Below, piece after piece: positions 1 to 35,717 of a stretch of DNA of 35,717 nucleotides; position 1 is the stretch's first letter; each line of letters opens with the position of its first letter. Made by a program: the position numbers and the translations under genes. The DNA is taken from contig CALWVQ010000011.1 in assembly GCA_944385025.1 (NCBI GenBank), forward strand, positions 1 through 35,717. Reading direction: 5' to 3'. The notes beneath the pieces were generated by a model. The model was not told the DNA's origin. It was given only the letters and a program-made list of their open reading frames with translations, and searched no databases. The stretch is from an uncultured Eubacterium sp. Lineage in GTDB: Bacteria > Bacillota > Clostridia > Oscillospirales > Acutalibacteraceae.

Positions 1-575
1 GCTTTTTGCTTTTCAATTTCTTCCATTTTCTTCATCAGCTCGTCAAGCTGAGCGCTGTCCTGTTCACTGACAGATTTAATCATCTCTGAACGGGTGAGCA
101 TTGTGCTCATATCGGGACAGGTAAGAAGAACCTCAAGAGTTGACGCAGAGCCTGACATATACATAGCCTTAAGTCTTTGACAGTAAACTTCATAGCTTTC
201 GTCAAACTCCGCCTGCTTTTTATCAATTTCTTTTTGTGTTTTATCTATTTCCTGCTCGGTTTTTGTAATATTTTCCTCGATAGCATTGATTTCTGACTGC
301 AAAGAGCTTTTCTGCTCCTCAAGGTTGTCCAGTTTGTCCTGAAGAAGATTTATCTTGCCCTCAAGAACATTAAGATACTCTTCTGACTGAGATTTTTCAT
401 CACCAAGTGCGTCAAGTTCTTTTTCAGCCTGGTCAATTTCCGACTGTATCTTCTTCATTTCAGACTGGGTATCGGCATTTGCCGTAATACCTGCTGAAAA
501 CGTGCTGACAGCAAACAACAGCGCCATCGAAACAGATAATATTTTTTTAACTTGATTAAACACCGCTAATTTCAC
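1..575 (-). CDS. Peptidoglycan hydrolase with CwlO/PcsB-type coiled coil, N-terminal part (runs off left edge)
   Basis: About 190 N-terminal residues are visible; the catalytic end lies beyond the left edge. The protein begins with a signal peptide (KKILSVSMALLFAVSTFSAG, then ITANA) followed by a long Lys/Glu/Gln-rich coiled coil. It then has the MYMSGSASTLEVLL block typical of the PcsB/CwlO/EnvC coiled-coil region. In this family the coiled coil docks on the extracellular part of FtsX, and FtsEX ATP hydrolysis activates the hydrolase outside the membrane. The gene is directly downstream of ftsX and overlaps its end. I chose the GTG at 575 because an AAGGA lies five bases upstream; the in-frame GTG at 563 is the alternative. 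The catalytic domain (CHAP, NlpC/P60 or M23) cannot be told from this window. Confidence 0.85.
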   Translation of the reverse strand, partial: MKLAVFNQVKKILSVSMALLFAVSTFSAGITANADTQSEMKKIQSEIDQAEKELDALGDEKSQSEEYLNVLEGKINLLQDKLDNLEEQKSSLQSEINAIEENITKTEQEIDKTQKEIDKKQAEFDESYEVYCQRLKAMYMSGSASTLEVLLTCPDMSTMLTRSEMIKSVSEQDSAQLDELMKKMEEIEKQK

Positions 576-1476
576 TGCCTTCCTTGTTAAGATACTTTCT
601 CATTGTTGTAAGCGAGCCGCCTACGCCGCAGATAATTCCTATTGCAACGAAAAGACCGAGCATAAGAAGAGCATAGTCGGTAAATACAACCGCTTTAAGC
701 CCAAGAGAACTAAGGAGATCGCCAAACTGCGTAATGGCAAGCTCATAAAGTCCCCATACGACTCCCAAACCTACAACGCCGGAAACAACACCCAAAATCA
801 TACCCTCAATAACAAACGGGAAGCGAACAAAGCTGTTTGTAGCACCAACCGATTTCATAATGCTGATTTCAAGACGTCTGCTGTAAACTGTAAGTCTGAT
901 TGTATTTGAAATAATGAACAGGGATATCGCAAACAATACTGCAACTATAACAATTGAAATTATTGAAACGCCCTGTCTGATTGTTACAAGCTTTTGAGCA
1001 AGATCCTGATTTTGTCTGATCGTGTCAACATTATCAAGAGCCTCAAGCTCTTTAATTGTGCCGTCAAACAAATCAAGGTCCTTAACCGTTACCTTATAAG
1101 CGTCGGGCAAAGGTATATCAGAACTGATTTCCGTAAAGAACTTTGCCTGTGCTTCCTCCATAGTTTCAAGCTGTTCCTCCCAAGCATCCTCTTTAGGAAC
1201 AAACTCAACGTCTGAAATATTGTCCATAGACTCTATTTCAGTTTCCATTTTTGCAATATCGTCATCTGTTGCATCTTCCTTGAGATACACCATAACGACA
1301 TTTTCCTCTTCTATCCTTGAAAGCAAGGAGTCGATATTAAGAAATACAAGCGCCGCAGAACCGATAAGAACAAGACAGCTCATAAGAACGCATATTGATG
1401 CAATGGACATCATTCTGTTTGTCCAAACGTTACGAAAGCCCTCTTTAGTGAGGTATTTTAAGCTTGAACCTGTCAT
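556..1476 (-). CDS. ftsX: Cell division ABC transporter permease-like protein FtsX
   Basis: The 306-residue protein has the FtsX layout. A cytoplasmic N-terminus leads into a first membrane helix (about residues 23-48), then an extracellular domain of about 120 residues. Three more helices follow (about 170-195, 220-245 and 265-290), with the SVGATNSFVRFPFVIEG segment of the FtsX/MacB-like permease fold between helices two and three. FtsX transports nothing; it passes the ATPase state of FtsE to a peptidoglycan hydrolase outside the cell. The start codon shares one base with the ftsE stop (TAATG), so the two are translationally coupled. The 3' end overlaps the hydrolase gene. The length is normal for Gram-positive FtsX. 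Confidence 0.96.
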   Translation of the reverse strand: MTGSSLKYLTKEGFRNVWTNRMMSIASICVLMSCLVLIGSAALVFLNIDSLLSRIEEENVVMVYLKEDATDDDIAKMETEIESMDNISDVEFVPKEDAWEEQLETMEEAQAKFFTEISSDIPLPDAYKVTVKDLDLFDGTIKELEALDNVDTIRQNQDLAQKLVTIRQGVSIISIVIVAVLFAISLFIISNTIRLTVYSRRLEISIMKSVGATNSFVRFPFVIEGMILGVVSGVVGLGVVWGLYELAITQFGDLLSSLGLKAVVFTDYALLMLGLFVAIGIICGVGGSLTTMRKYLNKEGSEISGV

Positions 1477-2309
1477 TACTCCTCACCTCCTGCATTCTCA
1501 TCCTTTTGAGGAACGCTTACCACGTCCTCAAGGTTGTCAAATACATCGTCAAGATCCACCTTGTCAATCTGAACATCCTCTTTAAAGAAGAACATATCTG
1601 TATCTTCTTTAGGATTCTCACTTTCAAAATGAGCGTGAGTGGGGTCGGGAGTATCTGAAACAACTTCACCGTTTTTAATTACGATTACTCTTCTTTGGAA
1701 TGAACGAACAAGATCGTGCTCGTGGGTAACCATAATAACGGTAGTTCCTGCGTTGTTGATTTTAGTAAGAAGTCCTACAATTTCGTGGCTCATTTCAGGG
1801 TCAACGTTACCGGTAGGCTCGTCCGCAATAATAACCTTGGGGTTGTTAACAAGTGCTCTGGCAAGAGACACTCTCTGCTGTTCACCGCCTGAAAGCTCAT
1901 TTGGAAGAGCTCTCGCTTTTTGCGACAATCCCACAAGCTGAAGAATGTACGGTACTCTTTTTCTGATTTCCTTTTCCTTGGCGCCGATAACTCTCATTGC
2001 GAAGGCAACGTTGTCATAAACACTCATTTTAGGAATTAAACGGAAATCCTGAAATACGATGCCCATTTCACGTCTGTAATAAGGCACCTGCTTTTTCTTT
2101 AAAGTTGATGAATTATAGTCGTTAAAAATTATTTCGCCCTCGGTGGGTTTTTCCTCGTGCATTATAAGCTTAAGGAAGGTACTTTTACCTGCGCCCGAAG
2201 AGCCAACTACGAAAACAAACTCGCCGTCCTCTATCTTGATATTAACATTTGATAAAGCGTGAGTTCCGTTGCTTCCGTAAACCTTTGATACGTTTCTGAA
2301 TTCAATCAC
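1476..2309 (-). CDS. ftsE: Cell division ATP-binding protein FtsE with acidic C-terminal extension
   Basis: This is the ABC ATPase that pairs with FtsX at the inner face of the membrane. Walker A (GSSGAGKST) is at residues 36-44, followed by the Q-loop (VFQDFRLIP), the signature LSGGEQQR, Walker B (VIIADEP) and the H-loop (VTHEHD). FtsE proteins are usually about 220-230 residues. This one has 277, with roughly 55 extra C-terminal residues rich in Asp and Glu that contain paired DLDDVFDNLEDVV helices. It is first in the operon, 60 bases downstream of a good promoter and a WalR-like repeat. The extension is seen directly; its role is unknown. Confidence 0.95.
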   Translation of the reverse strand: MIEFRNVSKVYGSNGTHALSNVNIKIEDGEFVFVVGSSGAGKSTFLKLIMHEEKPTEGEIIFNDYNSSTLKKKQVPYYRREMGIVFQDFRLIPKMSVYDNVAFAMRVIGAKEKEIRKRVPYILQLVGLSQKARALPNELSGGEQQRVSLARALVNNPKVIIADEPTGNVDPEMSHEIVGLLTKINNAGTTVIMVTHEHDLVRSFQRRVIVIKNGEVVSDTPDPTHAHFESENPKEDTDMFFFKEDVQIDKVDLDDVFDNLEDVVSVPQKDENAGGEE

Positions 2310-2368
2310 GGTTTCTACCTCTTAAAATTAATTTTGTGTTTTACACATATAAAATTTCACTAATATAT

Positions 2369-2397
2369 ATAATATATCAACTTATATAATAAATCAA
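2369..2397 (-). promoter_or_regulatory. Sigma-A type promoter of the ftsEX operon
   Basis: On the minus strand a TTGATT -35 box (2392-2397) is separated by 17 bases from a TATTAT -10 box (2369-2374). This implies a start near 2362 and a leader of about 50 bases before ftsE. The surroundings are very AT-rich. Confidence 0.7.
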
Positions 2398-2405
2398 GCC
2401 TTTTT

Positions 2406-2422
2406 TGTAACATTTTTGTAAC
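2406..2422 (+). promoter_or_regulatory. WalR-type direct repeat upstream of the ftsEX promoter
   Basis: The sequence is TGTAAC-ATTTT-TGTAAC, a perfect match to the WalR (YycF) box TGTWAH-N5-TGTWAH of Firmicutes. It sits about nine bases upstream of the -35 box, centred near -52 relative to the inferred start. Written this way it reads on the strand opposite to ftsE transcription. Hydrolases of the CwlO/PcsB type are classic WalR targets, so the position makes biological sense. Binding is inferred only. Confidence 0.5.
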
Positions 2423-2448
2423 CAATTATTCCAAATTACGTAAAATCC

Positions 2449-2483
2449 AAAATCGCAGTCCCTAAAAAGCGGACTGCGATTTT
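2449..2483 (-). terminator. Terminator-like hairpin after the PucR/CdaR-type regulator gene
   Basis: A perfect 13-bp inverted repeat (AAAATCGCAGTCC / GGACTGCGATTTT) with a nine-base loop lies six bases past the regulator gene's stop. The T-tract on the minus strand is short (the stem ends in four Ts), so termination may be moderate. Confidence 0.75.
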
Positions 2484-2488
2484 ACGTT

Positions 2489-3574
2489 TTAGTATTTAAT
2501 TGGGCTTGAGGCAAGGTATTTATTAACCATAAGAGCTACTTTAAATACAATGGCATCGTCAAATTCTCTCAAGTCAAGACCCGTGAGCTTTTTAATTTTC
2601 TCAAGTCTGTAAACAAGGGTGTTTCTGTGAACAAAAAGCTTACGTGACGTTTCCGACACATTAAGATTATTTTCAAAGAATTTCTGAATGGTAAACAGGG
2701 TTTCCTGGTCGAGAGACTCTATGGAACCTCTTTTAAACACTTCTTTAAGGAACATATCGCAAAGTGTTGTAGGAAGCTGATAGATAAGACGGGCAATGCC
2801 TAAATTTTCATAGCTGATAATGTTTTTATCAGTATCAAAGACTTTGCTTACCTCAAGAGCAACCTGTGCCTCCTTAAAGGAATGAGCAAGTTCCTTAACC
2901 CCTGTTACGCAGGTACCGATACCGATAACTGCATTGAAATAGAATTCAGACAGAAGGGTATCGTTAATTGAACGGGCAAGTTTCTCCAAATCTTTGCCGT
3001 CTACGTTTGGTCTTACCTCCTTAACAAGAGCAATATCGCTTTCGTTAATGTTGATAACGAAATCCTTTGTCTTGTCGGGGAAGAAATTCTGAATAATGTC
3101 AAACACAGAAACCTCTGTTTCCTGATTAGTGCGAATCAAAAATACTACTCTTGTTGCGTCGTTATTAAAGTGAAGTTCCCTTGCTTTGATATAAATATCA
3201 CCGGGAAGAATGTTATCAAGAATAACATTTTTTACAAAGTTTGAGCGGTCAAACTTTTCGTCATTATTTTGCTTAATCTGATCAAGAGCTACTGCAATTA
3301 TTTGAGAATATCTGCGGCTGATTTCGTCAACGCCCTCAACAAAAACTGCATACTCCGGACGTACTAATACGTCAAAAGTAGTATATGTTGCATTATCTAC
3401 ACAGGTTTGTGACGCACCGAAAACGCCGGCGGTTACAACGCTTTTGCGAACCTCGCCGATAAGACCGAGATCGCTGCAGGAAATAACGGTGCCGCTTTCA
3501 TCAACAACGCCTACCGTGCGGTCGATAGCGTCGCGCATCTGATTGATTATACCTTGAAATAATCTGTTTGGCAT
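2489..3574 (-). CDS. PucR/CdaR-family transcriptional regulator
   Basis: The 361-residue protein ends in the PucR-type helix-turn-helix (HTH_30): an LFTIQKFFENNLNVSETSRKL stretch followed by HRNTLVYRLEKIKKLTGLD. The middle (about 130-260) resembles the GGDEF-like region of CdaR/PucR regulators. The N-terminus (about 1-120) looks like a small sensory domain with VGVVDESGTVISCSD, similar to the sugar-diacid recognition region of CdaR. Such regulators usually sense small carboxylates or purine breakdown products, but no target operon of that kind is next door, so the ligand is open. It is a single-gene unit with its own promoters and terminator. A palindrome in the far promoter suggests autoregulation or control by another repressor. 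Confidence 0.8.
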   Translation of the reverse strand: MPNRLFQGIINQMRDAIDRTVGVVDESGTVISCSDLGLIGEVRKSVVTAGVFGASQTCVDNATYTTFDVLVRPEYAVFVEGVDEISRRYSQIIAVALDQIKQNNDEKFDRSNFVKNVILDNILPGDIYIKARELHFNNDATRVVFLIRTNQETEVSVFDIIQNFFPDKTKDFVININESDIALVKEVRPNVDGKDLEKLARSINDTLLSEFYFNAVIGIGTCVTGVKELAHSFKEAQVALEVSKVFDTDKNIISYENLGIARLIYQLPTTLCDMFLKEVFKRGSIESLDQETLFTIQKFFENNLNVSETSRKLFVHRNTLVYRLEKIKKLTGLDLREFDDAIVFKVALMVNKYLASSPIKY

Positions 3575-3639
3575 AGTGTTTACCTCTCATTATACATCAT
3601 TGAAAACTTGCACAAAAAAAAGTTTTCTCACTTGTTGAT

Positions 3640-3668
3640 ATTATACAAGAGTTAAAACCGTTTTGCAA
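3640..3668 (-). promoter_or_regulatory. Proximal promoter of the PucR/CdaR-type regulator
   Basis: On the minus strand TTGCAA (3663-3668), a 17-base spacer and a perfect TATAAT (3640-3645). The start would be near 3633, giving a leader of about 60 bases. Confidence 0.75.
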
Positions 3669-3713
3669 CTATTTTCACAAAAAAAGTTTAAATTAATTGT
3701 CATAGTTGCATAA

Positions 3714-3742
3714 ATTATACAAACGCCTAAAAACAGCCACAA
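3714..3742 (-). promoter_or_regulatory. Distal promoter of the PucR/CdaR-type regulator
   Basis: A second minus-strand promoter: TTGTGG (3737-3742), 17 bases, TATAAT (3714-3719). Its -35 box lies inside the CACAATATATTGTG palindrome, so a protein bound there would compete with RNA polymerase. Confidence 0.55.
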
Positions 3743-3751
3743 TATATTGTG
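3738..3751. promoter_or_regulatory. 14-bp perfect palindrome, possible operator
   Basis: CACAATATATTGTG is identical to its reverse complement. It overlaps the -35 box of the distal promoter and lies 30 bases past the end of the RsuA-family gene. Dimeric regulators commonly use such sites; no specific protein can be named. Confidence 0.5.
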
Positions 3752-3780
3752 ATGCAGCAGAAAAAAATACATATTTGTAG

Positions 3781-4491
3781 TTATATGCCGTTTTTTATCA
3801 TTTCAATTTCTTCTGACGTCATATATCTGCACTCACCTGATGCTAAGCTTTTATCAAGAAAAAGAGCGCCCATTTTTATTCTTTCAAGCTCCAAAACAGT
3901 AATACCAAACTTGGCAAACATTCTTTTTATCTGATGGTACATCCCCTGACTTATAGTGACTTCAGCTTTTGTAAAATCGCCTTCAACAGCAGTGATTTGG
4001 GCACTTTGGCAGAGAGCGTCTTTAAGCTGCACACCCTGCTTAAAGGCAGTTATAACATTTTCATCAAAGGGCTTGTCCAAGGTTGCAATATAAGTTTTAG
4101 GAATATGATTTTTGGGACTTAAAATTTTATGAGCAAAATCGCCGTCGTCTGTAATAAGCACAAAACCGGTAGTATCCTTATCAAGTCTGCCAGCGGGAAA
4201 AAGATTTTTTCTTTTCATTTCATCAGGCAGAATATCCACAACATTGCGTGCCTTTTCCCCTTCCGATGCAGACACTACTCCCTTTGGTTTGTTCATCATA
4301 ATATAAACATATTTACTATAACAAAGATTTTTGCCGTTGCAGACAACGGCAGCAGTTTTTTCATCAAAACGGTCGCTGATACTTTTTACCGTTTCGCCGT
4401 TTACTGTGACACAGCCTTTTTTTACCAATGACCTTGCATCATTTCGCGAAACGCCTAAAGAAACGGCAACTATTTTATCAATTCTCTCCAT
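3781..4491 (-). CDS. RsuA/RluB-family rRNA pseudouridine synthase
   Basis: The 236-residue enzyme starts with an S4 RNA-binding domain (about 1-45: DARSLVKKGCVTVNG). The RsuA-family catalytic domain follows, with MMNKPKGVVSA and the motif GRLDKDTTGFVLITDDGDF carrying the catalytic Asp. Later come KTYIA and QGMYHQIKRMF. These enzymes isomerise a uridine in rRNA. The short S4 domain and TTG-type catalytic motif resemble RsuA (16S U516), but RluB-like specificity cannot be excluded, so I give no symbol. It is the last gene of the FHA-ftsW-pbp-hflX run, and its start overlaps the preceding gene by 14 bases. Confidence 0.9.
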   Translation of the reverse strand: MERIDKIVAVSLGVSRNDARSLVKKGCVTVNGETVKSISDRFDEKTAAVVCNGKNLCYSKYVYIMMNKPKGVVSASEGEKARNVVDILPDEMKRKNLFPAGRLDKDTTGFVLITDDGDFAHKILSPKNHIPKTYIATLDKPFDENVITAFKQGVQLKDALCQSAQITAVEGDFTKAEVTISQGMYHQIKRMFAKFGITVLELERIKMGALFLDKSLASGECRYMTSEEIEMIKNGI

Positions 4492-4951
4492 TAAACCCTA
4501 CCAAAAATCCATCTTTTGCAGAGGTGTTGCAGATGTCACCGCCTATAAGAACTCCGTCGCTTACAAGCATATCGGCAACTATTCCCTGCTTAATTCCTTC
4601 ATAATTTGTAACGGTATATGTGTAAAGGGTAACTCGTTTTCCCTTATAATCGCTTAAGTCAAAACCCTGATTTATCTGCACTTCGTTATAGTCGGCATAA
4701 ACCTGATTCCAGCTTTCAGGAATAGTAAGTTCTTTCTCTTCATATTCCGAAGATGTTTCCCAACCGTATGAAGCGAGATAGTCACGCCTTTCCTGGTCTG
4801 TGGAAGCGCTTACAACCGCCGCAACACTTTCACTGCTTTTATTTACGGAGTGGTTTGTGATAAACGTAACTATTATTACCGCAACTCCCGTAATGGCAAG
4901 AATAATTCCGAATATTGTTTTTGGCTTAAGTTTTAATGTTAACATCTTCAT
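4478..4951 (-). CDS. DUF4830-type membrane-anchored protein of unknown function
   Basis: A 157-residue protein with one N-terminal membrane anchor (about 12-30: FGIILAITGVAVIIVTFI) and an extracytoplasmic domain. That domain carries the conserved pattern RRDYLASYGW ... IPESWNQVYADYN..Q..QGFDLSDYKGKRV ... YTYTVTNY ... VLIGGDIC. I recognise this as DUF4830, found in Clostridia. No enzymatic residues are evident. It lies 31 bases after hflX and overlaps the pseudouridine synthase gene, so it is very probably co-transcribed. Its role is unknown; a link to envelope biology is only suggested by the FtsW and PBP genes upstream in the same run. Confidence 0.75.
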   Translation of the reverse strand: MKMLTLKLKPKTIFGIILAITGVAVIIVTFITNHSVNKSSESVAAVVSASTDQERRDYLASYGWETSSEYEEKELTIPESWNQVYADYNEVQINQGFDLSDYKGKRVTLYTYTVTNYEGIKQGIVADMLVSDGVLIGGDICNTSAKDGFLVGFNGEN

Positions 4952-4982
4952 AAAATCACCTAAATAATTTTATGATAAACAT

Positions 4983-6245
4983 TTACACAATATACTCTTT
5001 TATTTCATCTAAATATGAAATCTCCACCGTGGCATCCAAAAGAATACCTTGGGGCACGTAAGTTTCGCTGTGAACAACTCCGTCCTGTCTTATTTTTGCA
5101 GAAATTGCTCCTTTTTCAAATGGCAAAAGAAGATTGACTCTCTTGCGGGTTTGAGGAATCCCCTTTTCAATTTCCAGCAAAAGATCATCTACTCCCTCAC
5201 CTGTCAAGGCGCTGATTTTTATTGATTTTTCACCTGAAAGCAGAAAAACATCAGCGTCAACCGCCTTGTCGCATTTATTAAATACATTAATAATAGGCAC
5301 GTTAATCCTACCGTTTTCAAACAGAGATGCCAATATTTCATTAGTTGTCCTAATATGATTATAACATTCGGCACTTGAGGCATCGCACACATTTAAAATC
5401 AAATCAGCGTAGGTTGCTTCCTCGAGAGTAGAGCGAAAAGCGTCGACAAGCTGGTGAGGAAGACGACTGATAAATCCAACAGTATCTACAATCATAACCT
5501 GCTGTCCGTTAGGAAGATTAAGTTTTCTTGCAGTAGGGTCAAGGGTTGCAAAAAGCTTGTCCTCTTCAAGCACTCCTGCATCGGTAAGCCTGTTCATAAG
5601 AGTTGACTTGCCTGCGTTTGTATATCCCACAATAGCCACAACGCACACACCGTTTTTCTTTCTTCTTTGGTGCTGCATATTTCTTCTGCGTTCTACGCTG
5701 TCAAGCTCTTCTTTTATATACTGAATACGCCGTCTGATATGTCTTTTATCTGTTTCAAGCTTAGTTTCGCCGGGTCCTCTTGTGCCAATTCCTCCTCCCA
5801 ATCTTGAAAGGCTTGTGCCTTTGCCTGTAAGTCTTGGAAGAGAATATTTAAGCTGGGCAAGCTCCACCTGAAGCTTGCCCTCTTTTGACCGTGCTCTGCC
5901 TGCAAAAATGTCCAGAATAAGAGTAGTTCTGTCCACTACTCTCGTATCTGTTGCGTCCTCTATATTTCTTACCTGAACAGGAGTAAGCTCGCTGTCTGCA
6001 ATTATAACGTCCACGTCATTGTTTTTGCAAAAATCTGCAATTTCTTCAAGACGTCCTCTGCCCACAAAGGTGGCGCCTTCAACAGAAGGTCTTTTCTGCA
6101 CCATTTGACAAAGGACCTCTGCTCCTGCAGTTTTTGCCAGCTCCTCAAGTTCGTTTATTGACACCTGCGCATCAAAATCACCTGTGTCAACTGAAATGAG
6201 AACAGCCTTTTCGGGAGACTGTTCATTAATAATATCTAAATCCAT
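4983..6245 (-). CDS. hflX: Ribosome-associated GTPase HflX
   Basis: The 420-residue protein has the HflX N-terminal domain (about 1-125) with GRGRLEEI and the RNIEDATDTRVVDRTTLILDIFA segment. A glycine-rich linker follows (LSRLGGGIGTRGPGETKLE) and then an arginine-rich coiled coil. The GTPase domain has G1 GYTNAGKS at about residues 207-214, G3 DTVGF and G4 NKCD. HflX splits stalled or heat-damaged 70S ribosomes. The length is typical. It is nine bases after the PBP gene, so a ribosome-rescue factor appears to be co-expressed with wall-synthesis genes. Confidence 0.96.
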   Translation of the reverse strand: MDLDIINEQSPEKAVLISVDTGDFDAQVSINELEELAKTAGAEVLCQMVQKRPSVEGATFVGRGRLEEIADFCKNNDVDVIIADSELTPVQVRNIEDATDTRVVDRTTLILDIFAGRARSKEGKLQVELAQLKYSLPRLTGKGTSLSRLGGGIGTRGPGETKLETDKRHIRRRIQYIKEELDSVERRRNMQHQRRKKNGVCVVAIVGYTNAGKSTLMNRLTDAGVLEEDKLFATLDPTARKLNLPNGQQVMIVDTVGFISRLPHQLVDAFRSTLEEATYADLILNVCDASSAECYNHIRTTNEILASLFENGRINVPIINVFNKCDKAVDADVFLLSGEKSIKISALTGEGVDDLLLEIEKGIPQTRKRVNLLLPFEKGAISAKIRQDGVVHSETYVPQGILLDATVEISYLDEIKEYIV

Positions 6246-6254
6246 AAACCACCG

Positions 6255-7640
6255 TTAATCATTAACTAAAGCCTGCAAAACCTTATTTGCAATAGGTCCT
6301 GCTGTCTGTGAGCCTGAATTACCGTATTCTACAACCACAACAAATGCGTACGGATTTTTGTCGTCGTCCATAAAGCCTACAAACCAAGCGGTATTGTGAC
6401 TGTCAACGCTGTCTATTTGGGCAGTACCTGATTTAGCACAAAGGTTAAGTCCCTCGTAATTATAGTCGCCGTACTGCTCTTTAACGTTATTTCTCATTAA
6501 TTTACCGATTGCATCGGCAGTTTCAGCACTTAAAAGCTGGGTTTCACGGCGTGTAAAATCAAGGTCAAGCGCTTTTCCTGCCTTGTTGGCAAGAGAATCT
6601 ACAACATTAAATGAAACAGCTTTGCCGTCGTTGGCAATAGCGCTTACAAGCCTCAACATCGCAACAGGTGACACAAGTGTATCGCCCTGTCCTATTCCCG
6701 TCCATCCCACATAGTCGTTAGCGTCTCCTTTTTCAAGGAAAAATCTTCCTGTTGAAGATTCAATATCGCCGCTGACTGTAACGGGTGTAGTAAGTCCAAG
6801 CTGTTTTGCCGTTGCGGCAAGCTTTTCAGGACCTAATTCAATAGCAATCTGGGCAAAGGCAGAGTTACAGGATTTAGCAAGAGCCTCCTCAAACGTAATC
6901 TTGCCGTGGTAAGCGTTACACTCGATAGGAGTTCCCCCTGCGTCATACTCGCCTTCGCAGGTAAATGTTCTGTCATAAATATCGTCTATATTTTCAATAG
7001 CGCATATTGCAGTAACGATTTTAAATGTTGAGCCGGGAGTATAAAGACCTGACAAAAGACGATTTATATAAACGCCTTGATACTCCTCGTTATCTTCGTC
7101 GTTAATATCTGACGGTTTGTTTTCAATGTCATAAGTGGGGGTGGATACCATACAAACCAAATCCCCTGTTTTATAGTTCACCACGCCCACACAGCCTGCT
7201 TTATAGTTTTTAAGCGCCTTGTAAGCGGTAGCGCAAACATCGGCGTCAATAGTCAGTTCCATATCGTTAGACTTATCGCCCATTGCGTTATAAATTCCTG
7301 TTAAAACGTTATATCCTGTGAGTTTTGCCTCAAAAACGTTTTGCACGCCTGTTGAGATAAATCCTGCCTCGCCGACGGTATGGAGGGTGGCTTTTCTTAT
7401 ATTTTTGTCCTCGTTGTAAACTCTTTTTGAATCAACTGTTTGAGCAAGAATTTCACCGTCGCAGTCTGTTATCGTACCTGCCGCGGTAAGTTCGCCGTTA
7501 TAATATACAGAGCTGTTATATGGCTGCATCGCCCAGTCACGACCGTCTGCAATAAGGCTGTAAGTAAGGAAACCCAAACAGCCTAAAAATCCCACTATTA
7601 ATATCAAGAGGAAAAGTCCTCTTCGTGTAATCATTTTCAT
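6255..7640 (-). CDS. Class B penicillin-binding protein (PbpA-like transpeptidase)
   Basis: The 461-residue protein has a signal-anchor helix (about 8-30) and a short dimerisation region. The transpeptidase domain carries all three active-site motifs: STFK with nucleophile Ser204 and Lys207, SCN at 257-259, and KSG at 403-405. It cross-links peptidoglycan on the outer face of the membrane, working with the SEDS polymerase encoded just upstream (ATGA overlap). It is shorter than typical PBP2 or PBP3 and matches the compact PbpA type seen next to RodA/FtsW and FHA genes in Actinobacteria. Elongation versus division or sporulation use cannot be decided from sequence alone. Confidence 0.93.
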   Translation of the reverse strand: MKMITRRGLFLLILIVGFLGCLGFLTYSLIADGRDWAMQPYNSSVYYNGELTAAGTITDCDGEILAQTVDSKRVYNEDKNIRKATLHTVGEAGFISTGVQNVFEAKLTGYNVLTGIYNAMGDKSNDMELTIDADVCATAYKALKNYKAGCVGVVNYKTGDLVCMVSTPTYDIENKPSDINDEDNEEYQGVYINRLLSGLYTPGSTFKIVTAICAIENIDDIYDRTFTCEGEYDAGGTPIECNAYHGKITFEEALAKSCNSAFAQIAIELGPEKLAATAKQLGLTTPVTVSGDIESSTGRFFLEKGDANDYVGWTGIGQGDTLVSPVAMLRLVSAIANDGKAVSFNVVDSLANKAGKALDLDFTRRETQLLSAETADAIGKLMRNNVKEQYGDYNYEGLNLCAKSGTAQIDSVDSHNTAWFVGFMDDDKNPYAFVVVVEYGNSGSQTAGPIANKVLQALVND

Positions 7641-8905
7641 CTTTTCTTCACACCTCCCAAATAACTATAGGTGCGAACATCCGACGCTTTAATAAACGCA
7701 AGCACTGCCCAGCAGCTTATCATTGAGCTTCCGCCCTGACTGATAAACGGCAATGTAACGCCCGTAAGAGGGAGAACGTCGGTTATTCCGAAAATATTGA
7801 GTGCCGTTTGGAATAAGAGCATTCCTGCTCCTGCAACAGCACAAATTGAATAAAATGTTGATCTGGCAGCAATAGAATTTACAAGAGCCGAAACAGCTAT
7901 TGCCACAAAACACAGAACGATAAACATACCAACAAGAAAGCCCCACTCCTCGCATATAACGCCGAAAACATCGTCGGTAGTAGTAAGGTAATCCTGAAAA
8001 TAGTGTCTTATGTTACCGTTGCCGATTCCGAGACCGAGGAAACCGCCTGACGCAATTCCCGTAAGGATATGAGCCTGCTGAAAGCCTGTGCCGTAAGGGT
8101 CGTCCCACACGTGACGATAAGCAGAAAATCGCTTTGTTACATAGGACTTATATTTAATTACGATAGCGCCGCCAAGACCTGCTGCCGAAACGGCAAGTCC
8201 GATAGTTTTAAAATCGCCGGAGTTCATAAAGGCGATAATGAGAAATGTGACAAAAAAAATAAGGGCAGTACCAAAATCTCTTATGAGAATCAAAGTACCT
8301 ACACAGGCAACGGAAAACGCAATAAATTTAATAATGTTCTTTGAGGTTTGAATTTTTTCAAGAGTTGCCGAACCTACAAATATAAAAGCAACTTTTACAA
8401 ATTCCGAAGGCTGAACGGTAATGCCGCCTATACTTATCCAGTTTTGAGCTCCGTGCTTAACCTGACCTATAATAAGGTTAAGAAGCAACAGCACCATTGC
8501 GCCTATTGCCACGGGCATACGCAGTTTCATACACAAATCTACGTCGCCTAAAATAAACACCAAAACTGTATAGCCCACAACGCCGCAGATAGCAATTATA
8601 AGTTGTTTTAGACAAGCGTCGGGGTCAACTGAGCCGATAACCGTCAATCCCACTCCCGTAAGGAAGAAAGCAATAAACTCCAGCTCAAAATTTCTCCTGT
8701 GCAACGCCGTATAAAGCACTGTAACGTATATCCATTCAAAAACGATAAACACTAATGTGCAAATTAACATTTTTGCGGAAAACTCATCTTCAACCGAAGC
8801 TGCCTGATAGCCTGTTAAAAGCTGAAAGGCAGAAAGAAGAAACAACATTAAAAAGTTGTTTATAGGCTTTATGTGGGGCACTTTTTTTGTTTTTTTAGCT
8901 GCCAT
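7637..8905 (-). CDS. SEDS-family peptidoglycan glycosyltransferase (FtsW/RodA/SpoVE)
   Basis: The 422-residue polytopic protein has about ten membrane helices. SEDS signatures are visible: GAQNWISIGGITVQPSEFVKV, RDFGTALIFF, the loop GTGFQQAHILTGIASGG with GLGIGNG, ICEEWGF, and the C-terminal LPLTGVTLPFISQGGSS. SEDS proteins polymerise lipid II into glycan strands together with a class B PBP, here the next gene. A clear AGGAG lies six bases before the ATG. I cannot separate FtsW from RodA by eye; the PbpA/FHA neighbourhood resembles the actinobacterial rodA locus. Confidence 0.93.
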   Translation of the reverse strand: MAAKKTKKVPHIKPINNFLMLFLLSAFQLLTGYQAASVEDEFSAKMLICTLVFIVFEWIYVTVLYTALHRRNFELEFIAFFLTGVGLTVIGSVDPDACLKQLIIAICGVVGYTVLVFILGDVDLCMKLRMPVAIGAMVLLLLNLIIGQVKHGAQNWISIGGITVQPSEFVKVAFIFVGSATLEKIQTSKNIIKFIAFSVACVGTLILIRDFGTALIFFVTFLIIAFMNSGDFKTIGLAVSAAGLGGAIVIKYKSYVTKRFSAYRHVWDDPYGTGFQQAHILTGIASGGFLGLGIGNGNIRHYFQDYLTTTDDVFGVICEEWGFLVGMFIVLCFVAIAVSALVNSIAARSTFYSICAVAGAGMLLFQTALNIFGITDVLPLTGVTLPFISQGGSSMISCWAVLAFIKASDVRTYSYLGGVKKR

Positions 8906-8914
8906 AAGCCACTC

Positions 8915-9673
8915 CTACCCTTCGTAAAAGATGAACACCCTGTCGCCGAAGGTGACCAAGTCCTCGTCAAAAATAAGCTGCGGTTGTGAAATATATCTGC
9001 CGTTAAGCTTTGTGCCGTTATGACTGTTTAAATCAGACAAAGCCCAGCCGTGAGATGTAAGGTGTATTCTTGCGTGCTGTGAGCTGACAGTGTCAATCTT
9101 TATTTGGATGTCACACTCATCGCCCCTGCCGATAAGCACGTCCTTACTTCTCAAATAAACGGGTCTGTGGGTTTTAACGTCCACAAGCACAGCGTATGCA
9201 ATATTTTTGTTATTCTTTTTAAGTTCATTTGCTTCGTTTCTCATTTGACTCTTACTTTCTGCCGATAATGCCTCGGCGCACAAAAATTTCAGCGGTATTT
9301 CGCCGATTGTTATTATATCTCCGTCAGAAATAACACAGCTTGTGTCAATCTTTTCACCGTTTACCTCTACTCCCGTTTTTGAAAAGGTGTCGGTAATTAC
9401 CCATTCCTTACGCTTTTTTGCAATAACTGCGTGGTATCGGGACACGTTGGGCATAGGAAAAACAATGTCATTTGACTTGCTTTTGCCGATTGAGGTTTCC
9501 CAGCGGTCAATATCAATCACCTTGCCGTTATTTTGGTCAACAAGCTGTGCCAGCTTGTGAAGCCTCGGTCTGTTTCGAAACAGAGAAATAACGCAGGTGC
9601 TTAAAATCACAACAGAAAGTACAGGCAAAACATATCTCAAAACGCCTGTTAAAAAAGAATTAAGACCTTCCAT
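8915..9673 (-). CDS. Membrane-anchored protein with two tandem FHA domains
   Basis: After one N-terminal membrane helix (about 10-32: VLRYVLPVLSVVILSTCVIS) come two FHA domains. The first (about 53-125) is partly degenerate but keeps SIGKSKSND, NVSRYHAVI and TGVEVNG. The second (about 175-250) is canonical: IGRGDECDIQI, VSSQHARI, LNSHNGTKLNG. FHA domains bind phosphothreonine, so this protein probably reports Ser/Thr kinase signals to the SEDS/PBP pair downstream. No kinase gene is in the window. I prefer the ATG at 9673, which has AAAGGAG eight bases upstream, over the GTG at 9682, which overlaps that site. It is the first gene of the run. Confidence 0.88.
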   Translation of the reverse strand: MEGLNSFLTGVLRYVLPVLSVVILSTCVISLFRNRPRLHKLAQLVDQNNGKVIDIDRWETSIGKSKSNDIVFPMPNVSRYHAVIAKKRKEWVITDTFSKTGVEVNGEKIDTSCVISDGDIITIGEIPLKFLCAEALSAESKSQMRNEANELKKNNKNIAYAVLVDVKTHRPVYLRSKDVLIGRGDECDIQIKIDTVSSQHARIHLTSHGWALSDLNSHNGTKLNGRYISQPQLIFDEDLVTFGDRVFIFYEG

Positions 9674-9706
9674 TGCCGTCACTCCTTTTAACTGTTTTAC
9701 TATTAT

Positions 9707-9735
9707 AAAATACTTTTATTATCACAGATTGTCAA
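9707..9735 (-). promoter_or_regulatory. Promoter of the FHA-ftsW-pbp-hflX operon
   Basis: A perfect TTGACA (9730-9735) on the minus strand is followed after 17 bases by TATTTT (9707-9712). A TATAAT slightly further on would need a 22-base spacer and is less likely. It is divergent from the galM promoter, with the two -35 boxes about eight bases apart. Confidence 0.6.
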
Positions 9736-9742
9736 GAAAGTA

Positions 9743-9771
9743 TTGAATTAATTTACATATTATTTTATACT
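9743..9771 (+). promoter_or_regulatory. Promoter of galM
   Basis: TTGAAT (9743-9748), a 17-base spacer, then TATACT (9766-9771). This predicts a start near 9778 and a leader of about 40 bases. Confidence 0.65.
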
Positions 9772-9818
9772 TAATACAGTTAAATCATACTATTATTTTA
9801 CGGTTAAGGGGTACTTTT

Positions 9819-10877
9819 ATGAGTATAAATAAAGCAAAATTCGGCTGTCTTGACAACGGCAAAGAAGTAGAACTTTACACCATCACAAATAAAAACGGAG
9901 CCAGCGTAAGCCTTATGACCTTGGGCGGAGGAATACAATCAATTAAGGTTCCTGACAAAAACGGCGTTTTAGGTGACGTTGTTTTAGGCTTTGATGAGCC
10001 AAAACACTATGCAAATCCCGATCTCGGCTATCAAGGACTGCTTGTAGGCAGATTTGCCAACAGAATAAGAGACGGTAAATTTACTGTTGACGGTGTTGAA
10101 TACAACACTCCTAAAAACCAAGGCACCTGGACTCTTCACGGCGGCGGACGTTTCAGTTTCAGCATTTGGAATGTAAAGGAAACGACAGATAACAGCGTTA
10201 CTTTTGAATTTTTCTCACCTGATATGGAGGACGGTTTCGGGGGCAATTTTACAATGACTGTAAAATACACCTTTACAGACAATAACACTTTAAGACTTGA
10301 TTACACCGTTTTATCTGACAAAAAAACTGTTGCAAATCCCACAAACCATACATATTTTAATCTTTCCTGCAAGGGTGACAGCACTATTGAAAACCACTTG
10401 TTGCAGATAAATGCCGATAAGTTCACCGAAACAGATGAAAATCAGCTTCCCACAGGTGAGCTTGGAGACGTTAAGGGCACAATGATGGACTTTACACATC
10501 TTCACAAAATCGGCGATAAAATTGACGAGCCGTTCAGGGCAATTATTGACGGCATAGGCTATGACAATAACTACTGCCTTTACAACAAGGAAATAGGAAA
10601 AATGGCTCAGGCAGCAATACTTATTGACGAAGAGAGCAAACGTAAATTGGAAGTTTGGACCGATTTGCCCGGTATTCAGCTTTACTGCGGCGGCTGGCTG
10701 TCAAAAGAGGGAACACAAGGCAAAAAGGACTCTCCTGTTACATTTAGAAGAGGTGTTGCCCTTGAAACACAATTTTATCCTAATTCACTGAATATCCCTC
10801 AATTTCCTTTCAAATATGTGGAGCCTAACGAAGAATTCAAAACTACAACAGAATTTAGATTTTCATTAGCTGAATAA
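9819..10877 (+). CDS. galM: Aldose 1-epimerase (mutarotase)
   Basis: The 352-residue protein interconverts the alpha and beta anomers of galactose/glucose in the cytoplasm, feeding the Leloir pathway. Family hallmarks are visible: LGGGIQSIKVPDKNG, GRFANRIRDGKF, LHGG (substrate His), NPTNHTYFNLS (catalytic His region) and YDNNYCL. Near the end is GVALETQFYPNSLN with the catalytic Glu. No signal peptide is seen. The length is typical. It is a single-gene unit with a promoter and a strong terminator. The only other clear galactose-linked genes in the window are the GH4 and GH30 genes 20 kb away. Confidence 0.95.
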   Translation: MSINKAKFGCLDNGKEVELYTITNKNGASVSLMTLGGGIQSIKVPDKNGVLGDVVLGFDEPKHYANPDLGYQGLLVGRFANRIRDGKFTVDGVEYNTPKNQGTWTLHGGGRFSFSIWNVKETTDNSVTFEFFSPDMEDGFGGNFTMTVKYTFTDNNTLRLDYTVLSDKKTVANPTNHTYFNLSCKGDSTIENHLLQINADKFTETDENQLPTGELGDVKGTMMDFTHLHKIGDKIDEPFRAIIDGIGYDNNYCLYNKEIGKMAQAAILIDEESKRKLEVWTDLPGIQLYCGGWLSKEGTQGKKDSPVTFRRGVALETQFYPNSLNIPQFPFKYVEPNEEFKTTTEFRFSLAE

Positions 10878-10884
10878 ATATTTT

Positions 10885-10923
10885 AAGCCTTGCAGTTTAC
10901 ACAAATAACTGCAAGGCTTTTTG
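10885..10923 (+). terminator. Terminator of galM
   Basis: A 13-bp perfect stem (AAGCCTTGCAGTT / AACTGCAAGGCTT) with a nine-base loop runs into five Ts, eight bases past the galM stop. Confidence 0.92.
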
Positions 10924-10937
10924 TATACTATGACAAA

Positions 10938-10965
10938 AAAGAGGTGTGAAAAATCACACCTCTTT
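10938..10965 (-). terminator. Terminator of pckG
   Basis: A 12-bp stem (AAAGAGGTGTGA / TCACACCTCTTT) with an AAAA loop is followed on the minus strand by a run of Ts (10935-10940). It lies back to back with the galM terminator between convergent genes. Confidence 0.92.
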
Positions 10966-10983
10966 AATATTTCATTATTTCAA

Positions 10984-12765
10984 TTATTTATTGAAATTGT
11001 CCTTAACCTCGTTAAGAATGTCAGCAAGCTCTGTTGGAAGAGTATCGCCGAACTTAGCATAAAGTTCCTCAACACCCTTAAGCTCTTCATTCCAAGCGTC
11101 CTTATCAACATCAAGGATAGCGTCAAGCTGCTCCTCAGTCATATCAAGACCCTCAAGGTTAATATCCTTTGCATAAGGAAGGTAACCGATAGCTGTTTCC
11201 TGAGCGTCAACCTTGCCTTCGCAGCGGTCGATAATCCAGTCGAGTACACGAAGGTTATCGCCGAATCCAGGCCACAAGAAGTTGCCCTCATCGTCCTTAC
11301 GGAACCAGTTTACGTTGAAAATCTTAGGAGCCTTTTCAGGATCAAGAGTTTCACCGATTTCAATCCAGTGCTTCCAGTAATCGCCCATATTGTAGCCGCA
11401 GAATGGGAGCATAGCCATTGGGTCACGACGAACAACACCAACTGCACCTGTTGCAGCAGCAGTTGTTTCAGAGCCCATAACTGAACCTACGAATACACCG
11501 TGATTCCAATCCTTTGACTGATAAACAAGCGGAGTAAGCTTTGCACGACGGCCGCCGAATACGATAGCTGAAATCGGAACACCCTGTGGGTTTTCAAACT
11601 CGCTTGAGATGCAAGGGCAGTTTACAGCAGGAGCTGTGAAACGTGAGTTTGGATGAGCGCCCTTCTCTTCGCTTTCAGCGCCGTTCCAAGGATTACCCTT
11701 CCAGTCAACAGCATTTGTAGGAGGATTCTTGTCAAGACCTTCCCACCAAACTGTGTTGTTATCAAGATTATGAGCAACGTTTGTAAAGATTGTGCCCTTC
11801 TTTGTTGATTCAAGAGCATTTGGATTTGAATGCTCGTTAGTACCGGGAGCTACGCCGAAGAAGCCGTTTTCAGGGTTGATAGCATAAAGACGTCCGTCAG
11901 GACCTTTTCTGATCCAAGCGATATCGTCGCCTACGCACCATACCTTGTAGCCCTTCTTCTGATATCCCTCCGGTGGGATAAGCATTGCAAGGTTTGTCTT
12001 ACCGCAAGCTGATGGGAAAGCAGCGCAGATATACTTAACTTCGCCGTCCGGCTTCTGAAGGCCGAGGATGAGCATATGCTCTGCCTGCCAGCCCTCGTTC
12101 TTACCAAGGTAAGAAGCTATACGAAGAGCAAAGCACTTTTTGCCGAGAAGTACGTTTCCGCCGTAACCTGAGTTTACAGAAATGATTGTGTTGTCCTCTG
12201 GGAACTGGCAAATCCATCTGTTTTCAGCGTCGATGTCACATTTGCAGTGCATACCGCGAACCCAGTCGTTTGAATCGCCGAGAACGTCAAGTACAGCCTT
12301 GCCGACTCTTGTCATAATGCACATATTGAGAACTACGTAAATAGAGTCAGTAATCTCAATACCGATTTTTGAAAACGGAGAACCAACAGGACCCATTGAA
12401 TAAGGGATAATATACATTGTTCTGCCCTGATATGAACCTGCTGCAATATCATAAAGCATTTTGTATGCTTTTTCAGGATCCATCCAGTGGTTAGTAGGGC
12501 CTGCATCCTTTTCACTTCTTGAGCAGATAAGAGTACGGTCCTCAACACGAGCAACGTCGTTTACTGCTGTTCTGTGAAGATAACAGTCGGGAAGAAGTTC
12601 TTCATTAAGCTTAATCAATTCGCCTGTTGAGCAAGCCTCTGCTCTGAGAGCGTCAATCTGCTCCTGTGAGCCGTCAATCCAGACGATTTTAGATGGTTTG
12701 AGCAATTCAACCTTTTCATCAAGCCAATCAAGAAGTGACTTATTTGATGTAAGATTTGTTTCCAT
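10984..12765 (-). CDS. pckG: Phosphoenolpyruvate carboxykinase (GTP)
   Basis: The 593-residue enzyme interconverts oxaloacetate plus GTP with PEP plus CO2. It is the GTP-type family, with FPSACGKTNLAML as the P-loop/kinase-1a motif (Cys254, Lys256) and WCVGDDIAWI as the metal-binding kinase-2 motif. GFFGVAPGTN, RRDPMAMLPFCGYNMGDYW and NWFRKDDEGNFLWPGFGDN are also present. In anaerobic gut bacteria PEPCK often runs in the CO2-fixing direction toward oxaloacetate and succinate, but direction cannot be read here. It stands alone with its own promoter and terminator. Confidence 0.97.
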   Translation of the reverse strand: METNLTSNKSLLDWLDEKVELLKPSKIVWIDGSQEQIDALRAEACSTGELIKLNEELLPDCYLHRTAVNDVARVEDRTLICSRSEKDAGPTNHWMDPEKAYKMLYDIAAGSYQGRTMYIIPYSMGPVGSPFSKIGIEITDSIYVVLNMCIMTRVGKAVLDVLGDSNDWVRGMHCKCDIDAENRWICQFPEDNTIISVNSGYGGNVLLGKKCFALRIASYLGKNEGWQAEHMLILGLQKPDGEVKYICAAFPSACGKTNLAMLIPPEGYQKKGYKVWCVGDDIAWIRKGPDGRLYAINPENGFFGVAPGTNEHSNPNALESTKKGTIFTNVAHNLDNNTVWWEGLDKNPPTNAVDWKGNPWNGAESEEKGAHPNSRFTAPAVNCPCISSEFENPQGVPISAIVFGGRRAKLTPLVYQSKDWNHGVFVGSVMGSETTAAATGAVGVVRRDPMAMLPFCGYNMGDYWKHWIEIGETLDPEKAPKIFNVNWFRKDDEGNFLWPGFGDNLRVLDWIIDRCEGKVDAQETAIGYLPYAKDINLEGLDMTEEQLDAILDVDKDAWNEELKGVEELYAKFGDTLPTELADILNEVKDNFNK

Positions 12766-12838
12766 AACATCTATTCTCCTTTTTTATTATATAGTTTGTA
12801 ATAATGTATCATTTACCTTTCGGTAATTACACAAATAG

Positions 12839-12866
12839 ATTATACCAAATAATAGCAAAAATTCAA
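12839..12866 (-). promoter_or_regulatory. Promoter of pckG
   Basis: TTGAAT (12861-12866), 16 bases, then TATAAT (12839-12844) on the minus strand. Just downstream the transcript begins with a small hairpin (TTACC-GAAA-GGTAA, GNRA loop). Such a hairpin could protect the 5' end of an abundant mRNA. Confidence 0.7.
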
Positions 12867-12914
12867 TAGAACTGCCTAAAATTCATTATTTTGTTACAAT
12901 AAGACAATATGTCA

Positions 12915-13934
12915 TTAATCAGTTTTGTAACTTTTATCAATAGGCATTGTGGCGTATGCGTTAAGGTTTTCACCTGCAATTTCGCCTTTCAAAAATTCGT
13001 AATATCCCTGTGAAGCAATCATTGCCGCATTGTCGCCGCAGTATTTCAATTCGGGGAGGTACAATTTCCATCCGTGATTTTTGCATATCTTTTGAGTCTG
13101 ACTTCTTAGTTTTGAATTTGCAGAAACGCCGCCGGCAATAACGATTTTATCAAGTCCTCTTTCCTTGGCAACCTTCTCAAGATTGTCGGTAAGACAGTCC
13201 ACAACGCTCTTTTGAAAAGATGCCGCCAAATCGGGAATATTAATTTTCTCGCCCTTTTGCTCTGCGTTATGAACAGCGTTAATTACCGCCGTTTTCAGTC
13301 CGCTGAAAGAAAAATCATAAGGACTTCCCGTTACCTTCGGTTTGGGGAACTTATAGGCGTTTTCGTTGCCGTTTGGGCTGATTTTATCAATACTTACTCC
13401 CCCCGGATACTCAAGCCCCATAGTTCTGCCTGCCTTGTCAAGAGCCTCCCCTGCTGCGTCGTCACGAGTTCTGCCTATAATTTCAAAGTCTGTATAATCC
13501 TTCACAGCAACTATGTGTGAATGACCGCCGCTGACAATAAGGCACAAAAAAGGCGGTTTTACGTCGCTTGAAATGTAGTTAGACGCAATATGACCTCGTA
13601 TGTGGTGAACAGGTACTAACGGGGTATCTGTGGCAAGGGCAAGTCCTTTTGCAAAATTAACTCCTACAAGGAGAGCGCCTATAAGTCCGGGAGCATATGT
13701 AACTGCAATGGCGTCTATATCCGTCATTGTGCAATTTGCCTGTTCAAGAGCCTCTCTTACAACGCCGCTGATACTTTCCGCGTGACGCCTTGAGGCAATT
13801 TCAGGCACAACTCCGCCGTAAAGCTTATGCTCCTCAAGAGAGGTTGCCACCACGTTTGACAGCACCTTTCGTCCGTCTTCAACTACCGCACAGGCAGTTT
13901 CGTCACAGGAGCTTTCTATTCCAAGTATTTTCAT
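12915..13934 (-). CDS. tsaD: tRNA N6-adenosine threonylcarbamoyltransferase TsaD
   Basis: This 339-residue member of the Kae1/TsaD family transfers the threonylcarbamoyl group to A37 of ANN-decoding tRNAs. Seen in the sequence: GIESSCDETACAVV at the N-terminus, the metal-binding HHIRGH (His111 and His115), LCLIVSGGHSH, and DDAAGEALDKAGR. IAGGVSANSKLR and the terminal CGDNAAMIA follow. The length is typical. It lies 11 bases after the broken membrane-protein gene and two genes from rimI, a common pairing in Firmicutes. Confidence 0.97.
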   Translation of the reverse strand: MKILGIESSCDETACAVVEDGRKVLSNVVATSLEEHKLYGGVVPEIASRRHAESISGVVREALEQANCTMTDIDAIAVTYAPGLIGALLVGVNFAKGLALATDTPLVPVHHIRGHIASNYISSDVKPPFLCLIVSGGHSHIVAVKDYTDFEIIGRTRDDAAGEALDKAGRTMGLEYPGGVSIDKISPNGNENAYKFPKPKVTGSPYDFSFSGLKTAVINAVHNAEQKGEKINIPDLAASFQKSVVDCLTDNLEKVAKERGLDKIVIAGGVSANSKLRSQTQKICKNHGWKLYLPELKYCGDNAAMIASQGYYEFLKGEIAGENLNAYATMPIDKSYKTD

Positions 13935-13944
13935 ATTTCACCTC

Positions 13945-15322
13945 TTAAAAACCGTACATATTGTAAATATCATCCTCTGATTCTACTTCTTTTATAGGCT
14001 TATTACCTGCAATTTTCATAACTGCTTTGTCAGTTTCGCTTAAATCTGCACATTCAGTCATTATGTAATATCCGTCATCCCATAAAAGAGCATAGCATTT
14101 ACCCTCGTAATCCACAAGGTTGTCTTCATCATCGTCATAATATTTTAAAACCTTGCAAACTTCTAAATCATCATAGCTTATTTCCTCCAAAAGCAGAGGA
14201 GCCTTGTGCACCCTTAAGCAATCCTCTGTAAAGGAAACACCGATATTTGCGAATAAAAACAGCAAAACAGATATTACCAAAGCAACTACGGGAATTATGT
14301 ATTTATTGCCGAACCTTTCGATTTTCTTTTCCCCAGCCTCTTTTTTCTCGTTAGTAAGGTAGTATGACTTAACGTTATCGGGACAAAGTTTGTATACAAT
14401 TTTCTTTCCGAAAGCATAAATGAAAAACGCACAACTGAAAACGAATGCAGGAACAATCATAAATTTAGGAAAATAAAGACCGCTTACTGCGCTTAAAAAG
14501 TCCTCGCTTGGCACATATCCGTCACCGAAATAATATCTCAATCCTGCAAGTTCGGCAACAACATACACTATAAGAACTAAAGCAATTATAATTGAATAAA
14601 CCTTTAGCTTAATTGACCTTACTTTTTTATCATATTTTTCGGAAATATCCTGTGTTTCCACCATTTCATTGCCGTCTTTAAGATATTTCAGCAGTCTTTT
14701 TTCATAAAGCGTCAAATTGTCCTTGGAGTCATATTTCTCCAATCTTTTAATAAGCTTTTCTTTGCTCTTTGCCGACGTTGTAAGATAAAAAATATGGCTG
14801 AAATCCAAACCGTCAGGGTCGTTTATATCCTCTTTCCAGCTTTCTCCGTTTGCTTTTTCTTTATCCTTTTCAAACTGATTTACAAGATAGGGCAGATTTT
14901 CCTGACTGCCCGCCTTTTCAATATCCCTGTAATAACGGTAAACAAGGTCTGTAAACTTATCAAGAGCATAAATAATACTGTCTTTACCGAGGCAGTTTTG
15001 ATAATAATAAGTTTCAAAATCGCTTATATCAAAGTAATTAAAAATATCATAAATTGAAAAATAATACTCGCTGTTTTCGTATTTAAAAGCAATATCAAAG
15101 TTATTTTCCTAAAACAACATATAGCCGTCAAACTTAATGACTGCCTGAAAATTTTTATAAAAAACCGTGCTTATAAAATACACGTTGTTCTTTGTGTTTT
15201 GCTCTGCAAATTCAACGCTTAACGCGTCGGGATTAGACGACACATACTCGTTAAGATATTCCTTAATGATGTCAATGCTTTCTTTCTGTGTTTCGGTAGT
15301 TTTTTTTAACTTTCTTGCCCAT
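13945..15322 (-). pseudogene. Broken membrane-protein gene between rimI and tsaD (frameshift plus amber stop)
   Basis: A good start (GGAG six bases before the ATG at 15322, 11 bases after rimI) opens MGKKVKK and reaches a run of eight As (15300-15307). Removing one A restores a long reading frame (TTETQKESIDIIKEYLNEYV and onward). That frame meets a TAG at 15109-15111 (about codon 71) and then continues in the same frame to the stop at 13945. Repaired, the product would be about 458 residues with three membrane helices in its second half (LKVYSIIIALVLIVYVV, FMIVPAFVFSCAFFIYAF, YIIPVVALVISVLLFLF) and an acidic C-terminal domain. The intact 287-codon remainder could start only at a TTG (14808) without a ribosome site. 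I recognise no family. A real double lesion or assembly errors are both possible. Confidence 0.75.
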
Positions 15323-15333
15323 ATAGTTCTCCG

Positions 15334-15759
15334 TTAAAAATATTTTGTCATAATGACGGCGTTTTCCGTGGGATTTGAGTAAAAATTCGGTCTTATGCCG
15401 ATTTTCTCAAATCCCGTTTTTTCATAAAGACTTATTGCGGGGGTATTGCTTTCTCTCACCTCAAGGGTGATAAAATCCATTTCATTTTCAAACTGTTTTG
15501 AAATAAGGGCTTTTGCAATGCCTTGTCCTCTGTACTGCGGCAAAACAGCAACATTTGTTACGTATCCCTCGCCTGAAAAAATCTGAAGTCCCATATATCC
15601 TGCAACTTTACCGCTTACAACAGCTACAAGAAAATGAGAGGTAGGGCAGTCAATCTGCGCCGCTATATCTTCCCTGCTCCAAGGGTTTGAAAAGCACGCT
15701 TTTTCAATTTCAAAAACGTCGTTTACATATTCCTTTTTCAGCTTATCAATGCGCATCAT
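15334..15759 (-). CDS. rimI: Ribosomal-protein-S18-alanine N-acetyltransferase-like GNAT protein
   Basis: The 141-residue GNAT enzyme contains the acetyl-CoA loop QYRGQGIAKALI. It also has the N-terminal FEIEKACFSNPWSREDI and the TLEVRESNTPAISLYEKTGFEKIGIR block characteristic of RimI, and ends NAVIMTKYF. RimI acetylates protein N-termini, classically ribosomal S18. It overlaps the end of polA by 14 bases and shares an operon with tsaD, a conserved Firmicute arrangement. Either of the two adjacent ATGs (15759 or 15756) could be the start. Confidence 0.92.
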   Translation of the reverse strand: MMRIDKLKKEYVNDVFEIEKACFSNPWSREDIAAQIDCPTSHFLVAVVSGKVAGYMGLQIFSGEGYVTNVAVLPQYRGQGIAKALISKQFENEMDFITLEVRESNTPAISLYEKTGFEKIGIRPNFYSNPTENAVIMTKYF

Positions 15760-18346
15760 ACCAAGTATTTCCTATCTTTCCGTCTGCACGGAGAAGAACT
15801 TTCATTTTGCAGGCGTTTTCCATTTCCTGCGTTACTATTTCAAGAGCCTTTTCAGCCTCTTCTTCGGGAGATTCTACAATAAGTTCGTCGTGGACCTGCA
15901 AAATAAGGTGAGATTTCATATTTTCCGCCTTGAGCCTTGCGTCAACCTTAACCATTGCAATTTTGATAATGTCTGCCGCTGTACCCTGAATAGGCATATT
16001 ACGCGCCACTCTTTCACCGAAGGCACGCATCATATGATTAGACGATGCAAGTTCCGGCAAATATCTTCTTCTGTGGAAAAGAGTTTCGCTGTACCCCTTA
16101 TCCTTGGCAATGTCAATCATTTTGTGCATATAGGCGTCAACACCGCTGTAAGTTGCAAGATAATTGTCGATATACTGCTTTGCCTCTTTGTTTGTAACGC
16201 CGATGTCTTTGGCAAGCGAAAATGCACCGATACCGTAAACAATACCGAAATTAACAGCCTTTGCTCTGCTTCTCATTTGAGGAGTTACCATTTCCACAGG
16301 CATATCAAACACCTGTGAGGCAGTAATAGTGTGAATATCGTCGCCGTTATTAAAGGCATTAATCATAGTTTCATCGTTTGCAAGGTCGGACAAAACACGC
16401 AGTTCAATCTGACTGTAATCTACGTCTACAAGCTTTTTGCCCTGTCCTGCCACGAAAAATTTACGCATTTCCCTGCCCAGCTCTGTTCTGATAGGGATAT
16501 TTTGCAAGTTCGGCTCAAGAGAGGATATTCTGCCTGTGCGTGTTTCCACCTGATTAAAACGGGTGTGAATTCTGCCGTCATTTTCAATCACCTTTAAAAG
16601 TCCGTCGCAGTAGGTGGATTTAAGCTTTGAAAGAGAACGGTATTCCAGTATCTGTGATATAGCAGGGTGAAGATTTACAAGACTTTCCAACACTTCTGCA
16701 TTTGTAGAATATCCTGTTTTTGTTTTCTTTTTACAGGGCAGGTGCAAGTCTTCAAAAAGAGCAACTCCCAGCTGTTTGGGTGAATTTATATTAAACTCAT
16801 AGCCTACGCTGTCATAGATTTCTTTTGTAAGCTGGTTAATTTTTTCACCCAACTCCTTGCCGAACTGCTCAATGCCCTCTTTGTCCACCTCAAAACCTGC
16901 ATATTCCATTTTTGCAAGTACGGCGGAAAGGGGCAGCTCAATCTCGTCCAAAAGAGACTGCTGATTTGCCTCGTCAATAAGCACATTTAATTTTTCAAAC
17001 AAAGGCTTTACCGTTGCGGCAAGAGATACGTTTATATCCTTTTCGCCCAAAGTATTTAAAAATTCAGGCACGCAAACGCTGTACTCAAGGCAAAGATGCT
17101 CTAAATCATAATTACTGTCGCTTGGTCTGAGAAGATAAGCCGAAAGCATTAAATCTCCCTTAACGCCCTTTAACTCCACGCCGTATTTACAGGCAAGCCT
17201 GTGAAGTTCCTTGGTATTATATGAATATTTGTGAGTGCTTTCATCCTCAAAGAAATTTCTTACAAAATATGAAAACTCGGGAGTTTCAAAAGGCATAACG
17301 ATTATTTCGTCGTCAAAGCTGAAATATAAATCTGTAACACTGCCGTCAACAATAATCGGGTAAAAATAGGTATCTTTTCCTTTAACTTTGTCAAGGAGAT
17401 AATCGGCGTCCACACAGGTAAGCCGTGTAAGCTCTCTGGGCTTTTGACTCTCCTGCTCCTCAACCGCCGTGTTATTAGGATCAAGGTTAAATTTAGGAAT
17501 GAGAGAAAAGAGTTCAAGCCTTACAAACTGCCTTACTGCCTCTGACTGATTGACACTTTCAGGCACGTATGAGTTAATATCGAGATCAACGGGAGCTTCT
17601 GTGCTGATTTCCCCTAATTTAAGAGAAAGATAAGCGTTTTCCTTATCCTTTTCAAGTTTTGCTTTAACTCCCGCTTTAATATCAATTTCATCAATATTCT
17701 CGTAAATATAATCCAACGAATGAAAACGGCTGATAAGGTCAAGGGCTGTTTTTGCTCCCACTCCCGCAACACCGGGAATATTATCACTGCTGTCGCCCTG
17801 AAGAGCCTTTACCTGTATAAGCTCCTGAGGAGTTACACCGTATTCCTCCATTATTGCATTTTCATCATAAACGTCTGTAACAGCTTGTCCCATTTTTGTT
17901 CTTGCAAGAAGAACTTTTACGCCGTCGTGAGCAAGCTGGAGAGAGTCCCTGTCGCCTGTGGCTATAAAGCACTCATTGCCGTTATCTCTGCAAGCCTTTG
18001 CAAGAGTGCCTAAAATATCGTCAGCCTCCCAGCCCTCTTTTTCAAGAGTTTTTATGCCCAGGCTGTGCAAAAGCTCTTTAAGAACAGGCATTTGAGAGCG
18101 AAGCTCGTCAGGCATTGCGTGCCTGCCCGCTTTGTAAGCGTCGTACATTTTATGTCTGAAAGTAGGGGCGTGCAAATCAAAAGCCACTGCCACAGCGTCC
18201 GGCTGGCAAGCTTCTTTTAATTTCAGCATTATATTTAAAAAGCCGTAAATAGCATTTGTATATTCGCCGTTTTTTGTGCTTAAAAGTTTAATTCCGTAAA
18301 AGGCACGGTTCACTATACTGTTACCGTCGATTACAAGTAATTTCAT
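15746..18346 (-). CDS. polA: DNA polymerase I (5' nuclease plus polymerase, degenerate proofreading domain)
   Basis: The 866-residue enzyme repairs DNA and removes Okazaki primers. The N-terminal 5' nuclease (about 1-290) shows LLVIDGNSIVNRAFYG, EADDILGTLA, GDRDSLQL and GDSSDNIPGVAGVGAKTA. The middle domain (about 300-470) lacks the acidic residues of the 3'-5' exonuclease, as in many Gram-positive PolA proteins. The polymerase domain (about 470-866) has motif A (DYSQIELRVL), motif B (RSRAKAVNFGIVYGIG) and motif C (QVHDELIVE). The gene is first in its operon. Confidence 0.97.
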   Translation of the reverse strand: MKLLVIDGNSIVNRAFYGIKLLSTKNGEYTNAIYGFLNIMLKLKEACQPDAVAVAFDLHAPTFRHKMYDAYKAGRHAMPDELRSQMPVLKELLHSLGIKTLEKEGWEADDILGTLAKACRDNGNECFIATGDRDSLQLAHDGVKVLLARTKMGQAVTDVYDENAIMEEYGVTPQELIQVKALQGDSSDNIPGVAGVGAKTALDLISRFHSLDYIYENIDEIDIKAGVKAKLEKDKENAYLSLKLGEISTEAPVDLDINSYVPESVNQSEAVRQFVRLELFSLIPKFNLDPNNTAVEEQESQKPRELTRLTCVDADYLLDKVKGKDTYFYPIIVDGSVTDLYFSFDDEIIVMPFETPEFSYFVRNFFEDESTHKYSYNTKELHRLACKYGVELKGVKGDLMLSAYLLRPSDSNYDLEHLCLEYSVCVPEFLNTLGEKDINVSLAATVKPLFEKLNVLIDEANQQSLLDEIELPLSAVLAKMEYAGFEVDKEGIEQFGKELGEKINQLTKEIYDSVGYEFNINSPKQLGVALFEDLHLPCKKKTKTGYSTNAEVLESLVNLHPAISQILEYRSLSKLKSTYCDGLLKVIENDGRIHTRFNQVETRTGRISSLEPNLQNIPIRTELGREMRKFFVAGQGKKLVDVDYSQIELRVLSDLANDETMINAFNNGDDIHTITASQVFDMPVEMVTPQMRSRAKAVNFGIVYGIGAFSLAKDIGVTNKEAKQYIDNYLATYSGVDAYMHKMIDIAKDKGYSETLFHRRRYLPELASSNHMMRAFGERVARNMPIQGTAADIIKIAMVKVDARLKAENMKSHLILQVHDELIVESPEEEAEKALEIVTQEMENACKMKVLLRADGKIGNTWYDAH

Positions 18347-18375
18347 ACTGTTACCTCATATACATATTTGCTCAT

Positions 18376-18404
18376 ATTATACCACAAATACCGTCTAACT
18401 CCAA
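18376..18404 (-). promoter_or_regulatory. Promoter of the polA-rimI-tsaD operon
   Basis: TTGGAG (18399-18404), 17 bases, TATAAT (18376-18381) on the minus strand. The leader is about 25 bases. The -35 box lies just past the T-tract of the upstream terminator. Confidence 0.65.
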
Positions 18405-18410
18405 CTATAA

Positions 18411-18444
18411 AAAAGAAAAAACTGCGTTTCAAATGAAACGCAGT
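18411..18444 (-). terminator. Terminator of the queuosine salvage unit
   Basis: A perfect 10-bp stem (ACTGCGTTTC / GAAACGCAGT, loop AAAT, 18421-18444) is followed on the minus strand by a T-rich tail (18411-18420). It lies seven bases past the transporter gene. Confidence 0.92.
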
Positions 18445-18451
18445 AAAGGTT

Positions 18452-19156
18452 TTATTTACTAACAGCCTTGTCGTGTATTCTTCTTGCAAGATAAACGAAA
18501 GGCGTGTCAATCAAGCTTGTAAAGATGAAGATAACATAGCTTGAAATGAATATTGAGATAAGTGTTTTTCCGTCGTACACGCCCCAAAAAGCAAACAGGG
18601 TGAACAAAAGAGTATTTAAAATCTGGCTGATAAGTGTTGAACCGTTATTTCTAAGCCACAGGAAACGGCGCTTATTTCCACATTTTTTCTCTGTAAATGC
18701 CCACCACTTATGATAAAGCCACACGTCAAAGAGCTGACTGATTGCATATACCACAAGGGAAGAAATAATCATTCTCGGTGTGTTTGAGAACACAGTTTTA
18801 ATTGCTGAAAACAGCTCAAGATTACTGTCACTGGGAATATAAACAAGCCAGCTTTGAGTGAGAAGCAGGAAGAAAAGAGAAGAGAAAATACCAAGCCATA
18901 CTGCCTTGTTTGCCTCTTTTTTGCCCTCGCACTCGCTTAAAATATCGGTGATAAGAAATGTTGCGGCAAAAAGCACGTTGCCCAAGGTTTGCTCCATACC
19001 GAAAGCGTTTATAAGTATTGTTGCCTCAACGTTTGCCAAAATCGTTGCTATAACGGAAACACAGTAAAGTCCTGTTTTGCCGAAAAATTTGTAAGAAAGA
19101 AGTGTTGCTCCGAAAATAAGAGCAACAGAGCCTACTAAAAGTAATTCATTAATCAT
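18452..19156 (-). CDS. YhhQ/VUT-family queuosine-precursor transporter
   Basis: A membrane protein of about 234 residues with six or seven helices. It shows the family's conserved blocks: LFAATFLITDILSECEGKKEANKAVW in the first half, then VYAISQLFDVWLYHK, WLRNNGSTLISQILNTLLF and SLIDTPFVYLARRI. E. coli YhhQ imports preQ0 and preQ1; some relatives take up queuine. I prefer the ATG at 19156 (AGGTG six bases upstream) to the GTG at 19165. The gene starts one base after the radical SAM gene stops. Substrate is inferred from the family and the neighbour. Confidence 0.88.
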   Translation of the reverse strand: MINELLLVGSVALIFGATLLSYKFFGKTGLYCVSVIATILANVEATILINAFGMEQTLGNVLFAATFLITDILSECEGKKEANKAVWLGIFSSLFFLLLTQSWLVYIPSDSNLELFSAIKTVFSNTPRMIISSLVVYAISQLFDVWLYHKWWAFTEKKCGNKRRFLWLRNNGSTLISQILNTLLFTLFAFWGVYDGKTLISIFISSYVIFIFTSLIDTPFVYLARRIHDKAVSK

Positions 19157-19157
19157 A

Positions 19158-19853
19158 TCAGTCACCTACTCCGAAATCAGTATTGTTTATAAGAATATCT
19201 ACTCTGTTGTTATCCTTATAATCGGGATAAATGCAGTTCAAAAACAAATCTATAACCTCTTTATCAGGCTTTACGTTTGTTTCGTTTTCACACATAACAT
19301 TGAGACAAATGCGCTCAAAATATTTAAGCCCCAGCTCAATATCTGTTTTCATTGACTCAACTGTTTGACCCTTTATGCCGAAAAGAAAATTTGCCTCATC
19401 AAAATTTTTGCTGATAATTTCAGGCTCTCTTACCTTAATGCCTTTATTAAGCACATTTTCTCTGAAATCATAGTCAAAGGTTTCAAGACCTAATTTCATT
19501 TTTAAATCGAAGTCCTCAAACTCTTTTCGCAGTTCTTTAATTTTACTGTCAAAAAGATAGTGGCTTTCAAAATGAATTGTCTTTATTCCCTTATCTTTGC
19601 AAATTTCTTTTATAAGATTTAAAGTGCCGTCGTCCAGTTCAAAAACAGAACCGCTGTTAATTACCTCCAAATTCTTATAAATGCCTGTAAGTTGTGAAAG
19701 AACGCTTTTATTAAGCAAAAAGTTTTCACTTTCATCTTCACAGCAGTCGGTGTGATAGTCGCAAAAGGTGCATTTTTTATAAACGCAGCCTTTACCTCGA
19801 AGAAGCACTATCTCACGAGGATTTTTTTCTTTAATTATACTGTACCTTTCCAT
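19158..19853 (-). CDS. Small radical SAM protein, candidate queuine lyase (QueL-like)
   Basis: A 231-residue protein with an N-terminal cysteine cluster, CVYKKCTFC (residues 23-31). This is spaced CX4CX2C rather than the usual radical SAM CX3CX2C. Further parts suit a radical SAM barrel: EVINSGSVFELD, KTIHFESHYLF, MKLGLETFD and FLFGIKGQT. Clostridia of the gut have a small radical SAM enzyme, QueL, that regenerates preQ1 from queuine. The adjacent YhhQ-type transporter and the leader RNA make that role the best guess; sequence alone does not prove it. The ATG follows a terminator by five bases and has no Shine-Dalgarno next to it. No other in-frame start exists between it and an upstream TAG. 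Confidence 0.72.
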   Translation of the reverse strand: MERYSIIKEKNPREIVLLRGKGCVYKKCTFCDYHTDCCEDESENFLLNKSVLSQLTGIYKNLEVINSGSVFELDDGTLNLIKEICKDKGIKTIHFESHYLFDSKIKELRKEFEDFDLKMKLGLETFDYDFRENVLNKGIKVREPEIISKNFDEANFLFGIKGQTVESMKTDIELGLKYFERICLNVMCENETNVKPDKEVIDLFLNCIYPDYKDNNRVDILINNTDFGVGD

Positions 19854-19858
19854 AAAAC

Positions 19859-19882
19859 AAAAAAAGCGCCCGCTACGGACGC
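19859..19882 (-). terminator. Attenuator-type terminator in the leader of the radical SAM gene
   Basis: A 6-bp GC-rich stem (GCGTCC / GGGCGC with one T-G pair, loop GTAGC) is followed by seven Ts and ends only five bases before the start codon. Since it lies between the promoter and the gene, it most likely works as a conditional terminator. Confidence 0.8.
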
Positions 19883-19900
19883 AATACGGCTAAAGCCTTT

Positions 19901-19968
19901 CCTCCATAGTTTTGATTTCAGATAACCTATCGGCATCTGACGGCAGGATGGTTTCGAACTGCCGAAAT
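19901..19968 (-). ncRNA. Structured leader RNA, candidate queuosine-precursor riboswitch (class not assigned)
   Basis: The transcript starts right at this element. Hairpin A is CGGCAG (19959-19964) / CTGCCG (19941-19946) with a 12-base loop. Hairpin B is TCAGAT (19935-19940) / ATCTGA (19918-19923) with loop GCCGATAGGTT. ATAG in loop B can pair with CTAT (19906-19909) downstream across an A-rich linker (AATCAAAA), giving an H-type pseudoknot like those of preQ1 aptamers. A GGAGG (19901-19905) follows at once. AACC of loop A could also kiss GGTT of loop B. The downstream genes look like queuosine salvage, so preQ1 or queuine is the likely ligand. I could not match a known class with certainty; preQ1-III, reported mainly from Ruminococcaceae, is the first to test. 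Confidence 0.55.
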
Positions 19969-19970
19969 GT

Positions 19971-19998
19971 ATTATATCACACCTACTAAAATAGTCAA
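19971..19998 (-). promoter_or_regulatory. Promoter of the queuosine salvage unit
   Basis: TTGACT (19993-19998), 16 bases, then a perfect TATAAT (19971-19976) on the minus strand. It lies 13 bases beyond the stop of the ylbJ-like gene and places the RNA 5' end at the base of the structured leader. Confidence 0.8.
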
Positions 19999-20011
19999 TA
20001 CTTTTAACAAA

Positions 20012-21034
20012 TTAACGGGACGCAATTATTTTAGAGCGCAAATCACCTATCAGCACAAAACAGCCCCCTATCATCAGCACGGACAAAAGAACGTTTACGC
20101 TGTAAAACTGCGCCACGGTACTGCTGGTGTTTGAAAAAACATACTCCTCCACAGGAAAAATCAAAACAAGCAGTTTTGCATAACAAAAGGACAAAACAGC
20201 GTTGATAACTCTAAACAGAAGAAAATCAAAGTAACTCATACCTGCCTTTAAAATCACGGGCAAAAGCTGAAGGTGGATACAAACTCCCCCGAAAGAAAGC
20301 AAAGCGCATAAAATGGGAATGGGTATTTTGTCGCCTGTGCAGACGCCGTTTGTTATTTCCATGAGCGGCAAAAGTCTTTGCGGAATGTGAAAAACGCCGT
20401 TTAAAGCAGAAAAAAGCACAATATAGGCAGTAATATTAAGCACTGCATTAACTGACGACGATGTTGCACTGTTTAGCGCATCGCCAAGGCTTACACTTTC
20501 GTTATAAGAATAAAAGCAATCCTGCTCCTTTCTGTTTTTAAAAGAGTGGCAAATGCCAACTGTTAAGGCAGAAAGCACGTTTGAAAAAAATAAAATTACG
20601 CCCGTTTTTGTACTGCCGTAAACGGCGCTTCCCACAGCGGTTATAATAAAGCCGCATCCGCCGCACATATTAAATCGCAAAAGACAGCGTGCCTGCTTTT
20701 TGTCAATATTGTCACTTTCAAGAAGCTGAAGAGTCATCAGCGCACCTGTGGGATAACCGCCGATAAGCCCGAAAAGCACGGCGGGAAATGTAATTCGCGG
20801 CAGGCGAAAAAGCTTTTGACTAATGACTCCCAAGGCTTTTGAAAGCACATCACAGCAGGGACTTTTCATAATAAAGCTGAAAATTATCAGCAAGGGCAAA
20901 AGGCTTGGAATAACGGTATTCTGTGCCAAAGCAAGTCCCTCAAGAGCGCCGTTTTTGGCATACGGAGAAAAAACTATCAATATACCGCCCAAAGCAGTCA
21001 TAACTATAAGCAAAACATAATTTTTTATTTTCAT
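20012..21034 (-). CDS. YlbJ-like sporulation integral membrane protein
   Basis: A polytopic protein of about 340 residues with roughly eight helices. Conserved YlbJ-type features are TVIPSLLPLLIIFSFIM, the FGLIGGYPTGALMTLQLLES block, KKQARCLLRFNMCGGCGFIITAVG, and a second half with repeated glycine-containing helices. Members of this group (nucleoside-recognition/Gate fold) are needed for spore formation in Bacillus. I chose the ATG at 21034, preceded by AGGTGGT; the longer frame to 21067 starts with TTG and has no such site. No clear promoter is visible, so some transcript may come through the trmL terminator. Confidence 0.72.
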   Translation of the reverse strand: MKIKNYVLLIVMTALGGILIVFSPYAKNGALEGLALAQNTVIPSLLPLLIIFSFIMKSPCCDVLSKALGVISQKLFRLPRITFPAVLFGLIGGYPTGALMTLQLLESDNIDKKQARCLLRFNMCGGCGFIITAVGSAVYGSTKTGVILFFSNVLSALTVGICHSFKNRKEQDCFYSYNESVSLGDALNSATSSSVNAVLNITAYIVLFSALNGVFHIPQRLLPLMEITNGVCTGDKIPIPILCALLSFGGVCIHLQLLPVILKAGMSYFDFLLFRVINAVLSFCYAKLLVLIFPVEEYVFSNTSSTVAQFYSVNVLLSVLMIGGCFVLIGDLRSKIIASR

Positions 21035-21084
21035 ACTACCACCTGTTATAGAATAATATGAAAGCAAAAAAACAATTATAAATA

Positions 21085-21109
21085 AAGGCGGTGAAAAACA
21101 CCGCCTTTT
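21085..21109 (-). terminator. Terminator of the dusB-nagA-trmL operon
   Basis: A 10-bp stem (AAAGGCGGTG / CACCGCCTTT) with a five-base loop and an AT-rich tail, 10 bases past the trmL stop. The T-tract on the minus strand is interrupted. Confidence 0.8.
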
Positions 21110-21119
21110 AAAACTAATA

Positions 21120-21620
21120 TTACCAATCGTATTTAGTTAATTTTCCTTTTTGTGACAGTTCAGGATAACCCCACTGCCTTAAAACCTCGTAAGCCCCCAC
21201 GCAAACAGCGTTTGAAAGATTAAGACTGCGGATAATACCTCTCATCGGCAGTCTTACGCATCTGTCGTGATTGTCTTTTAAAAGTTCTTCGGGAAGCCCC
21301 TTTGTTTCCTTACCGAAAACAAGAAAGGCGTTGTTCTTATACTCCATATCGCTATGGGTAATCTCCGCCTTGGTAGTAAAGAAATAAAATTCAGCGCCCT
21401 TGTTTATTTCAAGAAAATCATCAAGGCTGTCATAATATGTAATATCAAGCTTATCCCAGTAGTCAAGACCCGCTCTTCTTACCTGCTTGTCGGTAATCTG
21501 AAACCCCATAGGACCTACAAGATGAAGTCTTGCGCCTGTTGCGGCACAGGTTCTGGCAATATTGCCTGTATTTTGGGGAATTTCAGGCTCAATAAGGGCG
21601 ATATTAAGCACGTGTTCCAT
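21120..21620 (-). CDS. trmL: tRNA (cytidine(34)-2'-O)-methyltransferase TrmL
   Basis: The 166-residue SPOUT methyltransferase methylates the ribose of the wobble base of tRNA-Leu species. Seen here: the N-terminal IALIEPEIPQNTGNIARTCAATGARLHLVGPMGF, FGKETKGLPEELL, and the knot region RLPMRGIIRSLNLSNAVCVGAYEVLRQ with the SAM-binding Leu-Asn-Leu-Ser-Asn. The length is exactly that of the family. It overlaps the nagA end by 17 bases. Confidence 0.93.
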   Translation of the reverse strand: MEHVLNIALIEPEIPQNTGNIARTCAATGARLHLVGPMGFQITDKQVRRAGLDYWDKLDITYYDSLDDFLEINKGAEFYFFTTKAEITHSDMEYKNNAFLVFGKETKGLPEELLKDNHDRCVRLPMRGIIRSLNLSNAVCVGAYEVLRQWGYPELSQKGKLTKYDW

Positions 21621-22728
21621 TTATATAAACCTCTTCAATGTTCAAATTTTCGTCGCACACAATCAAATCGGCGCATTTATTTACTGCTATTGAGCCGATT
21701 TTATCATCCTCCTTTATAACCCTTGCAGGATTAATAGTACAGGATTTAAGCGCCGTTTTAAAATCAATTCCTATTTCAAGAAGATTTTTAAACTCGTCAA
21801 AAAGATTGGTTATTGACGCAGCAATAGTACCGTCCTCCAGCTTTGCCACTTTGTAGCCGTCCTTGACATAGACAGTTTGACCCCCAAGCTCAAATTCGCC
21901 CATTCCCAAGCCTGCGCCCCTCATTGAGTCGCTGATAGCTACCGCTCTGTCCTGCCCTAAAATCTTAAAGGTGTTGCGAAGAACAACAGGGCACACGTGC
22001 TCGGTATCGCAGATAATCTCGCAGGTTACGTTTTCCCTGTCAAGAACAGTACCGACTATGCCGGCGTTTCTGTGGGTCATAGGGGTCATAGCGTTATAAA
22101 GATGAGTTGCGTGGGTTGCACCGCAGTCAACAGCTTTGGCACATTCGTCTGCGTCGGCAGAGGAGTGACCTATGGAAACTGTACAAAATTGTGACACTGT
22201 CTTTATAAATTCATCACTTTCAAAAGCCTCGGGCGCAACTGTAATTATTTTTACCATACCCCTGCTTTCGTCAAAAATTTGCTTAACGTCATCTGCGTTT
22301 CCTGCTGCAACAAAATCGCCGTTTTGAGCGCCCTTTTTTGCCATAGAAATATAGGGGCCCTCAAGATTTATACCAACTATTTTTGAGCCTGACTTTTGAT
22401 TTTCGGCATAATCAGCAGTAAATCCGGCAATTTTTTTAAGCCTTTCAACAGGCAAAGTCATTGTAGTAGCAAGGCAGGAGGTAACGCCCCTTTTGGCAAG
22501 ATAAGACGTAATTTTATCAAGAGAAGATTTGTCGCAATCGCAGAAATCACCGCCGTTTCCCCCGTGGATATGAATATCTATAAAGCCCGGCAAAATAATT
22601 TTGCCGCTCATATCAATACCATCCTCGTTAAAATAACCTATCTCTTTAATTACTCCGTTTTCAATTTTTATATCGCCGAATTCTTTTACAAAAACCTCAT
22701 TATAAAAGGTACAGTTTTTTAAAATCAT
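21604..22728 (-). CDS. nagA: N-acetylglucosamine-6-phosphate deacetylase
   Basis: The 374-residue amidohydrolase removes acetate from GlcNAc-6-phosphate. This feeds amino sugars from diet, mucin or recycled wall into glycolysis through NagB, which is not in this window. It has the metal-site motif FIDIHIHGGNGGDF, GINLEGPYIS with the metal-binding Glu, VSIGHSSADADE, and ATHLYNAMTPMTHRNAG. AISDSMRGAG with the catalytic Asp and the terminal GSIAVNKCADLIVCD follow. It is coupled to dusB by a TAATG overlap. Confidence 0.95.
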   Translation of the reverse strand: MILKNCTFYNEVFVKEFGDIKIENGVIKEIGYFNEDGIDMSGKIILPGFIDIHIHGGNGGDFCDCDKSSLDKITSYLAKRGVTSCLATTMTLPVERLKKIAGFTADYAENQKSGSKIVGINLEGPYISMAKKGAQNGDFVAAGNADDVKQIFDESRGMVKIITVAPEAFESDEFIKTVSQFCTVSIGHSSADADECAKAVDCGATHATHLYNAMTPMTHRNAGIVGTVLDRENVTCEIICDTEHVCPVVLRNTFKILGQDRAVAISDSMRGAGLGMGEFELGGQTVYVKDGYKVAKLEDGTIAASITNLFDEFKNLLEIGIDFKTALKSCTINPARVIKEDDKIGSIAVNKCADLIVCDENLNIEEVYINGTRA

Positions 22729-23693
22729 TATTCATTTTCCTTTGCAATTTTATATGCTAATTCCTCAAGCTGTTCAAAATGCTCAAAGGCGCTGATTTCC
22801 TTTCGGTATGCAGCTCCTCCCCGAAGTCCCTTTGTGTAATAAGCGGCATGATGCCTTGCCTCTCGCATTGCAGTATACTCGCCCTTATACTCGATTATTT
22901 TTTGAATATGTCTGAGCATAACCACCATTTTTTCATTTACACTTACTTCGGGTAAAACGCGGCACTCTGTAAAATAGGCGTTAAGCCGTCTGAATATCCA
23001 AGGATTGCCCAAGGCTCCTCTGCCTATCATTATACCGTCGCAGTTAGTTTTTTCAAACATTATTGCAGCCGACTGCTCGTCGGTAATATCGCCGTTTGCT
23101 ATTACAGGAATGTCAACTGCCCGTTTAACTTGACGGATAATATCGTAATCCACAGTTCCCGAATACATCTGAACTCTTGTTCTGCCGTGTACCGTTATTG
23201 CGCTTGCGCCGTTTTTTTCGGCTATTTGGGCAATTTCGACAGCGTTTACGCTGTCATCATCCCAGCCCTTGCGTATTTTTACGGTTACGGGAACATTTGA
23301 AGCCGCAGCGACCGCTTTTACGATTTCGCCTGCCAAATCGGGTTTTCTCATCAAGCTTGCTCCGCCGCCGTTCATAGCGATTTTCGGAGCGGGACATCCC
23401 ATATTTATATCAATAATATCAGGCTTAAATTCCCGACATCTTTCGGCTGCCAGCGCCATAACCGACGGATCATCACCGAAAAGCTGAATTCCCGCAGGGT
23501 GCTCCTCTTCGCCTAAAGTAAGCAAAAGGCGGCTTTTCTTGTCGCCCATAGTAAAGCCCTTGGCAGACACCATTTCGCTTACCACATAGCCTGCGCCGTA
23601 ATTGACGCAAAGCTCCCTGAAAGCTCTGTCGGCAATCCCCGCCATAGGAGCAAGGCATATTGAATTTTCTATATTTACGTTTCTTATTTTCAT
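22728..23693 (-). CDS. dusB: tRNA-dihydrouridine synthase (DusB-type)
   Basis: The 321-residue flavoenzyme reduces uridines in tRNA. Visible: the N-terminal CLAPMAGIADRAFRELC, IQLFGDDP, and DINMGCPAPKI with the catalytic Cys followed by NGGGASLMRKP. VTVKIRKGWDD, AITVHGRTRVQMYSG, PVIANGDI and GIMIGRGALGNPWIF complete the FMN-binding barrel. It is the first gene of a dusB-nagA-trmL operon with a readable promoter. Exact target positions in tRNA are not predictable here. Confidence 0.95.
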   Translation of the reverse strand: MKIRNVNIENSICLAPMAGIADRAFRELCVNYGAGYVVSEMVSAKGFTMGDKKSRLLLTLGEEEHPAGIQLFGDDPSVMALAAERCREFKPDIIDINMGCPAPKIAMNGGGASLMRKPDLAGEIVKAVAAASNVPVTVKIRKGWDDDSVNAVEIAQIAEKNGASAITVHGRTRVQMYSGTVDYDIIRQVKRAVDIPVIANGDITDEQSAAIMFEKTNCDGIMIGRGALGNPWIFRRLNAYFTECRVLPEVSVNEKMVVMLRHIQKIIEYKGEYTAMREARHHAAYYTKGLRGGAAYRKEISAFEHFEQLEELAYKIAKENE

Positions 23694-23712
23694 ATTGTTT
23701 TCCTCAAGGGAT

Positions 23713-23741
23713 ACTATAACACAAACTAAAGTCTAAATCAA
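23713..23741 (-). promoter_or_regulatory. Promoter of dusB-nagA-trmL
   Basis: TTGATT (23736-23741), 17 bases, TATAGT (23713-23718) on the minus strand, placed right after the terminator of the upstream gene. Confidence 0.65.
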
Positions 23742-23745
23742 ACAA

Positions 23746-23772
23746 AAAGAGCTGTTCGGCGAACAGCTCTTT
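23746..23772 (-). terminator. Terminator of the 623-residue membrane protein gene
   Basis: A perfect 12-bp stem (AAAGAGCTGTTC / GAACAGCTCTTT) with a three-base loop, followed on the minus strand by TTGTTTG. It lies seven bases past the stop. Confidence 0.88.
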
Positions 23773-23779
23773 ATAAAAA

Positions 23780-25651
23780 TTATCTTTTAAGTGATGTTGC
23801 AGGAACAAACGTGTCATCGTTATTTTCAAACTCAACAGTTACCGTATCTCCCTTTGAAACAAGAAGAACATCCATAGCGTCTGTAACCTTGATGTAGTAA
23901 TACTTACCGTCAATCTGGAGATAGTAAACAGTATTTCCGTCGTTTACAGATGTTTTAATATCTGTAACCTCACCTGTAACAGACGTGTCTGTTGAGACGG
24001 GTGTATCAGGTGTTGAAGTTTCTTCTTCAGTATCAGGAGTTTCCGTTATATCGGTGCTGTTGGAACCTTGAATTTCATCCTCGTCAACAATAACGTCCTC
24101 TCTGTCAACATTATCGGCAACGCCTTTTTCCTCAAGGGCGTCAATATAACTTTCAAGGGCGCTGTTTAATGCGCCTGCGTCGCTCTTTGCTACGTCAAGA
24201 AGTCCTGTGCCTACTACCGTCTTATCCTCAAGGCTTACAAAAGCGTATCCCTTAACGGTATTACCGTCGCCGTAGAGTGACATAAAGTAAGTTGGGTTGC
24301 CGTCAATACCTAAAAGGATTGGGAAAGTTGCCATATATCCATAGTTTTGAACAGCGTCCTGAGCAGACTGCTGTGCTGAACCTTCAATAGCACCGCCGTT
24401 AGCGTAATATCTTGTTTCTTTAGTTCTTTGATTACAAAGGATAAAACCAAAGTTCGAAGCGTCGCTTTCAGATGAAGTAACGCCTGTATATACCCACACG
24501 TCGTCATCCATAGCAATATTACCTGCGCCTACCGAAGCAACATTTACGTCATTTTGGAAGATAATTGAGTTCCAGAAACCGTTTTTCAACTTACCGTAGT
24601 AGTTATACTGTTCGATAATAAGTGATTCGCTGTAAACCACGTCAATCCAGCTCAAAGCCTCGTCAGTTTTAATCTGTTCAATATCGTAATACTGGCTTTC
24701 GCCGTTAAGTGCGTCAGTTACGATTGCACCTTTAACGTCGGTACCGCCGAAAAGACCGATAGTCTTATCAAGAACAGGAGTTAGCCAGTACGGGTGCTGA
24801 TCGTCTGCAATTTCAAAGTTAGGTGTATCCAAAAGCTCGGTAGGATACTGGAAGCGCAAATGTCTGTAAAGCTTTTCGTTGAAAAGTTCTGTGGGTGAAT
24901 ATTTAATTCCCTCGCCAAACTTCTCCACGCAGTTGATAGCAGTTACCTTTTGAGTAACAAGGTCAATAAGCATATAAGCGGGTAAACCGTCTTTAGTATT
25001 ATTGAGCCACTTGAAAACGTCTGCATACTCAAGATAAGCCACACGAACAGGGGTGTTGTTGTAGTTAATCTGTGTTGATGATGCAGATACTACATACTGG
25101 CTCTTGTACTCGCTTAACGAGCCTAACTGCTGATCGGCAAGAGTATAAGCACGCTGTGCGTCAACACGAGGAACCTTGTCGTAGCTTATTTCGTCAAAAT
25201 CAGCCTCAAAATCACCGTCTTCTATTGTCATAAGCTGGCTGTAAGACTGGGCTCTGAACAATGTTACGCCGGCGATATAACCAACTGCCATAAATACAAG
25301 TATTACGGCAATGATAATTACCGGCACGATAGATTTTTTCTTGACATACTCTTTGCGTTCAATCTTCTTATTTGCTCTGCACACTAAGGCAAAAGAGCCC
25401 ATAAACACAACAACAAGAAGAATAAGATAGGTATAAAGCTGTATGTCGTGAATGTTAAGAGCAGGAAGCATCATATAATATGCAACCGCACCCACAACCG
25501 CAGTAATAAGAAGTGACAGCAATATTCTCAGGGGCATTCTGCCCGGAGCAACAACAGCCTGTACCTCTTTTTCCTTTGGCCATTTAATTTTTTCTTTGAA
25601 TTCATTGATTACCTCATCGGCATCATAATCCATATTAGGCATTTTTTCCAT
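23780..25651 (-). CDS. Large membrane protein of unknown function with C-terminal OB-like domain
   Basis: The 623-residue protein has a short cytoplasmic start and three membrane helices (about 40-65, 70-92 and 106-130). A large extracellular domain follows (about 135-510), with aromatic, highly patterned segments: NYNNTPVRVAYLEYADVFKW, LYRHLRFQYPTELLDTPNFE, HPYWLTPVLD, VWVYTGVTSSESDASNFGF and FPILLGIDGNPTYFMSLYGD. I recall relatives of this core in many Firmicutes, often annotated only as Tat-signal or hypothetical proteins. A Thr/Ser/Asp/Glu-rich linker (about 515-560) leads to a small beta domain (TGEVTDIKTSV to the end). No catalytic motif is recognised. It has its own promoter, a good AGGAG site and a terminator. 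Confidence 0.85.
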   Translation of the reverse strand: MEKMPNMDYDADEVINEFKEKIKWPKEKEVQAVVAPGRMPLRILLSLLITAVVGAVAYYMMLPALNIHDIQLYTYLILLVVVFMGSFALVCRANKKIERKEYVKKKSIVPVIIIAVILVFMAVGYIAGVTLFRAQSYSQLMTIEDGDFEADFDEISYDKVPRVDAQRAYTLADQQLGSLSEYKSQYVVSASSTQINYNNTPVRVAYLEYADVFKWLNNTKDGLPAYMLIDLVTQKVTAINCVEKFGEGIKYSPTELFNEKLYRHLRFQYPTELLDTPNFEIADDQHPYWLTPVLDKTIGLFGGTDVKGAIVTDALNGESQYYDIEQIKTDEALSWIDVVYSESLIIEQYNYYGKLKNGFWNSIIFQNDVNVASVGAGNIAMDDDVWVYTGVTSSESDASNFGFILCNQRTKETRYYANGGAIEGSAQQSAQDAVQNYGYMATFPILLGIDGNPTYFMSLYGDGNTVKGYAFVSLEDKTVVGTGLLDVAKSDAGALNSALESYIDALEEKGVADNVDREDVIVDEDEIQGSNSTDITETPDTEEETSTPDTPVSTDTSVTGEVTDIKTSVNDGNTVYYLQIDGKYYYIKVTDAMDVLLVSKGDTVTVEFENNDDTFVPATSLKR

Positions 25652-25681
25652 AAATTTTCTCCTATAAAAAATAGTATACTA

Positions 25682-25710
25682 ATTATACAACATAGACGAG
25701 CTATTATCAA
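25682..25710 (-). promoter_or_regulatory. Promoter of the 623-residue membrane protein gene
   Basis: TTGATA (25705-25710), 17 bases, TATAAT (25682-25687) on the minus strand, with a start near 25675 and a leader of about 24 bases carrying AGGAG. Confidence 0.8.
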
Positions 25711-25750
25711 CAGTTAATTTATTAACAATATTTCCACAAAACTTCATAAA

Positions 25751-25778
25751 AAAACCTACCGAAAAATCGGTAGGTTTT
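25751..25778 (-). terminator. Terminator of the lipoprotein gene
   Basis: A perfect 12-bp stem (AAAACCTACCGA / TCGGTAGGTTTT) with loop AAAA, followed by Ts on the minus strand, 16 bases past the stop. Confidence 0.9.
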
Positions 25779-25794
25779 GTAAGTTAAATAATAG

Positions 25795-26769
25795 TTAAGC
25801 TCTCTTTATCTGTCTTGAATCCATAAGGTATTTGTCAGATGCTGGGTAATGGTTTGTGTAAGTAATGATAAGAGAAGCGCTCTTATCCTTAATAACTGCG
25901 ATTGTTGCGTGGTTTACAGCAACGTTTGCAATCATTGTATAGTCAGCTTCAAGAACTTCTTTAGTAGCAGTATCAATCTTAACCTTTACAGTACCGCCCT
26001 TGTATGTAACAAGTACGTTTTCTTCAGCGGTGCCCTGCTCAAATGATACCATATCAATACCTGCAACTACGCCGCCGATATCACCGAGAACCTCAAAGAA
26101 ACGACCCTGTGAGTCATCACCACGAGTACTCATTTCGCCCTTCTTAGGCTGAATTACCATTGTGATAGTACCGTCGCCGTTATCTGTTACGTTAGCTGCA
26201 AGAATATCGTCAGCAGTTACTGCAGATGTTCTAAAGTCGTGGTCAGCCTTACGTGTATCGTCCTCAAGGTTGTTATCAAGGTTAGGATCTCTGTTATAGC
26301 AAGGAACAAGACCGTAAACGCTTGGAGCAAACATTGTGTTAACAATACCAGGAACAAGGTTATTAATTACAGCGTTAGCTTTGCCGTCAATCATAACGTC
26401 ACCAACGTCAAGAGTTTCTTCACCAAGGAGTTTGTAATACTCAACAGTATTTCCATCGCCGTCGATATATTTAGCTGTAAGAGACTTTGTATAGTCGTAA
26501 GCTTCTTTGTAGTAAGCGGCAACGTCCTCAAGGTCATTAAATTCTACGCCGCCGTATGTACCAGGTTTAAGAGTGTCGATAACAACAGGATCGTCCTCGC
26601 CTGTGCCCTCTTCCTCGTCAGTCTCAAGCCAGCTGCCGTCTTTAATTTCATAAATAGCCTGGATTGCTCCGTCAGTAACATAGTTAATCTTTGCACAGCC
26701 TGCAAATGAGCTTGCAATAAGACCAACTGCAAGAGCAAGACTCAAGCCTTTCTTCACATACTTATTCAT
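25795..26769 (-). CDS. Secreted lipoprotein of unknown function
   Basis: The 324-residue protein has a lipoprotein signal peptide ending in a lipobox (ASSFAGC, Cys at about 27). It should therefore be lipid-anchored on the outer membrane face. An acidic stretch follows (ETDEEEGTGEDDP). The globular part contains a helix-rich segment (GGVEFNDLEDVAAYYKEAYDY), NNLVPGIVNTMFAPSVYG and beta-rich repeats near the end (VKVKIDTATKEVLEADYTMIANVAVNHATI). I recognise no named family. It is a single-gene unit. Its promoter is strong, so it may be abundant. Confidence 0.85.
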   Translation of the reverse strand: MNKYVKKGLSLALAVGLIASSFAGCAKINYVTDGAIQAIYEIKDGSWLETDEEEGTGEDDPVVIDTLKPGTYGGVEFNDLEDVAAYYKEAYDYTKSLTAKYIDGDGNTVEYYKLLGEETLDVGDVMIDGKANAVINNLVPGIVNTMFAPSVYGLVPCYNRDPNLDNNLEDDTRKADHDFRTSAVTADDILAANVTDNGDGTITMVIQPKKGEMSTRGDDSQGRFFEVLGDIGGVVAGIDMVSFEQGTAEENVLVTYKGGTVKVKIDTATKEVLEADYTMIANVAVNHATIAVIKDKSASLIITYTNHYPASDKYLMDSRQIKRA

Positions 26770-26825
26770 TTCAGGATTCCCCTTTCAAAATTATACGAAT
26801 CACCTTCGCAAAACATTACATATAA

Positions 26826-26854
26826 AATTTATATTAAAATTCACAAAATGTCAA
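26826..26854 (-). promoter_or_regulatory. Promoter of the lipoprotein gene
   Basis: A perfect TTGACA (26849-26854), 17 bases, TAAATT (26826-26831) on the minus strand. The leader of about 50 bases carries a GGGGA ribosome site near the start codon. Confidence 0.65.
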
Positions 26855-26914
26855 TAGAATTTTTAAAAATCCGCATAATATTTTTTGATAAAGTGTATTT
26901 TAACAGATATTTTG

Positions 26915-26943
26915 TTGAGATTTATTAACAGCTGTGATATAAT
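26915..26943 (+). promoter_or_regulatory. Promoter of the zinc-ribbon membrane protein gene
   Basis: TTGAGA (26915-26920), 17 bases, TATAAT (26938-26943). It points away from the lipoprotein promoter, and the two -35 boxes are about 60 bases apart. Confidence 0.75.
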
Positions 26944-26993
26944 GCTTGTAACCGAATTTTAATATTTTATATTTTTCAAGGAGTATTAATTGT

Positions 26994-27707
26994 ATGAGAT
27001 GTAAAAACTGCGGAACATATAATGACGACAACAGGTATATCTGCGAAACCTGCGGTTCACCTCTGTACGACGAGAACGAAGTAATAAATGACGACAAGAC
27101 TCAAACTTTTAATGCAGTACAAGAAACGGATTCAAATACTGATACCGTACCTGAAATCCAACAGCAACCGGCTAAAGAGGTAAATGCTCAGGATAAAAAG
27201 GACCCCAAAGACAAAAAAAGCATTATAGTAATTTCTATTTTGGTGGTAGTTCTTATTGCTATCGTAGCATCAATTATAGTAGTAGCCCAAAGCAAATCAA
27301 AGGAAGATGAAACGGAAAGTTCCTCTGTCTCCACCTCACAGAGCACTACTGAAGAAAAGACAACAGAATACACTACCGAAAAAACTACTGAAAAAACAAC
27401 AGAAACAACCACTGAAAATACTACCGAAAAAACCACTGTTACTACTTGGTATATAAATGTAAGCAGCAGCGGCGGCGGAACAGTAAGCGGCGGCGGTCAG
27501 TTTGACAACGGCGAAAAAGTTACTTTGACTGCTACTGCCGACAACGGCTATGTATTTGACGGTTGGTACTCAAGCGGAGTTAAAGTAAGCAACAGCACCA
27601 CTTATACATTTACGGCAAACGAAAACGTAAGTTATTCAGCTCAGTTTTCTCCTGTTCCCACAACAGAAGCTCCCAGTGAAACAGCGGCGGGAGAAGAGGC
27701 TGTATGA
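26994..27707 (+). CDS. Zinc-ribbon membrane protein with Thr/Glu-rich linker and B-repeat domain
   Basis: The 237-residue protein has four visible parts. (1) A cytoplasmic zinc ribbon with two CxxC pairs (CKNC and CETC, residues 3-22). (2) One membrane helix (about 77-98: IIVISILVVVLIAIVASIIVV). (3) A low-complexity stretch of TTEK/TTEY/TTEN units (about 118-148). (4) An extracellular domain (about 149-213) of the InlB B-repeat/Listeria-Bacteroides type: GGGTVSGGGQFDNGEKVTLTA, then GYVFDGWYSSG and YTFTANENVSYSAQF. The layout resembles a sensor or surface adaptor that holds a ligand-binding module on a stalk; function is unknown. Its stop overlaps the next gene (ATGATGA), so the two are coupled. 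Confidence 0.85.
   Translation: MRCKNCGTYNDDNRYICETCGSPLYDENEVINDDKTQTFNAVQETDSNTDTVPEIQQQPAKEVNAQDKKDPKDKKSIIVISILVVVLIAIVASIIVVAQSKSKEDETESSSVSTSQSTTEEKTTEYTTEKTTEKTTETTTENTTEKTTVTTWYINVSSSGGGTVSGGGQFDNGEKVTLTATADNGYVFDGWYSSGVKVSNSTTYTFTANENVSYSAQFSPVPTTEAPSETAAGEEAV
27349..27440 (+). repeat. Coding low-complexity repeat (Thr-Thr-Glu units)
   Basis: Imperfect 12-base units of the type ACTACCGAAAAA encode TTEK-like tetrapeptides in the stalk of the zinc-ribbon protein. The tract is degenerate at the DNA level, which argues for selection on the peptide rather than recent slippage, but copy number may vary among strains. Confidence 0.7.
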
Positions 27708-28138
27708 TGAAAGGAGAACTTGCAAAAAGTTATTTTATGCAGGGTTACAACTGTTCCCAGTCAGTAGCAATGGCGTTTTCAGAGGAAATGAAAATGGATA
27801 TAGAACAGGTAAAGCGCCTGACAATCGGATTCGGCGGCGGAATGGGACGAATGAGAGAAGTTTGCGGTGCAGTATCGGGAATGACATTTGTCATATCTGC
27901 CCTTTATGATGAAGAAAAAGGTGATATTTACAAAAGAGTCCAACATGTCGCAGGAAAGTTTAGCGAGGAAAACGGAACCTTCGTATGTCGTGAGCTTTTG
28001 GGATTAGATATAAAAGGAGCTGACGACCCCACCCCCGAAAAACGAACAAAGCAGTACTATAAAAAGCGCCCCTGCGCCGAATTAGTTGAACTTGCAGGCA
28101 ATATTTTAGAGGAGTATCTGTCAAATAATCCGTCATAA
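27704..28138 (+). CDS. C_GCAxxG_C_C family protein (putative redox or metal protein)
   Basis: The 144-residue protein shows the hallmark Cys pattern of this family: GYNCSQSV near residue 20, GFGGGMGRMREVCGAVSGM (about 43-61), TFVCRELLG and a late PCAELV. The family is common in anaerobes and is often annotated as a redox-active or split-soret-like protein. No reaction is established. It is cotranscribed and translationally coupled with the zinc-ribbon protein, whose stop codon it overlaps. An internal GGAG just after the start (ATGATGAAAGGAG) belongs to the coding sequence. No clear terminator follows before the tRNA promoter. Confidence 0.88.
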   Translation: MMKGELAKSYFMQGYNCSQSVAMAFSEEMKMDIEQVKRLTIGFGGGMGRMREVCGAVSGMTFVISALYDEEKGDIYKRVQHVAGKFSEENGTFVCRELLGLDIKGADDPTPEKRTKQYYKKRPCAELVELAGNILEEYLSNNPS

Positions 28139-28153
28139 AATTGCAAAAAAGTA

Positions 28154-28182
28154 TTGCATTTTAACTTCTAATGTGTTATAGT
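28154..28182 (+). promoter_or_regulatory. Promoter of tRNA-Arg
   Basis: TTGCAT (28154-28159), 17 bases, TATAGT (28177-28182). The start would fall near 28189, inside the inverted repeat described next. Confidence 0.7.
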
Positions 28183-28212
28183 ATCAAGGCACAAAAGCCT
28201 TGTGCCTTGATA
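28182..28212. repeat. 13-bp perfect inverted repeat over the tRNA transcription start
   Basis: TATCAAGGCACAA and TTGTGCCTTGATA pair perfectly around a five-base loop (AAGCC). The repeat begins in the -10 box and ends five bases before the tRNA. It has no T-tract, so it is not a standard terminator. It could be an operator or a DNA cruciform; only part of it would remain in the pre-tRNA leader. Confidence 0.6.
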
Positions 28213-28217
28213 AATAT

Positions 28218-28294
28218 GCGCCGGTAGCTCAGTTGGATAGAGTGTTTGGCTACGAACCAAAAGGTCGGGGGTTCGAATCCCTTCCGGCGTACCA
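28218..28294 (+). tRNA. tRNA-Arg (anticodon ACG)
   Basis: A full cloverleaf: acceptor GCGCCGG / CCGGCGT, D arm GCTC/GAGT, anticodon arm TTTGG-CTACGAA-CCAAA with ACG at 28252-28254, and T arm GGGGG-TTCGAAT-CCCTT. The discriminator base is A and the CCA end is encoded. It carries several G-U pairs (1-72, 10-25 and two in the T stem). A34 would be deaminated to inosine to read CGU, CGC and CGA. Confidence 0.96.
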
Positions 28295-28335
28295 AATAAG
28301 GAGTGATACCTTTAGGTATTGCTCCTTATTTTTTA
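28295..28335 (+). terminator. Terminator of tRNA-Arg
   Basis: A 16-bp stem with two wobble pairs (AATAAGGAG... / ...CTCCTTATT) and loop TTTA starts right after the CCA and ends in a T-run. Confidence 0.93.
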
Positions 28336-28348
28336 TTATCAAACAGAA

Positions 28349-28468
28349 TTGAAGCAGGAAGGCGCCATACAAAGCATTCGAAATAAAACGGTTTTGCACA
28401 CTATTTATAGCGATACAGAAAGCGGTGGGATAGAAACAGTGTCAGCAAAAACGCCTTTGGCGCACTAA
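28349..28468 (+). other. Short open frame between tRNA terminator and membrane-protein gene, possible gene remnant
   Basis: The roughly 270 bases between the tRNA terminator and the next gene hold no convincing gene. One frame, opened by TTG at 28349, gives 39 residues of protein-like composition (TVLHTIYSDTESGGIETVSA and ending AKTPLAH). It has no ribosome site and no recognised family. It may be the tail of a lost gene or chance. The rest of the stretch is AT-rich with a possible promoter at 28530-28558. Confidence 0.25.
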
Positions 28469-28529
28469 ACTAAAAAAGAAATAAGGAATAAAAATTATTT
28501 ATACCATTTTTCCAGAATGCGAATTACTA

Positions 28530-28558
28530 TTGCCTAACTTAACAAGTTATGTAATAAT
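28530..28558 (+). promoter_or_regulatory. Possible promoter of the small membrane protein gene
   Basis: TTGCCT, 17 bases, AATAAT; both boxes are imperfect. The spacer contains the inverted repeat AACTT-AAC-AAGTT, which could bind a regulator. Confidence 0.4.
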
Positions 28559-28603
28559 ATAAATGGACATAACAGGCGCAACAAAAATTGAGGAGGAAGA
28601 ATT

Positions 28604-29140
28604 ATGAATAAAACTGCAAAACGAATTATCGGTTTAGCTGTTGTTCTTATTTTGTGGTTCTTCTATTTAGTGGAAGAGGAATTCGCATTTTACGGAATCT
28701 ACACAGTGATTAGTTACACCGTTCACGAAATATCTGCCGTAATCCCATATCTTTGTTTAGCGGCAACATTTATATGGCTTGCTGCCACTATTAAATCAAC
28801 TGTAAAATCGGATTTTAAAAATAAGAAAGATTTAATTTTCGGTTTGGTTTTAGTTGTTGTAATGGGACTTAGTTTAGGTTATGTCATAAATCAGGCAAAT
28901 TACACTTCCACTACCTTAACAAGTGCAACAGTGGAAAGTGTAAACACAGAAGATAATACTATCACTGTAAAGACACAGGCTTTGTACGATGACTGCGACT
29001 CAACTATCGTGTTAGAAGCGCCAGATTTATTTATCAATATTGTAGAAACAAACGGTCAGAAGTACATTCTTACATATCAGCACAAGACAAATGATTGCGA
29101 AAAAGGCCGTTTATCCACTTTAAAGATTACAGAAGAATAG
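28604..29140 (+). CDS. Small membrane protein of unknown function
   Basis: A 178-residue protein with three predicted helices (about 8-25, 46-64 and 78-96). After them comes a beta-rich soluble domain (about 100-178: TLTSATVESVNTEDNTITVKTQAL and onward, ending LSTLKITEE) that reads like a small OB-type or lipocalin-like barrel. A very strong GGAGGA ribosome site lies eight bases before the ATG. It is flanked by its own promoter-like sequence and terminator, so it is a single-gene unit. No family is recognised. Confidence 0.85.
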   Translation: MNKTAKRIIGLAVVLILWFFYLVEEEFAFYGIYTVISYTVHEISAVIPYLCLAATFIWLAATIKSTVKSDFKNKKDLIFGLVLVVVMGLSLGYVINQANYTSTTLTSATVESVNTEDNTITVKTQALYDDCDSTIVLEAPDLFINIVETNGQKYILTYQHKTNDCEKGRLSTLKITEE

Positions 29141-29145
29141 AGTTG

Positions 29146-29181
29146 AAGCAGGCAACTATTAAAGTGTTGTCTGCTTTTTTT
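29146..29181 (+). terminator. Terminator of the small membrane protein gene
   Basis: An 11-bp stem (AAGCAGGCAAC / GTTGTCTGCTT, one G-T pair) with a nine-base loop, running into seven Ts. Confidence 0.9.
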
Positions 29182-29289
29182 ATATATTTTCCAATTAAAT
29201 ATTCTGTGCTGAATTTAATATATGTATATTATTACCAAATTTAAGAAAAAAGTTGAAATTCGGTATTTTATGTAATAAAATAACTTTGC

Positions 29290-29295
29290 TATAAT
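29290..29295 (+). promoter_or_regulatory. Extended -10 promoter of the GH30 gene
   Basis: TG-C-TATAAT forms an extended -10 element with no good -35 box upstream. The start would fall near 29302, leaving a leader of only about 15 bases that cuts close to the AAGGGG ribosome site (29300-29305). Confidence 0.55.
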
Positions 29296-29316
29296 TTGTA
29301 AGGGGCTGTTACACAA

Positions 29317-32300
29317 ATGAAGAATAAAAAAATTAAAAAACTTTTAAGTGCGGCATTGTGCATAGCAGTACTTGTTTCAAGTATTACAGGAGCATCATTC
29401 TATGCCAAAGCCGCTACAAGCACTTACACCAGCGGCGGACTGACTTGTGTGCTTGACAACGACACCGGAGTTTTTACCATTTCTGTAAAAGATGGCGGAA
29501 ACGGACGCGGAGATGATTACACAAGTGATATTTGGTCAAGAGCTCCGTGGTACAATAACAGAAGCAGTATTAAATCCGTTGTTATACAGGACGGTGTAAT
29601 TCAAATAGGTGCATATTGGTTTTATGATTGTACCAATCTGACATCGGTAAGTTTTGCTGATACGGTAGATACTGTAGGCGACTGTTGTTTTAAAAATTGC
29701 ACTGCATTAACGGGAGTTGAGCTTCCGCGAAACTGCTTTTGGTATTATAAAGAAATATTTTCAGGCTGCAGTAATTTGAAATGGGCAATTTTGCCAAACG
29801 GAAATAAGACCGACAATTACAGCACAAAAATTCCTGACGGCTTATTCAGCGGTTGTTCTTCTCTTGAACAGGTTTACGTGGGCGCTGAACACACACAACT
29901 TGACGCAAACGTATTTTCCGGCTGTAACAATTTAAAAACTGTAATTTGGGACAGCGGCACTATGACAGCGGCGGGCAGTAACGCCCTTAACGGCGTTTCC
30001 GGAAACTGTGCTTTTCGTGACAACAATGTAACTTCATCACTTCAAAACTGGTGTAGTTCAAACAATTTGGGTTATTCAGGTTCTCTTTCAGGAGATTGTA
30101 ACTCAAACCTGTCATATAATTTCAGTACTGATGATTTCAAGTTGAGTTTTTCAAACAGCGGAAATATGAATTCTATACCCTGGCAGAGTGAAAATTACAA
30201 CTATCTGATTAAAGACATAAGTTTCAATGATGTAAACGGCTCTTATACCATTGCAAACAACGCATTTGAAAACTGTTTTAATCTCAACACAGTTATCTTC
30301 AACAATGAAACCGCATCAGGTACATTGGAAATAGGAGATTATGCCTTTTACAACTGTGTAAATTCAACCTATTGGCTCAATTTACCTTCAAATGTTACCA
30401 ACGTTGGTGAAAATGCATTTAACAATACAAATTTCAATTATGTAACTCTTGAATCCCCAAGCTCTACCTATGAGGCAAACGCTTTCGGCAAAACAGACTA
30501 TGCAAGATTTTACGGAGTTCCTAATGAAAACGCCAAATCATTTTTTAAAGCAGGAAAAGATAACGGCTACAATTGGTATTACTATTGTTTAAATGACCAG
30601 CATACAATTATAGATACTGTTATTCCTCCAACTTGTACGCAACAGGGATATACAATTCATTCGTGTGCAAATTGCCTTGATGCAGGAGAAACTACCGATA
30701 GTTATACAAATGCTTTGGGTCACGATTATTCTAAGGCAACCTCAACCGGCAACGGATTTTTTACATATATCTGTTCCAGATGCGGAGACAATAATCTGAA
30801 AGTAAATGCAATATACCTGCTAAGTCTTTTCAGAAACGCCATAAGTACAGACGAGAATACCGCGCCATATAAACAATCAAATTATGATTCACAATTTGAC
30901 GTGTATAAGGACGGTTATATTAATGCCAAAGACTTTTTCCTGATTGACAATGAGTCAAAAATGCTCGACGTAACAGGAAAAGAAACATTTATCAACACCA
31001 ACCAAAAATACCAGACTATCGAAGGATTCGGTGCATCGGGCGCTTGGTGGGCTCAGGACATAGGAAGATGGTCTGAAGACAAAATAGACGTTGTAACCGA
31101 GCTTTTATACGGTGATACCGGCGCAGGTCTTGATATTTACAGATACAATTTGGGCGGAGGTTCAAACGGGGATACACATATTGCCGATTGGCGCAGAAGC
31201 GCAGAGGACTTTTTGGACGAAAACAGCGATATAAATGATGCCTCCACTTACGATTGGAGCGCAGACGAGGCGGCTCAAAAGGTTCTTGCATCAGCTCAAA
31301 AGGCAAATAACGACCTCAAAGTAACACTTTTTTCAAATTCTGCCCCAACGGTTATCACTAAAAACGGCTTTGGTTACTGCAGCAACGGCGTAAGTTCAAA
31401 TCTTGATGAAAGCAATTATCAGGCTTTTGCAAACTATGTTGTAAACTGTGCAGAACACTTTATTGACCAGGGCTACAACGTTACGTGTGTTTCGCCTGTA
31501 AATGAGCCTGAATGGGACTGGGCGGCTGACTCATACGGCAATGCAGGTCAGGAAGGCGCTCGATTTGAATACGAACCTTTAAGAAATTTCTACAATAACT
31601 ATATGGTTCCAACTCTTCAAAACAGCAGCCTTAACGGTAAGGTGGAGCTTTCTGTTTGGGAATGTGCCCAGCTTAACCACTCTTCCCATTGGGACAACTA
31701 TCTTCCTTATATGTTCTCCAGCGAAGAAGCAGTTTGGGGATTTATAGGCAATGACTACGCATCTTATAACAATAATATACGCAGTTACTGCAACGCTCTT
31801 GACACACATTCATATTGGGCAAGTACCAGTGACAGAGAACAGGCTGCAAGCGATATTTCAGGCAGTGATTACAGCGCTATTCAAAAAGTAAAATGTACTG
31901 AATACTGTCAGATGACCAATGACCAAAACACTAACGTTTTAGGTCACATTCAGGCAGAAGGCGGAAATACAAACGGTATGACTATTGACTATGCCCTTGC
32001 TCTTGCAGATATTATGCACCAGGATTTGACTATCCTTAACGCAGTGGAATGGGACTGGTGGGTCGCTTGTGCAGGCGGTGTGTACCCTGATGGTTTGATA
32101 TACGTTGACTACAACAACCCCGATGATATTCAGGTTTCAAAAAGACTGTGGGCAATGGGTAACTTTGCAAGATTTATTCAGGAAGGCGCCGTAAGAGTTG
32201 AAGTAACTACAGGCAGCAATTTCGGTGCAAATCTCACCACAGAAACAACTTATCCTTGGGTAAACGGAAGCAGTTCAGGGGTGGACAAACACTCTTACAT

Positions 32301-32520
32301 TGAACAAACAGCGTATCAAAACCCAGACGGCTCAATTGTAGTAGTTTATATTAACAACTCAGATACAGACGAATTTACTACTTTCGGAAATTCATATGAT
32401 AATATTGAAACATATGTAACCGACGAAAACCGTGACCTTGAAAAATATCAGTCTTGCAGTACACAAAACAGCATAATCCACATTCCTGCAAAGAGTATTA
32501 CAACTGTTGTTCTAAAATAA
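29317..32520 (+). CDS. Secreted multidomain protein: BspA-type LRRs, dockerin-like module, GH30-family glycoside hydrolase
   Basis: The 1067-residue exported protein has a signal peptide (1-32, ending FYAKA). BspA/LRR_5 repeats (about 60-400) show units such as FYDCTNLTSVSFAD and FSGCSNLKWAILP. A Cys-rich segment (about 430-490) has CANC and CSRCG pairs. A dockerin-like module (about 490-545) has a second Ca-loop repeat, DVYKDGYINAKDF (from Asp528), and a degenerate first one. The GH30 barrel starts near 555 (YQTIEGFGASGAWWA), with acid/base Glu730 in SPVNEPEWDW, nucleophile Glu862 in KCTEYCQM, and a C-terminal beta domain. The NEPxWDW...QEG pattern recalls GH30 endo-beta-1,6-galactanases; the substrate is inferred. 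It probably attacks plant or host glycans outside the cell. Confidence 0.88.
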   Translation: MKNKKIKKLLSAALCIAVLVSSITGASFYAKAATSTYTSGGLTCVLDNDTGVFTISVKDGGNGRGDDYTSDIWSRAPWYNNRSSIKSVVIQDGVIQIGAYWFYDCTNLTSVSFADTVDTVGDCCFKNCTALTGVELPRNCFWYYKEIFSGCSNLKWAILPNGNKTDNYSTKIPDGLFSGCSSLEQVYVGAEHTQLDANVFSGCNNLKTVIWDSGTMTAAGSNALNGVSGNCAFRDNNVTSSLQNWCSSNNLGYSGSLSGDCNSNLSYNFSTDDFKLSFSNSGNMNSIPWQSENYNYLIKDISFNDVNGSYTIANNAFENCFNLNTVIFNNETASGTLEIGDYAFYNCVNSTYWLNLPSNVTNVGENAFNNTNFNYVTLESPSSTYEANAFGKTDYARFYGVPNENAKSFFKAGKDNGYNWYYYCLNDQHTIIDTVIPPTCTQQGYTIHSCANCLDAGETTDSYTNALGHDYSKATSTGNGFFTYICSRCGDNNLKVNAIYLLSLFRNAISTDENTAPYKQSNYDSQFDVYKDGYINAKDFFLIDNESKMLDVTGKETFINTNQKYQTIEGFGASGAWWAQDIGRWSEDKIDVVTELLYGDTGAGLDIYRYNLGGGSNGDTHIADWRRSAEDFLDENSDINDASTYDWSADEAAQKVLASAQKANNDLKVTLFSNSAPTVITKNGFGYCSNGVSSNLDESNYQAFANYVVNCAEHFIDQGYNVTCVSPVNEPEWDWAADSYGNAGQEGARFEYEPLRNFYNNYMVPTLQNSSLNGKVELSVWECAQLNHSSHWDNYLPYMFSSEEAVWGFIGNDYASYNNNIRSYCNALDTHSYWASTSDREQAASDISGSDYSAIQKVKCTEYCQMTNDQNTNVLGHIQAEGGNTNGMTIDYALALADIMHQDLTILNAVEWDWWVACAGGVYPDGLIYVDYNNPDDIQVSKRLWAMGNFARFIQEGAVRVEVTTGSNFGANLTTETTYPWVNGSSSGVDKHSYIEQTAYQNPDGSIVVVYINNSDTDEFTTFGNSYDNIETYVTDENRDLEKYQSCSTQNSIIHIPAKSITTVVLK

Positions 32521-32528
32521 TTCAGTAT

Positions 32529-32558
32529 AAAGCCGCCGATTGATATACCGGCGGCTTT
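32529..32558 (+). terminator. Terminator-like hairpin after the GH30 gene
   Basis: A perfect 10-bp GC-rich stem (AAAGCCGCCG / CGGCGGCTTT) with a 10-base loop, eight bases past the stop. Only three Ts follow, so termination may be partial. Confidence 0.7.
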
Positions 32559-32568
32559 GCTGTATAAT
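32540..32568 (+). promoter_or_regulatory. Promoter of the PNPOx-like gene, nested in the terminator hairpin
   Basis: TTGATA (32540-32545) lies in the loop of the preceding hairpin, with a 17-base spacer and a perfect TATAAT (32563-32568). The start would be near 32575, giving a leader of about 22 bases with GAGGTG. Confidence 0.7.
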
Positions 32569-32596
32569 GTTAATTAAGATAAACGAGGTGATTAAA

Positions 32597-33097
32597 ATGT
32601 TTCGACCTATGCGCCGCAGCAAACAGCAGCTTTCTGACAAAAGGGTATCTGAAATTCTTGAAAACGGAAAAACAGGCATACTTGCAGTAAACGGTGACAA
32701 CGGCTTTCCCTACACTGTTCCCGTAAACTATGTATACTTTAACGGTAAGATCTACATTCATTGTGCAAAAGAAGGTCACAAAATTGATGCCATTAAAGCA
32801 AATAACAAGGTGTCGTTTTGTGTTATAGACAGCGATGAGGTTTTTGCAGAAAAGCTCACCACTCTTTACCGAAGCGCAGTTGTTTTCGGCAAAGCTGAAA
32901 TTTTGAATGAAAAGGACAAAACAGAACAAGCTGTAACTGCTTTAGGCCTTAAATACAATCCTGACAGAGAATTTATAGAGAAAGAAATAAGTAAATTTAT
33001 TGACACTATGTGTTGTATAGAAATAACACCATCTCACATAACAGGGAAGGAAGCCGTTGAGCTTTCTGTCAGACAAACAAAAACGCCGCAGTGTTAA
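32597..33097 (+). CDS. Pyridoxamine 5'-phosphate oxidase-like flavin-binding protein (Nim-type)
   Basis: A 166-residue split-barrel flavoprotein. MRRSKQQLSDKRVSEILENG at the start, GILAVNGDNGFPYTVPVNYVYFNGKIYIHCA and GHKIDAIKANNKVSFCVID form the FMN-binding fold. The chain ends with ITGKEAVELS. Close relatives are annotated as nitroimidazole-resistance or general PNPOx-like proteins that bind FMN, F420 or haem; the actual substrate is unknown. I chose the ATG at 32597 because GAGGTG lies six bases upstream. The longer frame from 32540 would overlap the promoter. The stop lies in the loop of the terminator. Confidence 0.88.
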   Translation: MFRPMRRSKQQLSDKRVSEILENGKTGILAVNGDNGFPYTVPVNYVYFNGKIYIHCAKEGHKIDAIKANNKVSFCVIDSDEVFAEKLTTLYRSAVVFGKAEILNEKDKTEQAVTALGLKYNPDREFIEKEISKFIDTMCCIEITPSHITGKEAVELSVRQTKTPQC

Positions 33098-33109
33098 CCT
33101 GCGGCGTTT
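33081..33109. terminator. Bidirectional terminator between convergent genes
   Basis: A perfect 11-bp stem (AAACGCCGCAG / CTGCGGCGTTT) with a seven-base loop. Both sides are followed by T-rich sequence on their own strand. It ends the PNPOx-like gene, whose TAA sits in the loop, and the GH4/hydrolase pair. Confidence 0.9.
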
Positions 33110-33116
33110 ATTATTG

Positions 33117-33869
33117 TTATAAAAATTTTTCAACAGCTTTTATAGCTTTTTTATCTGCCCTGCCCACAAACATATGGGTTCCCTTTTCAATAATAACAAG
33201 CTTACTGTTTTCATAAAGCTTTTGAGCTTTTACTGCATAGTCTAAATTAACAATGGCGTCACTTGTGCCGTGAACTATCAAAACAGGTCCTTTGTATCGG
33301 GTTATTATTTGATAGGGGTCTAAATCAACAACGTCCTGAACATATCTCTTTCCCAAAGTCATCGGTCCGCAGGGTATACGCTGCGGTATATTATTAGGGT
33401 CAAACTTTGCAAACATCATTTTACCGCTTCTTGCGTCATCGGGAATACACAGTGCAGGATAGAAAAGTATCAGCTTTTCTATTTTATCCTGAAGCTGTGC
33501 CGCTGTAATTGCGCTGACAAATCCGCCCTGTGAACAGCCCATAAGAGTAACGCTGTTTTCATCGGTATAAGGCAGTGACTTTGCATAATTTATTACCGCT
33601 TTTAAATCCTCAACCTCTGTAAAAACAGACATATCGGTAGTCTTGCCGCTGCTTTTACTGCCGATACCGCCGCCGTTAAAATCAAAAGCCAATGCACAGT
33701 ATCCCATTCTTGCCCAATGACGTGCATAATATTTTGTGGTCATCATATTTGCCATAAAACCGTGGGATACAATAATTATTTTTAAGTTGTTGCCGCAAGG
33801 CTTATAAATAACTCCTCTGATTTTCAAGTTATCTCTAAAACATTCAAAATTTACTTTTTCAATTTTCAT
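33117..33869 (-). CDS. Alpha/beta hydrolase (esterase or prolyl-oligopeptidase-like)
   Basis: A 250-residue alpha/beta hydrolase without signal peptide. IIIVSHGFMAN holds the oxyanion-hole region (His36-Gly37), and GCSQGGF carries the nucleophile Ser113. VLIVHGTSDAIV provides the acid, and KGTHMFVG the catalytic His. It resembles BD-FAE/cinnamoyl-esterase-like and S9-like hydrolases, but substrate specificity cannot be read. I chose the ATG at 33869: it sits one base after the GH4 stop, with GGAG ten bases upstream inside the GH4 gene. The frame continues upstream to 33920 but would overlap GH4. Co-transcription with GH4 suggests deacylation of the same glycan substrates. Confidence 0.85.
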   Translation of the reverse strand: MKIEKVNFECFRDNLKIRGVIYKPCGNNLKIIIVSHGFMANMMTTKYYARHWARMGYCALAFDFNGGGIGSKSSGKTTDMSVFTEVEDLKAVINYAKSLPYTDENSVTLMGCSQGGFVSAITAAQLQDKIEKLILFYPALCIPDDARSGKMMFAKFDPNNIPQRIPCGPMTLGKRYVQDVVDLDPYQIITRYKGPVLIVHGTSDAIVNLDYAVKAQKLYENSKLVIIEKGTHMFVGRADKKAIKAVEKFL

Positions 33870-33870
33870 A

Positions 33871-35193
33871 TTACTTAAACTCCGGAAGATAGTCGCCGTG
33901 AGCCTCAATAAGCTCATCAACCATTTTTACTATTGTGTCTATATCAAGTTCTCCTGCTGTGTGAGGGTCAAGCATAGCTGCAAGATAAACGTCGTCACGT
34001 TTTCTGCTTCTTGCCGCCTCAACAGTCATAAGCTGTGTGTTAATATTCGTCATATTAAGAGCGGCACAGGCTGTAGGAAGCTGACCGACTCTTGTGGGGT
34101 GGATACCCAGCCCGTCTACAAGACAGGAAACCTCCACGCAGGATTCTTCAGGGAAATTACTGATAAGATGATTAGTGTTAAGAACATTGCCGCCGATTTT
34201 ATATGGATTTCCTGTAACAACAGCTTCCATAATTCTTGAGCCGTACTCCTTTGAACGAGTATGTTCCTTGGCGGCTCCGTTTTTAATTTCCTCAAGCTCT
34301 TTTGCCCATTTTTCAATTTGATTTACACATCTTCTGGGGTATTCGTCAAGAGGTATATTGTGCCGATCTATCAGTTGGGGATAATTTTTTTTGATAAACC
34401 AAGGGTTATACTCTGCATTATGTTCGCTTGATTCGGTGCAGTAATAACCTAAACGCTCAATATAAGTAAACCTTACTTGGTCATCAAAATCTTTATCATT
34501 AATAAGCTTACTGTGAGCCCTCTTTCTGATTTCGGGATAAAGGTCGTTGCCGTTTTTATCTTTAATTTCAAGAAGCCACGCCATATGATTTATACCTGCT
34601 ATAAGCTCCTTATGCCCCTCAACATACTCACTCATATCAAGACTGTTAAGTATAGTTTCTGCACAAACCTGAACAGAATGACAAAGACCCACTGTATTTG
34701 GAAAAGCATATCTTTGAATATATCCCGTAAGCATAGCCATAGGATTGGTATAGTTAAGGAACAGAGCGTCGGGACAAACCTCTTGCATATCCCTGGCAAA
34801 ATCCTCCATAACCGGAATTGTCCTTAACGCGCGCATAATGCCGCCTATGCCCAAAGTATCGCCGATAGTTTGACGCAGGCCGTATTTTTTAGGCACTTCA
34901 AAATCTATAACCGTACAAGGCTCATATCCGCCAACCTGAATGGCATTTACAACAAAGTCTGCGCCCTTTAAAGCAGACTTCCTGTTTTCCACACCCAAAT
35001 GCTTTGAAATTCTGGCATATCCGCCCATTGTTTTATTCATTTGAGTAAGTATTTGATAACTTTCATCAAGTCTTTTGGCGTCAATGTCATAAAGTGCAAA
35101 TTCCGACTGACGCAAAACTTCGCTGCAAAGGCAGTCGCCTATAATATTTCTGGCAAATACGGTGCTTCCTGCACCCATAAACGTAATCTTCAT
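33871..35193 (-). CDS. GH4-family alpha-galactosidase-like enzyme
   Basis: A 440-residue member of glycoside hydrolase family 4, which uses NAD and a divalent metal and works by transient oxidation at C3. The N-terminus has the dinucleotide loop (ITFMGAGSTVFARNIIGD). NYTNPMAMLTGY and GLCHSVQ supply the metal-binding Cys and His, and INHMAWLLE follows. The CHSVQ form and overall length fit the MelA alpha-galactosidase branch rather than 6-phospho-glucosidases. It acts in the cytoplasm, so a transporter for melibiose- or raffinose-type sugars is expected but is not in the window. I chose the ATG at 35193 (GGGG upstream) over a TTG at 35214. A promoter with an inverted repeat precedes it. Confidence 0.9.
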   Translation of the reverse strand: MKITFMGAGSTVFARNIIGDCLCSEVLRQSEFALYDIDAKRLDESYQILTQMNKTMGGYARISKHLGVENRKSALKGADFVVNAIQVGGYEPCTVIDFEVPKKYGLRQTIGDTLGIGGIMRALRTIPVMEDFARDMQEVCPDALFLNYTNPMAMLTGYIQRYAFPNTVGLCHSVQVCAETILNSLDMSEYVEGHKELIAGINHMAWLLEIKDKNGNDLYPEIRKRAHSKLINDKDFDDQVRFTYIERLGYYCTESSEHNAEYNPWFIKKNYPQLIDRHNIPLDEYPRRCVNQIEKWAKELEEIKNGAAKEHTRSKEYGSRIMEAVVTGNPYKIGGNVLNTNHLISNFPEESCVEVSCLVDGLGIHPTRVGQLPTACAALNMTNINTQLMTVEAARSRKRDDVYLAAMLDPHTAGELDIDTIVKMVDELIEAHGDYLPEFK

Positions 35194-35229
35194 AGAATAC
35201 CCCGCTGTCAGCAAAAATACTACAAGTTC

Positions 35230-35258
35230 AATTTATCATATTGATAATATTTTTGCAA
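35230..35258 (-). promoter_or_regulatory. Promoter of the GH4 gene with operator-like inverted repeat in its spacer
   Basis: TTGCAA (35253-35258), 17 bases, TAAATT (35230-35235) on the minus strand. The spacer holds a perfect inverted repeat, TTATCA-TAT-TGATAA (35233-35247), well placed for a repressor, for example one sensing alpha-galactosides. The regulator is not identified. Confidence 0.6.
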
Positions 35259-35307
35259 GATTTTAAGTTGAAAACGTGATATTTGAAAACAAAAAAGGCA
35301 CTTCGTA

Positions 35308-35335
35308 GGGGCACCCTCGGTAAGGAAGGTGCCCC
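35308..35335 (-). terminator. GC-rich hairpin after the recombinase gene
   Basis: A perfect 8-bp stem (GGGGCACC / GGTGCCCC) with a 12-base loop; further out lie AAAAG and CTTTT arms and a T-run on the minus strand (35291-35296). It may terminate the recombinase transcript or lie close to the element end. Nothing else was found between 35259 and 35391. Confidence 0.5.
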
Positions 35336-35391
35336 AAGGCTTTTGTATCTTAAATGAAAAATTGTTGTGTTGAAGCGGTGCAGCCTTGTGT

Positions 35392-35717
35392 CTATGCCGT
35401 TTTTGCTTTGGTGCGTTCCCGCTTTTCTAAGTGTTCCCTAAACGCTTCTTCCATTTCTTCGGGACTGAGTTCCCTTAAAATCCCTACGCCGTTGTAGTAA
35501 ATGTCTATCAACTGAACACGCTTTCCGTCAAGGTATCTCGGTGCATACACGATAATCCTGTCGATAAATTCGTGTATCAGTTCTGGCGTGAGTTCCTTGA
35601 GTTCGGTTATCTTCTTTACCTTGTCAATGAATTTTTGCAGGCTCTCGGTCTTGTCCGTTTCCGTTTCGAGATAGCGTTCCATTTCGGGAATATCCGCTTT
35701 TAAGCCCTGCTGTTCTT
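35392..35717 (-). CDS. Large serine recombinase, C-terminal fragment (DUF4368 type; runs off right edge)
   Basis: The frame is open to the right edge, so only about 108 C-terminal residues are seen; an internal ATG at 35682 is not the true start. The sequence has an acidic coiled segment (METE-type, ESLQKFIDKVKKI). It is followed by ELKELTPELIHEFIDRIIVYAP and VQLIDIYYNGVGIL, the typical end of site-specific recombinases with DUF4368 found on clostridial conjugative and mobilisable elements. The catalytic serine domain would lie beyond the window. Such recombinase genes often sit at one end of their element with the attachment site just past the stop. Confidence 0.85.
   Translation of the reverse strand, partial: EQQGLKADIPEMERYLETETDKTESLQKFIDKVKKITELKELTPELIHEFIDRIIVYAPRYLDGKRVQLIDIYYNGVGILRELSPEEMEEAFREHLEKRERTKAKTA

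Follow-up and report, generated by a model that had tools for sequence, protein, structure and literature searches.

The leader that precedes a queuine lyase gene (queL) in the window, the whole 35,717-nucleotide stretch of uncultured Eubacterium sp. DNA analyzed here, is very probably a transcription-attenuating preQ1-I type I riboswitch whose P1 and A-rich strand are separated by an inserted hairpin (P3). It lies on the minus strand, and runs from a promoter at 19998-19971 through to the queL start codon at 19853 (Table 1). We refer to it as a variant because the inserted hairpin, which carries compensatory changes among relatives, departs from the simple H-type pseudoknot. An earlier, sequence-only reading of this DNA had proposed a self-contained leader with a promoter, a preQ1-type aptamer, and an attenuator, a description borne out by the parts found and by the type I pocket bases; the promoter, the two perfect hairpins, and the terminator it named are all present. 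From the promoter spacing, transcription would start near 19964, the first base of P1.

Table 1. Features of the leader and of the genes that follow it (positions in the window).
Feature	Position	Strand	Basis
Sigma-70-type promoter, TTGACT (19998-19993), 16-nt spacer, TATAAT (19976-19971)	19971..19998	-	11/12 matches, TG before -10
Predicted aptamer P1, CGGCAG (19964-19959) / CTGCCG (19946-19941), 12-nt loop UUCGAAACCAUC (19958-19947)	19941..19964	-	perfect 6-bp stem
Inserted hairpin P3, outer stem TCAGAT/ATCTGA, inner CC/GG, apical GAUA (19931-19928)	19918..19940	-	perfect 6-bp outer stem
A-rich strand L3, AATCAAAA	19910..19917	-	sequence
3' tail CUAUGGAGG, predicted pocket C31 U32 A33 and P2; CUAUGGA (19909-19903) doubles as candidate antiterminator 5' strand	19901..19909	-	sequence, folding
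Small hairpin GGC-UUUA-GCC, inside the candidate antiterminator	19888..19897	-	folding
Intrinsic terminator GCGTCCG-TAG-CGGGCGC, seven T	19859..19882	-	7 pairs, 6 G-C
queL, 231-aa radical SAM queuine lyase	19158..19853	-	PDB 6p78 'Queuine lyase', E 2.8e-54 over 1-231; TIGR01210 45.4 bits, below cut-off 212.15
VUT/YhhQ-family queuosine-precursor transporter, 237 aa, 8-base overlap with queL	18452..19165	-	TIGR00697 164.6 bits (cut-off 50.95); PF02592

In type I of class I, by definition, UU tops the 5' strand of P1, UC immediately precedes its 3' strand, and the 3' tail contains a conserved C (PMC11625349). The key pocket bases are U6, U7, U16, C17, A30, and C31, with a ceiling of C8-A12-U32 and G9-A33 above it (PMC8752633). 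In type I numbering, the P1 loop UUCGAAACCAUC reads U6 U7 C8 G9 A10 A11 A12 C13 C14 A15 U16 C17, and thus has the UU...UC of type I in a loop of the same length, 12 nt. The stretch that follows the second hairpin (19917-19901) reads AAUCAAAACUAUGGAGG, and its AAAACUA at 19913-19907 supplies A30, C31, U32, and A33. The window therefore holds C8, G9, A12, U32, and A33 of the ceiling and the layer above, and the pocket bases U6, U7, C8, G9, A11, A12, U16, C17, A28-A30, C31, U32, and A33 are all found. A C10-G34 pair, put forward as a hypothesis in the structure paper and not as a consensus feature (PMC8752633), is absent from the window, which has A10. The first hairpin had earlier been regarded as an extra element that did not fit preQ1-I; it is instead the one that carries the type I pocket bases, and hence the preQ1-I aptamer, while the second hairpin is the insertion.

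None of the preQ1 models of Rfam matches the window: RF00522 (preQ1-I) gives no match to the element at E ≤ 10, and preQ1-II and preQ1-III give none at E ≤ 10 either to the window stretch or to leaders L001-L012. The hairpin probably accounts for the lack of a preQ1-I match by interrupting the model. Three of the twelve core-bearing leaders described below are insert-free (L010-L012), and in two of these RF00522 has a sub-threshold match at the core (L012, 27.3 bits, E 8.5e-4 on 261 nt; L010, 21.9 bits). Wherever RF00522 and our own model coincide, the relatives score 21.9-31.6 bits, all under the gathering score of 39 bits, which is an operational threshold and not a structural feature. Of the earlier suggestions (preQ1-III, a variant, or an undescribed class), preQ1-III and a new class are disfavored by the missing preQ1-II/III matches together with the sub-threshold preQ1-I matches in insert-free relatives. 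Other Rfam matches, to HYMAI and SNORA47 in the window and to mir-3913, U7, and SmY in the leaders of relatives, were taken as chance.

QueL homologs were found in 26 of the 200 genomes of the family that were searched, and in 12 of the 26 leaders inspected the same core occurs, CAGTTCGNRACCATCCTG followed by AAAACTA. A model built from these twelve (R1) matches 153 of 398 family genomes, in 66 of 135 genera, and 133 of 394 genomes of the order (E ≤ 0.001 throughout; the E-values are rough, and the counts include weak matches). On the same 398 genomes, RF00522 matches 19 at E ≤ 0.001, five of them over its cut-off. The 14 genomes below the cut-off (27.8-31.6 bits) are matched at places that R1 lists too, one of them, at 31.5 bits (G341), being an element with the insert (L195), while the five over it are matched at places absent from the R1 list. 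The two genome searches were run with stricter filters, which lose weak matches. Since RF00522 passes its threshold in 5 of the 398 genomes vs. 153 matched by R1, and at other places, the annotation of queuosine-salvage regulation is probably incomplete for these Clostridia. At least 120 stretches came from a pattern scan of named species.

The comparisons that follow use 182 distinct elements among the matches listed, which are 222 loci less 19 duplicates and 21 loci unfit for the regular expression (L141, L201, L205-L208, L211-L213, L215, L216, L218-L221, L224, L225, and L227-L230; 20 of the 21 are R1 matches, mostly weak). The UU...UC is present in 182/182, a count that is partly circular, as most positions are fixed by the search patterns. 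Pairs 3-6 of P1 vary with compensation, and position 10 is A in 90 elements, T in 76, G in 9, and C in 7. The open reading frames (ORFs) downstream of these elements include QueL and YhhQ; ten others that were scanned comprise six QueT, three VUT, and one 2-hydroxyglutaryl-CoA dehydratase D-type protein.

This recurrence bears on the reading that the leader is a plain terminator leader, or a protein-bound attenuator, with a chance likeness to preQ1-I. The folding energy of the whole leader is indeed ordinary (z = -1.46; 19 of 200 shuffles fold equally well), and the absence of an Rfam preQ1 match to the window is what such a reading would expect; against it, the core recurs in the family and order genomes counted above, precedes queuosine genes at the loci examined, and shows compensation in P1. 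The leader stands above chance because its core is conserved among relatives, not because of its folding energy, and we consider the probability of a chance likeness to be close to negligible.

The inserted hairpin is maintained, with compensatory changes, and is probably a newly described feature of the type I leader found here. No description of a hairpin between P1 and L3 in class I was found in the literature searched, parts of which were available and outside of which lie the original type I-III consensus models. An insert of at least 20 bases between P1 and AAAACTA is present in 64 of the 182 listed elements; the other 118 keep the CUA of the tail, which is part of the search pattern. 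The family loci were picked partly for long spans, so that the 49 with an insert among 67 do not represent a frequency; in a less biased set from genome contigs, the insert is found in 15 of 115 elements among the matches listed, under a 36-base gap limit. The minimum-energy fold is a hairpin in 64/64 inserts, and 51 are more stable than 95% of their own shuffles (mean z -3.27); the 13 that are not include the QueL-linked L002, L005, L006, L100, L134, and L159. In 55 of the 64, the hairpin begins 0-1 base after P1, and in 57 it is separated from AAAACTA by 4-6 bases; insert-free linkers measure 6-7 bases in 110 of 118. These start positions and linker lengths indicate that the hairpin was slotted in at one spot, with the length of L3 nearly kept.

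We analyzed the phylogeny of 33 QueL proteins adjoining listed elements. One clade (support 100/100) has the insert in all 16 of its leaders, and none of the 17 leaders outside it does. Within the clade, the loop tip is GAUA or AAUA followed by G in 10 of the 16 leaders, and GACA in an eleventh; the tree needs four changes for this loop label, and the loop has therefore been lost or gained more than once. For the stem, nine distinct rows of the QueL clade were cropped by hand to five pairs, which were taken from each row's own fold and are thus 100% paired by construction. Changes on both sides occur in four of the five pairs (16 cells vs. 3.7 in shuffles), and the covariation score is 1.03 vs. 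0.30 in shuffles (0/500 as high), with a maximum of 0.15 for slid versions; two of the five measures failed to beat the shuffles (63/500 and 170/500 as high).

Tentatively, the insertion might mark a preQ1-I subgroup that approaches the preQ1-II/III topology. It would have arisen a single time among the QueL leaders and, perhaps, independently in QueT leaders; in the QueL clade, the [G/A]A[U/C]A-capped loop (kept in 11/16) would then serve either as a tertiary contact or as the site of a second input to regulation. Either role would explain why the loop is kept despite the turnover of letters in the stem. The resemblance to preQ1-II and preQ1-III (HLout folds, PMC11625349) would be one of topology, helices beyond the simple H-type pseudoknot; their pockets differ, and neither gives a sequence-structure match at E ≤ 10. 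In the available parts of PMC11625349, class I is drawn as a simple H-type pseudoknot, the insert-free state not being a stated criterion, and the window departs from this drawing by its hairpin. preQ1-I is one of the smallest aptamers found in nature; the window adds that it can accommodate a hairpin where P1 meets L3, and that one lineage keeps this hairpin.

A different arrangement had been proposed earlier, in which ATAG:CTAT pairing closes an H-type pseudoknot and the second hairpin and the tail make up the aptamer, perhaps of preQ1-III or of a new queuine-sensing class. The letters are there: ATAG (19930-19927) and CTAT (19909-19906) flank the 3' arm of the second hairpin and the linker AATCAAAA, and UAG is kept in the insert loop in 10 of the 16 QueL-clade leaders. 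The structure, however, is unsupported. The fourth pair forms in one of the ten leaders that share the [G/A]ATAG loop, the window alone, and 11 of the 64 inserts carry TAG at their apical loop. The CUA of the three-pair core, UAG:CUA, is invariant among relatives and part of the search pattern, and it is kept in the relatives noted above that lack the insert. The G of UAG is itself paired in all nine cropped rows (with C in eight, with U in one), and as the 3' partner of the closing pair it speaks against pairing of the UAG with the tail. An additional AACC-GGTT loop contact fares no better, as GGTT is not conserved: ATAG is followed in the ten leaders by GTT, GCG, ATT, GTA, GTA, GTC, GAT, GCG, AGA, and GTC. 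With no preQ1-II or preQ1-III match at E ≤ 10 in addition, an aptamer made of the second hairpin is highly improbable, and we retain the reading that assigns the preQ1-I aptamer to the first hairpin and the insertion to the second.

The placement of the leader ahead of queuosine-salvage genes, as proposed from the sequence, is confirmed by the matches of QueL and of the transporter (Table 1). The genome from which the window derives encodes Tgt (501.6 bits), QueA, and QueH over their cut-offs, and lacks a QueC over its cut-off (two weak matches, 29 and 20 bits vs. 150.3), in a scan that covered these four proteins; with this complement the genome looks like a preQ1 salvager. QueL converts queuine to preQ1 (PMC11130926), and in Clostridioides difficile a class I preQ1 riboswitch is reported to precede queK-qrtT-queL (PMC11477304). 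For these three reasons preQ1 is the expected ligand, and it, rather than queuine, is likely to be the natural one. The C. difficile leader resembles that of the window in being of class I and ahead of queuine-lyase salvage genes, a likeness drawn from its published description, and it differs in operon make-up (PMC11477304). Upstream of the leader in the window (20012-21067, minus strand) is a YlbJ-like membrane protein (TIGR02871, 143.1 bits, below the cut-off of 304.65).

Queuine, or another queuosine derivative, could be the natural ligand of the same fold, given that the element precedes queuine-salvage genes; the phrase 'queuine riboswitch' was found in no literature searched, such that a class of this kind could have been overlooked. 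The type I preQ1 pocket bases are nevertheless kept in the window. Two stacked preQ1 molecules are held in the type I structure, the methylamine of one touching G5 and that of the other touching its stacked partner and U16 (PMC8752633), and the cyclopentenediol of queuine would presumably have to fit at these contacts. This core is also found ahead of QueT and VUT transporters with no QueL present, and preQ1 is itself the product of QueL. Sensing of queuine, which had been raised as a possibility from the sequence, is therefore very unlikely, and preQ1 remains the ligand assumed below.

The tail of the aptamer appears to be shared with the terminator. In the window, CUAUGGA pairs with UCCGUAG (19879-19873), in the 5' arm and loop of the terminator, and in relatives the two change together: CUAGG/CCUAG (L002), CUAAGGG/CCCUUAG (L008), and CUACGG/CCGUAG (L010, L058, L088, L099). 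Across 73 leaders, a per-leader shuffle test was weak (5/73 at p ≤ 0.05; mean 5.0 vs. 4.6 expected; window p = 0.18), a likely reason being that, once G-T pairs are allowed, any A+T-rich stretch can pair. An anchored swap test, designed after this result and confined to the 33 of the 73 with a terminator and QueL or YhhQ downstream, gave 117 pairs for own tails vs. 95.9 (sd 5.5) for swapped terminators (0/2000 as high), and 57 vs. 42.5 (sd 4.4; 1/2000) in the 14 insert-bearing leaders. The full anchored match is present in 12 of the 33 leaders, and not in the other 21. In 13 leaders chosen for showing the match, a transcript cut before the 3' arm of the terminator folds with the tail on the 5' arm and loop in 13/13; in the full transcript with the tail free, the terminator is still preferred in 12/13 folds, so that the decision of the switch would be kinetic.

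Because the tail pairs with the 5' arm of the terminator, the ligand should cause termination. When preQ1 is scarce, CUAUGGA would pair with UCCGUAG, and the polymerase would read on into queL and the transporter gene. When it is plentiful, preQ1 would bind between P1 and P2, holding the tail in the pocket and P2; the terminator could then form, and transcription would stop. Should the window's RNA follow the crystal structure of type I, two stacked preQ1 would be bound; known type I RNAs bind preQ1 cooperatively, at 32-53 nM and with about two molecules per RNA (PMC8752633). P3 would most likely stack under P1 and leave the pocket unchanged, the H-type pseudoknot gaining a hairpin in its loop. 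Such a circuit would amount to end-product feedback: QueL turns queuine into preQ1, which Tgt, QueA, and QueH convert to tRNA queuosine.

The type I riboswitch of Carnobacterium antarcticus (PMC8752633; RF00522) shares with the window P1, the 12-nt UU...UC loop, the A-rich L3, the CUA tail, and queuosine genes downstream; the window differs in having P3 between P1 and L3, in lacking an RF00522 match, and in using a transcription terminator. The type I representatives in Table 1 of PMC11625349 act by indirect occlusion of the Shine-Dalgarno sequence; the leader described here adds to type I a switch in which tail and terminator covary. Attenuation by a terminator is listed in that table for the type II riboswitch of Bacillus subtilis, in which the 3' strand of P1 follows AC instead of UC (PMC11625349). 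In many insert-free relatives, the gene starts 10-16 bases after CUA, which suggests translational control in these.

The window has no Shine-Dalgarno-like sequence directly 5' of the queL ATG (19865-19853, TTTTTTTGTTTTATG), as is also the case, by eye, for several relatives in the QueL clade; the GGAGG of the tail lies approximately 50 bases upstream of the ATG, 5' of the terminator. The D-type protein mentioned above (332 aa; L084:3137-4132, plus strand) follows an insert-free preQ1-I-type element, has a double-cubane-like annotation (PF06050; NF040772 below cut-off), and may be an unrecognized queuosine-related gene; an ORF of the same length is downstream of the element in L174, the protein scan having covered L084 only. 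The leaders of four distant QueL homologs (L016, L021, L025, L026) resemble preQ1-I by eye, with a stem-loop, an A-rich tail, and other P2 pairs, and no preQ1 model of Rfam matches them at E ≤ 1. The end of a contig (L026:3508-3609) carries a long inverted repeat, almost perfect, that gives rise to a false microRNA match. Finally, two R1 matches occur approximately 1 kb apart on a single contig (G502:C21:20010-20058 and 21086-21134).
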